Shown here in pieces: positions 1 through 58,029 of a stretch of DNA of 58,029 nucleotides. Below the pieces are notes generated by a model that was not told the origin of the DNA, did no database searches, and saw nothing but the letters and a program-made list of their open reading frames with translations. Positions within the stretch are counted from its first letter, which is position 1, and every line of letters begins with the position of its first letter. Both the position numbers and the translations under genes were made by a program. This stretch comes from Paenibacillus sp. FJAT-26967 (lineage in GTDB: Bacteria > Bacillota > Bacilli > Paenibacillales > NBRC-103111). The stretch lies in the NCBI RefSeq assembly GCF_001541095.1, contig NZ_LMXH01000013.1:1351-59379 (forward strand). Direction: 5' to 3'.

Positions 1-57
1 GGTGGAAGCACAGCAATGTGTGGAGCTGACCAATACTAATCGGTCGAGGGCTTGACC
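1..57 (+). rRNA. 23S ribosomal RNA, 3' end (partial)
   Basis: The window opens inside the last segment of a large-subunit rRNA. The stretch around 29-57, with the ACTAATCGGTCGAGGGC core, is the conserved 3' terminus of Bacillota 23S. The rest of the gene lies outside the window. About 186 bases of spacer separate it from the 5S gene. The exact 3' end is approximate. Confidence 0.9.
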
Positions 58-243
58 TACAGGTCTTTACGCGAGTAGAGGCCAACATCGGAAGCATAGT
101 CTATGGCTGTGCACCACAAGATCTTTGGATGGATCTTAGTACATCTTTCGCTGCTAGTTTTCAGGGTACAACCCTGCTATGAGTAGTATGTCCGCAAGGA
201 GATGCTGCGATTTTCGAAGTCTCTAACACTTCGGAACATCCTG

Positions 244-360
244 TTTGGTGACGATGGCGGAAGGGAACCACGCGTACCCATCCCGAACACGACCGTTAAG
301 CCTTCCAGCGCCGATGGTACTTGGACCGCAGGGTCCTGGGAGAGTAGGACGTTGCCAAGC
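244..360 (+). rRNA. rrf: 5S ribosomal RNA
   Basis: A 117-base gene beginning TTTGGTGACGATGGCGG and ending GTTGCCAAGC, with the conserved internal CCCATCCCGAACACG segment of 5S rRNA. It follows 23S in the usual order. A short GC hairpin with a T run comes directly after it, yet the tRNA genes that follow are closely packed, so some readthrough or a separate tRNA promoter is possible. Confidence 0.95.
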
Positions 361-362
361 GG

Positions 363-384
363 GCCCACAACAGTGGGTTTTTTT
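363..384 (+). terminator. Hairpin with T run after 5S
   Basis: CCCAC (364-368) pairs with GTGGG (373-377) and is followed by seven Ts, an intrinsic-terminator layout just after the 5S 3' end. The stem is short, so termination may be partial, allowing transcription into the tRNA cluster. Confidence 0.65.
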
Positions 385-411
385 ATGGGGATTTAACTGG
401 CCTGACACGAT

Positions 412-503
412 GGAGAGGTGTCCGAGCTGGCCGAAGGAGCACGATTGGAAATCGTGTAGGCGCCAAAAGCGTCTCGAGGGTTCGAATCCCTCTCTCTCCG
501 CCA
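412..503 (+). tRNA. tRNA-Ser (GGA)
   Basis: A 92-base class II tRNA with a long variable arm, anticodon GGA in the loop TTGGAAA, the T-loop TTCGAAT and an encoded CCA end. First of a 14-gene tRNA array. Confidence 0.95.
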
Positions 504-515
504 GATTTATTATGA

Positions 516-589
516 GGCGGCGTAGCTCAGCTGGCTAGAGCGTACGGTTCATACCCGTGAGGTCGTGGGTTCGAGTCCCTCCGCCGCTA
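516..589 (+). tRNA. tRNA-Met (CAT), elongator
   Basis: Anticodon CAT. The acceptor GGCGGCG pairs with CGCCGCT, ending in a normal terminal pair (G-U), so this is the elongator form rather than the initiator. The CCA end is not encoded. Confidence 0.9.
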
Positions 590-602
590 TAGATACATAC
601 AA

Positions 603-674
603 GGCCCGTTGGTCAAGGGGTTAAGACACCTCCCTTTCACGGAGGTAACAGGGGTTCGAATCCCCTACGGGTCA
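603..674 (+). tRNA. tRNA-Glu (TTC)
   Basis: The acceptor GGCCCGT pairs with ACGGGTC. The anticodon TTC lies in loop CTTTCAC. CCA is not encoded. Typical bacterial tRNA-Glu. Confidence 0.95.
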
Positions 675-728
675 TACTATTCCTTATAAGGAAATAATTA
701 AGGGATAGACAACTAGAATCAGCATCAT

Positions 729-804
729 GGACGCTTAGCTCAGCTGGGAGAGCATCTGCCTTACAAGCAGAGGGTCGGCGGTTCGATCCCGTCAGCGTCC
801 ACCA
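729..804 (+). tRNA. tRNA-Val (TAC)
   Basis: The acceptor GGACGCT pairs with AGCGTCC. Anticodon TAC, encoded CCA. Confidence 0.95.
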
Positions 805-820
805 TATAAGCTTTAACTGA

Positions 821-894
<74 letters not shown>

Positions 895-904
895 TTATTT
901 ACTT

Positions 905-981
905 GGAGCTGTGGTGTAGAGGCCTAACATGCCTGCCTGTCACGCAGGAGACCGCGGGTTCGAATCCCGTCAGCTCCGCCA
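905..981 (+). tRNA. tRNA-Asp (GTC)
   Basis: The acceptor GGAGCTG pairs with CAGCTCC. The anticodon GTC lies in loop CTGTCAC. CCA is encoded. Confidence 0.95.
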
Positions 982-1015
982 TTAAATTTCTTTACAATAA
1001 GCGTTATGTCCGTGT

Positions 1016-1092
1016 GGCGGTCGTGGCGAAGTGGTTAACGCATCGGTTTGTGGATCCGACACTCGGGGGTTCAATTCCCCTCGTCCGCCCCA
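1016..1092 (+). tRNA. tRNA-His (GTG)
   Basis: Anticodon GTG. The extra G at -1 (1016), diagnostic of tRNA-His, faces C73, and CCA is encoded (1090-1092). Folding by eye leaves two U-U oppositions, at acceptor pair 5-68 (1021/1084) and at anticodon-stem pair 31-39. All other arms pair normally. Confidence 0.88.
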
Positions 1093-1117
1093 TTCCTTAA
1101 TTAAAAATGTTAGATGT

Positions 1118-1192
1118 TGGGGATTAGCCAAGCGGTAAGGCAACGGACTTTGACTCCGTCATGCATAGGTTCAAATCCTATATCCCCAGCCA
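1118..1192 (+). tRNA. tRNA-Gln (TTG)
   Basis: The acceptor TGGGGAT pairs with ATCCCCA. Anticodon TTG in loop CTTTGAC, CCA encoded. Confidence 0.95.
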
Positions 1193-1200
1193 TTTATTTC

Positions 1201-1276
1201 GAGCCATTAGCTCAGTTGGTAGAGCACCTGACTTTTAATCAGGGTGTCGAAGGTTCGAGTCCTTCATGGCTCACCA
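1201..1276 (+). tRNA. tRNA-Lys (TTT)
   Basis: Begins GAGCCAT and ends ATGGCTCACCA. Anticodon TTT in loop CTTTTAA. CCA is encoded. Confidence 0.95.
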
Positions 1277-1289
1277 TTTTCACTTATGT

Positions 1290-1373
1290 GCGCGTGTGGC
1301 GGAATTGGCAGACGCACTAGACTTAGGATCTAGCGTCTTTGACGTGGGGGTTCAAGTCCCTCCACGCGCACCA
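1290..1373 (+). tRNA. tRNA-Leu (TAG)
   Basis: An 84-base class II tRNA. The acceptor GCGCGTG pairs with CACGCGC. The anticodon TAG lies in loop CTTAGGA, followed by a long variable arm. CCA is encoded. Confidence 0.95.
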
Positions 1374-1381
1374 TTTATTAT

Positions 1382-1456
1382 GCGGAAGTGGCTCAGCGGT
1401 AGAGCATCGCCTTGCCAAGGCGAGGGTCGCGGGTTCGATTCCCGTCTTCCGCTCCA
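1382..1456 (+). tRNA. tRNA-Gly (GCC)
   Basis: The acceptor GCGGAAG pairs with CTTCCGC. Anticodon GCC, CCA encoded. Confidence 0.95.
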
Positions 1457-1465
1457 ACTTCATAC

Positions 1466-1542
1466 GTGCCCTTAGCTCAGCTGGATAGAGCGTTTGACTA
1501 CGAATCAAAAGGCCGGGAGTTCGAATCTCTCAGGGCACGCCA
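1466..1542 (+). tRNA. tRNA-Arg (ACG)
   Basis: The acceptor GTGCCCT pairs with AGGGCAC. The anticodon ACG (A34 normally edited to inosine by TadA) lies in loop CTACGAA. CCA is encoded. Confidence 0.95.
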
Positions 1543-1552
1543 TATTTTTTGT

Positions 1553-1626
1553 CGGGACGTAGCTCAGCTTGGTAGAGCACCTGGTTTGGGACCAGGGGGT
1601 CGCATGTTCAAATCGTGTCGTCCCGA
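1553..1626 (+). tRNA. tRNA-Pro (TGG)
   Basis: The acceptor CGGGACG pairs with CGTCCCG. Anticodon TGG. CCA is not encoded. Confidence 0.93.
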
Positions 1627-1633
1627 TACGTTT

Positions 1634-1707
1634 GTCCCAGTAGCTCAGTTGGATAGAGCACTCGCCTTCTAAGCGAGTTGTCGGGGGTTCGAATCCCTCC
1701 TGGGACG
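1634..1707 (+). tRNA. tRNA-Arg (TCT)
   Basis: The acceptor GTCCCAG pairs with CTGGGAC. The anticodon TCT lies in loop CTTCTAA. CCA is not encoded. Last gene of the tRNA array. Confidence 0.93.
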
Positions 1708-1732
1708 TAATCTAATTAACTTTAGATACCGT

Positions 1733-1778
1733 AAAAACCGTTAAATTCCTTGTATATCAAGGGTTTAACGGTTTTTTT
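1733..1778 (+). terminator. Terminator of the rrn-tRNA operon
   Basis: Long inverted repeat AAAAACCGTTAAA / TTTAACGGTTTTT with an inner CCTT/AAGG stem, ending in seven Ts. It closes the tRNA array and is a strong intrinsic terminator. Confidence 0.9.
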
Positions 1779-1870
1779 GTTGTTTTGTAACGACATAGAA
1801 TATTATGCTGATATAAACGTTTTACACACGATTTTACACAAGGATTTTAAATTCTCGTAATTCTATCCGG

Positions 1871-2341
1871 TCAATAGCCGTTAGCTAGCCGATTGAAACT
1901 TATCTGATTCTTCTTCATATAGGCAGCTGCAGTTTGATCTCCGTTGAACTTGAATCCGACTATGCCGATCACAATAAATAGCATGATTTGTGGAAGGTAA
2001 ATTCCTGCACTGTTATATCATGCATACGCCATCGTATAAACCCTCCACATGTGTCTCTTCGACTGCTTCCTTCCAGTTAACATATGTGTGAGCCAATCCT
2101 TCTGGATGGTCAGATAGAAAAAGAAGGCCACGCAATCGGCGTATTCTTCTAGCAACGGGATGATTGTCACGTGATTGTCATCGCAGGTGATGCTAGCATC
2201 TTCCATCACGCCAAGATTCTCTCCTATAGCTGGAATAACCCCTTTTCCGTGACAATTAAAGCATTGTACCTTGTGCTCGCTTCTTGGCTCCCGAACATTA
2301 CTTGAATGCTTAAACCCACGCCAGTATCTAGTATGGATTAA
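1871..2341 (-). pseudogene. Decayed small reading frame with internal TGA
   Basis: One minus-strand frame stays open for about 157 codons, from 2341 down to the stop at 1871-1873, apart from a single in-frame TGA at 2018-2020. Before the TGA the translation contains CFNCHGKG, a DnaJ-like CxxCxGxG zinc-knuckle pattern. After it comes a hydrophobic stretch (LFIVIGIVGF) and a polar tail. There is no convincing ATG for the whole frame. An internal ATG at 2209 (or GTG at 2212) has an AGGAGAG upstream, so the front half could be expressed alone as about 63 residues. About seven stops would be expected by chance over this length, so coding ancestry is plausible, but the family is not recognised. It could instead be two separate small ORFs. 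Confidence 0.35.
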
Positions 2342-2402
2342 TTAAAAGAGAAAGATAGAGAAAGAGGCTACCGGAAGTCGTATGACTTCTAGATAGCCTC
2401 TT
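2341..2402 (-). terminator. Terminator of hybrid kinase gene
   Basis: On the minus strand GAGGCTA and TAGCCTC pair around an inner GAAGTC/GACTTC stem, followed by a pyrimidine-rich TTTCTC tract. It lies 37 bases beyond the stop of the kinase gene at 2439. Confidence 0.75.
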
Positions 2403-2438
2403 GTGTGCACCGATAGAGTATCGGCATAGAATTTAGAG

Positions 2439-5330
2439 TTACGATTTGTCCGCATTCGGATCATTATCATCGGTGTTGATTTCAAACTCGATCATGTCTG
2501 AGCTTTCTTTTATCTCATTTACCTTAATCCCATTACGCTCCAGAGAGGTTGCAATAAGATTCCTGTCCTGTGTCGGGAACACATATGACGGCTTATGCCG
2601 GTTGCTGATCAGGTCTTGGGCTACTTGTATCAATCGTTCCATGGTGAATGGCTTTCGCATGAACTTCTCAATGTCTTTCTCATGATAATCCATAGGAGGT
2701 TCCAGAGCCGTAGATACGATGACAGGCGTTCTGTTGTAAATAGGGTGATGATAAAGCTCAGCAAGGAAGTCCCAGCCCGTCTGAGCGCCTTCCAGATGAA
2801 TATCCACTATAAAGAGAAGCGGAGCTTCTGTCGTCTTACGGTGCAGGGAGAGAATGCCCTCCTCAGCGGAACGAAGCTGTACAGACGGCAGCTGGAGTTT
2901 AGTCAGCGCAACTTGAATAAGTTTAGCCAGGTTATCATCGTCTTCGAAAATAACGATCCGGCTGTTCAAGGAAACCATCTCAAAGGGTTCTAACGCTATC
3001 GTAAATGTCGAGCCTCTGCCCATCTCCGACTGGAACGTCAGCATTCCGTTATGACCTTCTACGATCTCTTTGACAATTGCAAGGCCAAGTCCCGTACCGC
3101 CGATCTGTCTGCGGTCAGAGTTGTCTACCCGGTAAAACTTCGAGAATAGATACTCTTTGGCTTCGTTAGGGATTCCCAGTCCATAATCCCTTATATCAAT
3201 CAATACGGAGCCGTCGACTTGACGGATATGGATATCTACCTCTTGCGCACCCGGGGAGTATTTAATCGCATTGCTGAGCAAGTTCTGGATTACCTGACGC
3301 AGTCTGTCACTATCCCCACGAACCCAATTCTCGGCGGATTCGCTGTACACTTTAATTTCGTGATTCTGCTTGTCCTGCCATTTATCGACTACGTCGTTTA
3401 CAAGTTCCTTAATATCGACAGGGGCAAAATGGTAAATTTGCCGTCCTGATTCCATCCGCTGCAGATCGAGGAAATCATTAATCAAGTTGGAGAGGCGAGT
3501 AGCCTCTTTAAAGATGGTATCCAGATATTTCTGCTGTTTCTCTCGCGACAGTTCTCTGTGGATCAGAATTTCGATAAAGCCAAGTACACTGGCCAGCGGG
3601 GTACGCAGCTCATGAGAAACGATGCTGACGAATTCATTTTTCATGGCATCAATGCGTTCTTCCTCGGTCCGGTCACGGAAAACAAACAAAAAGCCGGAAT
3701 CGGCGTTGCCATTCTCGCCAACTGAAGTTGCATAAATTTCTGTGAAGAGAGGTTCCTCACCATTCATAAACGTAAACCGTTCGATTAAACGGTCAATGTC
3801 TCCTTCAAATAAGGCTTTAATCGATTGGGAGACGTTGACAAACCCGTTCGAAGCTGCCGCAATTTCTTTGCAAGACTCCACAAAATCCTGGCCGATTTGA
3901 TGATTGAGATGGAAGTACTTCTCCATCTGCTTGTTGGCGATCAGAATTTTACCGTTACGGTCACACATCATCATCCCTTCATGCGCAGATTCAAGGATAC
4001 CCTTGATCAGATCGCGCTGGGATTCGATGTTTTGCTTTTCCTGGATAAGCTGTTCGTTCAATTCGCTTAAATTCAGGGATTGCTTCCGGCGGTCATCATT
4101 GGTCATCTGAGCGTAGAAGGCGAGATCAAACTGGCGGATTAGGCCTTGGGTCAATCGTTCTTTATCCTCATGACGATCAAGCTCATGAAAGTTGGTCAGC
4201 AGAAGATAACCAATAATCCGGTGCTGTTCATCCTGGAGAGGGAAGTAATGGTCGATAGCGACCGAGATTCCATCGTGCAGGCCGCGCTCATTCTCGCTGG
4301 CTTCACGCTTCTGCACAAAGGCACGTCCCTCATCGAACAAGCGGCGTGCAGGACCGTAGAGCTCCTGTCTGACCCGGTAAGTAAAGTTCTGCGGATAGCC
4401 GCTTGAGAAGAGCACTTCGAATTGCTCGGCTTTTTTATCTTCCACCACAACTAATGCGGCATCATAGCTCAAGGAATCAAGCAGGGCCGGAATAGAATGA
4501 CGGAGAAATTGTTTGAGCTCGGTAAAGCCCGTCAACTTCTCCTGATAGCTTGAAATTAGTTCAAGCTCCCGCTCCCGATCCGATAATTTGGATAACGTGA
4601 TTTGCTGCTCTTCCTGCTGGGCAATGATTTCTTCGTTCTGGGCTTCCAAACTTTCGGCCATAAAACGGTATGTTTCTTCACTTTTGCGAAGCTGCCGTTC
4701 CGCCCGGCTTGCTCTTAGAAGAATAAAGCCGGAGAACACACCAAGAATAATTCCCAGGATACCGCCGCTCAAGATAATGAAACGGGAAACGGAGCCTGCT
4801 TTCTTGATGGAATCATGCGAATTGTCGCTGACCGTCTGCAGGACATCGGCTACTTTCACATGAATGGTCCTATACTCATCCATGTATTCCTTCCCTTTAC
4901 TGATCCGCTTGCGAGCCTCTTCTATTTTACCGGTGCGCACCAGTTCGATTTGAGAGGAGTAGAAGTTAACCATTTTGTCAATCTGAGGCGTGACTTCAGT
5001 CTGGATAACGGCCCTGAGATCCGCATGTCCCGCTTCGAGTTTATGAATGGTTTCAAGATCCTGCTTAAGCTGGGTTTTGCCTTTCTCGTAAGGTTCAAGA
5101 AAAGTCTCATCGGCGGTTATCAGGTAGCCCCGTATTCCAGTCTCCTGATTAAGCAGATCTTGAAGTAAGTTGTTAGCAGCAGATATAACGGGCATAGCGT
5201 CTTCAATAACGGCATCACTTTGTTTTTCCATATTTAAAGAAGAGATATAACTAGAAGTCCCGACAAGGGCGAGAAGCAGAACAATAGCAAAAACATAAGA
5301 CATCGATAACCGAGAACGTGTCGTTTTCAA
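2439..5330 (-). CDS. Hybrid sensor histidine kinase (CHASE3-GAF-PAS-HisKA-HATPase-REC)
   Basis: A 963-residue membrane sensor. An N-terminal anchor (about 11-31) and a second helix (about 182-205) enclose a helical extracytoplasmic segment of CHASE3 type (about 35-175). A coiled coil, a GAF-like region (about 260-400) and a PAS-like region (about 440-555) follow. The HisKA box VSHELRTP puts the phospho-accepting histidine at H573. The ATPase shows N683/N687, DYGLGIP (from D715) and GGTGLGL. A C-terminal receiver follows at about 790-905, with the acidic pocket EDDD, phospho-acceptor D843 (FIVDIHL) and K893, so an internal His-to-Asp relay is possible. The ligand is unknown. The gene is monocistronic with its own terminator, and no response regulator or Hpt gene is adjacent, so the output partner must be elsewhere. 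The start is the first methionine of the frame. Confidence 0.9.
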   Translation of the reverse strand: MKTTRSRLSMSYVFAIVLLLALVGTSSYISSLNMEKQSDAVIEDAMPVISAANNLLQDLLNQETGIRGYLITADETFLEPYEKGKTQLKQDLETIHKLEAGHADLRAVIQTEVTPQIDKMVNFYSSQIELVRTGKIEEARKRISKGKEYMDEYRTIHVKVADVLQTVSDNSHDSIKKAGSVSRFIILSGGILGIILGVFSGFILLRASRAERQLRKSEETYRFMAESLEAQNEEIIAQQEEQQITLSKLSDRERELELISSYQEKLTGFTELKQFLRHSIPALLDSLSYDAALVVVEDKKAEQFEVLFSSGYPQNFTYRVRQELYGPARRLFDEGRAFVQKREASENERGLHDGISVAIDHYFPLQDEQHRIIGYLLLTNFHELDRHEDKERLTQGLIRQFDLAFYAQMTNDDRRKQSLNLSELNEQLIQEKQNIESQRDLIKGILESAHEGMMMCDRNGKILIANKQMEKYFHLNHQIGQDFVESCKEIAAASNGFVNVSQSIKALFEGDIDRLIERFTFMNGEEPLFTEIYATSVGENGNADSGFLFVFRDRTEEERIDAMKNEFVSIVSHELRTPLASVLGFIEILIHRELSREKQQKYLDTIFKEATRLSNLINDFLDLQRMESGRQIYHFAPVDIKELVNDVVDKWQDKQNHEIKVYSESAENWVRGDSDRLRQVIQNLLSNAIKYSPGAQEVDIHIRQVDGSVLIDIRDYGLGIPNEAKEYLFSKFYRVDNSDRRQIGGTGLGLAIVKEIVEGHNGMLTFQSEMGRGSTFTIALEPFEMVSLNSRIVIFEDDDNLAKLIQVALTKLQLPSVQLRSAEEGILSLHRKTTEAPLLFIVDIHLEGAQTGWDFLAELYHHPIYNRTPVIVSTALEPPMDYHEKDIEKFMRKPFTMERLIQVAQDLISNRHKPSYVFPTQDRNLIATSLERNGIKVNEIKESSDMIEFEINTDDNDPNADKS

Positions 5331-5643
5331 ATACCTTCACCTGGTTTCTAAAAAGTTGGTGCTGGAAAAATTCAGCAACTTTCAACATTCGACACCAGTT
5401 GACGGAATCCTTCATGAAACGATCAAAACGAGGATTGTTTTCATACGCCTTTTAATGTAAGATAATGGTAGGACGAGCTGCCTTGTCTGTCTCGTCCCGC
5501 AATCTGCATCCCAAACTTTTGATTATATTTTGCTGATGCACTGTGTTAAAATACGGGTAACCAACGTATAGATATTTATGTGTCTTCGGAGCACGGTGTC
5601 AGGTTAGGCATCGACTGAATACACTATGGCGTGTTCCTACGCC

Positions 5644-5680
5644 AAAAAAGACCGCTGATGCGGGGGCATCAAAGCGGTCG
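5644..5680 (-). terminator. Terminator of toxin transcript
   Basis: On the minus strand GACCGC...GATGC and GCATCA-GCGGTC form a long stem with a CCCC loop, followed by six Ts. It would end the toxin mRNA about 120 bases past the toxin stop. Confidence 0.8.
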
Positions 5681-5732
5681 GTTCCAATAGCTCGCCCTTC
5701 AAGGGTGATCAGCTGTATAGTTTGTGACGAAG

Positions 5733-5778
5733 ATAGACCTCCAAGGCCGCTAGCCCAAGGGAGGTCTATTTCTTTTTC
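5733..5778 (+). terminator. Terminator of putative antitoxin RNA
   Basis: ATAGACCTCC (5733-5742) pairs with GGAGGTCTAT (5760-5769) and is followed by TTTCTTTTTC on the plus strand. The T tract is the antisense of the Lys codons and stop at the end of the toxin gene, so the terminator and the toxin 3' end are physically shared. Confidence 0.8.
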
Positions 5779-5846
5779 TGTGAAAGAATGAGAACCACTA
5801 AGCTCGCGAATGAAATCATTAGCGTCAAAGCGTCTTTAACTTCCAC
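5766..5846 (-). CDS. Holin-like type I toxin peptide (TxpA/BsrG-like)
   Basis: A 26-residue peptide: VEVKDALTLM, then a hydrophobic helix ISFASLVVLIL, then SQKKK. This N-terminal acidic turn, single membrane helix and basic tail match the putative holin-like toxin family (Hol_Tox) of type I toxin-antitoxin loci; those members insert in the membrane. The start is GTG at 5846, preceded on the minus strand by GGAGGTGAT at ideal spacing; an in-frame TGA just upstream excludes a longer form. An overlapping ATG beginning MEVMPCGS stops after 8 codons. The antisense RNA terminator overlaps the C-terminal codons. Family assignment is by pattern, not search. Confidence 0.75.
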   Translation of the reverse strand: MEVKDALTLMISFASLVVLILSQKKK

Positions 5847-5912
5847 AGGGCATCACCTCCATTTAAAGAAGGTTAGCCGACCACCCTCGAATGCCTAGTC
5901 TATTGTAAGTAT

Positions 5913-5921
5913 AGTATACCA
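5913..5921 (-). promoter_or_regulatory. Extended -10 promoter of toxin gene
   Basis: On the minus strand TGGTATACT is an extended -10 element. The -35 region is weak. Transcription would start near 5906, leaving a leader of about 60 bases before the toxin GTG. Confidence 0.5.
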
Positions 5922-5968
5922 CCGATATGGGAAAAGTTATAGCATTTTTTACCATTTCATGCATGGCG

Positions 5969-8860
5969 TCATCCATTCATCCATTCCATTCTCAAGGACA
6001 GCATATCCTTAAGCTCGTCCGTGGAAAGTTCCGTAATCCAGTTTTCTCCGCTGCCTACAATTTGCTCGCTGAGTCCAAGCTTGCGCTCAATCATTTCGTC
6101 GATTCTTTCCTCCAGCGTGCCCAAAGATACAAATTTGTGAACCTGGACATCGCGGGTCTGACCGATGCGGAAAGCACGGTCAGTTGCCTGGTTCTCAACG
6201 GCAGGATTCCACCAGCGGTCGAAATGGAACACATGATTAGCGGCCGTCAGGTTAAGGCCGGTTCCTCCCGCTTTGAGCGAGAGAATGAAGACAGAGAACT
6301 GTTCTTCCGGTGGAATGTCTCCGTCCGCGTTCTGAAACCTGGCGATCATGGCATCGCGTGTCTGACGGGGCGTCCCTCCGTGAAGGAAAGAAACGGGTTC
6401 ACCGAGTTCATTCTGAAGAATTTCCTGGAGCAGATGTCCGGTCTCTACGAATTGGGTAAAGATCAGACACTTATCTCCCTGCTGGCGCAGCTCCTGGATC
6501 ATATCCAGTAGGCGCTCGACTTTGCCTGAGCGGTTCTGCCAGTTGGCACGGGATCCCTCACGCAGAATAAGAGCAGGGTGGTTGCATATCTGCTTCAGCT
6601 TCGTTAGAGCTGCAAGGATGTGTCCCCGGCGTTCCATAGGAGACATGGCGTCGACTTTCTGAAATAATTCTTGTATATAATGCTCATAGAGCGTGCCTTG
6701 TTCGGCGGTAAGTGTCACAAAGGTTTTGGATTCGTTCTTCTCGGGCAAATCGAGCTGAATGGCAGGGTCTTTCTTAATTCTGCGCATCAGGAAAGGCCTC
6801 ACGAGACGCTGGACGCTGCTAATTAAGCCGCTGTCTCGGGTTTTCTCGATAGGTGTGACGAAACGGCGTGTAAACTGCGCTAACGTCCCCAGATATCCCG
6901 GATTCAAGAAGTCAAATATGGACCAGAGTTCGGTAAGCCTGTTCTCCATAGGAGTACCCGTCAACGCAATCCGGTGCTGGGCATGGAAACTGCGTATGGC
7001 GGCCGCCTGCTTCGTATATGGATTCTTTACATTCTGGGCCTCATCGAGACAAATGGAGCTCCATGTGATTTCACGGATCTCTTCTTCATCCAGATGGGAC
7101 AAGGTATACGAAGTAATCACCAGATCCGCATTCTGGAGGGATTCTTCAAAGAAAGATCCCTTGGCGCGCTGAGGGCCGTAATGCACATGGACCCGCAAAT
7201 TCGGCGCAAAGCGGCGCAGCTCCATCTGCCAGTTGCCGATTACAGAGGTAGGGCAGATAAGCAGCGAAGGCTGGCCGGGATTCTCGCTAGCTTTCACCTG
7301 CAGCAGGTAGGTGATGTACTGAATCGTCTTGCCTAAACCCATGTCATCGGCCAGGCATGCCCCGAGGCCGAACTGCCTCAGAAAGAGCAGCCACGTGCTG
7401 CCTTCCAGCTGATAGGGGCGCAGGGTCCCCTTAAAAGACGCAGGAGGCTCGATACGCGGCAGCTCGGTTGTACGGGTCAACTGCTGGAATAGGCGCCGCA
7501 GCTGACCCGTCAGCTCGATCTCGACGGAAGGAGGGCGGCTCTCATCCGGATCGGCATCACCGTCCGCAGCTTCCGCCACGCCCTCGTCGGCAGTTCCGCT
7601 AAGAAGCTGCAGCTCAAGCACCTCGCGCAGCGTAAGACCCTGCTGGCGATTCGAGCGCGCCAGCAGCTCCTCCGCCTGCCGCAGAAACTGCGGGTCGAGC
7701 TGGACCCAGCGGCCGCGGATGCGGATGAGCTTGCGCTTCTCTTCGAGCAATTGGAGGAATTCCTCCTCGCTTAGCTCGAGATCGTCGATGGCGACCCTCC
7801 AGTCAAACTGCATCAGCTGACTGAGGCCGAACATCGACTCGCCGCCGCCACCGCCAAGCGAAGATTTGAGCTTGGCCTGCAGCTTCGGGCGGAGCTTGCG
7901 CGTCCGCTCCCACCAGGCGGGCAGCATAACAGCGTAGCCTGCCTCGACGAGCCGCACGCTGCCTTCCGTGAGGAAGCGCCAGGCTTCCTCCTCGCTGAGC
8001 TGCGTACGCAGCCGCGCCGGGCCTCCGCCATCCGCCGCGTTCAGCCAGGGCAGAAGGCGCAGCCATCTGCCGATATCGCGCTGGACGCGTCCGAGGTCCG
8101 GCGTCCATGACTCCGGCAGAGGCTGCTCGCCGCTCTGCAGCTCACCGGCCGGAGTCACAGCGCGCAGGACCGTGTCGTCGGCACGGTCCTGCAGAAGCAC
8201 CTGCAGTGACCAGCTGGAGTCGCCTTCGGGCTCCAGCAGCTGGACGCTGCAGCGAAATGGCGTCGGATCGTGTTTCCAGCCGATCGCGACCAGCCAGTCC
8301 TCCTCGTCCAGCCAGGTGTCGGCCGGACGGGAACCGAGACGCAGCAGCGGATGCGCCTCTTCAAGCCGGCGCAGCGCCGCTTTGCGGCTGCCGTCGGCTT
8401 CAACCCAGGCTGGAATAAGCTGATCCAGCCAGAGCTCCGACTGGGAGGTGACAGAAGCGGCTGCATCTCCTTCCAGCTGAAGCTTCCAGCTCAGATTGCC
8501 GGCCTTCCACTGCTCATAGTCAGGGACGAATCGTCCTTCACTGAGCGCTTGGCGAATTGAAGGGGCCAGGCGCCGCAGAGCGGAAGTTTCCGCATCCCAG
8601 CGTATGGCCAGATGTTGAACAGTTTGGGGGTTTCCAAAGAAGTCCAGGGCCGTCAAAGCAGGAACGGCTAGACCTTCCCTGTGGCCCCAGTCTATGGATT
8701 CTATAAAAGTGCCGTAAAAAGAGGGTGCATGCCATGCGAAAAGCAGGCCCTTCAAATCATGAGCATCCCAGATGCCGCCGTTTTCCCGTGTTCCCCATAC
8801 AAAGAAGGAACCGGAGGGCATCCAGACGGCGTGAACAGTCAGCGGGCTTGTTTCTATCAT
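5969..8860 (-). CDS. ywqA: SNF2-family DNA/RNA translocase (YwqA-like)
   Basis: A 963-residue Swi2/Snf2 ATPase. The N-terminal half (to about residue 440) is a poorly conserved bacterial SNF2 accessory region. The motor follows: Walker A DDMGLGKT (K about 511), DEAQ box (about 606), ALTGTPMENRLTELWS (motif III), and the C-terminal helicase lobe with SLKAGGTGLNL and ENQATDRAFRIGQ. Such enzymes use ATP to move on duplex DNA or to remodel protein-nucleic acid complexes; the substrate of the YwqA group is not established. The ATG at 8860 overlaps the stop of the upstream SWIM gene as ATGA, so translation is coupled; that decides this start over the 29-codon longer frame. The middle of the gene (about 7500-8450) is clearly more GC-rich than its surroundings. 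Confidence 0.92.
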   Translation of the reverse strand: MIETSPLTVHAVWMPSGSFFVWGTRENGGIWDAHDLKGLLFAWHAPSFYGTFIESIDWGHREGLAVPALTALDFFGNPQTVQHLAIRWDAETSALRRLAPSIRQALSEGRFVPDYEQWKAGNLSWKLQLEGDAAASVTSQSELWLDQLIPAWVEADGSRKAALRRLEEAHPLLRLGSRPADTWLDEEDWLVAIGWKHDPTPFRCSVQLLEPEGDSSWSLQVLLQDRADDTVLRAVTPAGELQSGEQPLPESWTPDLGRVQRDIGRWLRLLPWLNAADGGGPARLRTQLSEEEAWRFLTEGSVRLVEAGYAVMLPAWWERTRKLRPKLQAKLKSSLGGGGGESMFGLSQLMQFDWRVAIDDLELSEEEFLQLLEEKRKLIRIRGRWVQLDPQFLRQAEELLARSNRQQGLTLREVLELQLLSGTADEGVAEAADGDADPDESRPPSVEIELTGQLRRLFQQLTRTTELPRIEPPASFKGTLRPYQLEGSTWLLFLRQFGLGACLADDMGLGKTIQYITYLLQVKASENPGQPSLLICPTSVIGNWQMELRRFAPNLRVHVHYGPQRAKGSFFEESLQNADLVITSYTLSHLDEEEIREITWSSICLDEAQNVKNPYTKQAAAIRSFHAQHRIALTGTPMENRLTELWSIFDFLNPGYLGTLAQFTRRFVTPIEKTRDSGLISSVQRLVRPFLMRRIKKDPAIQLDLPEKNESKTFVTLTAEQGTLYEHYIQELFQKVDAMSPMERRGHILAALTKLKQICNHPALILREGSRANWQNRSGKVERLLDMIQELRQQGDKCLIFTQFVETGHLLQEILQNELGEPVSFLHGGTPRQTRDAMIARFQNADGDIPPEEQFSVFILSLKAGGTGLNLTAANHVFHFDRWWNPAVENQATDRAFRIGQTRDVQVHKFVSLGTLEERIDEMIERKLGLSEQIVGSGENWITELSTDELKDMLSLRMEWMNG

Positions 8861-10434
8861 GGAATCCAATGTCCTTTCTGCAGTTCTTCCTGAAACGCGC
8901 GGAGCCTGGAGAAATGGTCCGCCAAGCGGTTGATGTAAATATCCCACTCCCGCTCACGCCCCAGCGCAAGGTAACAGCTCTCAAGTTTCTTCAGCATGCG
9001 GACAGCGGTTTTATAGGAGGTGCGGTTCTTCTCAAGAACCGAGCGTTCTACTGCCTGATGATACAGCGGTAGAAGTAGTGCGGGATCCGCTTCTTCTACG
9101 GCCCGCAGTTCCAGCGCATATAGATTCTGGGGCCCGATCCGGTTAGCAAGCTGCAGGTCAATCCACTGCCGGTACCGTTTGGTCTGCAGCAGATAGCCGG
9201 TATAGACATAATAGGAACGGGGCAGCAGAGTCTCCATAAGCTGAACCCATTCGGCATCGGCGTCAGCGTGTTTGGCGGAATCGGTCCAATATTGGCAGAG
9301 CAGCCGGAAGTCTTCCTGCGAGGCCGATTGCATAGTAGGAGCGAGCCAGCGCAGCCATGCCAGCAGCTGTTCCCACTGCGCCTGCTCATGACAGCGTTTC
9401 ATATAGAGGAGGAAGTTCTGGGCTCTTCTTTTATGAAGCTTCTCCAACCGCTCAATGGCTTCTTCCGTACGGTTCTCTATAAAGTCAAAATGCGCCCGCG
9501 CAATAAGCAGGGCATCCTGTTTACGAGGCTTTGCTTCTGAATCTGTCAGCAGCTTATCAAGCCGGGCCTTTTCTTTCTGAATCCATGCGGGCCGTTCTGA
9601 CAGACTCCACCATACAGCCCGGTAGACATACAGCCAGTCAATAGGGCTATCATGTCCTTCCAATGCAAGTGTACCCAACCGGCGCAGAGCTTCCTGCCAC
9701 AGCTTGGCATGCTTCTTAAGGGAGTCCTCAAGTCCTGGGGATTGCATAAGATTGTCCAATCTGGTGAGACACTCGGCTGCTGCAGTTTTGGCATTGGACT
9801 CATGGTAGCCGGATAAATAAGAGTTCTTCGTATCGGTAAAAAACTGTTCCATGCGGTGCATGACAAACAGGATGACGTGCAGGTCGTACAGCAGCCGTAT
9901 ATCGTCTGCCCAGCTTGCTGCATAGGCTCTGAATCTTTCAAATGCCGAGGTTACGAATAGATCAAATGAATATTGATGGGAAATCGAGAAGCCATGATAT
10001 TGGGCTTCGAAAAAACGATGCCATTCTGCTGAGGAACCGTTAGGGACGGGCTCAGTGGCACGTGAGCTTTCTTTGCTGCGGTCCCGTGGTGATTTCTTCT
10101 TGGTAAGCATAGCTCTTTTGAGCTCCTGCACAAGCAGTTCCGGCCGTCCGTGCGGCGTATACAGCGCAAAAATAACCGCGCCCATATGCTTACACGGCTT
10201 GTCAAAGGGACAATTGCAGCTTCCAGCCGAGAAGTTCTCAAGATTAATAGTCGTCGTATACCGTTCCTTACCCCGTACAGAAGCCTGGACGACAGCTCCT
10301 ACAAGTTCAGCACCTGTGACGCGACCCTTGTGAAAATACATCCAACCCCGTTCAACGTCCTCGGGGTCCATGTGGATCTGCATCTGCTTGATCAAGTAGT
10401 TCATTCTGTTCTTGGGGATTTGCAGTTTGAGCAT
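8857..10434 (-). CDS. ywqB: SWIM zinc-finger protein (YwqB-like)
   Basis: 525 residues. Near residues 65-90 lies a SWIM zinc finger, GSCNCPFDKPCKHMGA, giving CxC...CxH metal ligands. SWIM fingers bind DNA or proteins and recur beside SNF2 ATPases. The rest is helical, Trp/Leu-rich and without catalytic motifs, resembling helical repeats. GGAGG lies 9 bases before the ATG. The gene is first in a two-gene minus-strand operon with the SNF2 gene (ATGA overlap), so the two products probably work as a complex. Function in vivo is not known. Confidence 0.88.
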   Translation of the reverse strand: MLKLQIPKNRMNYLIKQMQIHMDPEDVERGWMYFHKGRVTGAELVGAVVQASVRGKERYTTTINLENFSAGSCNCPFDKPCKHMGAVIFALYTPHGRPELLVQELKRAMLTKKKSPRDRSKESSRATEPVPNGSSAEWHRFFEAQYHGFSISHQYSFDLFVTSAFERFRAYAASWADDIRLLYDLHVILFVMHRMEQFFTDTKNSYLSGYHESNAKTAAAECLTRLDNLMQSPGLEDSLKKHAKLWQEALRRLGTLALEGHDSPIDWLYVYRAVWWSLSERPAWIQKEKARLDKLLTDSEAKPRKQDALLIARAHFDFIENRTEEAIERLEKLHKRRAQNFLLYMKRCHEQAQWEQLLAWLRWLAPTMQSASQEDFRLLCQYWTDSAKHADADAEWVQLMETLLPRSYYVYTGYLLQTKRYRQWIDLQLANRIGPQNLYALELRAVEEADPALLLPLYHQAVERSVLEKNRTSYKTAVRMLKKLESCYLALGREREWDIYINRLADHFSRLRAFQEELQKGHWIP

Positions 10435-10897
10435 CCGTCTGAACCTCCGAGTTGATCCTTACTCTCCATAGTACCAGATTTTTTCCTGTTTTGCCCATTG
10501 GTTTAGGATCGGCTAATGGAAGAAATTTTAGACATGCTCTGCCAGTCAATGTGATAGGGAATCGCTTTCAAGCCGGCAGGCAAAAGGTACTGCAAGAATA
10601 GGAGCTTTGTTTTAGTTTATGAATCCGAGCTGTGTCTAAGTCCGCGTAGGAACAGACGTATTTATGACAGCTTATATAAGAAAAGACTTTGTGTGAATCA
10701 GGCTGTGCGGTCAGCGGGTCCATCTTCGTAATTCGTTGACAATTGAACTCATAAGAATTAATTTCAAGAAAGAACAGACGGCTGCGGAGCACAATACCGC
10801 TTCCTATTGAATGTAATAGGTACAGTCTATCTATTTTACCACATAAGGTCTGTCTGATTTGAAAAAGGGGTAAACTAGCAGAAAAACGAACGCAGGT
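10435..10897. other. Intergenic region between ywqB and the 10991 gene
   Basis: No convincing gene. A 74-codon minus-strand frame at 10568-10792 lacks a ribosome site and has an unusual Cys/Tyr-rich composition, so it is not called. A sigma-A-like promoter on the plus strand (TTGACA at 10736-10741, 17-base spacer, TAATTT at 10759-10764) could start a transcript toward the 10991 gene. Confidence 0.4.
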
Positions 10898-10926
10898 TTG
10901 GATTTAGAATCAGGCGATGGTATACT
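10898..10926 (+). promoter_or_regulatory. Sigma-A promoter of the 10991 gene
   Basis: TTGGAT (10898-10903), a 17-base spacer and TATACT (10921-10926). Start expected near 10933. Confidence 0.65.
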
Positions 10927-10941
10927 AAAAGACACATGAAT

Positions 10942-10965
10942 AAGCTCCAGAGCAGGAGCTTTTTC
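10942..10965 (+). terminator. Leader hairpin with T run (possible attenuator)
   Basis: AAGCTCC (10942-10948) pairs with GGAGCTT (10955-10961), loop AGAGCA, followed by TTTCC after the stem. It sits between the promoter and the ribosome site of the next gene, so it would terminate or attenuate that transcript within about 30 bases of its start. Confidence 0.5.
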
Positions 10966-10990
10966 CAATTCAAGGAGGCGCTCAAAGCGT

Positions 10991-11290
10991 ATGGGAATCA
11001 AGTTCGGCAGGGAATACGAGGACATTATTGTGGATCTGGTGAAAGGGCTTGACCGGGTGGACGGAATTTATGATTTTTTTGAAATGGCGCAGACCGATTG
11101 GGAAGAACTCCCGGAGGTGGAGCGGCAAGAATGTCTCCGTACGCTGGCAGACGATATCTTCTATGGACTCGGGTCAGAGCCGCTGCTGCAGGTAGCGGAT
11201 GCGAAGGTACGCTATTTGAAAGATAAGCATCTGATACAGATCGATCACGAGGATCAGGTCGTTACGATTGTACGGCTGATATCGGCATAA
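10991..11290 (+). CDS. Conserved-looking hypothetical protein, 99 aa
   Basis: A small acidic cytosolic protein with no signal peptide or membrane helix; alternating helix- and strand-forming segments, with Asp/Glu clusters in the middle and a hydrophobic beta-like end (QVVTIVRLISA). AAGGAGG lies upstream of ATG 10991, so it is well supported as a gene. It precedes recQ by 69 bases on the same strand, and no terminator is seen between them, so co-transcription is likely. I do not recognise the family and assign no function. Confidence 0.75.
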   Translation: MGIKFGREYEDIIVDLVKGLDRVDGIYDFFEMAQTDWEELPEVERQECLRTLADDIFYGLGSEPLLQVADAKVRYLKDKHLIQIDHEDQVVTIVRLISA

Positions 11291-11359
11291 CCCCTGCAAG
11301 TAAAATTGTCCTGTACTTTTTTGCCGTGCTTAGGAAAAGAACAAGAGGTGCAACCAAAC

Positions 11360-13159
11360 ATGCTAGCCAAAGCGAAAGAGCTTCTGCAGCAATATTACGG
11401 ATACCCGGAGTTTAGGGAAGGGCAGACACGGATCATTACCGCACTGATGGAAGGGCGGGATACGCTCGGCATTATGCCGACGGGCGGAGGCAAATCGATC
11501 TGCTACCAGATCCCTGCGCTGATGATGGACGGAGTAACCTTAGTCGTATCGCCTCTCATTTCATTAATGAAGGATCAGGTCGACGCTTTGCATACGGTAA
11601 GAATACCGGCGACGTTCCTTAACAGTACGCTGGAATCGGGCGAGGCCGGGAGACGAATCCGCGAAGCCATGCAGGGCAAATATAAACTGCTGTATATTGC
11701 TCCGGAGCGTCTGGAGTCGGATTGGTTCCGCCAATGGATGCATTCGATGAACATTTCGTTCGTTGCGATAGATGAAGCGCACTGTGTCTCGCAGTGGGGA
11801 CATGACTTCCGTCCCAGTTATGTCAATATTGCACCGTTCGTGCGCGATTTGCCGAGCCGTCCGCTGGTCGCCGCTTTTACGGCTACTGCGACGACAGAGG
11901 TGACGAGAGATATCGCCCGTCTGCTCGATTTGGATCAGCCCGAGGTTGTCGTGACCGGCTTCGGCCGGGACAACCTGGAGTTATCCGTCCTGCGCGGTGT
12001 GAACAAGCGGGACTTCGTATTCGATTATGCGAAGGCCCATACGCATCAGCCGGGCATTATCTATGCGGCTACGCGCAAAGATGTGGACGAGCTGTATGAG
12101 CAGCTGCGCCGCAAAGGGCTGGCTGCCGGTCGTTATCATGCGGGGCTCTCCGATGAGGAGAGGGGCCGTAATCAGGAGGCGTTCCTCTACGATGATGTCC
12201 GCGTGATGGTAGCCACCAATGCATTCGGCATGGGGATCGACAAATCAAACGTCCGCTATGTCATTCACTATAATATGCCTAAGAATATGGAGGCTTATTA
12301 CCAGGAAGCGGGACGTGCGGGGAGAGACGGGGACCCGAGTGAATGCATGCTCCTGTTCAGCGCTCAGGATATTCTGACACAGAAGTTCCTGATAGAGCAG
12401 AATCAGCTCTCGCCGGAGCGCAAGAGCAATGAGTACAAGAAGCTGCAGACGATGATCGATTACTGTCATACGCCCCGCTGCCTGCAGAATCATATTCTGC
12501 ACTACTTCGGCGATGAGGGGGAGCAGAAGCCTTGCGGCAACTGCAGCTCGTGTAAGGACGACCGGGAGACGGTCGATATTACCGTCGAAGCCCAGAAGAT
12601 CTTCTCCTGTGTCCGGCGGATGCAGGAACGCTTCGGTATTTCCATGGTGGCCGGAGTGCTGAAGGGCTCGCGCAATAAGAAAGTACTGCAATACAAATTC
12701 GACCGGCTGCCGACGTATGGCATCATGAAGGACAGGACCGAGAAAGAGATAGCGGATCTCATCAACGTACTCATAGCCGAAGGCTATATGGGCTTGTCGG
12801 AAGGGCAGTACCCGGTTGTGAGGCTCCAGGCTCCGGCGGTAGAAGTCCTGCAGGGGCGTGTGCAGGTATACCAGAAGGTCGCCCCGAGCCAGCCGTTGGA
12901 ATCGGCCGTGGACAACGCACTCTTCGAACAGCTTCGCCTGCTCCGCCGCGATATGGCAGCAACGGAGAAAGTGCCGCCGTATATTATCTTCAACGACAGC
13001 ACCCTGCGTGAGATGAGCGAGCGCTGCCCGACTACCGAAGCGCAAATGCTTAAGATCAAGGGTGTTGGCGAAGTGAAGTTCCGTAACTACGGTCTCCCGT
13101 TCCTAGAGCTTCTGCAAACCTATGTGCGCGAGCAGGAGGCACATGCGGGAGAGTTTTAA
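11360..13159 (+). CDS. recQ: ATP-dependent DNA helicase RecQ
   Basis: A 599-residue 3'-5' superfamily 2 helicase for recombinational repair and fork processing. Motifs in order: Walker A MPTGGGKS, DEAH box (AIDEAHCVSQWGHDFRPS), AFTATAT (motif III), motif VI QEAGRAGRDGDP, the RQC zinc cluster (CHTPRC...CGNCSSC) with its winged helix, and a C-terminal HRDC domain (about 520-595), close to the length of E. coli RecQ. The ATG at 11360 with AAGAGGTG upstream is preferred over an in-frame ATG 18 codons earlier that has no ribosome site and would add a Cys-rich non-homologous extension. Confidence 0.95.
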   Translation: MLAKAKELLQQYYGYPEFREGQTRIITALMEGRDTLGIMPTGGGKSICYQIPALMMDGVTLVVSPLISLMKDQVDALHTVRIPATFLNSTLESGEAGRRIREAMQGKYKLLYIAPERLESDWFRQWMHSMNISFVAIDEAHCVSQWGHDFRPSYVNIAPFVRDLPSRPLVAAFTATATTEVTRDIARLLDLDQPEVVVTGFGRDNLELSVLRGVNKRDFVFDYAKAHTHQPGIIYAATRKDVDELYEQLRRKGLAAGRYHAGLSDEERGRNQEAFLYDDVRVMVATNAFGMGIDKSNVRYVIHYNMPKNMEAYYQEAGRAGRDGDPSECMLLFSAQDILTQKFLIEQNQLSPERKSNEYKKLQTMIDYCHTPRCLQNHILHYFGDEGEQKPCGNCSSCKDDRETVDITVEAQKIFSCVRRMQERFGISMVAGVLKGSRNKKVLQYKFDRLPTYGIMKDRTEKEIADLINVLIAEGYMGLSEGQYPVVRLQAPAVEVLQGRVQVYQKVAPSQPLESAVDNALFEQLRLLRRDMAATEKVPPYIIFNDSTLREMSERCPTTEAQMLKIKGVGEVKFRNYGLPFLELLQTYVREQEAHAGEF

Positions 13160-13204
13160 GTGTACGGCTGCCCTTATAACCGCATAATGGATTTTATAGA
13201 ACTC

Positions 13205-13242
13205 GAACAAACGGTCCTGCAAAGGGGCCGTTTGTTTATTTT
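13205..13242 (+). terminator. recQ terminator
   Basis: AACAAACGG..CC pairs with GG..CCGTTTGTT and is followed by a TTATTTTA tract. Confidence 0.75.
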
Positions 13243-13424
13243 ATATTCAGCTTGATAGTGGTGGATAAGGCTGTGAGAAACTATACATATAAAGTAAAAA
13301 ATGGTAAAATAGGGTTCGTTGATAGAGTTTGCTCTACTAGTTGCTGTAGCTCCAGTCATTATAGAGATGCACTGCCCGGATGTTCTTTTCCACGCTTGGT
13401 CAGGAAGTTAAAGGAGGAAAACAG

Positions 13425-14633
13425 ATGAAGACGCAGGAACAGCTATATCTTCAGGAGATTACCCGCTTCAAGACAAAGGAGCAGTTCTGGAACCCCTATC
13501 CCTGGTACAAGGAAATGAGGGAGAACTCCCCTGTTTTTTATGATGAGCAGCAGGACACCTGGAATGTATTTTTGTATAAAGATGCGAAGCAGGTGGCGGG
13601 TGATTATCAGCTCTTTTCAAGCGCAAGAGACCGAAGTCTGATTCCTGTCCCGCTTCAGGACAACAAGGTTAACCTTATTTTTGCAGATCCTCCCGATCAT
13701 CGAAAACGCCGTGGGCTGCTAGCCAAAGCATTTACTCCGCGCAGTCTGGAAACCTGGAAGCCCCGCATACAGAACCTTGCTCATGAGCTGATCGATCGCG
13801 TTGCTGCAGGCAAGGCCATAGATATCGTGGAAGAGCTCGCTGTTCCGTTACCTGTAACGGTTATTGCAAAGCTGCTCGGGGTTCCGACCCAAGATTGGAA
13901 ACAAATTAAAGAGTGGTCCGACATTCTCTTCATGAGCCATGATTACAATCGTATCGAGGAACTGAACAGGCTTAAGGAACAGGCTGGCCGGGAGTTCAGC
14001 GAATATTTATATCCGATCGTGATGGAAAAGCGCCTGAATCTGGAAGATGATCTTCTGTCAGATCTGATTCAAGCCGAATATGAAGGTGCTTTCTTCAATG
14101 ACATGGAAATCGTTCAAACCGTTATGGGACTTCTCGGAGCGGGTAATGAAACGACAACTACGCTGATCACGAACATGTTCTACTGTTTAGCCGAGGATCA
14201 GCCGGGTGCTTACGAGCAGCTGCGTAAAGATCCGGGACTGGTGCCTCAAACCATTGAGGAAGTACTGCGTTACCGGTTTAACATAGCTCTGGATCGGCGG
14301 ATTGCGTCCGATACCGATATTTTTGGTCCGCTCATGCGGAAGGACCAGCTGATCATTGCGTGGGTTTCTTCTGCGAATCGTGATGAGAGCCAGTTCCCGA
14401 ATGGTGAAATATTCGATATTCACAGAGAGGGAGCTGGCAAGCACCTGACGTTCGGTAACGGCAATCATTTCTGCCTGGGTGCCCCTCTTGCTAGAATGGA
14501 GGCCGTATACGCGTTAGAAGCTTTTGTTAAGCGCTTTGCGAGTTACCGGCTGGCCGATGATTTTGTCCCGCAAGATCATTTGGGACCGAACAGCCATGAG
14601 CTGAAATCGTTGTCGATTGTCGTGGAAGAGTAA
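13425..14633 (+). CDS. Cytochrome P450 (CYP109-like)
   Basis: A 402-residue soluble bacterial P450 monooxygenase. The I-helix has the acid-alcohol pair in AGNETTTT (about 239-246), the K-helix has ExxR (E279..R282), and the heme loop FGNGNHFCLG carries the thiolate Cys350. The overall sequence resembles the CYP109/YjiB group of Bacillus, which hydroxylates fatty acids and terpenoid or steroid substrates; the native substrate cannot be read from sequence. It needs a ferredoxin and reductase, neither encoded nearby. AAAGGAGG lies 8 bases before ATG 13425, which is preferred over a frame start 15 codons upstream. It is a single gene with its own terminator. Confidence 0.93.
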   Translation: MKTQEQLYLQEITRFKTKEQFWNPYPWYKEMRENSPVFYDEQQDTWNVFLYKDAKQVAGDYQLFSSARDRSLIPVPLQDNKVNLIFADPPDHRKRRGLLAKAFTPRSLETWKPRIQNLAHELIDRVAAGKAIDIVEELAVPLPVTVIAKLLGVPTQDWKQIKEWSDILFMSHDYNRIEELNRLKEQAGREFSEYLYPIVMEKRLNLEDDLLSDLIQAEYEGAFFNDMEIVQTVMGLLGAGNETTTTLITNMFYCLAEDQPGAYEQLRKDPGLVPQTIEEVLRYRFNIALDRRIASDTDIFGPLMRKDQLIIAWVSSANRDESQFPNGEIFDIHREGAGKHLTFGNGNHFCLGAPLARMEAVYALEAFVKRFASYRLADDFVPQDHLGPNSHELKSLSIVVEE

Positions 14634-14676
14634 GGAAGTCCGGCTATAGGATTGAATCTTAAAATAATATATGATC

Positions 14677-14713
14677 AAAAATGCCCTTCCAAGTTGTTGG
14701 AGGGCATTTTTTT
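14677..14713 (+). terminator. P450 gene terminator
   Basis: AAAATGCCCTTCCAA and TTGGAGGGCATTTTTTT form a long perfect stem with a GTTG-type loop and a T run. Confidence 0.92.
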
Positions 14714-14775
14714 ATTTTTCCACTCTTGTATTAAAGAAGGAAAAAAATGATAATAAAAACATGTTTAAATAGCTA

Positions 14776-14940
14776 TTAGCCCCAATAGTTCCTCTCTAGA
14801 GGTTTTTTTTGTGAAAAAGACTTTTCTAATGATACTTTCTCCAACACGCTCAATTTTTCCGTGGATTGTATGCCTGCTTTTTTCACGTTACGAATGACTT
14901 CTTTGATTTCTGGAGACCAGACAATTGAATTTGCTAGCAT
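14776..14940 (-). CDS. ComX-like peptide pheromone precursor candidate
   Basis: A 54-residue peptide from ATG 14940 with a strong GAGGTGAT ribosome site 5 bases before the start. Its N-terminal third (SPEIKEVIRNVKKAGI) resembles the NPEV-type start of ComX precursors, the middle is charged and helical, and it ends PLERNYWG with one Trp next to the terminus; ComX precursors are about 55 residues and are isoprenylated on a Trp close to the C-terminus (for example RQWGD). It lies head-to-head with a ComP-like kinase, 62 bases apart. Unlike the known comQXPA order, it is divergent and no comQ prenyltransferase is present. Alternative: an unrelated small protein. A plus-strand hairpin/T run (14791-14810) lies inside the coding region. 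Confidence 0.45.
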   Translation of the reverse strand: MLANSIVWSPEIKEVIRNVKKAGIQSTEKLSVLEKVSLEKSFSQKKPLERNYWG

Positions 14941-15002
14941 AAATTATCACCTCATATTATAGATTAATTGCTGTTACTATTATATTACTGGAGTGGATAT
15001 TT

Positions 15003-17333
15003 ATGAAAGAGAAAAAACTATTTTTTATAATGTTTTTTTTATTATGTCTCATGCAAACCTATTTTCTATGGCTTGTTTATGCCTATCCATATATCGGAGC
15101 TGTTATTACCCCTGATAACAACGGAAGCTGGGTAGTCTCAGATTTTGAAAAACTGGGAAAAGGAAAGGCGTTGGGGATCGAGATTGGTGATATAGTTGAG
15201 AAGATCAACGGGGAAGAGTTACATAAACATCAACAATGGAGATTGTGGAAAAACATAGAGCAGGCCGAGCGAATTGAAGTTAAGCGTGGTGGAGAAGATG
15301 TACAAATACATATTCCTAAAAGTGGAACGTTATACGCTAATGATTTAGGGGCATTTATTATTGAAGTGCTTAGTTTTTTTCTTGCTGCATTTTTATATGT
15401 CAAAGCAAAGCAGTCTCAATCCGCTAAGTACTTAATTTTAGTTTTCTTTACAATTGGGCTGGAGTTTATGGTTTTAGGCGCCTCGAGCAGAGGAGACATA
15501 TGGGGCAAATATCTGATTACCACGGTAATTGTCATTGTGCCTGTAGCATTTCTTCATTTTCTAATTACTTTTTTCAATGAAAGAGCACCGGTCGTATTTC
15601 CCAAGCGTATCTTGCACGTTTTATATGGATTAGCTGGAATCGGAGCCGTTCTTAGAATTGTTTATTTTTCTGAAAAATATGCGCATACATACTATGAATA
15701 CAGTAATTACACGGTTATTCCCTTATTCTTAGTTGGGATTATATCGAATATTTATTTTTTGTTTCAAGCTTACCGACAACTGAGGACTAATCTCTATATG
15801 AGGTCTCTCATTAAAAGTATTTTATATTCCTTGATCATTTGTTTCTTTCCCTTTTCCTTTTTATCTTTACTGCCGATGTTAATTTTTAATAAAGAACTAG
15901 TAAGTGCATTTTATACAAGCTGGTTTATTCTTATTCTTCCGTTGTCATTTGCTTACTTTATATTATCCAAAAAACTGTATGATATTGATCTTTATCTAAG
16001 GCGTGTTCTGTTTACCATGCTGGTTTCTACGCTGCCAAGTTTATTGACAGTAGGGTTTATTCTCTTTGTTTATCAACATACCATTACCTGGATTGAAGTA
16101 ACGTTTATTTTCATTATTGTTCTAGTCATTTTTTCAATCTTCACTTACTCTATGGAATACATTGCTACAAGGCTGGAAAAGGTTATGTTTCCTCGTAAAT
16201 ATTTTTTGCAGCAGTCGCTCAAAAAAATCTCCAAAGCCTTAGGCACGGTCAGCAACTTCAATGCGCTCAAAGAAATTATACTTAACGACATAGTGAATGC
16301 GTTAGAAATACACGGGGGCGCTATTGTTTTTGTTGAAACGGATGGAATCCAGGTCATTACGGCAGGCAATATTGATGAGGAAGAGGTTTGTGAATTGTTA
16401 GAAAAGGGAGTCAACCAGGACGACCAATATACGGCTTTTAAAATCAATGAAAATGAGGAATACAAAAGCTTTCTGGTTCTGACCGGCAAGAAATCAAACA
16501 CTTATCTCGGTATGGAAGACCGCCAGTGGATCCATCTGATTATTACATACCTTTCTGCCAGTCTGGAAAATGTATATCTTCTCCGTAAGCTAACGCTTAA
16601 AATGTATGAATTGATGGCCAACATCCCCAATTCGGAAGCAACGGAAGAGTTCGTGTGGCTGCGTAAAACGATGTTCGAGATCCAGGAGAAAGAGCGGATG
16701 CGGATAGCCATGGATCTTCACGATACGACGATGCAGGACTTATTCCTGCTAAAGCGGCGATTGCATCCGATTCTGCAGCGGTTTCCTCATATGACGGATG
16801 AATACGGGCAGCTTACTACCATTTTGACGCACATTGATCTGATCAATGAGAATCTTCGTCAGAGCTGCTTCGAACTGAATCCGTATTTGCTGCAGAAGGC
16901 AGGGCTTATAGGCAGTATCCAGAAGCTGGTCGACGTAGAGAGTGCCTACTGTGAATTCCAGCTGGAGTTTCAGGAGAACTGCTCCGTTCATATCGAATTG
17001 CTGGATGTAGAACGTAAAAAGCATCTTTTCCGGGTAGTACAGGAGCTCCTTAACAATGCCAAAAAGCATTCCCATGCAGAGAATGTTCGGATCTCTCTGT
17101 CTGAAGATGGCGGCTGCATTGAACTTTCTTATGAAGATGACGGAGTTGGTTTTGAGCTGCTTCAGAAGGATAGCGGCCTCAATAAACGGGTTGCGAGCCG
17201 ATCGGGCATCGGACTGGATCAAATGCAGGGGCGTGTACTGCTGATGGATGGCGATTTTGTAATCCATACGAATACCGGTCAAGGGGTCCGCATTGAGATT
17301 CGGATCCCCTTCTTAGAGGGTATGATTGCATAG
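15003..17333 (+). CDS. ComP-like membrane sensor histidine kinase
   Basis: 776 residues. After an N-terminal helix (about 7-27) comes a PDZ-like extracytoplasmic segment (GIEIGDIVEKINGEEL, about 57-74), then about nine more membrane helices (115-382), a GAF-like linker, and a HisKA_3 kinase with WLRKTMFEIQEKER...DLHDTTMQDL; the phospho-histidine is H573. The ATPase N box is ELLNNAKKHS, with DDGVGF and SGIGLDQM boxes. This plan and the WLRK..IQEK linker closely match ComP of Bacillus, the receptor for the ComX pheromone. No ComA-type regulator follows: the next gene, 22 bases on, is a pterin dehydratase. The coding sequence is very AT-rich over the sensor half and shifts to about 50% GC at the kinase half (near 16500-16600). 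Confidence 0.85.
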   Translation: MKEKKLFFIMFFLLCLMQTYFLWLVYAYPYIGAVITPDNNGSWVVSDFEKLGKGKALGIEIGDIVEKINGEELHKHQQWRLWKNIEQAERIEVKRGGEDVQIHIPKSGTLYANDLGAFIIEVLSFFLAAFLYVKAKQSQSAKYLILVFFTIGLEFMVLGASSRGDIWGKYLITTVIVIVPVAFLHFLITFFNERAPVVFPKRILHVLYGLAGIGAVLRIVYFSEKYAHTYYEYSNYTVIPLFLVGIISNIYFLFQAYRQLRTNLYMRSLIKSILYSLIICFFPFSFLSLLPMLIFNKELVSAFYTSWFILILPLSFAYFILSKKLYDIDLYLRRVLFTMLVSTLPSLLTVGFILFVYQHTITWIEVTFIFIIVLVIFSIFTYSMEYIATRLEKVMFPRKYFLQQSLKKISKALGTVSNFNALKEIILNDIVNALEIHGGAIVFVETDGIQVITAGNIDEEEVCELLEKGVNQDDQYTAFKINENEEYKSFLVLTGKKSNTYLGMEDRQWIHLIITYLSASLENVYLLRKLTLKMYELMANIPNSEATEEFVWLRKTMFEIQEKERMRIAMDLHDTTMQDLFLLKRRLHPILQRFPHMTDEYGQLTTILTHIDLINENLRQSCFELNPYLLQKAGLIGSIQKLVDVESAYCEFQLEFQENCSVHIELLDVERKKHLFRVVQELLNNAKKHSHAENVRISLSEDGGCIELSYEDDGVGFELLQKDSGLNKRVASRSGIGLDQMQGRVLLMDGDFVIHTNTGQGVRIEIRIPFLEGMIA

Positions 17334-17355
17334 AGGGAAAGGAGGGATATACAAG

Positions 17356-17658
17356 ATGGCTTCTGCAGATAAACTTTCTCATGATCAAATTGCTGTAAAG
17401 TTAGCAGGACTTACCGGGTGGAATTTACGGGATGAGCGCACGATCGAAAAGACGTATGAATGCGGAGATTTTCGAAACGCTATTGATTTTGTAGGCCGCG
17501 TAGCGGACGTGGCTGAGTCGCTTGAACACCATCCATTGATTAAAGTGGAGGGCAAGCGGGTTACGGTGCAGCTTAGTACCCATGATGTGAGTGGGCTGTC
17601 GGATATGGATTTCACTTCTGCGGTGCAATATGACGGCGTGCTGCCGGCACGAGGGTAA
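17356..17658 (+). CDS. Pterin-4a-carbinolamine dehydratase (PCD/DCoH)
   Basis: A 100-residue protein of the PhhB/PCD family, which dehydrates 4a-hydroxytetrahydrobiopterin during pterin-cofactor recycling. The signature is clear: EHHPLIKVEGKRVTVQLSTH followed by the GLSDMDF end. GGAGGG lies 9 bases before ATG 17356. It sits 22 bases behind the comP-like gene and may be cotranscribed with it, which is probably incidental. No phenylalanine hydroxylase is nearby, so its role may be in a different pterin pathway. Confidence 0.9.
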   Translation: MASADKLSHDQIAVKLAGLTGWNLRDERTIEKTYECGDFRNAIDFVGRVADVAESLEHHPLIKVEGKRVTVQLSTHDVSGLSDMDFTSAVQYDGVLPARG

Positions 17659-17691
17659 CACTTACATGGATAGCGCCAGAAGAAATTAGAT

Positions 17692-17722
17692 GAGGGCCGC
17701 AAGGAAGAGAGGCCCTTTTTTT
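17692..17722 (+). terminator. Terminator after pterin dehydratase
   Basis: AGGGCC (17693-17698) pairs with GGCCCT (17711-17716) and is followed by a long T run. Confidence 0.85.
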
Positions 17723-17744
17723 CGTATTCACAAAAGTGAATACT

Positions 17745-18248
17745 TTAAACCTGCCCTACTTCTTCCGCAGGCTGATACACCATACAATGCATAGATGCCA
17801 TTCCCGACGGAGTCATCCGCTCATAAGTATCGGTAATTTCGAATCCGGCGCGGATGTAGGTTTTAATGGCTCGCTCGTTGCGTACAAGAACTTCCAGGTC
17901 GATTTCCTGTCCGGGTCGGCGCTTCTGCGCTTCCGTAATGAGCAGTTGGACGAATGCTTCACCCGTTCCGCGTCCGCATAAATCAGGCCGGAGGCCTAGG
18001 CCCAGACGAATGACATCCGTTAACGGGAAGAATTGGACGAATCCGCAGAGTGTGCCTTCTTCATTCTCAAGAGCTGCATACTGCTGGTTTCGGATATCGG
18101 AATCCGCAAATTCATTAGGGCCTGCTGATAACTGGTCCCAACTGGGCCAATTATAGACATCATAGGGAGCGGGATAGGACCAAGTGCAGATTTCCATGCC
18201 ATCCTGCTCCGTTAAGGGACGTATGCGCCATTTTAATCGGTTGTTCAT
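17745..18248 (-). CDS. GNAT-family N-acetyltransferase
   Basis: 167 residues with the GNAT fold: beta strand and acetyl-CoA loop LGLRPDLCGRGTGEAF (Q/R-x-x-G-x-G/A motif at about 90-105), then NERAIKTYIRAGFE, the usual motif-B helix and strand. AAAGGAAG precedes the ATG. It faces the pterin dehydratase gene convergently. The acceptor substrate cannot be predicted. Confidence 0.88.
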   Translation of the reverse strand: MNNRLKWRIRPLTEQDGMEICTWSYPAPYDVYNWPSWDQLSAGPNEFADSDIRNQQYAALENEEGTLCGFVQFFPLTDVIRLGLGLRPDLCGRGTGEAFVQLLITEAQKRRPGQEIDLEVLVRNERAIKTYIRAGFEITDTYERMTPSGMASMHCMVYQPAEEVGQV

Positions 18249-18435
18249 TTCTCTCGCTTCCTTTCTCTGGAGAATATCGGTCCGTATTATGCATGTTCAT
18301 TATAAATTAGATCACCAGAATATGACACAAGAGCAGGTGATTTTCTAGATATCCGGGTAACGCACAAAGGCCCTTCTCTCCGGTATCCGGAAAAGTAAGA
18401 GCCGAGATTCAGCATATAGGGTAAAGCCTTGAGCA

Positions 18436-18882
18436 TTATTTTTTATCAGACGGTTCGTCCGCCTCGAGATTGTTAATCATATGAGAAAAAATCCGCGTCA
18501 TGTTGCTCATGTCTTCATCTGTCAAGCCTTGAAGCATGCGCTCAATGATATTATGCCGGTAAGCTCCCATTGAGGCAACCATCTGTCTGCCTTCCTCCGT
18601 AATGGCAAGGTAGACGCAGCGCCGGTCTTCTTCCGTACGGATACGCTCGGCAAATCCGCTGGCAATCAATTTATCCGACATGCCGGTAACGGCCCCGGCG
18701 GTAATAAACAAAGCATCAGCCAGACTCGAAATTTTCTGGGGGCCTTCTTTACTTAATATCTCAAGGATAAGAAATTGCGACTTGGAGAAGGAACGGTCTA
18801 CACATTTTGTCCATTCATTGGACATTTTCCGCAGAAGCTGCCTGAAAGCAGTATCCATTTCGATATGTTCTCGATTGGGCAT
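18436..18882 (-). CDS. MarR-family transcriptional regulator
   Basis: 148 residues: dimerising helices at both ends and a winged helix-turn-helix in the middle (KISSLADALFITAGAVTGMS, then the wing RTEEDRRCVYLAITEEGR with the typical DRR turn). MarR proteins usually repress their own promoter and a neighbouring gene and respond to small aromatic ligands. The ATG at 18882 has GAGGAG upstream and is preferred to a TTG start 8 codons earlier. An inverted repeat at 18929-18956 in the region shared with the divergent GNAT gene is a likely operator. Confidence 0.9.
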   Translation of the reverse strand: MPNREHIEMDTAFRQLLRKMSNEWTKCVDRSFSKSQFLILEILSKEGPQKISSLADALFITAGAVTGMSDKLIASGFAERIRTEEDRRCVYLAITEEGRQMVASMGAYRHNIIERMLQGLTDEDMSNMTRIFSHMINNLEADEPSDKK

Positions 18883-18928
18883 AGTAGGGGTCTCCTCTGG
18901 AGTCAAAGTCGTGGATTGCGGCTGCTAT

Positions 18929-18956
18929 TTTAGATATAAAATTTATAGAATCTAAA
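18929..18956. promoter_or_regulatory. Candidate MarR operator
   Basis: TTTAGAT (18929-18935) and ATCTAAA (18950-18956) form a perfect 7-base inverted repeat enclosing a second near-palindrome (TATAAAATTTATA). It lies 47-74 bases upstream of the MarR start, where its promoter must be. Confidence 0.5.
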
Positions 18957-19146
18957 TCATATACAACTATAGGGTTTTTCAATAAGGGTGTCAATATGGT
19001 AAACTGAGTCTTATAATCCTTCGCGTATTTATTGCAAAATTCCTTGAACAATCGAACCTGCATAAATTAGAACCTATTTCTTTCGAAAAAATAAAGTGAC
19101 AAAATTGGTAAAACAAGGGAAGATGAGAGAGAAGAGGAGGCTGCGT

Positions 19147-19614
19147 ATGCGTATTGAAATTAGAGAGGCGGAGTTAGCGGATCGCGATGCTCTGCGTGAA
19201 TTAATGAACCGGTACATTTTTGACTTTTACCAATACCCGCGTCCGGAAGAAGAGAGGCTTGAGGCACTTTTGGATGTGTTGATGGAGAAGCAGGCCGGCA
19301 TTCAGTTCGTAGCCGTTCACGAAGGGGAACTGGTCGGTTTTGCTACCTTATATTTTACATATAGTACACTCCGCAGCGGTAAAGTTGTTATTATGAATGA
19401 TCTTTTCGTAACGGATAAATGCCGGTCCCAAGGAGTCGGCACCAAGCTGTTCCGTGCATGCAGCCAATATGCCGCTTATAAAGGTTACCGGGCTATGCTC
19501 TGGGAAACTTCTAAGGATAATGTGGAAGCCCAGCAATTCTACGAAAAAATGGGCGGAGAACGCGATGAGTGGTACCCATACTCCATAAAACCAAGGATCG
19601 GCATCGGCGACTAA
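19147..19614 (+). CDS. GNAT-family N-acetyltransferase
   Basis: 155 residues. N-terminal EIREAELADRDALRELM, the acetyl-CoA motif NDLFVTDKCRSQGVGTKL (RxxGxG at about 98-103) and the terminal NVEAQQFYEKMGGERDEW pattern are standard GNAT features. AGAGGAGG lies 6 bases before ATG 19147, deciding this start over one 17 codons upstream. It is divergent from the MarR gene and may be controlled by it. The substrate is unknown. Confidence 0.9.
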   Translation: MRIEIREAELADRDALRELMNRYIFDFYQYPRPEEERLEALLDVLMEKQAGIQFVAVHEGELVGFATLYFTYSTLRSGKVVIMNDLFVTDKCRSQGVGTKLFRACSQYAAYKGYRAMLWETSKDNVEAQQFYEKMGGERDEWYPYSIKPRIGIGD

Positions 19615-19713
19615 GTTTTAAAGGCAATTTCCGCCATTTTATTTTATAATTAAATGCAGTTATTTGGTTATAACATGATAGGAGCTCTTCGGGGCTGGGA
19701 GGAAGGAATATTG

Positions 19714-20550
19714 ATGAAGAATATCGTCGGCTTGGAATGGCTTTACGATCACCTGCAGGACCCTGATCTCATTATTGCGGATTGCCGTTTCGTTCTGGGC
19801 GAGCCTTGGAGCGGCCGTCAAAGCTATGGAACCGATCATATTCCCGGTGCTTTTTATATGGATCTTGAAGACGATATGTCTGCTGAGAAGCGCGAGCACG
19901 GCGGCCGTCATCCGCTTCCTGACCTGGGCACGTTCTCAATGCGTGTGAGTGCGATCGGAGTAGATGCGTCGAAGACGGTTGTTGCCTATGACGACCAAGG
20001 CGGCGCAATGGCCTCCCGGTTGTGGTGGATGCTGCGCTTCCTGGGACACGAGCGCGTGTACGTGCTTGACGGCGGCTACGCACGATGGAAGGCAGCCGGC
20101 TATCCGGTGTCTGCCGTTATGCCGGAGGCGCATGCTGCCGTATTCTCGCCCAAGGTGCAGAGGCATATGCTGGCCAGCATGGACGAAGTGAAAGCCAAGC
20201 TCAACACGCCTCAAACGATTCTCATTGATTCTCGTGATGGAGGCCGCTATCGTGGCGAGCAGGAAACGATTGATCCGGTTGCCGGACATATTCCGGGCGC
20301 ACGCAATCGTTTCTGGAAGGATGGACTGGATGCGGAAGGATCATGGCGCAGTCCCGAAGAACAGCGTGAACGGTTCAGCGGGCTTGAAGACGCGGAAGAG
20401 CTCATCGTCTACTGCGGTTCCGGCGTAACCGCCTGTCCGAATGTGATCGCGCTAAGCGAGGCGGGATTCCGCAACGTGAAGATGTATGCGGGAAGCTGGA
20501 GCGATTGGGTCAGTTATCCTGAGAATCCGGTGGCGACTGGAGAAGAATAA
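19714..20550 (+). CDS. Sulfurtransferase, 3-mercaptopyruvate type (tandem rhodanese)
   Basis: 278 residues with two rhodanese domains. The N-terminal one (about 1-135) lacks the catalytic Cys; the C-terminal one carries the active loop CGSGVTAC with C234. CGSGVT is the loop typical of mercaptopyruvate sulfurtransferase (SseA type, EC 2.8.1.2), whereas thiosulfate rhodanese usually has CRKGVT. The enzyme moves sulfur from 3-mercaptopyruvate to thiols or cyanide. GGGAGGAAGG precedes ATG 19714; an upstream in-frame ATG has no ribosome site. Confidence 0.92.
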   Translation: MKNIVGLEWLYDHLQDPDLIIADCRFVLGEPWSGRQSYGTDHIPGAFYMDLEDDMSAEKREHGGRHPLPDLGTFSMRVSAIGVDASKTVVAYDDQGGAMASRLWWMLRFLGHERVYVLDGGYARWKAAGYPVSAVMPEAHAAVFSPKVQRHMLASMDEVKAKLNTPQTILIDSRDGGRYRGEQETIDPVAGHIPGARNRFWKDGLDAEGSWRSPEEQRERFSGLEDAEELIVYCGSGVTACPNVIALSEAGFRNVKMYAGSWSDWVSYPENPVATGEE

Positions 20551-20680
20551 GAGCGGAAATTCTAAATGAATGTGAATTAAGGGCTGTGATAGGTTATGAG
20601 CAAGTGACCTGTTGCGGCCCTCTTTGGGCTTTGTCGGCTCGCAGTACATCAGCTTCACAACGAGGCGTATCTCTGCTGCA

Positions 20681-21523
20681 TCAAAGCTGCGTACATTTGC
20701 GGATCCACTCCCGGGCACCGAAAGCGATCACACGGTTCTGAATCTTTGGTGTCGTTAGCGTACAGCAATTAAGTAATTCAGGTAAAGCGTGCATTTGGAG
20801 GGCACCTATTGCAGCTTCCATATAGCCCTTGTAGGTCGGTGTACTTCCGCCCACCACGATGACATCCGGATTATACATGTGCAGCAAGTTAGTTAAAGCA
20901 TACCCGAAGTACTGCCCTGCCTGGTTTATAAGACTAGTAACTTGCTCATCATCTGCTTCCAGATGTTTGCGCAGCGCAGCATCATCCATACCCGCTTGAT
21001 CCATAATGGCCTGGCCGCTGGCAAGAGTGTCAAGCAGTACTGCTTTCCCGTCCACAGTAAGGATCATATAGCCCATCTCACCGCTCCAACCCTTCGCGCC
21101 AAGCAGTAATTCACCGGAGGCTACAACGCCTGCCGCGATATAAGCATCGGACATGATGACGATAACCGTTTCTTTGTCTGTAAAATATGCCGCTTCAGCC
21201 ATTGTGGCTGCCTTCACATCATTAATAAATGCTACAGGAATGTTTGCTGACGTTTCAAACATAGCAGCTGTAGCACCATTTAACGCGGGCAATACATGGC
21301 TTAGCTCTACTTTGTCGCTTCCGATGACTAGTCCCGGCATGCCCATTCCGATTCCTCGTGGAGTGTAGGGCAGCTTGGATATAAAGGCCTCGACCTCCTG
21401 CTGAAGTTGAAGCAGCGTACAATCGGCACCTGTCGGTACTGTGTGTTCTAAAGAACCGCCTGCTATCTCCGCCATCATAAACATCTGCCCGCCATCTATT
21501 TCAATGCCTACATATGTATTCAT
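20681..21523 (-). CDS. ROK-family protein with altered kinase motifs
   Basis: 280 residues of the ROK/actin-like ATPase fold. The domain is recognised from GIGMGMPGLV, NDVKAATMAEA (the catalytic Asp region of ROK sugar kinases), GAKGWSGEMGYM and the C-terminal NPDVIVVGGS. Two things are atypical: the first phosphate motif, normally DIGGT, reads EIDGGQ (E8 to Q13), and the zinc cluster (GH..CxCGxxGC) is missing. It may be a kinase of unusual specificity or a sugar-binding sensor. GGAGA precedes ATG 21523, preferred over a frame start 23 codons upstream. It is divergent from the sugar ABC importer operon, which suggests a link to the same sugar. Confidence 0.8.
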   Translation of the reverse strand: MNTYVGIEIDGGQMFMMAEIAGGSLEHTVPTGADCTLLQLQQEVEAFISKLPYTPRGIGMGMPGLVIGSDKVELSHVLPALNGATAAMFETSANIPVAFINDVKAATMAEAAYFTDKETVIVIMSDAYIAAGVVASGELLLGAKGWSGEMGYMILTVDGKAVLLDTLASGQAIMDQAGMDDAALRKHLEADDEQVTSLINQAGQYFGYALTNLLHMYNPDVIVVGGSTPTYKGYMEAAIGALQMHALPELLNCCTLTTPKIQNRVIAFGAREWIRKCTQL

Positions 21524-21669
21524 ATTGTAATCTCCTTTTTTCATTTTCGTGGTACGCTGCGTATTGCAGGTGATAGAGTTGCAGGATTCCAAGCTTCTTT
21601 AGTTCCGTAACTGAATGCTTGATGTGAATTTAATTGATCGTAGTCTATAGGATTGCTTCCATCATTCGT

Positions 21670-21801
21670 TTATTGTTTCCATACGGATTCGTTAGTCGTG
21701 TATCTTCCATCGATCATGGCGGCTAATCCCTCATCAAACCATGCGGGTACTTTGTTCTTGTTATCCAATCTCTCCCTCAATTCTGCACCTCCAGAATTCA
21801 T
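21670..21801 (-). pseudogene. Fragment resembling the end of a gluzincin peptidase
   Basis: A 43-codon minus-strand frame (ATG 21801, or TTG at 21780 preceded by GGAGGTG) encodes VPAWFDEGLAAMIDGR followed by a short tail. WF(D/N)EGLA is the segment that carries the second glutamate ligand in HExxH-type peptidases of the MA/gluzincin class, but the upstream HExxH half is absent. Most likely a remnant; a real short gene is possible because a good ribosome site is present. Confidence 0.4.
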
Positions 21802-21966
21802 CTGATTTACTTATATATAGATTATAAATCCTGAAATAAAAATACCATAAATTAGGATGCCGAGAAAATACTTATATCAAATCGGCTTTAAACAAGCAAA
21901 AGCCAGATGACTATTAATAAAGATATTTGGTTTTTATGTGATGCATTTAAATTGTTCTATCCGTTT

Positions 21967-22019
21967 GTAAAATTTTGTTTAAATAAAATTTTACATGATA
22001 TAAAATTTGTAAAATCATG
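21967..22019. promoter_or_regulatory. Nested AT-rich inverted repeats upstream of ABC operon
   Basis: GTAAAATTTT (21967-21976) and AAAATTTTAC (21985-21994) form a perfect 10-base inverted repeat. It abuts a second one, CATGAT (21994-21999) / ATCATG (22014-22019). The whole stretch 21830-22140 is AT-rich, contains no convincing gene, and is probably the control region of the importer operon. Confidence 0.4.
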
Positions 22020-22157
22020 GATCAAATCAATGTCTGGTCAAGAGTTATACGCTTTCATTGAATACTATAACATTTCATTGATTAGGCAAGTAGGCGGCGT
22101 ACCCCTTTCGCTATAAGATTAAACGTATCAACAACGAAATACGAAAGGGTGGTCGGT

Positions 22158-23120
22158 TTGAAAGAAACCGCTACATCGATCCGGACGGGTCGCCCTGCGG
22201 CAAAGCCTAAAGAATCCCGAATTAAGACATGGTTGAAACAGTGGGATCTTCAGCTGATGGTACTGCCCGCACTCGTCTTAATTCTGGTGTTCAGCTATTT
22301 TCCGATGTATGGTGTTATCATCGCATTTCAAGACTACAACGTCTTTAAAGGGTACGGAGACAGCCCTTGGGTAGGTTTTAAGCATTTCATCGACTTTTTC
22401 CAATCACCGGAACTGCCTATGGTTATGCGTAACACGCTCGTTATCAGCTTCCTGAAGCTGGCAATCGGGTTCCCGGCTCCAATCATTCTGGCTATTCTGC
22501 TGAATGAGGTCCGGAATATGTTCTTCAAACGAATCGTACAAACGGTCAGTTATCTGCCGTACTTCTTGTCCTGGGTAATCGTTGCTAACTTCGCAATAGC
22601 TATGCTCTCGACAGATAATGGCAGTATTAACATGTTACTGGAGAGCATGCGACTTACAGATGAACCGATACCGTTCATGTCTATCCCGGACTATTTCTGG
22701 ACGATTCTGGTCACTACAAATGTATGGAAAGAAATCGGATTTGGATCGATTGTTTATCTGGCTGCTATTTCCTCTATTGATCCAAGTCTTTACGAATCCG
22801 CAGCAATTGATGGAGCTAGCCGGTTCCGCATGACCTATCTGATTACGCTCCCATGTATCCTGCCTGTTGTCATGATTTTCTCCATTCTGGCTATCGGCAA
22901 CTTGCTTAATGCAGGTTTCGAGGATCTCTTGCTTCTTGGTGTCAATCCGGCACTTCAAGACGTATCAGATGTTATTGATACCTATGTGTATCGAATGGGG
23001 ATTAGATTAAACCGGTATTCATTCGCAACGGCGGTAGGTTTGTTCAAAGCAGTTGTGAGCGTTATACTGCTGACAACGGCCAACTATCTCGCGAGAAAAA
23101 CCGGCAACAGCTTGTGGTAG
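22158..23120 (+). CDS. Carbohydrate ABC transporter permease (LplB/YtcP-type)
   Basis: A 320-residue inner-membrane permease of the MalF-like group: an N-terminal cytoplasmic arm, six membrane helices starting at LMVLPALVLILVFSYFPMYG, and the EAA loop YESAAIDGASRFRMTYLITL that docks the ATPase. It forms a heteromer with the next gene's product. AAAGGGTGG lies 5 bases before TTG 22158, which I prefer to the GTG three codons earlier because that codon overlaps the ribosome site. First gene of the three-gene importer operon; no ATPase is encoded, so a shared MsmX-type ATPase is expected. Confidence 0.9.
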   Translation: MKETATSIRTGRPAAKPKESRIKTWLKQWDLQLMVLPALVLILVFSYFPMYGVIIAFQDYNVFKGYGDSPWVGFKHFIDFFQSPELPMVMRNTLVISFLKLAIGFPAPIILAILLNEVRNMFFKRIVQTVSYLPYFLSWVIVANFAIAMLSTDNGSINMLLESMRLTDEPIPFMSIPDYFWTILVTTNVWKEIGFGSIVYLAAISSIDPSLYESAAIDGASRFRMTYLITLPCILPVVMIFSILAIGNLLNAGFEDLLLLGVNPALQDVSDVIDTYVYRMGIRLNRYSFATAVGLFKAVVSVILLTTANYLARKTGNSLW

Positions 23121-23132
23121 GGAGGAAATAGC

Positions 23133-24020
23133 ATGAAGATGGGTTTGGAAGATCGCATTTTCAGTATTGTCATATACATTTTACTTACGCTTCTCGCTTT
23201 CGTTACCTTTTACCCCTTCTGGAATTCGGCCGTTGTGTCTTTTAACCAGGGGATGGATACAGCCTTGGGCGGGGTTACATTCTGGCCTCGTGAATTCACT
23301 CTGGAGAACTACAAGATTGTTTTAGCCGATGACCGTATTCTTTCAGGTTTCGTGGTCTCGATTGCACGTACCATCGTGGGAACATTCATGACAATTGCGG
23401 TAACGGCATTATTTGCATACGGAATGTCGAGAAAAGAACTTGTAGGCCGCAATTATTACATGACATTTGCTATCATTACCATGTATTTTAGCGGTGGACT
23501 CATTCCGACTTACTTGCTGATTAAGAGCTTAGGATTGTTCAACTCATTCTGGGTATTTATTATTCCATCCATGGTCAGCGTATGGAGCATGATTATCTTC
23601 CGGACATTTTTTAAAGAAATTCCTGCGGGTTTGGAAGATGCGGCACGCATTGACGGCTGTGGCTACTGGTCTACTTTTCTCAGAATTGTAGTTCCATTAT
23701 CAGGTCCAGTAGTCGCCACTCTTTCTCTCTTTACGGCGATTGCCCACTGGAACGATTGGTTCGTGGCTTCCATCTACATTTCTACTCCGGATTTACTCCC
23801 GGTTCAGACCATACTCAAACAGACACTGGATTCCAACATCGCTACGGAGTTGAATGCCGACACGGCAGCGGCAAGTCATCTTGCTAAGAGACAAGAGTAT
23901 ACAACGAAGTCATTGATGATGGCGACAATGATGGTTACCTCGCTTCCGATCATCATGGTATACCCGTTCTTACAGCGTTATTTTGTCAAAGGCGTACTTG
24001 TAGGTTCTCTGAAAGAATAG
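23133..24020 (+). CDS. Carbohydrate ABC transporter permease (LplC/YtcP-type)
   Basis: 295 residues, MalG-like: six membrane helices and the EAA loop EDAARIDGCGYWSTFLRIVV followed by PLSGP. It pairs with the LplB-like permease 12 bases upstream. GGGAGG lies before ATG 23133. The C-terminal YPFLQRYFVKGVLVGSLKE is the conserved end of this family. Confidence 0.93.
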   Translation: MKMGLEDRIFSIVIYILLTLLAFVTFYPFWNSAVVSFNQGMDTALGGVTFWPREFTLENYKIVLADDRILSGFVVSIARTIVGTFMTIAVTALFAYGMSRKELVGRNYYMTFAIITMYFSGGLIPTYLLIKSLGLFNSFWVFIIPSMVSVWSMIIFRTFFKEIPAGLEDAARIDGCGYWSTFLRIVVPLSGPVVATLSLFTAIAHWNDWFVASIYISTPDLLPVQTILKQTLDSNIATELNADTAAASHLAKRQEYTTKSLMMATMMVTSLPIIMVYPFLQRYFVKGVLVGSLKE

Positions 24021-24084
24021 GTCTGGCTTCAAAGCGATTAGCTTTAAGCATATAATCTCAAAGAATGGGAAGGGGCATAAAAAC

Positions 24085-25740
24085 ATGAGCAATAAGCTTA
24101 AAAAAGGGTCGGCTCCACTCGCAGCGGCTTTAGCGCTGGCTATGGTTGTAACAGGATGTAGCGGAGGCGATACCACTGCAACGGGCGATCCTAAAACTAC
24201 AGATAAACCTGATGGTAACAATTCAGCAGCTTGGAAAGTAGGTAGTGAGCCATTCAGTTTCTCACTATTTGGTAACTACGATTGGTATACAATGCCTGTA
24301 TGGGGCAAAGACCTTTTTACAAAAGAAGTTAAAGAAAAAATGAAATTGGACATTGTTCCGGTTCAATCTCAAGGTAACGCAAACTCTAAGTTGAATACCC
24401 TGATTGTTGGTAACGAGCTTCCGGACGTAGTATGGGGAGACCGTGATAAATTCGACCGTCTGCGCGATAACGGTGCTCTAGTGCCTTTAGACCCTTATCT
24501 GGATAAATACCCAAACCTTAAAAAATGGGCAGGCGATGAAATCCTTAATATGCTTCGTGCCCCAGACGGAAAATTGTACCTGTTCCCGAACTGGTACACC
24601 AATAAACCTACTGGTAATGCCGGTTATGTTGTAAACAAGAAAATCTACAACGAATTGGGCAAGCCAAAACTTGAGACAACGGATGATCTGTACAACTACC
24701 TGAAGCTTGTAAAGGAAAAATACCCGAATATTATTCCGTTTGAGCCTGGTCAAGCACAAGAAGGAAAAGGTGTAGATATTCTGTTATCCGCATTCGCGGA
24801 AGAAACACCTGCAAGTTACGCAGGTACATTGCGTGCTATGCCTAAGGATGGCAAGTTTACGTCCTTGTTCGCAGATCCGGTTTACAGAGAATCATTGGTA
24901 TATGTGAATAAATTACACCGCGAGAAGCTGATGACTCAAGATGCACTAACACAAACAGTGGACCAAGTTCGTGAGAAATTGAATACTGGCCGTGTTGCTG
25001 TCTATGCGGACGTTACCGCAATTGAATACGCTTCAAAAGCAGATGCTGAACTCGTGAAGAAAGATCCGAATGATGGCTACTTCATGATCTGGCCGATTCA
25101 CAAAGCAGGTCTTGATAAGAATAAAATTACGGTTGCCCACTACGATCGTCTTGGATGGAACGCAGCGGCTATTACGACCAAAGCCAAAGATCCAGAAAAA
25201 ATCTTTGCAACTTTGGATTGGATGACAAGTCCAGAAGGTATGAACGCTGTTGTATGGGGACCTGAAGGCATGTACTGGCAAGGTGTAGATAAAGATGGTA
25301 TGCCTAACCTGACAGAGAAGTTCTTCAACGAGCCGGAAGAGCGCACCAAGAATATGAATGCTACGAATGATCTTCAATTCGTCGGCAATTCCACTTATAA
25401 TGACGCAATCAAATTAAAAGCGGAAATGTCTCTGCCAGAAGAAAAACAATCATGGGAAACAAAATATCAGCAAACGATCACTTGGAAAACACACAAGGAC
25501 TTGACTGCAATGCGCGGTATCGAGCCAGCTCCGGATAGCTCGGAAGGTCTTATCCGTGAGCGTTGGATTGAGCTTTATAAGAAAGTACGCGCTCAAGCTA
25601 TCCTAGCTAAGAGCGAAGAAGAAGTTATCGCTATCCTTGATAAAGGTGAGAAAGATGCCCAAACTCTCGGAATCGAGAAACTCAACACCTATTTGACCAA
25701 GAAGTGGAAAGAAAACGAAGAAAAAATGAAGAAGAAGTAA
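24085..25740 (+). CDS. Extracellular sugar-binding lipoprotein of ABC importer (LplA-like)
   Basis: 551 residues. A lipoprotein signal peptide ends at VVTGC with the lipidated Cys25, followed by a Gly/Asp/Thr-rich linker. The mature part is a family 1 solute-binding protein of the large LplA/YtcQ type seen in Paenibacillus; these capture oligosaccharides or uronate-containing sugars for the cognate permeases. Third gene of the operon, 64 bases after the second permease, with its own GGAAGGGG ribosome site; the operon ends in a strong terminator. Coding sequence has a Lys/Asn-rich, lower-GC bias typical of highly expressed binding proteins. The ligand is not predictable. Confidence 0.93.
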   Translation: MSNKLKKGSAPLAAALALAMVVTGCSGGDTTATGDPKTTDKPDGNNSAAWKVGSEPFSFSLFGNYDWYTMPVWGKDLFTKEVKEKMKLDIVPVQSQGNANSKLNTLIVGNELPDVVWGDRDKFDRLRDNGALVPLDPYLDKYPNLKKWAGDEILNMLRAPDGKLYLFPNWYTNKPTGNAGYVVNKKIYNELGKPKLETTDDLYNYLKLVKEKYPNIIPFEPGQAQEGKGVDILLSAFAEETPASYAGTLRAMPKDGKFTSLFADPVYRESLVYVNKLHREKLMTQDALTQTVDQVREKLNTGRVAVYADVTAIEYASKADAELVKKDPNDGYFMIWPIHKAGLDKNKITVAHYDRLGWNAAAITTKAKDPEKIFATLDWMTSPEGMNAVVWGPEGMYWQGVDKDGMPNLTEKFFNEPEERTKNMNATNDLQFVGNSTYNDAIKLKAEMSLPEEKQSWETKYQQTITWKTHKDLTAMRGIEPAPDSSEGLIRERWIELYKKVRAQAILAKSEEEVIAILDKGEKDAQTLGIEKLNTYLTKKWKENEEKMKKK

Positions 25741-25772
25741 TTCTTTATTACAATTCCGAAAATCTATCGTTT

Positions 25773-25804
25773 AAAAAAGGATGCACATTTGTGCATCCTT
25801 TTTC
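25773..25804 (+). terminator. ABC importer operon terminator
   Basis: AAAAAGGATGCACA / TGTGCATCCTTTTT is a long perfect stem with a T run. The A tract on its 5' side makes it usable from both directions. Confidence 0.92.
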
Positions 25805-25832
25805 CGTTGATTGACCCGATATATCATGTTGG

Positions 25833-26639
25833 TTATTTTATGCCATTGATAGCGTACTCATGTGGAGAACTGCCTACTACGGTTTTGAAATCTTTAATGA
25901 AGTGGGCTTGGTCATAGTAGCCTAAATCAAGGGCAAGCTTGGACCACTCCGGTGTTACGCCCCCGTCGGCTAGTTCTACTGCGTCCTGAATGCGAGAGCG
26001 TTGAATGACCCATTTAGGGCTTACTCCAACATAGAGATTAAACATACGCTGCAGCGTTCTTGGAGAAAGACTGAAATGAACGGCGATATCCTCCACTCTG
26101 TTAATCTCACGGTGCTCTATTATATAATGAACAATCTCGTTAATGAATTCGATTTGAGAATCTCTTTTAGGATGCTGGTTTCTTAGAAATCGTTCAACCA
26201 CTTGAATACGATCTGATTCTGTTTCCATGGAAAACAACGTTTCTTCCAGCGCATCACTATCTACATCAAATAAGAGATTTAGAGGAACAGATTGATCTGT
26301 CAGGCTGGATATGGGCTCTTGCAGGAAAGGATGGAAGCCTCCGGGTCTGAATAAGATGCCAAAGACTTCCCCCTGCTCCTGAAGAAGATAAGATGATCTT
26401 CCTTTTCTAACGCCGTGAACACAGGTTTCTCCCCGTTCGAAAACCAAGTTGACTCCGGGATGCTGCAAGACTTCCTGCCGGTAAGAATTCTGTCCCCTTA
26501 AATCCCATGCTATTAACCAGTAATGAGTAATAAATGGTCTTAAATCGCGGGAGGGAATTACTCGGGTCATTGAAAATTTCTCTCTGCCTTGAGAGTATTT
26601 TAAGATACCTTTATTGGAAGTAGGGGGAGCAGGCTGCAT
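25833..26639 (-). CDS. AraC-family transcriptional regulator
   Basis: 268 residues: an N-terminal cupin-like sensing domain (DUF6597 type: LRPFITHYWLIAWDLRG and PGVNLVFERGE) and a C-terminal AraC double helix-turn-helix (IAVHFSLSPRTLQRMFNLYV and the second helix ending YYDQAHFIKDFKTVVGSSPHEY, split here). It is divergent from the SRPBCC gene at 26788, which it probably regulates. GGAGG lies 8 bases before ATG 26639; a TTG start 5 codons upstream overlaps the ribosome site and is rejected. Confidence 0.88.
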   Translation of the reverse strand: MQPAPPTSNKGILKYSQGREKFSMTRVIPSRDLRPFITHYWLIAWDLRGQNSYRQEVLQHPGVNLVFERGETCVHGVRKGRSSYLLQEQGEVFGILFRPGGFHPFLQEPISSLTDQSVPLNLLFDVDSDALEETLFSMETESDRIQVVERFLRNQHPKRDSQIEFINEIVHYIIEHREINRVEDIAVHFSLSPRTLQRMFNLYVGVSPKWVIQRSRIQDAVELADGGVTPEWSKLALDLGYYDQAHFIKDFKTVVGSSPHEYAINGIK

Positions 26640-26787
26640 GAACGAAACCTCCAATGTAATTGAAAAGATGAAGCTTGACGTCTTTTTACAATCCTAACGG
26701 TTAGATTCTATGTAGACTTAATGTAGCAAATGAAGGTGGTTTACTCAATACCGCTTTCCGTTTGAATCTATTTCAGGAGGGATTGTA

Positions 26788-27237
26788 ATGGAACTTAAGT
26801 ATCAGTTCTATATAGAAGGAGCACCCGAAAAGGTATGGGAGATATTCATGTCTCCTGTGCAAAGTAAAAAGATTTTTTACGGATGCTATATTCGTTCGAC
26901 TTTCGAGACAGGAGCTTCCTTGGAGTATGTGGGACCGGGTAATGATGGAGAAGATACCGTCCATATTTATGGAGAAGTGCTGGCCTTTGTACCCAATCAC
27001 TTGTTCAGTTATACGGAGCATCCGGGACCGTCGTATTATTCGAATCATGAAGAACTGCAGACAAGGGTGACGATTACACTGGAACGGGTAGGGAACTGCA
27101 CACAATTAACTCTGATAAATGATCAGTGGAGCGAGAATCATCCCTCCCGCGACAAAGCCGATCCGGCCTGGTGGATGCTGCTGAGCAGTATAAAGACACT
27201 CGTGGAGACGGGGCGTACCCTTGATCTAGGCTGGTAA
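26788..27237 (+). CDS. SRPBCC (AHSA1/START-like) domain protein
   Basis: 149 residues. KYQFYIEGAPEKVWEIFMSP is the start of the SRPBCC fold, and the terminal helix WWMLLSSIKTLVETG closes the ligand cavity. Members bind hydrophobic ligands or act as stress-related proteins; the ligand is unknown. AGGAGGG precedes the ATG. It lies opposite the AraC regulator across a 148-base shared control region. Confidence 0.85.
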   Translation: MELKYQFYIEGAPEKVWEIFMSPVQSKKIFYGCYIRSTFETGASLEYVGPGNDGEDTVHIYGEVLAFVPNHLFSYTEHPGPSYYSNHEELQTRVTITLERVGNCTQLTLINDQWSENHPSRDKADPAWWMLLSSIKTLVETGRTLDLGW

Positions 27238-27252
27238 AAGGACGCTGAAATA

Positions 27253-27287
27253 ACAAAGAAGAGGAGCCTGAGGCTCCTCTTCTTTGT
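27253..27287 (+). terminator. Perfect inverted-repeat terminator
   Basis: ACAAAGAAGAGGAGCC and GGCTCCTCTTCTTTGT form a 16-base perfect stem with loop TGA. The T tract is within the right arm rather than after it, so RNA release may depend on the pyrimidine-rich arm. It ends the SRPBCC transcript. Confidence 0.75.
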
Positions 27288-27331
27288 GTCCTTGCATAGT
27301 AGGACTCGTAATAAGAGTGTTTTAATAGGAT

Positions 27332-27550
27332 TTAATGAGTTCTTTCTTCAAAAGTCTGACAACATGTGTCGGTGATGCCACCGGCTGAATCCTGATGTTC
27401 GGAATCGTATGGCAGTCCGTCTAATTTCTCGGGTTGGGGCTTGTTAGAATGAGCATTGACTTCGATCATAATGACTTCCGCGCTGCAGTTATTGCCCTGC
27501 TCCCAATATTCGCAGTTAGCAATGCTGCATTTCACCATTGGATTTTCCAT
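27332..27550 (-). CDS. DUF1540 domain protein
   Basis: 72 residues. VKCSIANCEYWEQGNNCSAE and the later DTCCQTF tail carry the Cys set of DUF1540, small Cys-rich and probably metal-binding proteins common in spore-formers with no assigned function. GAGGTGATAAAC lies directly before ATG 27550, which is preferred over a GTG three codons earlier. Confidence 0.88.
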   Translation of the reverse strand: MENPMVKCSIANCEYWEQGNNCSAEVIMIEVNAHSNKPQPEKLDGLPYDSEHQDSAGGITDTCCQTFEERTH

Positions 27551-27678
27551 GTTTATCACCTCGTATTTCTAATTACCCGGATGATAGAGCTTTAAACACG
27601 TCAGGGTTAAAAGTCATAGTGAAGTAATGACAAAAATCAGGTGAGTTCATAGAACAGGTTTCCGATTTATATCTGACT

Positions 27679-29034
27679 TTATAAAGGAAGAGTGTTACTT
27701 TTGGCTTCAGCCAGTATGTGCCTGTATATATCGATGGCTTGGGCCCTGGAGCTTCGTAAATCGACGATGGCACCGGGTTGCGGCAGATGGATCTCTTTGT
27801 CCGTTAAGCGGGCGAGATGCGGGAGCCAGCGCCTGATGTACATACCGGCCGGATCGTGTGTCTCCGACTGAGTAACGGGATTCATCACACGAAAATACGG
27901 TGAAGCGTCAAAACCGAGCGAAGAACTCCATAGCCACCCTCCCCGGTTGATCACATTATCGTAATCGGTGAGCTTGCGCCGGAAATATTTCTCCCCAAGA
28001 GTAAAGCTGCAGCGCAGATTCTTGGTCAGGAACATGGCCGTCACCATTCGCAGCCGGTTAGGCATGTGCCCTGTGGTGTTCAGCTCGGTCATCGCTGCAT
28101 CGATGACCGGAATGCCGGTTTCACCCCGGCACCACCGCTCGAAAAGCGTGTCTTCCAGGCCGGAAAGATCGAATTTCTTCTCGTAGAGGAAGAAATCGGG
28201 GTTGTAGACGGCCTGGTACAGGTAAAAGTCGCGCCACGCGAGCTGGCGCGTCCAGGCTTCATGCCGCTCGAACGCGAGAGCGGCTTCATAGACACGGCGC
28301 ACCGACAGTGCGCCGGTGTTCAAGTGCCGGCTGATTCCGCTGGTTGTCTCGAGGGCATAGCGGTCTCTCTGCGCCGCGTAGGCGCCTAGGCTTTCCTCGA
28401 GGAAGGTGCTGAGTGCCTCAGCGGGATCAGGCGGCTCTCCGTACGCTTCCAGCTCGAATGGAAGCGGGAAACGGCCGGACCAGGTGGCCAGGTCCGGGAG
28501 CGCCGTCGTCTGAAGATCGCGCAGGGTACGATCGGACGAGGGCCGGTGAAAAAGTTGTAAAAAGCCGCTCCATTTTTTATAAAACGGGGTAAAAACTTGG
28601 TAAGGCTCTTTACGTCCGGCGTACCGCTGGAGTTCGGTAAAGTCAGCAAGGGTATGGTCGATGAAGGTAGTCACCGGAACACCATGGGCCGAGGCTGAAA
28701 CTTTAATTTTACGGTCACGTACTATCGCATAGGGCGTTACATCTCCGTGGAGAACGATTTCCTCGATAGGGAGTTCGCCCATAAGCTGATCTATAAGGAC
28801 AGCAGGATCGCCATACAGCACGGTCAGATAAGCACCGGCTTCGTGATATAGACGCATAAGTCTACTTGCATGCTGGAGGAAATTGATTCCGCTGTGTTCA
28901 CGTTCCCGGCCGTCCCTAAGCAGAAAAGGATCGAGAATGAGGACATGTAGACTCGGACGATTCTTGCTGTGAATGTAATCAAATGCGGTCAAATCGTCTA
29001 TGCGCAAATCTTTTCGATGAATAAATAGGATCAT
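27679..29034 (-). CDS. phr: Deoxyribodipyrimidine photolyase (class I CPD photolyase)
   Basis: 451 residues of the photolyase/cryptochrome family, which uses FAD and blue light to split cyclobutane pyrimidine dimers. The N-terminal antenna-binding Rossmann domain (MILFIHRKDLRIDDLTAFDY, about 1-130) is followed by the all-helical FAD domain: WTRQLAWRDFYLYQ, GIPVIDAAMTELNTTGHMPN, RGGWLWSSSLGFDASPYFR and NPVTQSETHDPAGMYIRRWL. These FAD-contact and Trp-rich segments match folate-class photolyases. It is a single gene, flanked by DUF1540 and the NlpC/P60 hydrolase. Confidence 0.95.
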   Translation of the reverse strand: MILFIHRKDLRIDDLTAFDYIHSKNRPSLHVLILDPFLLRDGREREHSGINFLQHASRLMRLYHEAGAYLTVLYGDPAVLIDQLMGELPIEEIVLHGDVTPYAIVRDRKIKVSASAHGVPVTTFIDHTLADFTELQRYAGRKEPYQVFTPFYKKWSGFLQLFHRPSSDRTLRDLQTTALPDLATWSGRFPLPFELEAYGEPPDPAEALSTFLEESLGAYAAQRDRYALETTSGISRHLNTGALSVRRVYEAALAFERHEAWTRQLAWRDFYLYQAVYNPDFFLYEKKFDLSGLEDTLFERWCRGETGIPVIDAAMTELNTTGHMPNRLRMVTAMFLTKNLRCSFTLGEKYFRRKLTDYDNVINRGGWLWSSSLGFDASPYFRVMNPVTQSETHDPAGMYIRRWLPHLARLTDKEIHLPQPGAIVDLRSSRAQAIDIYRHILAEAKSNTLPL

Positions 29035-29170
29035 AGGAAGGGTTGCTCCTTCGGATTTCGTCTTATCCTATTGTAGCTCAATGAAAAGAAGCCCGGCAAA
29101 CTAGGCGGCCACCTGGTCTGCAGAGCTCCTCTTCGGGTATGTGCTTGTTTCTTTGTACAAGTGTACTTAC

Positions 29171-29638
29171 TTAATCAACAGCAACCTTGTTGAACGTATT
29201 TTCACCAAGGACGCGGCGTGCCGAAACGTAACGTTTGGCATAGTAAGATTCGCTCAAATCGCTCTTGATAACACCTTTGTTTGTAGCGGAATGGGCAAAT
29301 TTGTTGTTTCCAATGTAGATACCTACATGAGAAATACCCTTTCCGTCGGTGTTGAAGAACACAAGGTCTCCGGCTCTCAGATCGCTTTTGGAAACCGCGG
29401 ATCCTTGTCCATTCTGAGCTTTTGAAGTGCGGGCCAGGTCTACTCCGAACTTATCGAATACATAGGATGTGAAACCCGAGCAATCAAAACCGCTGGTCGA
29501 TGTACCAGCCCATTTGTAAGGGGTTCCAACTAATCCGTCGATAGTGGAGTCTAGTGTCGACTTGGCGAAAGCACTCCCACCTGCCACACCTAAAAACAAG
29601 GTAAAACCTAATGCAAAAGCTAAAACAGTCTTCTTCAA
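29171..29638 (-). CDS. Secreted NlpC/P60 cell-wall hydrolase
   Basis: 155 residues: a Sec signal peptide (MKKTVLAFALGFTLFLGVAG, cleavage after AFA) and a bare NlpC/P60 domain. Catalytic residues are visible: Cys in FDCSGF, His in SHVGIYIG and the third polar residue in KFAHSA. These enzymes cut the D-Glu-meso-DAP bond of peptidoglycan. There are no binding repeats (LysM, SH3). Its mRNA leader is a cyclic-di-AMP riboswitch, a known pairing for wall hydrolases, tying wall cutting to cell-envelope and osmotic signalling. GGAAGGAG precedes the ATG. Confidence 0.93.
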   Translation of the reverse strand: MKKTVLAFALGFTLFLGVAGGSAFAKSTLDSTIDGLVGTPYKWAGTSTSGFDCSGFTSYVFDKFGVDLARTSKAQNGQGSAVSKSDLRAGDLVFFNTDGKGISHVGIYIGNNKFAHSATNKGVIKSDLSESYYAKRYVSARRVLGENTFNKVAVD

Positions 29639-29649
29639 ATTTACTGCTC

Positions 29650-29790
29650 CTTCCGGTGCCTACGAGGTTAGCTGGAGGGTTCGGTAGAAGGTATCCCCTA
29701 TGATCCCTGTGTTGCAAGATCAATTCACCCAGAATGGTTCCCCCGTTCTCTTCCTTTCGTCTGAGAAGAAATTCGGCAATCTTTTCTGTT
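29650..29790 (-). promoter_or_regulatory. Cyclic-di-AMP riboswitch (ydaO/yuaA leader)
   Basis: On the minus strand, just before the NlpC/P60 gene, the leader carries the conserved elements of the ydaO riboswitch in order: GAAAGGAAGAGAACGGGGGA and ACC, GGGTGAATT, a central CAGGGATC..GGGGATACC hairpin, then CCGAACCCTCCAGCTAACCT and CGTAGGC. This RNA binds c-di-AMP and usually lowers expression when the ligand is abundant. Boundaries are approximate. I see no separate terminator between it and the start, so control may act through the hairpins overlapping the ribosome site, or by a terminator I could not fold. Confidence 0.88.
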
Positions 29791-29799
29791 CCGACACTA

Positions 29800-30041
29800 A
29801 ATATTCGCCATAGGACCAGAAAATCCTTCCAAAAATCTAAGAAAGGTTACAAAAAAGTTTCAAAAGCAGTCATTTAGTCGTATTTCCGTGGGAACAAAGA
29901 TATAAAAATACCAATGATTGTAAAAATAGTATTGTATAAGGCTGTGTCTTTGGAACCGCTGTCATAGGTCTTTCAGATCTCTCTTCCTGTCAAATCTGAT
30001 TTTGTTGTACATTTAGTAAAAAGGATGGGTTAGAGCAGAAT
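29800..30041. other. Intergenic region between riboswitch and SurA-like gene
   Basis: No gene is seen. The stretch is AT-rich, with the promoter of the riboswitch transcript presumably at its left end on the minus strand. It ends at the terminator at 30042-30080. Confidence 0.4.
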
Positions 30042-30080
30042 AAAAAGCCTTGGCCCGAGAAGATCGGGCCAAGGCTTTTA
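30042..30080 (-). terminator. Terminator of SurA-N-like gene
   Basis: AAAAGCCTTGGCCCGA and TCGGGCCAAGGCTTTT form a 16-base perfect stem, with T runs on both strands, so it may act from both directions. Confidence 0.92.
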
Positions 30081-30096
30081 CAAGCTGCTTATCGGA

Positions 30097-30690
30097 TTAA
30101 GTTTGGGGCTTGTCCGCTGCAAAATTAACGCGAAGCTCCGGCTTCACTTCGGCCAGAAGTTTCTCCTGAAGGGCCTGTAGATCTTCCTGGGTCTTCAGTT
30201 CGCCTTTTTTAACGAGATATTCAATCGTTTTTTCCTGCAGCAGATATTTAGCGTACTGATTGACGGTAGAAAAATCAGTCCAATACGTCTCGGCGGTCAG
30301 TCCTGAATTTTTGTAAAGCATCTCCTGCAGCTGCTCGGCCTGTGCTCCGGCTTGCTTCAGTGCCTCGCGCTGCTGCTCAATAACTTTTTTGACCTCCGCT
30401 TCTTTCACTTTAACCCCCAGCTTTTGCCCGTAGCGGACGAATAGCTCGTCTCTGAGCATCAAATCCAGGATCTGCTCATCGGTCAAATTATTCTGAGCGC
30501 CCTGCATTTGATAGGCAAGATCGACATCTTTCTTCAATTTGTCGAAAGCGGTAGTAGTAATGCGGACGTCAGGTCCGATAGCAACAACATTTTTGGTTTT
30601 GGCGTCGGACTGACCGTATACAAACGACCCGGCGGCAATGCACAGGCCAATTACTGCCGCCACGACGGTGTTGGTCCGTGGGGATTTCAT
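30097..30690 (-). CDS. SurA N-terminal domain-like secreted protein
   Basis: 197 residues. An N-terminal membrane/signal segment (about 9-25, VVAAVIGLCIAAGSFVYG) is followed by a helical part, TDEQILDLMLRDELFVRYGQ and KEAEVKKVIEQQREAL, typical of SurA_N chaperone domains of PrsA/SurA proteins. No parvulin PPIase domain follows, so it is a chaperone-like holdase or a short paralogue rather than an isomerase. It is monocistronic with its own terminator. Confidence 0.75.
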   Translation of the reverse strand: MKSPRTNTVVAAVIGLCIAAGSFVYGQSDAKTKNVVAIGPDVRITTTAFDKLKKDVDLAYQMQGAQNNLTDEQILDLMLRDELFVRYGQKLGVKVKEAEVKKVIEQQREALKQAGAQAEQLQEMLYKNSGLTAETYWTDFSTVNQYAKYLLQEKTIEYLVKKGELKTQEDLQALQEKLLAEVKPELRVNFAADKPQT

Positions 30691-30748
30691 CGGTGATGCC
30701 TCCTTTATATTCTATCTTTCCATGATAGCTGAAATATACCCAAATGGG

Positions 30749-30786
30749 AATAAAAGATCCCTTCCGTAAATCACGGAAGGGATCGG
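30749..30786 (-). terminator. Terminator of membrane protein/M1 operon
   Basis: GATCCCTTCCGT and ACGGAAGGGATC pair around a GATTT loop on the minus strand and are followed by TTTTATT. Confidence 0.85.
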
Positions 30787-30800
30787 GAAATGACTCCGGA

Positions 30801-31628
30801 TCAGCCCGAGTACCGGCTGCTGCGCCACAGCTGATGCTGCGCGGCGATCGACCACATTTTGAGGAACATGCGGAGGAAAGGGTATAACTGCTGGATAATC
30901 AAGGCTGCAAACCCCGCCCATACATAAGAGACTGTTGTAGCGGCCACCGCCAGAATGCCTCCGAGGATTGCAATCAGCAGGGCGTTCCCGGCTATTCGAA
31001 GTCCTTGCTTCATTATAACGGCCAGCATGTTGAAGAATCCGGTCCGCGTATCAGACGTCTGGTTGAACTGGAGGAAAAGGAAAAAGAGCTGAATAAGGAA
31101 GACATAGAGGATATAAAGGAAAACTGCCGGAAGCAAAGAGATCAGGATTTCCTGATAACTAATCGCCTCCCGGAATACATGGACCGCTTTGGGAGCGAGA
31201 AAGTAGAGCGGCGCAAGTGTCAGAAGGGTCTGCAGCAGATAGAATCCGAAGAATGGCAGAATCAGTTGGCGGATTCCTTTTACGAAACGGTAGCCTGCAT
31301 TCATGTTCGGATGCTCTAGTGAATAGAAAACTCCTGCACTCAGCATAGGGCTGAGGAGCATGCGGATGCCAAGCAGGAGGATGATCCACCAGAGGTAGGG
31401 CTGAATCAAGTCTGTTTTAAATAGCCGGAACTGTCCTTCGGCCAAGAATAGATGAACGGCGGATTGAGGCTGATCGCTGCCTGGATAGCGGTGAAGCAGG
31501 GGGACCACGACGGACTGGACGAATTTGTACAGCAGAATCCCCCAAGCGAATTGATACAAATACAAGATACAGACTGCAAACGGCTGCTTAAGCGCGGCCA
31601 TCAGGCCCTGCCGTAGAAAATGAAGCAT
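30801..31628 (-). CDS. Polytopic membrane protein, unknown function
   Basis: 275 residues with about six hydrophobic segments (for example residues 18-42, 75-98, 125-150, 163-190, 210-245) and a basic C-terminus; no enzyme motif is visible. Its start is 9 bases beyond the stop of the M1 peptidase gene, whose end (TGAGGTG) supplies its ribosome site, so the two are translated together. The product may anchor or assist the peptidase; this is inference. Confidence 0.8.
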   Translation of the reverse strand: MLHFLRQGLMAALKQPFAVCILYLYQFAWGILLYKFVQSVVVPLLHRYPGSDQPQSAVHLFLAEGQFRLFKTDLIQPYLWWIILLLGIRMLLSPMLSAGVFYSLEHPNMNAGYRFVKGIRQLILPFFGFYLLQTLLTLAPLYFLAPKAVHVFREAISYQEILISLLPAVFLYILYVFLIQLFFLFLQFNQTSDTRTGFFNMLAVIMKQGLRIAGNALLIAILGGILAVAATTVSYVWAGFAALIIQQLYPFLRMFLKMWSIAAQHQLWRSSRYSG

Positions 31629-31637
31629 TTCAGCACC

Positions 31638-33662
31638 TCACCATGCCACAGATTCGAATAAGGTTTCCAATACTTTGACCACGCTTAAGGTCCAGCGGAT
31701 CTGCCACCGTGAGTCAATCTCGGCTTTCATGTAATTGTTAATATGCCGGTTCTCCAGAACGAGGGAATGCTTAGGATCAACGGAGACCCAGTTTACAGGC
31801 GTTTGATTGGTCAGCTTATATTCAATCTGCTCGCCCTGACCATCCCAAGTTTTCTCTATGGTAGAGCCATCGGAGAAATGGAACTGAATCGGGACGGCGG
31901 GGGCGGTTCCGCCAAGCTTACGGATCAGTATACTGCTTTCATACAGAAGTTGTCCGGATTTCTCGGTCTGGCGGACGTGGATACGGTCAACGGCGTAATC
32001 GGTCATGCTATTCCCATATACATATTGATCGAAAAACTCGTTCCATTTACTCTTGGTTACGTCCTCAAGAACAGTCTGGAAGTCCCGGGTGCCGGGATGC
32101 TTGAATTTCCACTTCTGAAAGTATGTTTTCATGACCCGATCCATCGTGTTCAGCCCGACACGGCTCTCTATCTCCTTGAGCACCAATTTGGCCCTTGTAT
32201 ACACATTGTCTGCGTACTCGCTGTGATCCCGGTAGGCCCAGGCATTCTTTTTGAGATCGGCGGGGGAGGTAATGTAGCTTGCCTCAACCGGAAGGTTAGG
32301 CTTTGCTCCGTACTCCAGCTCCATTAACTTGTCTTCGGTGTAGGAGGTAAACCCTTCATCGAGCCAGGCCTCCTCGAATTCATTGGAGGCGACCAGTCCA
32401 TACCAGAACTGGTGGCCGATCTCATGGACGACAACCCGTTCCAGCTCAAGATCAGGCGGGCCTTCTGAAGCTCCCCAGGCGGTGATGAGGGTGGGATATT
32501 CCATGCCTCCCGTACCGTTTGCTTCTTCAGGAGGCACTACGATCGATAACGTCGAGTAAGGATAAGCCCCGTACCACTGGGAATAGCGGCTAAGTGCTTT
32601 TTTGGCGGCTACCATATATCTGGCTTTATAGGGCTCATGCTTAGGGTCCAGATACAGTTTGATTTTGACACCAGGCAGGTTAGGAGCTGAATACGGTTCT
32701 TCGTATGTTTTAAAATGGGGGGAAGCGGCCCAGGCAAAATCATGAACGTCATCGGCATAGTATTGGTAAGTTCTCGTTCCCTTGTCTTCGATGGGATTCT
32801 TGGTCTGAAATCCTGTGGCGGCGACAATATAATTAGAAGGAACCTTAATCCGCACATCAAAGATGCCGAAATCCGCATAAAACTCGGAATTGCCATGATA
32901 CTGGTGCAGATTCCAGCCTTCGGCTTGCCGGCCGCGTGTGCCTGAAGGCTCGTACACCGCAAGCTTGGGAAACCATTGGCCGGCCATGACATAGTCCTTA
33001 GTTACGCCCATACGCGCGAAAGCCTGCGGAAGCTTGACCGCAAAATTCGTATGCAGCGTTACGGCTCCGCCTGCGGCTACAGGTTTGGGCAGAGTAACTT
33101 TGAGCAGAGTGCGGTCATCGGGATTGCCGTCATCCGGCTGGACATATTGCATAGTGGAGCTGAGGTCTATTTCTTCGCCGGTCTTGATGCTGCGGAGCTC
33201 CATTTCGCCGAAGCTTCCCTTTTTGGCTTCGTCTCCTCTCAATTTGCCCCCAGACTCTTTCATAAAGGTGGTCTTCTCCGATGCGAACGCATTCGGATAC
33301 AGATGCATGTACAGCTCTTGAACAGGCTGGGAACCCGGGTTCTTCCAGGTCATGGTTTGCTGTCCAAGGAGGGTTTGGGTCTCCGGGTTGTATTCAACAT
33401 TGATGTGATATTCGACGATTCGTTTGCTAAGCTGCGGGTGTACGGTTCCGCTTGAGGATGGCTGCTGCATAATCGGTGGAACAGGTTCTGCCTGTGCCGG
33501 AGCTGCGGCATTTGGAGCCGTGTCGGTTAGAAGGACCCTGCTTGTCAGGCCCGTCCGCTCTTCAGGGGACGAAAGGAGCAGATTCGTAAGAAGGACGGCG
33601 CTGAGAAGCGTGGCGGCTGTTGCGAACCAAGCTGTTTTTCGATTAGCCAACTTTAAATTCAT
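31638..33662 (-). CDS. M1-family metallopeptidase, membrane anchored
   Basis: 674 residues. A single N-terminal anchor (about 10-32) puts the catalytic part outside. The gluzincin motif HEIGHQFWYG (H413, H417) and the downstream zinc-ligand glutamate E436 in WLDEGFTSY, plus the substrate-binding GTGGMEYP, define M1 aminopeptidase-like enzymes. The N-terminal beta-domain is present, but the long C-terminal helical domain of classic M1 enzymes is short, as in the bacterial membrane group. GGGGTGAAAATC precedes ATG 33662, preferred over a start 8 codons earlier. First gene of a two-gene operon. Confidence 0.92.
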   Translation of the reverse strand: MNLKLANRKTAWFATAATLLSAVLLTNLLLSSPEERTGLTSRVLLTDTAPNAAAPAQAEPVPPIMQQPSSSGTVHPQLSKRIVEYHINVEYNPETQTLLGQQTMTWKNPGSQPVQELYMHLYPNAFASEKTTFMKESGGKLRGDEAKKGSFGEMELRSIKTGEEIDLSSTMQYVQPDDGNPDDRTLLKVTLPKPVAAGGAVTLHTNFAVKLPQAFARMGVTKDYVMAGQWFPKLAVYEPSGTRGRQAEGWNLHQYHGNSEFYADFGIFDVRIKVPSNYIVAATGFQTKNPIEDKGTRTYQYYADDVHDFAWAASPHFKTYEEPYSAPNLPGVKIKLYLDPKHEPYKARYMVAAKKALSRYSQWYGAYPYSTLSIVVPPEEANGTGGMEYPTLITAWGASEGPPDLELERVVVHEIGHQFWYGLVASNEFEEAWLDEGFTSYTEDKLMELEYGAKPNLPVEASYITSPADLKKNAWAYRDHSEYADNVYTRAKLVLKEIESRVGLNTMDRVMKTYFQKWKFKHPGTRDFQTVLEDVTKSKWNEFFDQYVYGNSMTDYAVDRIHVRQTEKSGQLLYESSILIRKLGGTAPAVPIQFHFSDGSTIEKTWDGQGEQIEYKLTNQTPVNWVSVDPKHSLVLENRHINNYMKAEIDSRWQIRWTLSVVKVLETLFESVAW

Positions 33663-33675
33663 GATTTTCACCCCG

Positions 33676-33704
33676 TTGACAAGCATCTACAGCATGTATA
33701 TGTT
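33676..33704 (+). promoter_or_regulatory. Sigma-A promoter of ywhD
   Basis: TTGACA (33676-33681), a 17-base spacer and TATGTT (33699-33704), 76 bases before the ywhD ATG. Confidence 0.55.
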
Positions 33705-33779
33705 TGCATTCCGGGGATTATTAGCTAAAATGAAGGAAGTAGAGAAGAATTATTTTTCAGGAAAGCGAAGGTGCCTTTC

Positions 33780-34289
33780 ATGGATTCAAATAAAGAAGAA
33801 ACACCGAAGAAAAAACCTGCGGCGCTGAATATCGTCAGCACCAAGATCAATCACAAAGGATTCGGCGCGGGCTCTATTGACCTCAGCAACGTATCCAGCC
33901 TCATTATTGACGGGGACGAGGCTTATCTTGATATGGGCGCTCTGCATGCCAAGAGCGCAGTAGAGAAGAGAATCCGTTTCTCGACGAATAAAGAGGATGT
34001 TCCTAATGGACGCAAATGCTGGATCATATGGGTGGCCGTGGACCGCACGCCCGAAGGAACCTATTACGCGGGTGTGACGGCCTGTGAAATGTTGGTCGAT
34101 ACCGAAGCCCGCCGGGGCTGGAAAATCCTTGCCGACCATGTGAACCGGATGGATGCCGCTATGAAGCGCAAGATCATGGTCGATAACCTGGATGACCAGG
34201 AAAAAGCCTTGCTCCGCAAGGCTTTGATCGATCACAATGAAGAGTGGTGGGACCGCTCAACTGACGGCCTCAAAACGGCTTTGGCTTAA
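33780..34289 (+). CDS. ywhD: YwhD family protein
   Basis: 169 residues, clearly homologous to Bacillus YwhD: HKGFGAGSIDLSNVS, DMGALHAKSAVEKRIRF, PEGTYYAGVTACEMLVD and DHVNRMDAAMKRKI. Cytosolic, with no enzyme motif; function unknown. The start ATG 33780 has GAAGGTG 6 bases upstream, preferred over an in-frame ATG 3 codons earlier. In Bacillus it also lies next to pbpG, speE and speB, and the same set appears here. Confidence 0.93.
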   Translation: MDSNKEETPKKKPAALNIVSTKINHKGFGAGSIDLSNVSSLIIDGDEAYLDMGALHAKSAVEKRIRFSTNKEDVPNGRKCWIIWVAVDRTPEGTYYAGVTACEMLVDTEARRGWKILADHVNRMDAAMKRKIMVDNLDDQEKALLRKALIDHNEEWWDRSTDGLKTALA

Positions 34290-34389
34290 TCTTCAGCCAA
34301 ATATGTACAAATTGTGTCATCCATTGTTAGGATAATGGGAAGCGAGTATACTATCACTAGTGTATGTTATGCTCATATACTAGGACAGC

Positions 34390-34425
34390 AAAAGGCAGAT
34401 GGGGGACGCCCGTTTCTGCCTTTTT
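34390..34425 (+). terminator. ywhD terminator
   Basis: AAAAGGCAGA pairs with TCTGCCTTTTT around GC-rich inner pairs (GGG/CCC). Confidence 0.85.
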
Positions 34426-34570
34426 GCGTGCAAATACACGCAACAAGTGGGACGAGCTGCGAGCGATACCGGCAGTGGAATTCGTTCTATATAAGAGGTA
34501 TGTTCTAATAACGGATACGGACGGGAATTATCGATACCCCCCCCTTGTCCGCGGGTCAGATGAAATTATC

Positions 34571-34609
34571 AAAAGGCCGATGCGGGATACAAACCGCATC
34601 GGCCTTTTT
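34571..34609 (-). terminator. pbpG terminator (bidirectional)
   Basis: AAAAGGCCGATGCGG and CCGCATCGGCCTTTTT form a perfect long stem, with A and T tracts on the two sides, 43 bases past the pbpG stop. Confidence 0.9.
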
Positions 34610-34651
34610 GATTTCGGTAAAGTATGGATGTTCGGTCCAGTGTTTAATAAG

Positions 34652-36736
34652 CTAGTCATTCCACCAGCGTTTCACATCATTCCACCAGGAACGCGCGCCG
34701 CTTCCGAACCCTTTGTCGCGCGATGAGCGGTTCGTGCAGTATTCCTTCGGTTCCGTACCCGTCAGGAACGCTTCGACACGTGCTTCAGTCGAACAATCTT
34801 CATTAGCGAGCTTGCCGCTAACCGGATCGATATAGACGGTCGTGACGCCTTCCGGCACCGGGAAGAGCTTCGGGGGAATCGCCGCAAGCGCTCCTTCGGT
34901 ATATCCGGCGAAGATCGGTGAAGCCAAGTGCGATTCGGCGGTGTTGATGGCCCGTCCCTTGTCATAACCGACCCACACGGCCGTAGCCAGCTCGGGTGTA
35001 TAGCCGACCATCCAGGCATCGGCATCGGTTGTGCCGGTCTTGCCGGCCACCGGTCTCTTGATCGTTGCCGCGACCCGGCTGCCGGTACCGCCCGTCTCGA
35101 ATACGCTCTCCATCATATGGGTGAGTACATAGGATGGAGCCGCATCCGCAACCCGTTCGCTCTTGGGCTCCGCCTTGTAAAGCTGGAGACCGGCCATGTC
35201 CTCGATCTTAATGATGGCGGTCGGCTCCACCTGAACGCCCTGATTCGCGAGGGCTGCGAAGGCCGAGACCATCTCGAAAGGGCTCGCGGGGTAGGTACCC
35301 AGGGCCAGTGACGGGAGAGGCTGCAGATCTCCTTTGATTCCGAAACGGCGGGCTGTATCTACAACTTGCTGCGGGCCTATCTTGAGAATAGTATCCACCG
35401 CATAAATGTTATCCGATTTGGCAATGGCCCGGCGCATATCGATATCCGTATTTTCATATTGATCGTTGAAATTGCGCGGCGTATACGTTTTCCTGCCGTC
35501 ATCGTAAGTAAATGTCCTGGGCTCACTCCGAACTTTACTCAGTGGAGTGAACCCATTCTGCAGAGCGGTCAAGTAGACGAAAGGCTTAAAACTGGAGCCG
35601 GGCTGCCGGGAAGTTGCGAATACGCGGTTAAACTGATTCGCTTCATAATTTTTGCCGCCGACCATCGCTTTGATGTACCCGTTTCGCGGATCAATCGAGA
35701 TAAGGGCGCTCTGAAGCTCGCTGTCTTTAGGAATATGCTTGCTGACCTGCTGCTCGGCGATTTTCTGCGCTTGGAGATCCAGCGTGGTGTAAATGTTATG
35801 ACCGCCCTGTTCAAACTGTTCTTCTGTGATTCCAAGTTTCTGGATCGCCTGATTTTTAATATAGTCCCGGAAATAAGGGGCCGGTGAAGGCTTCTTCTCG
35901 GCCAGCGGCTTGATGTCCAGCTTCTGCGCCGCCGCCGCATCCGCCTCCTGTTGAGTAACAAATCCTTCATTAACCATCGTCTTCAGGACGACATTTTTAC
36001 GGTCCAGCGCATTTTCCATATTGTAATAGGGTGAATAATACTTGGGCCCTTTCGGGACTCCCACAAGCAGAGCGCTCTCTGCAAGGGTCAGGTCTTTGGC
36101 ATGCTTGCCAAAAAATAACTGCGAAGCCGCCTCGATACCGTAAGTGGAATGTCCATAATAGATCTGGTTGAGGTAACTTTCCAATATTTGATCCTTATCC
36201 AGCTGCATTTCCATCTGCACGGCATAGACCGTTTCTTTTATTTTACGTGTCCAGGTCCGGTCGTGATTTAAATATAAGTTACGGGCGAGCTGCTGCGTAA
36301 TCGTTCCAGCACCCTGCACCTTGGACATGTTTTTTAAATTAACAACCGCCGCCCGTGCAATACTTTTCACATCAAAGCCAGGGTGACTATAAAAGTTCTG
36401 GTCTTCAATCGCCAAGGTTGCTTTCACGACGTAGACGGAAATTTCGTTGATCGGCACGATTTTACGGTTCTGACCGGAATCGAGTGTCTCAATCAATTCT
36501 CCGTTCACATCGAAAATTTGAGAAGTCTGCAGTACTTTGGTGACCGGAAGTGCCTGCGACCGCAGGTAAAGCAGGGAGAACCCGGTAAGTACACAAATAA
36601 TCAGGAAAGCTGCAAAGGAGAAAGAGAATCCCCGTTTCAGGCGGCGCTGCCAGGGCGATGGTGATCCGGCTGGACCTTCCTTCTTTTTGCTCGCGGGGGC
36701 GGCTGGTTGTTCGGGTGTAGCAGGTTGTTCGGCCAA
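34652..36736 (-). CDS. pbpG: Class A penicillin-binding protein (PBP2d/PbpG-like)
   Basis: 694 residues: cytoplasmic Pro/Ala-rich tail, one membrane helix (about 37-58), a GT51 glycosyltransferase with catalytic E111 in AIEDQNFYSHPGFD and GAGTITQQLARN, then a transpeptidase with SSFK (S381/K384), SDN (about 435) and KTGTT (about 569). It polymerises and crosslinks peptidoglycan. In Bacillus, pbpG is sigma-F controlled and acts in spore wall synthesis; here the same synteny (ywhD, speE, speB) supports orthology. The start is TTG 36736 behind AAGGAGAG. The C-terminus ends in a Trp/Lys-rich segment. Confidence 0.93.
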   Translation of the reverse strand: MAEQPATPEQPAAPASKKKEGPAGSPSPWQRRLKRGFSFSFAAFLIICVLTGFSLLYLRSQALPVTKVLQTSQIFDVNGELIETLDSGQNRKIVPINEISVYVVKATLAIEDQNFYSHPGFDVKSIARAAVVNLKNMSKVQGAGTITQQLARNLYLNHDRTWTRKIKETVYAVQMEMQLDKDQILESYLNQIYYGHSTYGIEAASQLFFGKHAKDLTLAESALLVGVPKGPKYYSPYYNMENALDRKNVVLKTMVNEGFVTQQEADAAAAQKLDIKPLAEKKPSPAPYFRDYIKNQAIQKLGITEEQFEQGGHNIYTTLDLQAQKIAEQQVSKHIPKDSELQSALISIDPRNGYIKAMVGGKNYEANQFNRVFATSRQPGSSFKPFVYLTALQNGFTPLSKVRSEPRTFTYDDGRKTYTPRNFNDQYENTDIDMRRAIAKSDNIYAVDTILKIGPQQVVDTARRFGIKGDLQPLPSLALGTYPASPFEMVSAFAALANQGVQVEPTAIIKIEDMAGLQLYKAEPKSERVADAAPSYVLTHMMESVFETGGTGSRVAATIKRPVAGKTGTTDADAWMVGYTPELATAVWVGYDKGRAINTAESHLASPIFAGYTEGALAAIPPKLFPVPEGVTTVYIDPVSGKLANEDCSTEARVEAFLTGTEPKEYCTNRSSRDKGFGSGARSWWNDVKRWWND

Positions 36737-37122
36737 AGTCCCTCACTCTCCTTTCTTCTGGGGGCATCGGACTAGGGGACGGGACGGATTGCTTCTGCGC
36801 TTGGTTTGCTTGGCATCCTTACTATCAGTATGGAAAAGCTTACCGGGCGCTATTCAATTATTTTCCCGCCAGGGTCCTAAAATTTCGTAAACCTGCCCCA
36901 TTCCGTCCTGCAATTTTCTTGCATTTCGGGTTCAATCCTCTATAATACAATTTGTGTGAGCAAACCTTCAAGACACAGGGCTTGTCCCGTGAATGGAATG
37001 ATCTGCCCGCAAGACAATGACGAGGCTATTAATTAGTACGGAACAACGGGGCGGCGGTCTCAAGACCACCTCACTGTATGCTCTCCTTACTCAACCAATA
37101 TCGAAGAAAAGAGGCTGGGAAT
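36737..37122. other. Divergent control region and long speE leader
   Basis: No gene. It holds the divergent pbpG and speE promoters. From the predicted speE start (near 36953) to its ATG is a leader of about 170 bases with local hairpins, including GGCGGTCT / AGACCACC just before the coding region. The length is unusual for a housekeeping gene. Confidence 0.5.
36919..36946 (+). promoter_or_regulatory. Sigma-A promoter of speE-speB
   Basis: TTGCAT (36919-36924), a 16-base spacer and a perfect TATAAT (36941-36946). Confidence 0.75.
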
Positions 37123-37950
37123 ATGGAACTTTGGTACACCGAGAAACAGACGGAGAACTTCGGCATTACGTCCAAAATTAAAGAGACGCTGGTGACGGAG
37201 AAAACAGATTTTCAAGATCTCGCCATGATTGATACGAACGAATGGGGCCGCATGCTTGTCCTGGACGGCATGGTTATGACTAGCGTAAGAGATGAATTCG
37301 TATACCACGAGATGGTAGCGCATCCGGCGCTTTCAACGCATCCGAACCCTAAGAACGTACTTGTAGTAGGCGGCGGCGACGGCGGTGTGATCCGTGAGGT
37401 ACTGAAGCATCCTGAAGTGGAAAAAGCCGTTCTCGTGGAAATCGACGGTAAAGTAATCGAATATTCTAAGAAATACTTGCCGGAAATTGCCGGCGAACTG
37501 GACAACCCTCGTGTAGAAGTCATCGTAAACGATGGCTACATGCACATTCATGATCATAAAAATACGTACGATGTGATTATGGTTGATTCCACGGAGCCTG
37601 TCGGCCCCGCAGTTGAGCTCTTCTCCAAAGGCTTCTATCAAGGAATCTATGAATCATTGAAAGAAGACGGCATCTTCGTTGCGCAAACGGACAACCCGTG
37701 GTTCAAGGCGGATCTGATCCAGACCGTTAACCGCGATGTTCGTGAAATTTTCCCGATTGTCCGTGTATACGGAGCAAATATTCCTACTTATCCAAGTGGT
37801 CTGTGGACCTTTACTATGGGCAGTAAAAAGTATGATCCGCTTCAGGTTGAAGAAGCATCGATTCCAGAATTCGAGACGAAGTACTACACTCCGCGCCTTC
37901 ATAAAGCAGCGTTTGTACTGCCTAAGTTCGTAGAAGATCTCGTTAAATAA
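37123..37950 (+). CDS. speE: Spermidine synthase
   Basis: 275 residues, close to Bacillus SpeE (276). Transfers aminopropyl from decarboxylated SAM to putrescine. The SAM-like binding motif [16 protein letters not shown] and the catalytic [16 protein letters not shown] segment with its Asp are present. The ATG at 37123 ([15 protein letters not shown]) is chosen over a start 15 codons earlier because homologues start there; AGAGG precedes it. Operon with speB, 35 bases apart. Confidence 0.95.
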
Positions 37951-37985
37951 ATTCTCTTCCTATAAAAGAAAGGAGCGACGACAGC

Positions 37986-38855
37986 ATGCGATTAGATCAA
38001 GCATACTCCGGCAATATTTTTATTGCCGCTTCAGAAGATTACGCGGCCTCCCGCGCCGTGTTATACGGAATGCCTATGGATTATACCGTCAGCTTCCGCC
38101 CGGGCTCCCGTTTCGGTCCTGCCCGCATTCGCGAAGTGTCCATCGGGCTTGAGGAATACAGCCCCTACTTGGATAAGAGCCTGGACGAAGTGAACTATTT
38201 CGACGCAGGCGACCTGATGCTGCCGTTCGGTAACGCCGGCCGCAGCCTGGAGATCATAGGCGAGTACGTGCGCGGCCTGCTGGACGACGGCAAATTCCCG
38301 CTCGGAATAGGCGGCGAACATCTCGTATCCTGGCCGGTCATCCGCGAAGTATATGCGAAATATCCGGATCTCGTGCTCATCCATTTCGATGCGCATACCG
38401 ACCTTCGCGAGCAGTACGAAGGCGAGCCGCTCTCACATTCGACTCCAATCCGCAAAGCCGCTGAGCTTATCGGAGGCAAGAATGTGTACCAGTTCGGTAT
38501 CCGCTCGGGGATGCGCGAAGAGTTTGAATATGCGCGCAAGAACCTGAACTTCCATCCGTTCGAAGTCTTGGAACCGCTGAAGAAGGTGCTGCCGGATCTG
38601 GCAGGCCGCCCCGTGTACCTGACTATCGACATCGATGTGCTTGATCCTTCGGCAGCGCCGGGCACAGGTACCGCTGAAGCGGGCGGCATTACGAGCAAGG
38701 AACTGCTCGCGGCCGTTCACGCTATCGCCGGTTCCGACGTCAACGTTGTCGGAGCTGACGTAGTTGAGGTAGCTCCGGTTTACGACCCGTCGGAGCAGAC
38801 GCAGATTGTTGCGGCCAAGCTTATCCGTGAAATGCTGCTCGGACTGGTGAAGTAG
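37986..38855 (+). CDS. speB: Agmatinase
   Basis: 289 residues of the ureohydrolase family; splits agmatine to putrescine and urea, giving the substrate for SpeE. Binuclear Mn ligands are visible: GIGGEHLVSW, FDAHTDLREQY, LTIDIDVLDPS and the C-terminal VVEVAP region. AAAGGAG lies upstream. Second gene of the speEB operon, ending at the terminator at 38898. Confidence 0.95.
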   Translation: MRLDQAYSGNIFIAASEDYAASRAVLYGMPMDYTVSFRPGSRFGPARIREVSIGLEEYSPYLDKSLDEVNYFDAGDLMLPFGNAGRSLEIIGEYVRGLLDDGKFPLGIGGEHLVSWPVIREVYAKYPDLVLIHFDAHTDLREQYEGEPLSHSTPIRKAAELIGGKNVYQFGIRSGMREEFEYARKNLNFHPFEVLEPLKKVLPDLAGRPVYLTIDIDVLDPSAAPGTGTAEAGGITSKELLAAVHAIAGSDVNVVGADVVEVAPVYDPSEQTQIVAAKLIREMLLGLVK

Positions 38856-38897
38856 TTATAATGAAGGTGTTTCGTATACCTTAGCCAATAAACAAGC

Positions 38898-38934
38898 AAA
38901 TCCCCCGGGGCCGATCCGCTCCGGGGGATTTTTT
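38898..38934 (+). terminator. speEB operon terminator
   Basis: AAATCCCCCGG and CCGGGGGATTTTTT form a strong GC stem with a T run. Confidence 0.93.
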
Positions 38935-39083
38935 GGTGGGTACATCTCTGCCCGCCCGCAAGGCCCGGTCTTGCAAAGGTCCATTGAAAATCCCGGTGCG
39001 ATGCTATACACTTATAGCTAACTTTTCTTTTCCTGCTTCAGCCCTCTGGCGGCCGTCAGGACGGAACGGAGCGTTTAACGATT

Positions 39084-39500
39084 ATGTCTAATAAAAAGAA
39101 CGTCAAGGTCTTCATCAGCAGTGTTGCGGGTGAGGAACGGATAACACAAGAAGCGCGTGGTGAGCTGTATCTTCGGGAGGATAAAGTCTATGTCCGCTAT
39201 GAGGAGACATCGGCCGAGATGGGGAAGACGCTCACGATGGTGAAAATAGCCCCGGGTGAGCTCAAAATTATGCGAAGCGGCGAAGTCGGGGCGGAGCAGA
39301 CGTTTGTTCCCGGGCAATCGAGGAGAGGCTGGTACCGTGCAGCCGGAGGTTCCCTTCCGATTGATATACACACGCGAACGTATACCCGCCAGCTTGTCGA
39401 GGGAATAGGCCGGATTCAGTGGAGCTATGACCTGTATGTGGAAGAAGAACATGCAGGTTTATATACATTAACGTTAACGATTCAGGAGGATGTAACATGA
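39084..39500 (+). CDS. ywiB: DUF1934 protein YwiB
   Basis: 138 residues, predicted all-beta (calycin-like): repeated strand patterns such as [18 protein letters not shown] and [13 protein letters not shown]. It matches the YwiB family, which in Bacillus also sits directly upstream of argS. Function unknown. Its TGA overlaps the argS ATG (ATGA), so translation is coupled. Confidence 0.9.
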
Positions 39501-41170
39501 ATGTGTTGGAGCAAGTAAAACATACGCTCAAAGAAGCGATTGGTGAAGCGGCGGTTACAGCAGGGCTTGTTCAGGCATCGGAGCTGCCGGAGATTGTACT
39601 GGAGGTGCCCAAAGACAAGGCACATGGAGATTTTGCAACTAACCTGGCCATGCAGCTGTCCCGTATAGCCAAGCAGAACCCGCGCGCCATTGCCGATCAG
39701 CTTGTTGCCAAGCTGGATAAGGCCAAGGCCCAAATCGCGGATGTTGAAATTGCCGGACCCGGTTTCATTAATTTCCGTATGGATAAGAGCTACCTGTATC
39801 CGATTCTTGCCGGTGTAGCAGACAAGGGCGACAACTACGGTGAGGTTAATATTGGACAAGGACGGAAAGTTCAAGTCGAGTTCGTTAGCGCGAACCCTAC
39901 AGGCTCCTTGCATCTTGGACATGCACGCGGAGCAGCCGTGGGCGATGCGCTCTGTAACCTGCTGACATTGGCGGGCTATGATGTTACGCGCGAATACTAC
40001 ATCAACGATGCCGGTAATCAGGTGATGAATTTGGCGAAGTCGATCGAAGCCCGTTACCTTCAGGCTCTTGGACAACAAGCCGAGATGCCGGAAGACGGAT
40101 ACCACGGGGAAGACATCAAAGGCTTTGCACAGGATCTGGCTGCTGCAGAGGGCGACCGGCTGGTTAATCTGGGTGAAGAAGAACGCCTCGCTTATTTCCG
40201 TCAGTACGGGCTCCAGAAAGAGCTTGATAAAATTAAACGCGATCTTGGACGCTTCGGTGTCCACTTCGACGAGTGGTTCTCCGAAACGTCCATTTATGAA
40301 AAAGGGCTCATCGACGACGTGCTGGGCAAACTCCGCGAATCCGGCTATGTATTTGAGCACGAAGGTGCTACGTGGCTGCGTACGACGGAGCTGGGTGACG
40401 ATAAGGATCGCGTATTGATTAAAAATGACGGGTCTTTCACTTATTTGACACCGGATGTGGCTTACCACCGGAACAAATTCGAACGCGGTTATGATCAGCT
40501 GATCAACATTTGGGGAGCCGATCACCACGGCTACATTCCGCGTATGAAAGCGGCCATGACAGCACTTGGCTATGAGGCAGACCGCCTGACTGTTCTTATC
40601 GCCCAGATGGTGAGCTTGTTCCAGGACGGCGAGAAAGTCAAAATGTCCAAGCGTACGGGCAAAGCCGTTACGATGGAAGATTTGATGGACGAAGTCGGCG
40701 TGGATGCGATTCGTTATTTCTTCACGATGCGGAGTATGGACTCTCATCTTGATTTTGATATGGATCTCGCGATTTCCAAATCGAACGAGAATCCGGTGTT
40801 CTATGTGCAGTATGCACATGCACGTATCTGCAGCATTTTCCGCCAGGCGGAGGAACAGGGAGTGGAGATACGTGACCTTGCGCAAGTAGATCTCTCCTAT
40901 CTGAATACAGAAGCAGAATTCGAGCTGCTCCGCAAAATGGGCGAGCTTCCGGAAGAAGTGGCGGTTGCCGCCGATCTGTATGCGCCGCACCGCTTGATCC
41001 GCTATGTGTATGATCTGGCAGGACTTTTCCACAGTTACTACAGAGCGGAACGCGTCATCACGGAAGATGCGGAGCAGACTCAAGCTCGCCTTGCGCTTCT
41101 ATCGGCGCTTCGCATCGTGATCCGCAACGTACTCGCTTCTGTGGGCGTATCTGCTCCGGATCGGATGTAG
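39497..41170 (+). CDS. argS: Arginyl-tRNA synthetase
   Basis: 557 residues. Class I synthetase charging tRNA-Arg; ATP motifs HLGH ([14 protein letters not shown]) and KMSKR ([12 protein letters not shown]). The N-terminal Add-1 domain, catalytic Rossmann fold and C-terminal anticodon-binding helices are all present. Start ATG 39497 overlaps the YwiB stop. No terminator is seen before 41198, so the following small frame may be cotranscribed. Confidence 0.96.
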
Positions 41171-41197
41171 CCATTGACCACAGCTTCGGAGGCGGCT

Positions 41198-41500
41198 ATG
41201 GAGCTATGCATGCAGAGGGTTTCCCTGCTGCATGGCCGGCTCGCCCTCCCCGGGACGGAGCTCAGGGTGCTGCTTGCGGATAATGGTGACGCTGCAGGAG
41301 GAAGCGCTCCGCTCGAGCGCTTCTGGCAGTATCGGCGCCGATGCAGCCCTGCGCGCCTGGTCAGGGCCCGGCGCCCGCGCAAGAGACAGCGGCAATCGGC
41401 TTGCGCGCCGCTGGTTCTGGGAGCGGCACGCCTTGTGTGCCGCACGGCCCCCGGCCTGTCCGCAATAGACGGACAGGCCGGCCTGACAAATAAATCCTGA
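41198..41500 (+). CDS. GC-rich hypothetical ORF after argS, possibly a remnant
   Basis: A 100-codon frame from ATG 41198 behind CGGAGGCGGCT, just after argS. The first half (ELRVLLADNGDAAGGSAPLE) looks protein-like and loosely recalls glycosyltransferase DNGSSDGS segments; the second half is Arg/Pro-rich and resembles out-of-frame GC-rich DNA. Several other frames are also open here because of the high GC. The last codons (TNKS then TGA) lie inside the terminator stem. Either a decayed gene or a spurious ORF. Confidence 0.25.
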   Translation: MELCMQRVSLLHGRLALPGTELRVLLADNGDAAGGSAPLERFWQYRRRCSPARLVRARRPRKRQRQSACAPLVLGAARLVCRTAPGLSAIDGQAGLTNKS

Positions 41501-41526
41501 TGCCCTCTGCGGGATCAGGATTTATT
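41489..41526. terminator. Bidirectional terminator between argS region and S8 protease
   Basis: AAATAAATCCTGAT and ATCAGGATTTATTT form a perfect 14-base stem. It contains the stop codons of both the plus-strand frame (41498-41500) and the minus-strand protease (41515-41517), so both proteins end in the same TNKS. Confidence 0.8.
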
Positions 41527-42693
41527 TGTTTTGAGCAGCGAGGATACCGCGCGCCTCGCATGGATCAGTCCCGGAGCATCCGTATCCGCGGACTTGGATT
41601 TCTTCAGCGGCGTAGAGCTCCGCCGCAGGATCTGCTTGATCTGGCTCGGCCGGAGTCTCGCCCGTACCGACAGCATGAGCGCTATGACTCCGCTGACATG
41701 AGCAGTTGCCATGGACGTGCCGCTTAGTTCATTATATTTTCCTTGCAGCCAGCAGGAATAGATGCTTTCACCGGGCGCATAAATATCAATACGCTTCCCC
41801 TGGTTGCTAAACGGCGCGACCTTATTCGTCTTCGTGGTTGCTCCGACTGAGAATACGTTGGGGAATCGGGCGGGGTAATCGATTTGTGCACTCTTCCCGT
41901 CGTTACCGGAAGAGGCTACGACCACAGTTCCTGCCTGATAAGCATTTGTAACGGCATCCTCCAGAGCTTGACTGTATGTTCTCATGCCGAAACTCATGTT
42001 GATGACATCCAGACCATTGCGTACACACCAATCTATCCCTGCGACGATGTCTGAGACATAAGCGCTTCCGTTCATATCGAAAGCTTTGACGGCATGAATG
42101 ACCGCTTTGGGAGCAACGCCCATAATCCCCATCCGCTTGCCCGCTGCCGCAATGGTACCGGCAATGTGTGTTCCGTGGCCGTTATCATCTACGGGAAGCT
42201 GGTGACGGTTCAGGATATTAATCCCTCTTGCGACGGAAGCCTGCAAATCGGGATGGTAGAAGTCAATGCCGGTATCAATGACACCTACGCTCACCCGGCT
42301 TCCTTTGGACTTTTTCCAGGCATCGGGCGCTTTAATCTGCTGGACGCCCCAGGGGATGACTTGGGTGCTTTCATAGGATGTATCGCTGTCATCGGACGTT
42401 CTGGCCTTTTTTCGGGGAACCAGCTGAATATTAACAGCCGAATCCTCCTCAATGGATAATACGGTGGGGTGCTTCGCTAGATCTGAATATGAACGCACCG
42501 GACATGAAATAGCATGAATGAGCTTCAAATCTTGTACAGCGGACAGACCGGGAAGAGAATGTTTATGAAGACCGATGAGATTGGAGATATTTTTGTAATC
42601 CCGGTGGCTCTGAAAAAGAATGATATACTTGCGCCGCCCTTCTGACGCCTGGATCTCTGCATGCAGCATCTCCAACCATTTGATCGAGTCCAA
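41515..42693 (-). CDS. Subtilisin-like serine protease (S8), leaderless
   Basis: 392 residues with a subtilase catalytic triad: Asp in GVIDTGIDFYHPD (about 140), His in NGHGTHIAGT (about 172), Ser in SGTSMATAHV (about 325), with oxyanion Asn in ASSGNDG. The N-terminal 100 residues resemble an inhibitor-I9-type propeptide (RKYIILFQ...VLSIEEDSAV), but there is no signal peptide, so it is intracellular or exported by another route. The start is TTG 42693; no ATG is available. Transcribed away from rpoE. Confidence 0.9.
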   Translation of the reverse strand: MDSIKWLEMLHAEIQASEGRRKYIILFQSHRDYKNISNLIGLHKHSLPGLSAVQDLKLIHAISCPVRSYSDLAKHPTVLSIEEDSAVNIQLVPRKKARTSDDSDTSYESTQVIPWGVQQIKAPDAWKKSKGSRVSVGVIDTGIDFYHPDLQASVARGINILNRHQLPVDDNGHGTHIAGTIAAAGKRMGIMGVAPKAVIHAVKAFDMNGSAYVSDIVAGIDWCVRNGLDVINMSFGMRTYSQALEDAVTNAYQAGTVVVASSGNDGKSAQIDYPARFPNVFSVGATTKTNKVAPFSNQGKRIDIYAPGESIYSCWLQGKYNELSGTSMATAHVSGVIALMLSVRARLRPSQIKQILRRSSTPLKKSKSADTDAPGLIHARRAVSSLLKTNKS

Positions 42694-42847
42694 AGCCCCA
42701 TTCCCCCCATAACAAGGTGGTGCGATTCTGAGCCATTATATGTACAGGTCGGGGGGCCCGACTGAGAGATTGGCCTTTTTCCAAATAAATAGGTGCGCGG
42801 CCGTGTCAACGTGCTTCTGCCTACATACGATGAAGGGAGAGGTGAAA
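42694..42847. other. Upstream region of S8 protease and small ORF
   Basis: No larger gene. A weak plus-strand promoter-like pair (TGTCAA near 42809, TACGAT near 42831) stands before the small ORF at 42848. The minus-strand promoter of the protease must also lie here but is not clear. Confidence 0.35.
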
Positions 42848-42961
42848 ATGCCTCTCGTTTCCAAAATAGGGGGCGGTAATGGATACAGCCAGGCTGCTCC
42901 ATCAGACCGCAGGATACAGTCAGAAAGCGAAGGGGGACCTTCGCTTTTGCCTTTGTTATAA
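42848..42961 (+). CDS. Small ORF, 37 aa, ending in a terminator hairpin
   Basis: ATG 42848 follows GGGAGAGGTGAAA, a strong ribosome site. It encodes MPLVSKIGGGNGYSQAAP, then a polar Ser/Glu/Gly segment, then SLLPLL. A perfect 10-base hairpin with TTTT (42924-42948) lies within its last codons. It could be a small protein, a leader peptide or the fold of an sRNA. No family recognised. Confidence 0.35.
   Translation: MPLVSKIGGGNGYSQAAPSDRRIQSESEGGPSLLPLL
42924..42948 (+). terminator. Terminator-like hairpin before rpoE
   Basis: AAAGCGAAGG and CCTTCGCTTT pair with a four-base loop, with TT following. It would stop transcripts before the rpoE promoter. Confidence 0.65.
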
Positions 42962-42966
42962 AGGGC

Positions 42967-42996
42967 TTGACAGCAAGAGTTGCATTTTTACATAAA
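42967..42996 (+). promoter_or_regulatory. Sigma-A promoter of rpoE
   Basis: Perfect TTGACA (42967-42972), an 18-base spacer and CATAAA (42991-42996), 75 bases before the rpoE start. Confidence 0.7.
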
Positions 42997-43070
42997 ATAG
43001 GTTTTACTTAATGATGAAATGGGATAAGGTAGTTAAAGTATTGTTATTACGGTGAAGGGAAGTGCCACAA

Positions 43071-43655
43071 ATGAGTAGCCCATACACACTTAAAATCAAG
43101 CCGGATAAAGCCGCAGAAATGCCAATGGTGGATCTGGCGTTTGAGGTGCTGAAAGCGGCCAACACGCCATTTTATTATCGTGATCTGATGCATGAAATCG
43201 CGAAAATCAAAGGCTTAGCCGAGAACGAAATGATGAATGTCATTGCCCAATTATATACAGAGATCAATATTGATGGACGATTTGCTTGTGTCGGTACGAA
43301 CCTGTGGGGCCTGAAACGCTGGTATCCGGTGGAGAAATCCGATGATGCTGTAGGAAACGCCAAACGTCCGCGTATTATCAATGATGAAGACGACGATCTG
43401 GACGAAGATTACTCGGACGAGGAAGAGTACAAAGAAGAAGAGTACACAGCCCTCGATGCGGACCGCGGATTCGATAGTGCCGATAAGGAAGAAGAGGAAG
43501 AAGAAGAGGAAGAAGAAGAGACCGAATTCTTCGAAGAAGAAGAAATCGATGAAGAACTTGAGGACGGCGAATTAGACGACTCGGACGACGATTCGGATGA
43601 GGACTCGGACGATAGTGAAGAAGATTTTGAGGATGAAGACAAAGACCTTAAATAA
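43071..43655 (+). CDS. rpoE: RNA polymerase delta subunit
   Basis: 194 residues. The N-terminal HARE-HTH domain (DLAFEVLKAANTPFYYRDL, LWGLKRWYP, about 1-90) binds core polymerase; the C-terminal half is an extreme Asp/Glu tail with a run of ten Glu (EEEEEEEEEE), which speeds enzyme recycling and increases promoter selectivity in Gram-positives. Start ATG 43071 (MSSPYTLK), not the GTG three codons earlier. The tail is encoded by a GAA/GAG/GAC repeat (about 43480-43650), long for the family. It is monocistronic with its own promoter and terminator. Confidence 0.95.
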   Translation: MSSPYTLKIKPDKAAEMPMVDLAFEVLKAANTPFYYRDLMHEIAKIKGLAENEMMNVIAQLYTEINIDGRFACVGTNLWGLKRWYPVEKSDDAVGNAKRPRIINDEDDDLDEDYSDEEEYKEEEYTALDADRGFDSADKEEEEEEEEEEETEFFEEEEIDEELEDGELDDSDDDSDEDSDDSEEDFEDEDKDLK

Positions 43656-43741
43656 TTCGCTCTAACGTTCTTGACAGCCGATGTCGTTCTTAGTAAACTA
43701 TTGCATGGGCTTCAAAAAGAACGACCAATTTGACTTGAATT

Positions 43742-43779
43742 AAAAGTGCCCCCGTATACCACGGGTGTCACTTTTTTTT
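43742..43779 (+). terminator. rpoE terminator
   Basis: AAAAGTG.CCCCGT pairs with ACGGG..CACTTTT, followed by eight Ts. Confidence 0.8.
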
Positions 43780-45617
<1,838 letters not shown>

Positions 45618-45648
45618 AATAAATTGATAATTCTCTCGGGAAATAGGG

Positions 45649-45674
45649 AGGAAATTGACGGACGCGCAGCGAAG
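45649..45674 (+). promoter_or_regulatory. Sigma-H-like promoter of spo0F
   Basis: AGGAAATT (45649-45656) and GAAG (45671-45674) with 14 bases between match the sigma-H pattern (AGGAWWT and GAAT), apart from the last -10 base. Known spo0F genes are sigma-H transcribed. Confidence 0.45.
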
Positions 45675-45745
45675 TATGGTGAAGTTGTAGGTGCCGCAGT
45701 CGTATCGGAAAATCTCAGCCGGAGTTTGTGGAAGGAGGCATTCCC

Positions 45746-46129
45746 GTGGATAAAAAGATTTTAATAGTAGATGATCAGAATGGGATTCGGATGCTTTTAA
45801 CAGAAGTGTTCAGCAGTGAGGGATACCAGACTTATCAGGCTCCGAATGGCAAGATTGCCTTGGAGATTGTTAGGGAGCATGCTCCTGATCTAGTTCTGTT
45901 AGACATGAAGATACCGGGAATGGACGGCCTGGATATTCTCAAGCACGTCAAGAAGATTGACTCCTCGATTAAAGTAATCATGATGACGGCATACGGAGAA
46001 TTGGATATGATCAAAGAGGCTACGGAACTCGGTGCCATCATGCACTTTACAAAACCGTTCGATATTGACGAACTGAGGCTGGCTGTAAATACGGAGCTTC
46101 TTGAAACTCCGACTACTCTGGGAACCTGA
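45746..46129 (+). CDS. spo0F: Sporulation phosphorelay response regulator Spo0F
   Basis: 127 residues, a lone receiver domain. Acidic pocket DDQ, phospho-acceptor Asp in [13 protein letters not shown] (D54 equivalent), [10 protein letters not shown] switch region and KPFDID. It takes phosphate from sensor kinases and passes it to Spo0B, then Spo0A. The start is GTG 45746 behind AAGGAGG; the ATG six codons upstream overlaps the ribosome site. A PAS kinase of the appropriate type is encoded about 7 kb downstream. Confidence 0.96.
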
Positions 46130-46156
46130 TCGTAAAGTCAGGTTTCTTCTTTTTGT
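46123..46156 (+). terminator. spo0F terminator
   Basis: AACCTGA (containing the stop) pairs with TCAGGTT, followed by TCTTCTTTTT. Confidence 0.8.
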
Positions 46157-46292
46157 GAAAACTTTCACGTCTATGATTTGGTTCAGTTACGTTTTATGTT
46201 TGAGTGTGCTATAATAGCACGGTATGACAAAAAGAGCGGCAGCGCATCTTAAAAACGATCAAGCCAACACACACATATAGGAGGAAGAAATC

Positions 46293-47147
46293 ATGCCATT
46301 GGTATCAATGAATGAATTTTTGCCTAAGGCTAAAGCAAATAAATTTGCTGTAGGCCAGTTCAACATGAACAACCTTGAGTTTGCACAGTCGATCACGGAA
46401 GCTGCAATGGAACTGAACTCACCGTTCATTTTCGGCGTAAGCGAGGGTGCGCTTAAGTATATGGGGATTGAGTACACAGTAGCAATCGCAGAAGCGGCAG
46501 CGAAACAATCCGGTCTTCCAATTGCGCTACACCTGGACCACGGAAGCTCTTTTGAAGTAGCTATGAAATGTATCCGTGCGGGCTTCAGCTCCGTTATGTT
46601 TGACGGTTCCCACTATTCGTATGAAGAGAATGTCCGTCTGACCAAAGAAGTTGTTAGAGCCGCACACGCAATGGGCGTTTCCGTTGAGGGTGAGCTTGGA
46701 ACAATCGGTGGCGTAGAAGACGACATCTCGGTTGATGAAGCGGATGCTAACCTGGCGAAGCCGGAAGAAGCGATTCGTTACTACGAAGAAACCGGTGTCG
46801 ATTGCCTGGCAATCGCTGTCGGAACTGCACACGGCATGTATGCGGGTGAGCCGAACATTCACTTTGATATCATCGAGCAAGTTTCCAAGGCTGTTCCGGT
46901 ACCGGTTGTACTTCACGGTGGTTCCGGCGTACCTGACGAAATGATCCGCAAGGCGATCGAAGCTGGCGTAGGCAAAATCAACGTGAACACAGAGAACCAA
47001 GTGGCCGCTACTGCAGCTATCCGCGAAGTTCTTGGTGCAGACGCTAAAGTATACGATCCCCGCAAATACCTCACTCCAGCTCGCAAAGCAATGGTTGAAG
47101 TGGTTAAATCCAAAATTCAACTGTTCGGCAGCTCCAATCAAGCCTAA
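46293..47147 (+). CDS. fbaA: Fructose-1,6-bisphosphate aldolase, class II
   Basis: 284 residues. A zinc aldolase of glycolysis and gluconeogenesis. Catalytic D82 and zinc ligand H83 in LHLDHGSS, FDGSHYSYEEN, GTAHGMY and VLHGGSGVP carry the phosphate and metal sites. GGAGGA precedes the ATG. Follows spo0F as in Bacillus; the transaldolase gene that usually comes next is absent. Confidence 0.97.
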   Translation: MPLVSMNEFLPKAKANKFAVGQFNMNNLEFAQSITEAAMELNSPFIFGVSEGALKYMGIEYTVAIAEAAAKQSGLPIALHLDHGSSFEVAMKCIRAGFSSVMFDGSHYSYEENVRLTKEVVRAAHAMGVSVEGELGTIGGVEDDISVDEADANLAKPEEAIRYYEETGVDCLAIAVGTAHGMYAGEPNIHFDIIEQVSKAVPVPVVLHGGSGVPDEMIRKAIEAGVGKINVNTENQVAATAAIREVLGADAKVYDPRKYLTPARKAMVEVVKSKIQLFGSSNQA

Positions 47148-47454
47148 CATTCCTTGTATAAACGGGAAGTGCATCTTAATTGATGCATTTCCCTTCTGTT
47201 GTATTATATGTTCCGTTCTTTATAATAGGATAGCTACACAGAAAACGCAGTTCTTGCGTTTTGTTTTGCTACGTGCTCGCTTAGAATTCTTGAGATTTTC
47301 CGGATTGCAAGTGGGTTTTTCTGGTTTATGAACTGTAAGCCAGCTCCATTATTCTCGACATGTAATAGTCGGCTGTCACTTAATCACGCGGCTTTATTCA
47401 AGCTGCAGCACAACTAAAAGCTATCTACCGGATGTAGGGGGAAGATAACGCATT
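47148..47454. other. fba-murZ intergenic region
   Basis: No gene. It holds the fba terminator and a low-GC stretch that must contain the murZ promoter. In Bacillus a transaldolase gene (tal/ywjH) lies here; no trace is visible. Confidence 0.5.
47163..47197 (+). terminator. fba terminator
   Basis: GGGAAGTGCATC and GATGCATTTCCC form an imperfect long stem followed by TTCTGTTG. Confidence 0.75.
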
Positions 47455-48714
47455 ATGGAAAAGTTAATGATCGCCGGCGGTCGCCCGCTTAGAGGAACAG
47501 TAACGATCAGCGGGGCCAAGAACAGTGCAGTGGCTTTGATACCTGCCGCCATACTGGCCGAGTCGACGGTAACCTTGGACAATTTGCCGCATTTAAGTGA
47601 TGTGGCTATTTATACGGAAATTCTCAGTGAGTTGGGTGCGTCTATTCAGTGGAACGGGGATCAGATGGTTATAGATCCGAGTGCCATGAGAAGCAAGCCT
47701 ATGCCTAACGGCAATGTGAAGAAGTTAAGAGCCTCGTACTATTTGATGGGGGCTATGCTCGGAAGATTCGGTGAGGCTATTATCGGTCTGCCAGGCGGCT
47801 GTAATTTTGAGCCCCGCCCGATTGATCAGCATATCAAAGGATTTGAAGCACTGGGTGCTCAAATTTCAAATGAGAACGGCGCGCTTCATATTCGCGCTAA
47901 GCAGCTGCGTGGAGCTAAGATTTATCTGGATATGGTAAGTGTGGGCGCAACCATTAATATTATGCTCGCAGCCTCACGGGCCAAAGGATCTACTTTGATT
48001 GAAAATGCGGCCAAAGAGCCTGAAATTATAGATGTGGCTACACTGCTTAACTCCATGGGCGCCAAGATCAAGGGTGCCGGAACCGAAACAATCCGTATTG
48101 AGGGCGTCGAGCATATGCACGGCTGTCGTCATTCCATTATACCGGACCGCATACAGGCCGGAACGTACATGATTGCTGCTGCGGCAACCCGCGGCGATGT
48201 CACGATAGACAATGTTATTCCTAAACATATGGAAGCCATGACAGCCAAGCTTCAGGAAATGGGCGTTGAGATTCATGAGATGGATGAGTCCATCCGTGTA
48301 GTGGGCAAGCTGCTCTATGAAAGTGTGGATGTCAAAGCGCTTGTGTATCCGGGCTTCCCGACTGACTTGCAGTCACCGATGACAAGTCTTCTTACTCAAG
48401 CTATCGGGGTCAGCATGCTGACTGATTTAGTTTACAGCAACCGGTTCAAGCATGTACCGGAACTGGTACGTATGGGTGCTAAAATTAAAGTTGAAGGCCG
48501 TACCGCGGTCATTGAGGGCAGTGAGCTGAGTGCCGCTAAAGTTAAGGCTACAGATTTGCGTGCCGGGGCTGCCCTCGTCATTGCAGGCTTGACGGTTCCT
48601 TCAGATGTGACAGAAGTGGCCGGAGTCGAGTTTATAGACCGGGGCTACGACAACCTCGTAACGAATTTGACTCTCTTGGGCGCGGAAGTTTGGCGTGAGG
48701 ACAGAGAAGAATAA
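47455..48714 (+). CDS. murZ: UDP-N-acetylglucosamine 1-carboxyvinyltransferase (MurZ)
   Basis: 419 residues. First committed step of peptidoglycan synthesis, adding enolpyruvyl from PEP to UDP-GlcNAc. Catalytic Cys in [15 protein letters not shown] (C116), with the loop intact, so fosfomycin-sensitive in principle. K22 region [10 protein letters not shown] is present. Located fba-murZ-rho as in Bacillus, which marks it as the second (MurZ/MurAB) paralogue rather than MurAA. Confidence 0.95.
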
Positions 48715-48806
48715 GCTTAAGACCTTTAGGCTACACTTGTACTAGTACTAGGTGCTAGCTTTCTAGATTCTAAGAAAATAACTTACTAGTTTGGTGGTTG
48801 AATAGA

Positions 48807-50099
48807 ATGGATATGCACCTCGCGCAATTGGAGGCCCTCAAATTAACGGAGCTTTATAAGCTCGCTAAAAAATATCAAATTGCTTATTACGGGCAGCTCA
48901 AAAAGAAAGAGCTTATTTTCTCTATTCTGCGCGCCCAGGCAGCGGAAAGCGGCCTTATGTTCATGGAGGGGGTGCTTGAGGTTCTCCAGGAGGGCTTTGG
49001 TTTCCTGCGTCCTATTAATTACCTTCCAAGCACCGAGGACATTTACATTTCAGCATCTCAGATTCGGAAATTCGATCTTCGTTCGGGAGACCTGGTATCC
49101 GGTAAATGCCGCCCTCCCAAAGAGAATGAGCGTTATTTCGGACTGCTGCATGTAGAAGCGGTGAACGGAGAAAGCCCCGATACCGCCTCTGAGCGTCTTC
49201 ACTTCCCGGCACTTACACCTCTCTATCCGCAGAAGAAGATGGTGCTGGAGACAACGCCTCATAAACTGTCGACCAGAATCATGGATCTGTTGGCTCCTGT
49301 CGGTCTTGGACAGCGTGGTCTCATCGTGGCGCCGCCCAAAGCCGGTAAGACGCTGCTGCTCAAAGAAATTGCGAATAGCATTTCCACAAACTATCCGGAA
49401 ATCGAACTCTTTGTCCTTCTGATTGATGAGCGCCCAGAGGAAGTAACCGATATGCAGCGCTCAGTCAAAGGTGAGGTTATTGCTTCTACGTTCGATGAGC
49501 TGCCCGAGAATCATATCAAAGTGGCCGAGCTTGTCCTGGAGCGTGCACAGCGTCTTGTCGAGCACAAGAAGGACGTTGTTATCCTGCTGGATAGTATTAC
49601 GCGTCTGGCGAGAGCGTACAACCTGGTTGTTCCGCCGTCTGGGCGTACCCTTTCGGGCGGTATTGATCCGGGGGCCTTTCACCGCCCCAAGCGTTTCTTC
49701 GGTGCCGCACGGAATATCGAGGAAGGCGGCAGCTTGACGATTCTGGCAACTACGCTTGTCGAAACAGGATCACGTATGGATGACGTTATTTATGAAGAGT
49801 TTAAAGGAACAGGGAACATGGAGCTTCATCTTGACCGCAAACTGGCTGAGCGCCGCACGTTCCCTGCGATTGATATCCGCCGCTCCGGAACCCGGCGCGA
49901 GGAAAGTTTATTAACCAAAGAAGAACTTGAGAAGGTATGGGGACTGCGTAAAAGCATGAGCGATACTTATGAATATACAGAAGCTTTCATCAAGAAGCTG
50001 GGCGAGGCGAAGACGAACCAAGAATTCCTCGACTCCCTCGAAACGAATAACGGCAATGTTACGCTTGGCAAAGGGAAGATGAAGAATTCTGTTTCCTGA
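48807..50099 (+). CDS. rho: Transcription termination factor Rho
   Basis: 430 residues. N-terminal helix bundle and cold-shock-like RNA-binding domain ([20 protein letters not shown]), then the RecA-type ATPase: Walker A APPKAGKT, Walker [18 protein letters not shown]- and R-loops ([21 protein letters not shown]). ATG 48807 with GGTGG nine bases upstream is chosen over a TTG three codons earlier. A palindrome GTACTAGTAC at 48739-48748 lies in the short leader, where rho can be autoregulated. Confidence 0.96.
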
Positions 50100-50165
50100 G
50101 GCCGTTTCAGTCGATCTAGACATCTGAAATATCGTTAATACCCGGCATTAAAGGAGTACCTAATC

Positions 50166-51428
50166 ATGAATGTGGTTTATTCGGACTTGTCCGGCAACGT
50201 GTTCGATCATCCCGAATATGATGCGCTCGGACGAAGTGCCGATCAAATTGTTGAGCTGTTGGATGAAGAATTAATTCCATTACCCGAAGGAGCTACACTC
50301 GTGAGCCTTCCGCACACGCGTGCGATAGGGATCAACCGAGATACCGGTGAAATGGAGGTGCTTCCTGGAGATTATGCGGCCGTAGGGGCTCTGCTTCCCC
50401 AGGGTTTTACCCGATTGATGCTCCCCGGCTATGTTAAAACGAACAAAGAAGAGAAGTTTCCGCTCTTTGGCTATACCGCAGTAGTATGGAAAGATGGCGG
50501 ATTCTATGTCGCCGCGGAGCAGTGCGATGATCCCGAACCTTGGAATCCGCGCAACTGTGATCCGGATGAGCTAGAAGTTAGTGTGAGCCGTATCAGGGCC
50601 CAGTATCCGGACAATCGTCTCTATGAGCATTTGTCCAAATGCGCCCTCGAATATGAGTGTCTGACTGCTTCTAATACCTTCTTAAACCGTTGGGAAGGGG
50701 CTGTGCCCGTTTCATACTCCTGCAATGCAGGCTGTTTCGGCTGCATCTCGGAACAGCCGGACGATAGTGGATTTCCTGCCCCTCAGACTCGGATGAATTT
50801 CAAGCCGAAGGCTCAGGAGCTTGTGGAAATCATGATGGAACACTTGAAAACCCCCGACAGTATTATCAGCTTCGGTCAGGGTTGTGAAGGTGAGCCTTCA
50901 ACCCAGGCCAAACTGATTATAGAGGCTATGCGTGAAGTCCGGAGCAGAACGGATATGGGATATATTAATATCAATACAAACGCAGGTCTTAACGATTTTA
51001 TCCGCGGTATCGTCGATGCCGGTCTGGATCTAATGCGCGTCAGTACCATCAGTGCGCTGGACGACCATTATAATGCCTACTACAAACCGCGCGGCTATTC
51101 GCTTGCGAATGTGGAGAAATCCATCAAGTATGCGTCGAGCCAAGGGGTTATAACTTCGATCAATTATTTGATCTTCCCGGGGGTAACGGACCGCGAAGAA
51201 GAAGTGGAAGCCATGATTGACTTTGTCCGCCGTACGGGACTTCGTCTGATTCAGATGAGGAACTTGAATATTGACCCGGAGAGCTACTTGAATCTCATTC
51301 CCCCTGCTCAGGGAGAGATTTTGGGCATGAAGCAGATGCTTGAGATTTACAGGGAAGAACTTCCGGATGTGGTAATCGGCTCTTATACCCATGTACCTGC
51401 TTTTTTTAAGAATAGATCGGACGCTTGA
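50166..51428 (+). CDS. Uncharacterised radical SAM protein
   Basis: 420 residues. The iron-sulfur motif CNAGCFGC (C186, C190, C193) is of the CxxxCxxC radical SAM type, and SFGQGCEGEPS fits the SAM-binding GGE-like strand. The N-terminal 110 residues are a separate unassigned domain, and extra cysteines (C120, C131, C159, C165) may bind a second cluster. No substrate clue. It sits 66 bases after rho and 118 before rpmE on the same strand, and no terminator is seen between. GGAGTACC precedes the ATG. Confidence 0.88.
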   Translation: MNVVYSDLSGNVFDHPEYDALGRSADQIVELLDEELIPLPEGATLVSLPHTRAIGINRDTGEMEVLPGDYAAVGALLPQGFTRLMLPGYVKTNKEEKFPLFGYTAVVWKDGGFYVAAEQCDDPEPWNPRNCDPDELEVSVSRIRAQYPDNRLYEHLSKCALEYECLTASNTFLNRWEGAVPVSYSCNAGCFGCISEQPDDSGFPAPQTRMNFKPKAQELVEIMMEHLKTPDSIISFGQGCEGEPSTQAKLIIEAMREVRSRTDMGYININTNAGLNDFIRGIVDAGLDLMRVSTISALDDHYNAYYKPRGYSLANVEKSIKYASSQGVITSINYLIFPGVTDREEEVEAMIDFVRRTGLRLIQMRNLNIDPESYLNLIPPAQGEILGMKQMLEIYREELPDVVIGSYTHVPAFFKNRSDA

Positions 51429-51452
51429 CGTACATTCTATAAAAAAGTGGCA

Positions 51453-51482
51453 TTGCAATATGGGATGAGCCCGTGCTATAAT
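51453..51482 (+). promoter_or_regulatory. Sigma-A promoter of rpmE
   Basis: TTGCAA (51453-51458), an 18-base spacer and perfect TATAAT (51477-51482). The leader of about 58 bases contains a CTCTGG..CCAGG hairpin that might mediate ribosomal-protein feedback. Confidence 0.75.
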
Positions 51483-51546
51483 CTCTTATGTGTCAATTTA
51501 ACTCTGGTTCGACAAACAGATCCAGGGCGGAAAGAGGTGAATGGGA

Positions 51547-51744
51547 ATGAAACAAGGGATCCATCCCAAATATCACGAGACTACGGTAACTTGCGCATGT
51601 GGTAGCACTTTCGAAAGTGGTTCGGTTAGAGAGAACCTCCGTGTAGAGATTTGCTCCAGCTGCCATCCGTTCTTCACTGGCAAACAGAAGTTTATTGATG
51701 CCGGCGGCCGCGTGGATAAATTCAAGAAAAAATATGGCATCTAA
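51547..51744 (+). CDS. rpmE: 50S ribosomal protein L31
   Basis: 65 residues. Cys residues in TCACGSTF and ICSSCHPF make this the zinc-containing (C+) form. AAGAGGTGA is 8 bases before ATG 51547 but only one base before the alternative ATG 51541, so the downstream start is chosen. It normally pairs with a zinc-free paralogue under zinc limitation, which is not in this window. Confidence 0.95.
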
Positions 51745-51768
51745 GCCATTATTTCAGATCGCATAACA

Positions 51769-51832
51769 CAACCCCCCCGGGTCATCCTAATATCGTGTTC
51801 TAACACGAGGCAGGATGCCAAGGGGGGTTTTT
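51769..51832 (+). terminator. rpmE terminator overlapping the next ribosome site
   Basis: AACCCCCCC and GGGGGG plus CATCCT/AGGATG and an inner TCGTGT/ACACGA stem form a 60-base hairpin ending in TTTTT. Its right-arm G tract is also the Shine-Dalgarno of the lipoprotein gene, whose TTG lies nine bases further on. Confidence 0.8.
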
Positions 51833-51836
51833 GCTT

Positions 51837-52238
51837 TTGGAAAAGCCAAGGAGTAAGAAAGCTGCTGCGGTATGGACAGCTCTGCTTGTTGCAGCTTTAT
51901 CCGTGACGGCGTGCAGTCCGGGACAGGCTGCGGGTCCGAGGACATATCAATACACCAAGGATGGTTATCTGGGCACAACCAGTGCAAATCCTAATCTGGC
52001 GCTCAATCCTGGGTACCACACGTATCAGACGGATTCGGATATTGTCCATCACCAAATGAAAAAACTGCCTTATGTTTCAGATGTTCATGTCCGTTTAGAC
52101 GGACCCATCGGTTATGTTAAGCTTCGTCTGCCGCCTGGAATGCCGCCGGATATGGCTGCGGGAATTAGAGCTCAAGCCGAGCAGGATTTGCATACGAGCC
52201 TGCCGAGATACCGGTTTATCGTCACCATTATGCGTTAA
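51837..52238 (+). CDS. YhcN/YlaJ-type sporulation lipoprotein
   Basis: 133 residues. A signal peptide with lipobox SVTAC is followed by a Tyr/Asn-rich linker and a C-terminal segment (HHQMKKLPYVSDVHVRLDGP, then VKLRLPPGM) that resembles the YhcN/YlaJ domain of spore-associated lipoproteins; assignment is tentative. The start is TTG 51837, served by the G-tract of the rpmE terminator. Role probably at the spore or cell envelope. Confidence 0.7.
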   Translation: MEKPRSKKAAAVWTALLVAALSVTACSPGQAAGPRTYQYTKDGYLGTTSANPNLALNPGYHTYQTDSDIVHHQMKKLPYVSDVHVRLDGPIGYVKLRLPPGMPPDMAAGIRAQAEQDLHTSLPRYRFIVTIMR

Positions 52239-52283
52239 GGCAGAGAATCCGTCGGCTTGGAAATGGTAAGTTTGTCCGCGAGG

Positions 52284-52312
52284 TTGCACTTTGCTTCACA
52301 ATCCGCTATACT
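52284..52312 (+). promoter_or_regulatory. Sigma-A promoter of SRP RNA
   Basis: TTGCAC (52284-52289), a 17-base spacer and TATACT (52307-52312), placing the start near 52319. Confidence 0.8.
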
Positions 52313-52318
52313 TAATTC

Positions 52319-52590
52319 TGCCGTGCTAGACGGGGAGGTAGCGGTGCCCTGTTGCCCGCAATCCGCTGTAGCGGGGTTGAATCCCTGTTAGAGGTACTGC
52401 CGATGTGAGGTTCGGCTTTTACACGTGGTGTTGAGAGTCGGGTCCTTCGCAATGAGCACCAGTGAACCCGGTCAGGTCCGGAAGGAAGCAGCCGTAAGCA
52501 GGAGCGCCCATGTGCCGAGGGGTTGCCTAACTTGAGCTAACGATAAAGGTACGTTCGTATCGCTTTATCAATAACAGGTGCACGGTACCT
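52319..52590 (+). ncRNA. ffs: Signal recognition particle RNA (large Bacillus type)
   Basis: About 270 bases. Contains the near-universal SRP core GGTCAGGTCCGGAAGGAAGC, the apical loop of helix 8, and the 5' end CCGTGC pairs with GCACGG near the 3' end to close helix 5-like pairing. Its length and the 5' Alu-like part (helices 3-4) are of the large scRNA type of Bacillus. Scaffold for Ffh in membrane targeting. End points are estimates from the promoter and the closing stem. Confidence 0.93.
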
Positions 52591-52606
52591 TATATAGGAC
52601 AATAAC

Positions 52607-52638
52607 AAGCCTTCGTCATTAAAGACGAGGGCTTTTTT
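52607..52638 (+). terminator. SRP RNA terminator
   Basis: GCCTTCGTC and GACGAGGGC pair around ATTAAA and are followed by six Ts. Confidence 0.9.
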
Positions 52639-52794
52639 GTAGGGCAGTTTTCTGGGGATTTCTGGGTGAAAAGGGATAAAGTCTATTTTTGTTTTCCAAT
52701 AGAAGGAAAATGAAAACACAAATAGAATAGGTTAACATCCGTAATCCATCGGGACTGCCGATGTTTAAGCTGGTTTAATGAGGGGGAAGGATTT

Positions 52795-54243
52795 ATGTCG
52801 GATGCCAGCCTTCATCAATTCGGGGTGTATATTTCTACAGCAGAACTGGGAGAGAGAGTAGAATTATTTTCTCAAAGCTGCTTGATTGTGGCAGACGGCG
52901 GGGGTGATATTGTTTATGTGAACAGACCTTTCCTGACACGCTCAGGGTTTACAGCTGAAGAATTGATTCACAGACCCTTTTCGGACGTTATCCAACTTCC
53001 CGATTCGCTTGAGCTCTTCTATAAGCAGCATTTTAGTGAGACGGCTCATGATTCCCATACAAGAAAACCGGTTACTGTCGTCAAAGACAGGCAAGGGTTT
53101 ATATTCCTACAAAAGTGCTCCATTATTCAGGCCGAAAAAGAAGGACAGCCTCTTTATTTGATGCTGCTTGATGATCTGGATGAAATGGGCGAGCAGAATT
53201 TAATTCAACAATTTTCGGGGACTTTCTTAAGAGACGTGAACTTGGGCATTCTGTTGATTGACACGAATTTTAGATTATTAGATATCAGTGATATGGCCTG
53301 CCGGATTCTCGGCTTTAGGAAAGAATCGATTTTATACAAACCCATGGATGATATTTTTGCTTCTGTTCCACCGGAACATAGACTGGTAGAAAGGTCTGTA
53401 CTGGAGGGGCGGGTCGTCCGCAATCATGCCGTTTCGTGGATGAATAATCAAAGCCGCTATGAGCTTTTGCTGGATTCTAATTTGCTTAGAGACGTCGATA
53501 ATGAAATTGTAGGGGCATATATCATTTTTAAAGATGTCACGAATATAAGATCGCTTGAGGCGCAGGTACAGCGTAGTGACAGGCTGGCGATGATCGGTCA
53601 AATTGCAGCGGGGACAGCTCACGAAATCCGGAATCCGTTGACATCCATCAAGGGCTTCTTACAGGTGCTGAAAAAAACGTTCGAGATGAAAGACCTGGAG
53701 AAGGAACAGGGCTATATTGAAATTATGCTGGATGAAATTAACCGGGTGAATGAGCTGGTTAATGAATTTCTGCTTTTGGGCAAGCCCAAGAATGTCCTTT
53801 TGCAAAAGGTAGACATTTCTTCTGTGATCAAAGGGATTCTGCCCATCATGAATAATGAAGCCATCTTACACGAGGTGCAGCTGCGTTATGAAGCGGCTCC
53901 GGGACTCCCGCCCGTTATTGCGGATCAGGAATTGCTTAAACAAGTATTTCTTAACATTTGTAAAAATGGAATCGAAGCCCTGACCGAGGGCGGTCAGCTT
54001 ACGATTACGGAGAAGCTGGACGAGGAAACAAAGTGCGTTCATATAGAGGTTCATGATACGGGTCCCGGAATTCCTCCGTATGTTATTGATAAAATATTCG
54101 ACCCGTTCTTTACGACCAAGCAAGAGGGAACAGGACTAGGACTTTCTGTGTGTCAGCGGATCATTCATGATATGGGTGGAAATATACGTGTATCATCCAA
54201 AGGCTTCGGTACGACCTTCACCGTCAGTATCCCCTGCGTATAG
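52795..54243 (+). CDS. PAS-domain sensor histidine kinase, phosphorelay type
   Basis: 482 residues, cytosolic. Two PAS domains (about 20-130 and 138-255), then HisKA with GTAHEIRNPLTSIKGFLQ (H276) and an ATPase with NICKNGIEAL, HDTGPGIP, FTTKQEGTGLGLSV. The HEIRNPLTSIKGFLQ box is typical of sporulation kinases (KinA-KinE group) that phosphorylate Spo0F. No transmembrane helix, so it reads an internal signal. Start ATG 52795 behind AGGGGGAAGG. No cognate regulator is adjacent; the lone Spo0F is encoded 7 kb upstream. Confidence 0.88.
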   Translation: MSDASLHQFGVYISTAELGERVELFSQSCLIVADGGGDIVYVNRPFLTRSGFTAEELIHRPFSDVIQLPDSLELFYKQHFSETAHDSHTRKPVTVVKDRQGFIFLQKCSIIQAEKEGQPLYLMLLDDLDEMGEQNLIQQFSGTFLRDVNLGILLIDTNFRLLDISDMACRILGFRKESILYKPMDDIFASVPPEHRLVERSVLEGRVVRNHAVSWMNNQSRYELLLDSNLLRDVDNEIVGAYIIFKDVTNIRSLEAQVQRSDRLAMIGQIAAGTAHEIRNPLTSIKGFLQVLKKTFEMKDLEKEQGYIEIMLDEINRVNELVNEFLLLGKPKNVLLQKVDISSVIKGILPIMNNEAILHEVQLRYEAAPGLPPVIADQELLKQVFLNICKNGIEALTEGGQLTITEKLDEETKCVHIEVHDTGPGIPPYVIDKIFDPFFTTKQEGTGLGLSVCQRIIHDMGGNIRVSSKGFGTTFTVSIPCV

Positions 54244-54281
54244 CCTCCAGCTTACGAGTTTTAATCCCGCCCGGGTTATAG

Positions 54282-54315
54282 TATAATAAGTTCAATAATT
54301 CAGGACGAATTATTG
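54282..54315 (+). promoter_or_regulatory. dnaX promoter and 5' leader hairpin
   Basis: TATAAT (54282-54287) is followed after six bases by CAATAATTC/GAATTATTG (54293-54301 and 54307-54315), a perfect 9-base stem. It would form at the very 5' end of the dnaX mRNA, adjoining its GGAGAG ribosome site; it may stabilise the mRNA or limit translation. The -35 is weak. Confidence 0.5.
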
Positions 54316-54327
54316 GAGAGAAAACAT

Positions 54328-56082
54328 ATGACACATATTGCCTTATACCGGACTTGGAGATCCCAAGCATTCCGTGAGCTGGTCGGCCAGAAGCCGATCG
54401 TTCAAACGCTGCAAAACTCACTTCGTGAGAATAGATTTACACATGCTTATTTATTTAGCGGTCCCCGGGGAACGGGGAAAACCAGCGCGGCCAAAATTCT
54501 GGCCAAAGCTGTCAATTGTCTGCACGGACCTGCCGAGGAGCCCTGCAACGAATGTGAAGCCTGCATCCGGATAACCGAAGGATCGGTTATGGATGTGGTT
54601 GAAATTGATGCGGCATCCAACCGTGGCGTAGAAGAAATTCGTGATATACGGGACAAAGTGAAATATGCGCCGACTGAAGTTCGGTATAAAGTCTATATCA
54701 TTGATGAAGTCCATATGCTGACCACGGAGGCTTTTAATGCGCTGCTCAAGACGCTGGAGGAGCCCCCGGCTCATGTGATATTCATCCTGGCTACGACGGA
54801 ACCCCATAAACTTCCGGCGACTATTATTTCCCGCTGTCAGCGTTTCGACTTCAGACGGGTATCAATGGAAGAACAGGTAGGGCGATTAGCCTACGTCTGC
54901 CGTGAGGAGAATATCCAGATCGAGGAAGAAGCGCTTCATTACATCGCCCGCTTATCAGAGGGAGGCATGAGGGACGCGCTGAGTCTGCTGGATCAGGCAT
55001 CTTCATTTGCTGTCGGCTCCATAACGGCCGGCGATGTAGTAGCGATGACGGGTGGTCTCGCCTCCGATCAGTTCGAGAAGCTGGTCGGAGCGATTAAGGA
55101 GACGGATATCGGGGCGGCACTTGAGCTGATTGACCAATTCATGCAGGAAGGCAAAAGCGCGGACAAATGCATGGAGAACCTCATTCACTATTTCCGCGAT
55201 TTGCTGATGATCCGGCTCGTACCGGATTCATCCATTTTGACCGAACGAGTTTTTGACATCGGCAGAATGCAGCAGGTAGCCTCCCGGTTTGGCATCGATC
55301 AGTTGATGAGCATTATCGATGTGCTTAACCAGTACCAGGGTGAAATGAAATATTCTGCGCAGCCCCAGACCATTCTGGAAGTAGCTGTAATGAAAGCGTG
55401 CGGAGCTGTTCCGGCGGTTTCATTCGAAGCGGGGAATGCTTTCGCGGATGCGTCCAAACAAGCATCCCCGGGCATATCCCAAGCACCTGACTCGGATGCG
55501 CTCGGACAGCTGAGCCGCCGGATTCAGCAGCTGGAAGAACAGCTCGGCAAGCTGCTTGAGGGTGGTGTTCCCGCCGCGGCTGCTGCGCCGGCCAGATCCC
55601 CGGTGGCGCCAAGATCATCAAGCGCCCCTGTCAGGAAATCGGCTGTTCGGCTGGATGATTTCACATCGGCTGTAGATAGCTCCGATACCCGAGCGGCTAT
55701 CGGCAAGTGGACGCAGATACTTGCTACCGTCAAGGAGCGCAAGATTACCGTTCACGCTTGGCTGGTGGATGGTGAACCAGTTGCTTTTCACAATGATGTA
55801 GTGCTAGTTGCCTTCAAGAGCGCCATGCACCGGGATACAACGGAGAAGCCTGCGAACAAGCAGCTGATTGAGCAGGTTATGTCGGAAGTGCTGGGACAAT
55901 CTGCCGTTAAACTTGCCACCGTCATGCAGAAAGAATGGAAAGAAGCGCGTGAAGGTGCTGCTGAACCTGCCCGGGAAGAATTGACTCTTCAAGCAGAGGA
56001 AACCGAGCCGGAGAAGGAACCGTGGGTGGATGAAGCTATCCGTCTGTTCGGAGAAGATTTGGTCAGCATTAAAGACGAATAA
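54328..56082 (+). CDS. dnaX: DNA polymerase III subunits gamma/tau
   Basis: 584 residues. The clamp-loader ATPase: Walker A GPRGTGKTS, zinc cluster CNECEACIR, Walker B with DEVHMLT, SRC arginine finger, then C-terminal tau domains linking polymerase. ATG 54328 follows GGAGAG; the TTG 5 codons upstream is rejected. Head of dnaX-yaaK-recR, as in Bacillus. Confidence 0.96.
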   Translation: MTHIALYRTWRSQAFRELVGQKPIVQTLQNSLRENRFTHAYLFSGPRGTGKTSAAKILAKAVNCLHGPAEEPCNECEACIRITEGSVMDVVEIDAASNRGVEEIRDIRDKVKYAPTEVRYKVYIIDEVHMLTTEAFNALLKTLEEPPAHVIFILATTEPHKLPATIISRCQRFDFRRVSMEEQVGRLAYVCREENIQIEEEALHYIARLSEGGMRDALSLLDQASSFAVGSITAGDVVAMTGGLASDQFEKLVGAIKETDIGAALELIDQFMQEGKSADKCMENLIHYFRDLLMIRLVPDSSILTERVFDIGRMQQVASRFGIDQLMSIIDVLNQYQGEMKYSAQPQTILEVAVMKACGAVPAVSFEAGNAFADASKQASPGISQAPDSDALGQLSRRIQQLEEQLGKLLEGGVPAAAAAPARSPVAPRSSSAPVRKSAVRLDDFTSAVDSSDTRAAIGKWTQILATVKERKITVHAWLVDGEPVAFHNDVVLVAFKSAMHRDTTEKPANKQLIEQVMSEVLGQSAVKLATVMQKEWKEAREGAAEPAREELTLQAEETEPEKEPWVDEAIRLFGEDLVSIKDE

Positions 56083-56138
56083 ATCCCGTTTATCGTTCGT
56101 TTGGGAGCCTAATTAAATAGACTAAGGAGTTGTTAACG

Positions 56139-56450
56139 ATGAACAACATGAACCAAATGATGAAGCAAGTGAAGAAAATGCAGGAGCAAATGCTCAAGGT
56201 GCAGGAAGAGCTTGGAAGCAAATCCGTTGAAGGAACTGCTGGCGGCGGCGTCGTAACGGTAACGGCCAACGGTCATAAGAAAATTACGGCTATAGCGATC
56301 AAGCCCGAAGCGGTAGATCCGGAAGATGTTGAAATGTTACAAGATTTGATCCAGACAGCCGTTAACGATGCTTTGAACAAAGCGGAGGAACTGGCTGGCA
56401 AAGACATGGGTAAATTTACGGGCGGCATGAACATCCCGGGCTTGTTTTAA
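56139..56450 (+). CDS. yaaK: YbaB/EbfC nucleoid-associated protein
   Basis: 103 residues, a helix-strand-helix DNA-binding dimer ([35 protein letters not shown]). Unspecific nucleoid protein, regularly placed between dnaX and recR. AAGGAG lies nine bases before ATG 56139; the upstream frame start is not used. Confidence 0.95.
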
Positions 56451-56454
56451 TAAA

Positions 56455-56481
56455 AGGGCTTCGTAAAGAAGCCTTTTTTCC
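56455..56481 (+). terminator. Hairpin after yaaK
   Basis: GGCTTC and GAAGCC with loop GTAAA, followed by six Ts. It lies between yaaK and recR, so it may reduce recR expression relative to dnaX. Confidence 0.7.
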
Positions 56482-56510
56482 ATCTTTGTTTGCAAAAGGA
56501 GAACCTGGCG

Positions 56511-57107
56511 TTGCATTATCCAGAACCCATATCGAAGTTGATCGACGCGTTCACCCGCTTGCCTGGAGTCGGTCCCAAAACGGCCGGCCGCCTCGCTTTT
56601 CATGTTCTTCGGATGAAAGAAGAAGATGTATTAGATTTTGCTAAGGCGCTTGTTAACGTGAAACGCAACCTTCACTACTGTTCCGTCTGCTGTAATATTA
56701 CGGATATCGATCCCTGCCGGATTTGCCAGGACAAGAGCAGAGATGCTTCTGTCATTTGTGTGGTGCAGGAGCCTAAGGATCTGGTCGCTATGGAGCGGAC
56801 GAGGGAGTTTGACGGTTATTACCACGTGCTTCATGGCGCCATATCGCCGATGGAAGGCATCGGTCCCGATCAGATCCACATTGCGGAGCTTCTGAAAAGG
56901 CTTGGAGATGAAGGTGTGCAGGAAATGATTCTTGCGACCAATCCGAACATTGAAGGCGAAGCTACAGCGATGTATTTGTCACGGCTGGTAAAAGGCTTTG
57001 GCCTTAAAGTTACGCGTATAGCGCACGGATTGCCTGTCGGCGGAGATCTGGAATATGCAGATGAAGTGACTTTAACAAAAGCACTTGAAGGCCGCAGGGA
57101 AATATGA
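56511..57107 (+). CDS. recR: Recombination mediator RecR
   Basis: 198 residues, the same length as in Bacillus. N-terminal helix-hairpin-helix ([13 protein letters not shown]), zinc finger ([18 protein letters not shown]), Toprim domain ([14 protein letters not shown]...[11 protein letters not shown]), C-terminal [12 protein letters not shown]. Loads RecA onto gaps with RecO. Start TTG 56511 behind AAAGGAGA, matching homologues ([10 protein letters not shown]), preferred over the longer frame. Confidence 0.95.
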
Positions 57108-57146
57108 ACGAAGTTCTTATTTAAGCCGATTTATACAGTTTCTTGA

Positions 57147-57192
57147 CTAAAAGTCGCATTCCCTCTCTCGGGAACAGCGGCTTTTTTTTGCA
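57147..57192 (+). terminator. recR operon terminator
   Basis: AAAGTCGC..CCC and GGG..GCGGCTTT pair with a CTCTC-type loop and a run of eight Ts. Confidence 0.75.
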
Positions 57193-57266
57193 TGGCCACG
57201 TTCTAAAACCTTCCTTTCCCGCCATAAGTATTAAGGTCAAGTTTGTGGAGAGATGGAGGGACGGGT

Positions 57267-57539
57267 ATGAGTGAATTAAAGATCAGCGCACAGCTGTTTC
57301 AGCGTAAGGGCCGCACAGAGGAAGAGGATAAGCAGGACCTGCTGAAGGAAATCCGCAAAGCCCATCTCCAATGGGTGTCCGCGCAGCATCATTTCGAATA
57401 TGCCTTGGAGCAAGATGAGATCGATTATGCGATCTTTGCGATGGAGGCTGCCGAGAAACGCTACGAAATGCTGTTAAGACAAGCCAAAACACTCAAGATC
57501 GTAACTACATACCATCATGTGGGAAAGGAGGTACGGTAA
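57267..57539 (+). CDS. yaaL: DUF2508 protein YaaL
   Basis: 90 residues, helical: KAHLQWVSAQHHFEYALEQD and EAAEKRYEMLLRQAK fit the YaaL family found between recR and bofA. Function unknown. ATG 57267 follows GGAGGG; the longer frame is rejected. Shares an operon with bofA, whose GTG lies one base past its stop. Confidence 0.9.
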   Translation: MSELKISAQLFQRKGRTEEEDKQDLLKEIRKAHLQWVSAQHHFEYALEQDEIDYAIFAMEAAEKRYEMLLRQAKTLKIVTTYHHVGKEVR

Positions 57540-57540
57540 G

Positions 57541-57804
57541 GTGAAAGCAGCGATGGGGGCTTTGTTGGTACTGTCAGTCGGTGCTTTGCTCTTTTTGCTT
57601 ATAAGGCAGCCTGGCACTCGAAGAGTCCTGTCGGGTATTGGTGTTCATGTCGTGATCGCTGCTTTTCTGCTCTATGGAGCGCATTTGCTCAGCGGATATA
57701 CACAGATTGTTCTTCCTATAAACCTATGGACAGTAGGCGCAGTAGCAGTGCTGGGGTTGCCCGGATTACTGCTTTTGGGTGCTTTGAAGCTAACTCTAAT
57801 TTGA
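57541..57804 (+). CDS. bofA: Sigma-K processing inhibitor BofA
   Basis: 87 residues, the same length as Bacillus BofA. Two membrane helices (about 5-20 and 30-55) and the GLPGLLLLGALKLTL end. BofA sits in the outer forespore membrane with SpoIVFA and holds the SpoIVFB protease inactive until engulfment is complete. Start GTG 57541, served by AAAGGAGG inside the end of yaaL. Confidence 0.9.
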   Translation: MKAAMGALLVLSVGALLFLLIRQPGTRRVLSGIGVHVVIAAFLLYGAHLLSGYTQIVLPINLWTVGAVAVLGLPGLLLLGALKLTLI

Positions 57805-57851
57805 AGACTTTCCTTGATTATCCTCGTCCTTAAAAAGATTTTACAAAAAGG

Positions 57852-57880
57852 TTGACTTCAACTTTTCAGCGTGGTATCTT
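57852..57880 (+). promoter_or_regulatory. rrn operon promoter
   Basis: TTGACT (57852-57857), 17-base spacer, TATCTT (57875-57880). The A/T-rich stretch just upstream (57828-57850) is UP-element-like. Confidence 0.85.
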
Positions 57881-57885
57881 ATTTA

Positions 57886-58029
57886 AGTCGCCGCTGAAAC
57901 AAGCGCTAACGACAAGGGCTGACAAGCCTTGATTGTCCTTTGAAAACTGAACAACGAGTGATTGAAACGTCTTGAGCAATCAGGACGCTAAACAGAGAAG
58001 AAATTCTCGTCAGCATTAACTTTTTGAGC
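57886..58029 (+). other. Leader of the next rRNA operon
   Basis: Contains CCTTTGAAAACTGAACAACG, the conserved pre-16S leader of Bacillota; 16S begins just past the window. No ORF. Confidence 0.8.

Follow-up and report, generated by a model that had tools for sequence, protein, structure and literature searches.

A satellite ComX-like peptide and ComP-like kinase pair in Paenibacillus without an adjacent ComQ or ComA

How can a ComX-like pheromone precursor and a ComP-like receptor work as a pair when neither ComQ nor ComA is encoded beside them? The question is raised by the window, i.e., the whole 58,029-nucleotide stretch of Paenibacillus sp. FJAT-26967 DNA that was analyzed, in which a short peptide gene and a sensor histidine kinase gene lie head-to-head. 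A preliminary description had read this locus as a reduced or rewired quorum-sensing system that lacks ComQ and ComA and whose peptide is modified or read out in some other way. Neither protein was found in the window by tblastn (E ≤ 1e-4, with the genome's own ComQ-like and ComA-like proteins as queries), as that description had stated.

The peptide and kinase genes of the satellite locus

The features of the locus are as follows (positions are those of the window).

14726..14754, plus strand: TTGTAT-17-GATAAT past the peptide stop, read from the sequence as a weak candidate promoter of the kinase gene
14776..14940, minus strand: ComX-like precursor gene, 54 aa, MLANSIVWSPEIK...ERNYWG (open reading frame, profile homology, dN/dS)
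14779..14790, minus strand: C-terminal NYWG codons (sequence), the penultimate Trp being the presumed prenylation site
14902..14919, minus strand: N-terminal WSPEIK codons, a conserved leader motif of the peptide family (alignments A1 and A2)
14946..14953, minus strand: ribosome site of the peptide gene, GAGGTGAT (sequence)
14979..15007, minus strand: candidate promoter-like site of the peptide gene, TTCATA-17-TATAAT, overlapping the kinase start codon (consensus scan, 10/12 matches)
14990..14993, plus strand: ribosome site of the kinase gene, GGAG (sequence)
15003..17333, plus strand: ComP-like sensor histidine kinase of 776 aa with no response regulator next to it (open reading frame, Pfam, tblastn, alignment)
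15003..16187, plus strand: ten-helix membrane sensor, residues 1–395 (hydropathy, structural model, ComP homology)
15099..15311, plus strand: PDZ-like domain, residues 33–103, between helices 1 and 2 (Pfam below cut-off, profile, model)
16692..16877, plus strand: HisKA_3 dimerisation/phosphorylation domain, residues 564–625 (Pfam)
16719..16736, plus strand: H573-D574-T-T-M-Q578, phospho-acceptor His and DxxxQ pattern (alignment A4)
17016..17312, plus strand: HATPase_c, residues 672–770 (Pfam)
17356..17658, plus strand: pterin-4a-carbinolamine dehydratase gene, 22 bases past the kinase (Pfam; conserved neighbor)

The open reading frames bear out the arrangement first described, with a 54-codon gene ending in NYWG divergent to the kinase gene, 62 bases between the two start codons, and the pterin dehydratase directly after the kinase. 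The peptide ATG is preceded, 5 nt away on the minus strand, by GAGGTGAT. For B. subtilis, ComX precursors of about 52–73 residues with a Trp within the last 5–10 are described (PMC4008528), and the window peptide, at 54 aa with a penultimate Trp, falls within this description.

Family models gave nothing usable for the peptide, and a profile comparison was required instead. Pfam returned no family at E ≤ 1 and NCBIfam no match near any cut-off; among these family models there was likewise no NHLP-type leader. The search with PF05952, the Pfam model of ComX, that had been proposed for the peptide yielded no match (none in the whole genome at E ≤ 10), and one of 18 peptide relatives matched weakly (E 0.0025); this test is weak, since the B. 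subtilis control genome was detected but itself stayed below the model's cut-off. When a profile of 18 divergent peptides was compared with one of 15 canonical ComX of the order, the probability was 91% and the score 32.4, a value that none of 200 column shuffles reached (maximum 19.1). The probability was still 86% without the last four columns of alignment A2, and 90% with a wider alignment. Relative to the peptide of the nearest relative (89% identity), 16 synonymous and 7 non-synonymous changes were counted (dN/dS 0.07), and the peptide, sensor, and kinase parts were each under purifying selection (dN/dS 0.05–0.07). Profile and selection mark the peptide as a distant relative of ComX that falls outside PF05952, and the ComX-like precursor of the preliminary description is real.

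The kinase has the ComP-type plan, i.e., a multi-helix sensor followed by HisKA_3 and HATPase_c (both above Pfam cut-offs), next to the peptide gene. Hydropathy showed twelve peaks, two of them overlapping a neighbor, thus ten segments, and in an AlphaFold2 model (mean pLDDT 70.7) ten long helices precede residue 396, the first two being separated by a beta domain at 33–103. This domain had been called PDZ-like, in agreement with two Pfam PDZ matches, both below cut-offs, and with profile matches of residues ~43–119 to PDZ chains of DegP and site-2 protease. H573 and the DxxxQ pattern were invariant in all ten aligned kinases; in HisKA_3 kinases this pattern is linked to phosphatase activity. 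Compared with 28 partial ComP proteins encoded beside canonical ComX, the window sensor was 26–28% identical over 426–485 aa to the best six (best E 7e-46). A fold search of the model had 1,020 matches, and the 50 listed were all histidine kinases or domains thereof, with low TM-scores across the whole model that are uninformative on the sensor. Rap-Phr receptors act inside the cell, and RRNPP receptors (Rap-Phr and kin) are cytosolic and of TPR type; the window receptor is a membrane histidine kinase.

The consensus scan for promoters yielded 5 sites in this region, where 2.2 would be expected, which is no proof of function. It missed the site at 14726..14754 and listed 14931–14960 (plus strand) instead. 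The missed site lies at the position of a family element that 42 of 73 relatives share, a count made on the same sequences in which the motif was defined, and its role as a kinase promoter in the window would follow from this position. The element was not kept as a terminator alone, because its spacing, fixed at 17 bases, points to an additional role as a promoter directed at the kinase. A speculative consequence of such a promoter-like element beyond the peptide stop, as in many relatives, is that transcription of the receptor gene would run antisense through the entire pheromone gene, so that sending and listening could be antagonistic.

The pterin dehydratase has a near-identical N-terminus at the other four loci of the genus. 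An upstream cytochrome P450 gene was considered as a member of the system and set aside; it adjoins the satellite in the window and in P. lutrae but was missing from the open reading frames listed for the remaining three loci of the genus. Seven loci were also searched against Rfam, and no RNA family turned up.

ComQ and ComA elsewhere in the genome and in relatives

A separate contig of this soil bacterium carries a full divergent cassette, in which a paralogous peptide gene diverges from kinase, ComA, and ComQ.

G000:C1:247481-248101: ComA-like NarL-type regulator, the one close copy in the genome, beside the paralogous kinase
G000:C1:248155-249087: ComQ-like enzyme, the one in the genome at E ≤ 1e-25, beside the paralogous peptide/kinase pair

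The idea of a genome without ComQ was dropped after a polyprenyl-synthase search and a reading of this paralogous locus. The view of the system as lacking ComQ and ComA therefore found no support: the pair is reduced or rewired in that it is a satellite with no enzyme or regulator of its own, while both are present in the genome. Other regulators of the genome were at best 23–29% identical to the ComA-like protein. In 11 divergent cassettes, the ComQ-like enzyme was 31–36% identical to its best canonical ComQ match, and the DDxxD motif was retained in all 11. All five genomes of the genus carried both the full cassette and the satellite, the latter as a divergent pair in the same place, and in P. 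sp. UNC499MF a third pair came with a diverged regulator of its own (39% identity to the reference ComA-like protein).

To count peptides at 79 named loci that hold relatives of the kinase, we used a profile without the C-terminal block; it replaced a first count that was biased because a Trp near the C-terminus had been a search condition. A peptide was found at 74 of the 79 loci (none above threshold at the other five), always divergent to the kinase, with some surveyed genomes having also supplied peptides to the profile. All 74 had a Trp among the last three residues, compared with 13 of 232 other open reading frames; the Trp was penultimate in 61 and last in 12, and the other C-terminal residues varied. 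At 50 of the 79 loci the kinase was followed by ComA and ComQ, giving full cassettes with X divergent from P-A-Q and not the single-strand order Q-X-P-A. Divergence, once taken as a peculiarity of this pair, is real and is the standard in the lineage.

Among 104 genomes of the GTDB family, some of which had again contributed peptides to the search profile, 77 had the peptide (E ≤ 1e-3) and 80 had ComQ (E ≤ 1e-25). Both occurred in 75 of the 77 peptide-bearing genomes, the other two being 68% and 85% complete. Peptides outnumbered ComQs in 27 of these 75, with up to five peptides per genome. Of the 79 kinase loci, 27 had no adjacent ComQ. Sixteen of these (15 genomes) were tested, and ComQ was encoded elsewhere in 13 of the 15 genomes, the two without it being metagenome bins; for the remaining 11 loci, the named genome also holds a locus with ComQ. 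A match at L026 (E 0.08) was set aside, as no Trp-ended peptide adjoins a kinase there. In a quick kinase tree, which carried long-branch warnings and omitted L144 and L165 for lack of a long kinase frame, the satellites were scattered, with 10 changes, at least 6 of them forced by well-supported branches; L131 was scored as having neither gene although its tandem neighbor has ComA and ComQ.

A proposed circuit and its alternatives

We consider it likely that the window holds a satellite ComX/ComP pair whose peptide is prenylated in trans by the genome's ComQ and whose receptor probably acts on the same ComA. The 54-aa precursor would be translated, prenylated at its near-terminal Trp by the one ComQ-like enzyme, and then trimmed, leaving the cell as a short peptide from the C-terminus. 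The adjacent kinase would sense it from outside through its ten-helix sensor and would then alter the phosphorylation of the ComA-like regulator or, with lower likelihood, that of a different NarL-type regulator. One cell may thus listen to several private signals via one shared output. Prenylation in trans leads over the different modification originally suggested because the genome holds one ComQ-like enzyme and one close ComA-like regulator beside a paralogous pair.

Comparisons across loci count partly for this reading and partly against it. In 106 pairs with kinase cores at least 85% identical, peptide identity tracked that of the sensor (rho 0.77) more than that of the kinase (0.45). Sensor and peptide were only weakly correlated once the kinase was accounted for (partial correlation 0.14, all 2,850 pairs), perhaps because distant peptides do not align; the pairs are not independent, and the argument uses the 106 close ones alone. 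Peptide and sensor need not always co-vary, since among the full cassettes of the genus the sensors differ and the peptides hardly do (kinase core 99%, sensor 78%, and peptide 95% identical between this genome and P. lutrae; 99%, 60%, and 81% between UNC499MF and HGH0039).

For the choice of regulator, satellite and full-cassette kinases were compared within genomes. In four genomes of the P. tyrfis group, the phosphotransfer domains were 96–97% and the sensors 59–63% identical, as would be expected if both kinases serve one ComA. In the window's genus, the corresponding values were 60% and 33%, with 44% for the catalytic domain, and a shared ComA is not compelling there because the phosphotransfer domains are only 60% identical. 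The pair could instead be real and address a different response regulator, as an independent circuit and not a second input to ComA, a possibility that we consider less likely. The third pair of UNC499MF, with a regulator of its own, and the pterin dehydratase, not a regulator, after the window kinase would also suit it. On the other side, conservation between the two kinases remains highest in the phosphotransfer domain, and no other regulator of the genome comes closer to the ComA-like protein than the 23–29% given above.

That the satellite peptide is secreted unmodified, with the kinase reading a bare aromatic C-terminus, seems improbable to us. A locus without ComQ and a Trp that is mostly penultimate or last, not deeper, would agree with it, but ComQ accompanies the peptide in 75 of 77 genomes and is present elsewhere in 13 of the 15 tested genomes with ComQ-less loci, and the Trp is kept in 74 of 74 peptides while its neighbors vary, which a bare hydrophobic contact would not require. 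Decay of a full cassette to a remnant that has lost ComQ and ComA and no longer signals is still less credible; the phylogenetic scatter of the satellites is what repeated loss or partial duplication predicts, but the window pair is intact, constrained in all its parts, and present in all five genomes of the genus. A spurious or leader frame in place of a pheromone gene is very improbable; short frames are common and Pfam and NCBIfam matches are missing, but on the comparative sequence data (16 synonymous changes at a dN/dS of 0.07, a divergent Trp-ended peptide at 74 of 79 loci, profile homology to ComX) it is already contradicted.

Known systems and the multiplication of ComX-ComP pairs

The window pair is probably a variant of ComX/ComP-type quorum sensing, a kind already known. 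With the ComQXPA system of Bacillus it shares the short precursor, the Trp near the C-terminus, ComX profile homology, a sensor homologous to ComP, and a genome that encodes a ComQ-like enzyme and a NarL/ComA-type regulator. It differs in that the peptide gene is divergent and its product lies outside PF05952, the full cassette is X divergent from P-A-Q and not Q-X-P-A, the window pair has no Q or A of its own, and several pairs occur per genome with one Q.

A 2014 census recognized hypothetical ComX by the C-terminal Trp alone, between comQ and comP, and described such genes on the opposite strand in one group (B. cereus strains, Lysinibacillus fusiformis) and two com loci in Lysinibacillus species; its authors saw no grounds to think the unusual com-like loci functional (PMC4008528). 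These loci resemble the present one in the Trp-recognized peptide and, in one group, the opposite strand, whereas satellites without comQ and comA are absent from the census section on unusual loci, and P. curdlanolyticus, the one Paenibacillus named in that section, has the canonical order (PMC4008528). PalX/PalQ/PalP of Paenibacillus alvei is likewise a cluster that unites a Trp-ended precursor with a Trp prenyltransferase and a histidine kinase; by the published descriptions, PalQ has an isoprenoid-synthase fold and is a remote ComQ relative and PalX has an NHLP-type leader (PMC10853753), whereas here the enzyme is 31–36% identical to canonical ComQ and the precursor is ComX-like. In the literature searched, in which subscription journals are thinly covered, we found no description of the divergent cassette (X divergent from P-A-Q) or of ComQ-less ComX-ComP satellites in Paenibacillus.

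The Rap-Phr paralogues of B. subtilis also form several receptor/signal pairs with private signals and one regulator, but they act by repression (PMC4771773), whereas here a membrane kinase with a ComX-type signal has expanded. A 2016 study set out to explain the multiplication of Rap-Phr paralogues in B. subtilis, where ComP-ComX has remained unique, and concluded that accumulation of activating systems is selected against, as predicted for added activating systems and found for them in B. subtilis; its authors were aware of no bacterium with several parallel activation-based systems (PMC4771773). The satellites of the Paenibacillus lineage appear to break this rule, because 27 of 75 genomes have more ComX-like peptides than ComQs.

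Annotation by PF05952 misses this peptide family, which lies outside the model. If the layout is indeed hub-and-spoke, with a single prenylating enzyme and a single regulator for several private pheromones, this ComQ would have to work on C-termini that differ considerably. With the satellites the rule also becomes testable, in that they may be extra activators (OR) or dominant repressors that are relieved by their own signal (AND). A speculative version of the latter, to which we give rather little credence, is that satellites are facultative-cheating modules, in which the kinase, while free of its peptide, would dephosphorylate the shared ComA, in line with the retained DxxxQ pattern; it would turn permissive only when its private pheromone is present, and the outcome would be an AND-like gate. 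With ComQ and ComA as common hubs, a new private dialect would then cost one divergent peptide/receptor cassette of ~2.6 kb. If true, this would account for the multiplication of ComX-ComP pairs in Paenibacillus despite selection against added activating systems.

The window pair as a conserved gene pair

The preliminary description had proposed a ComX-like peptide gene head to head with a ComP-like kinase gene, and both ORFs were recovered, divergent and with 62 bases between their starts.

14776-14940, minus strand: peptide ORF, 54 aa, C-terminus ERNYWG
15003-17333, plus strand: kinase ORF, 776 aa

The ten-helix ComP plan held for the kinase: Pfam detected HisKA_3 and HATPase_c, the PDZ-like segment was under the Pfam cut-off but backed by separate profile matches, hydropathy gave ten hydrophobic segments, and an AlphaFold2 model contained ten long helices (mean pLDDT 70.7). 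H573, followed by D-T-T-M-Q, was invariant in all ten aligned kinases.

The 54-aa ORF is a genuine gene. Matches to the peptide were found at 11 places in all five genomes of the genus (the others being P. lutrae N10, P. chitinolyticus NBRC 15660, P. sp. HGH0039 and P. sp. UNC499MF), and at 11 of 11 places its neighbour was a kinase gene of the same type in head-to-head orientation. It is under purifying selection, with 16 synonymous and 7 non-synonymous differences from the ortholog of the nearest relative, P. lutrae (dN/dS 0.07), and dN/dS of 0.12-0.35 in six other comparisons within the genus.

The Pfam ComX model (PF05952) matched neither the window peptide nor anything in its own genome and only one of 18 relatives, weakly; with the same model, a B. 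subtilis control genome likewise scored below the cut-off. A profile of 18 divergent peptides nonetheless matched a profile of 15 canonical ComX from the same order with 91% probability (score 32.4; reached by 0 of 200 column shuffles, maximum 19.1), and the match was still 86% once the last four columns were removed and 90% with a wider profile of 33 peptides. The two groups share the second half, with the pattern LS..E..A and a Trp, and differ in the first, which is of WSPEL type in the divergent peptides. The window kinase sensor is homologous to sensors adjoining canonical ComX (26-28% identity to the best six of 28 partial ComP, aligned over 426-485 residues, best E 7e-46). On these profiles, the window peptide is a distant ComX relative.

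Full cassettes and satellites

The reported absence of ComQ and ComA was true of the window, where no relatives of the genome's own ComA-like or ComQ-like proteins were detected at E<=1e-4, but not of the genome, in which both lie beside a paralogous peptide/kinase pair. The weakest of four polyprenyl-synthase matches in this genome was ~3 kb from the paralogous peptide. There, the peptide gene on the minus strand is followed on the opposite strand by a ComP-like kinase, a NarL-type regulator overlapping the kinase end, and a polyprenyl-synthase-fold enzyme (312 aa, Pfam). Compared with 24 ComQ candidates adjoining canonical ComX, the enzymes of 11 such cassettes reached 31-36% identity in their best matches; all 11 kept the first aspartate-rich motif, and their second motif is NDxxD-like, a feature shared with almost the whole canonical ComQ set. 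Given this gene order and the ComQ likeness of the enzymes, the full system of the lineage is a peptide gene divergent from kinase, regulator and enzyme genes (full cassette). The window pair is a satellite, with neither regulator nor enzyme.

As had been described for the window, a pterin dehydratase gene comes after this satellite in each of the five genus genomes; on the satellite's other side lies a 600-aa gene, presumably a RecQ-type helicase. The pterin-4a-carbinolamine dehydratase gene (17356-17658; assigned by Pfam for the window's copy, with the other four in L071, L073, L082 and L083) begins ~20 bases after the satellite kinase, an operon-like arrangement. In UNC499MF a third pair is present, accompanied by a regulator of its own but by no adjoining ComQ. 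At another locus (L078, G013:C5), two tandem divergent pairs precede a single ComA and a single ComQ, and a satellite might arise through an intermediate of this kind.

The divergent arrangement is widespread. A kinase-profile scan of a species-genome collection gave at least 138 confirmed relatives, the best 80 of which came to 79 distinct loci, belonging to Paenibacillus, Cohnella, Chengkuizengella and unnamed bins. A peptide profile stripped of its last eight columns, Trp included, to which some of the surveyed genomes had contributed, detected a peptide near the kinase start (E<=0.1) at 74 of these 79 loci. All 74 were divergent and had a Trp within the last three residues (penultimate in 61, last in 12, third from last in 1); such a Trp occurred in 13 of the 232 other ORFs there. 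No peptide exceeded the threshold at L119, L144, L145, L155 and L165; at the last two of these, divergent Trp-ended ORFs scored below it. Downstream of the same 79 kinases were both ComA and ComQ (n = 50), ComA only (n = 8), ComQ only (n = 2) or neither (n = 16), and three loci were too close to a contig end to be called. Among these 16 is L131, which heads a tandem of two kinases with ComA and ComQ after the second. A quick kinase tree comprised 79 rows: the window, its own genome's full cassette and 77 of the 79 loci. On this tree the "neither" state required 10 changes, of which well-supported branches forced at least six; satellites were thus gained or lost repeatedly, and the five satellites of the window's genus grouped in one supported clade.

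Of 392 genomes sampled from the order, 64 had a match to the Pfam ComX model above its cut-off, most of them belonging to another family. At 21 of 30 fetched loci (L038-L067), read by eye, a ComQ-sized ORF, ComX and a ComP-like ORF lie on one strand, thus canonical and divergent architectures coexist in the order.

A strongly conserved element lies 14-26 bases past the peptide stop (L122:4585-4659, minus strand, and the same place in many of the loci L092-L166). Read toward the kinase it is TATACA-17-TG[GT]TAAAA, and it overlaps a hairpin, AAGAGATTGTATATT...ATACAATCTCTTTT. With motifs defined on the same loci, TG[GT]TAAAA was present in 42 of 73 loci and 35 of 17,529 control windows, and a TAT[AG]CA-like hexamer was spaced at 17 in 35 loci and 18 in two. 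Rfam returned zero matches across seven loci. The element may be kinase promoter and bidirectional terminator together, in which case the kinase leader would be antisense to the peptide gene.

Probable action of ComQ in trans and a possible shared output

Among 104 genomes of the GTDB family, 77 had the peptide (E<=1e-3, with a profile built partly from peptides of the genomes searched), 80 a ComQ-like enzyme (E<=1e-25) and 75 both. Completeness is 68% and 85% for the two peptide-only genomes. Two of the five ComQ-only genomes have canonical ComX, and another (G089) has a short peptide weakly matching an earlier profile. ComQ did not adjoin the kinase at 27 of the 79 loci (best 80 of at least 138 relatives). 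Genome-wide searches for 16 of these found ComQ elsewhere in 13 of 15 genomes, the two without being 4.3-Mb metagenome bins, and the named genomes containing the remaining 11 loci each have another locus that includes ComQ. Of the 75 genomes having both, 27 had more peptides than ComQ enzymes, 43 as many and five fewer. These counts are the main argument that ComQ acts in trans on satellites.

One apparent metagenome bin (G018; L043, L085, L186, L191) combines a canonical ComX locus with three divergent peptides and four ComQ-like enzymes. In L188 (G017:C1:3236969-3237880; apparently P. psychroresistens), one TAA lies inside the ComQ-like match, which could mean either a broken gene or a match running past the end of the gene.

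Only one close ComA-like regulator is present in the window's own genome; the regulators ranking next are 23-29% identical to it. Between satellite and full-cassette kinases of four P. tyrfis-group genomes, phosphotransfer domains were 96-97% and sensors 59-63% identical, which is consistent with one shared ComA. This argument is weaker in the window's genus, because phosphotransfer domains there are 60-61% identical (sensors 33-34%). In the likely mechanism the satellite peptide is translated and, judging from the protein families, would be prenylated by the ComQ of the other locus on its near-terminal Trp, trimmed and exported; the satellite's ten-helix sensor would then read it, and the satellite kinase would alter phosphorylation of the shared ComA. 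A DxxxQ pattern after the phospho-accepting His, associated with phosphatase activity in kinases of this class, would allow the satellite to be either an added activator or a dominant repressor.

Signal diversification and known systems

Across 106 non-independent locus pairs sharing at least 85% identity in the kinase core, peptide identity correlated better with sensor identity (rho 0.77) than with kinase identity (rho 0.45). For example, L111 and L126 have kinase cores 100%, sensors 65% and peptides 50% identical, and same-site satellites of UNC499MF and HGH0039 have 98%, 49% and 33%, respectively. Such joint divergence of peptide and sensor over conserved kinase cores bears the marks of pherotypes. 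The genus full cassettes are counter-examples, with changed sensors and nearly unchanged peptides (kinase core 99%, sensor 78%, peptide 95% between the window's genome and P. lutrae; 99%, 60% and 81% between UNC499MF and HGH0039), and over all 2,850 pairs the sensor-peptide partial correlation was only 0.14.

In the accessible text of the literature searched, the nearest known systems are canonical ComQXPA, the unusual loci of a 2014 census (PMC4008528) and PalX/PalQ (PMC10853753; also the review PMC13290415). That text held no description of the divergent cassette as a lineage's standard form, or of ComX-ComP satellites without ComQ and ComA. The satellites are of interest because parallel activating systems, such as an extra ComX-ComP, have been argued to be selected against (PMC4771773, accessible portion).
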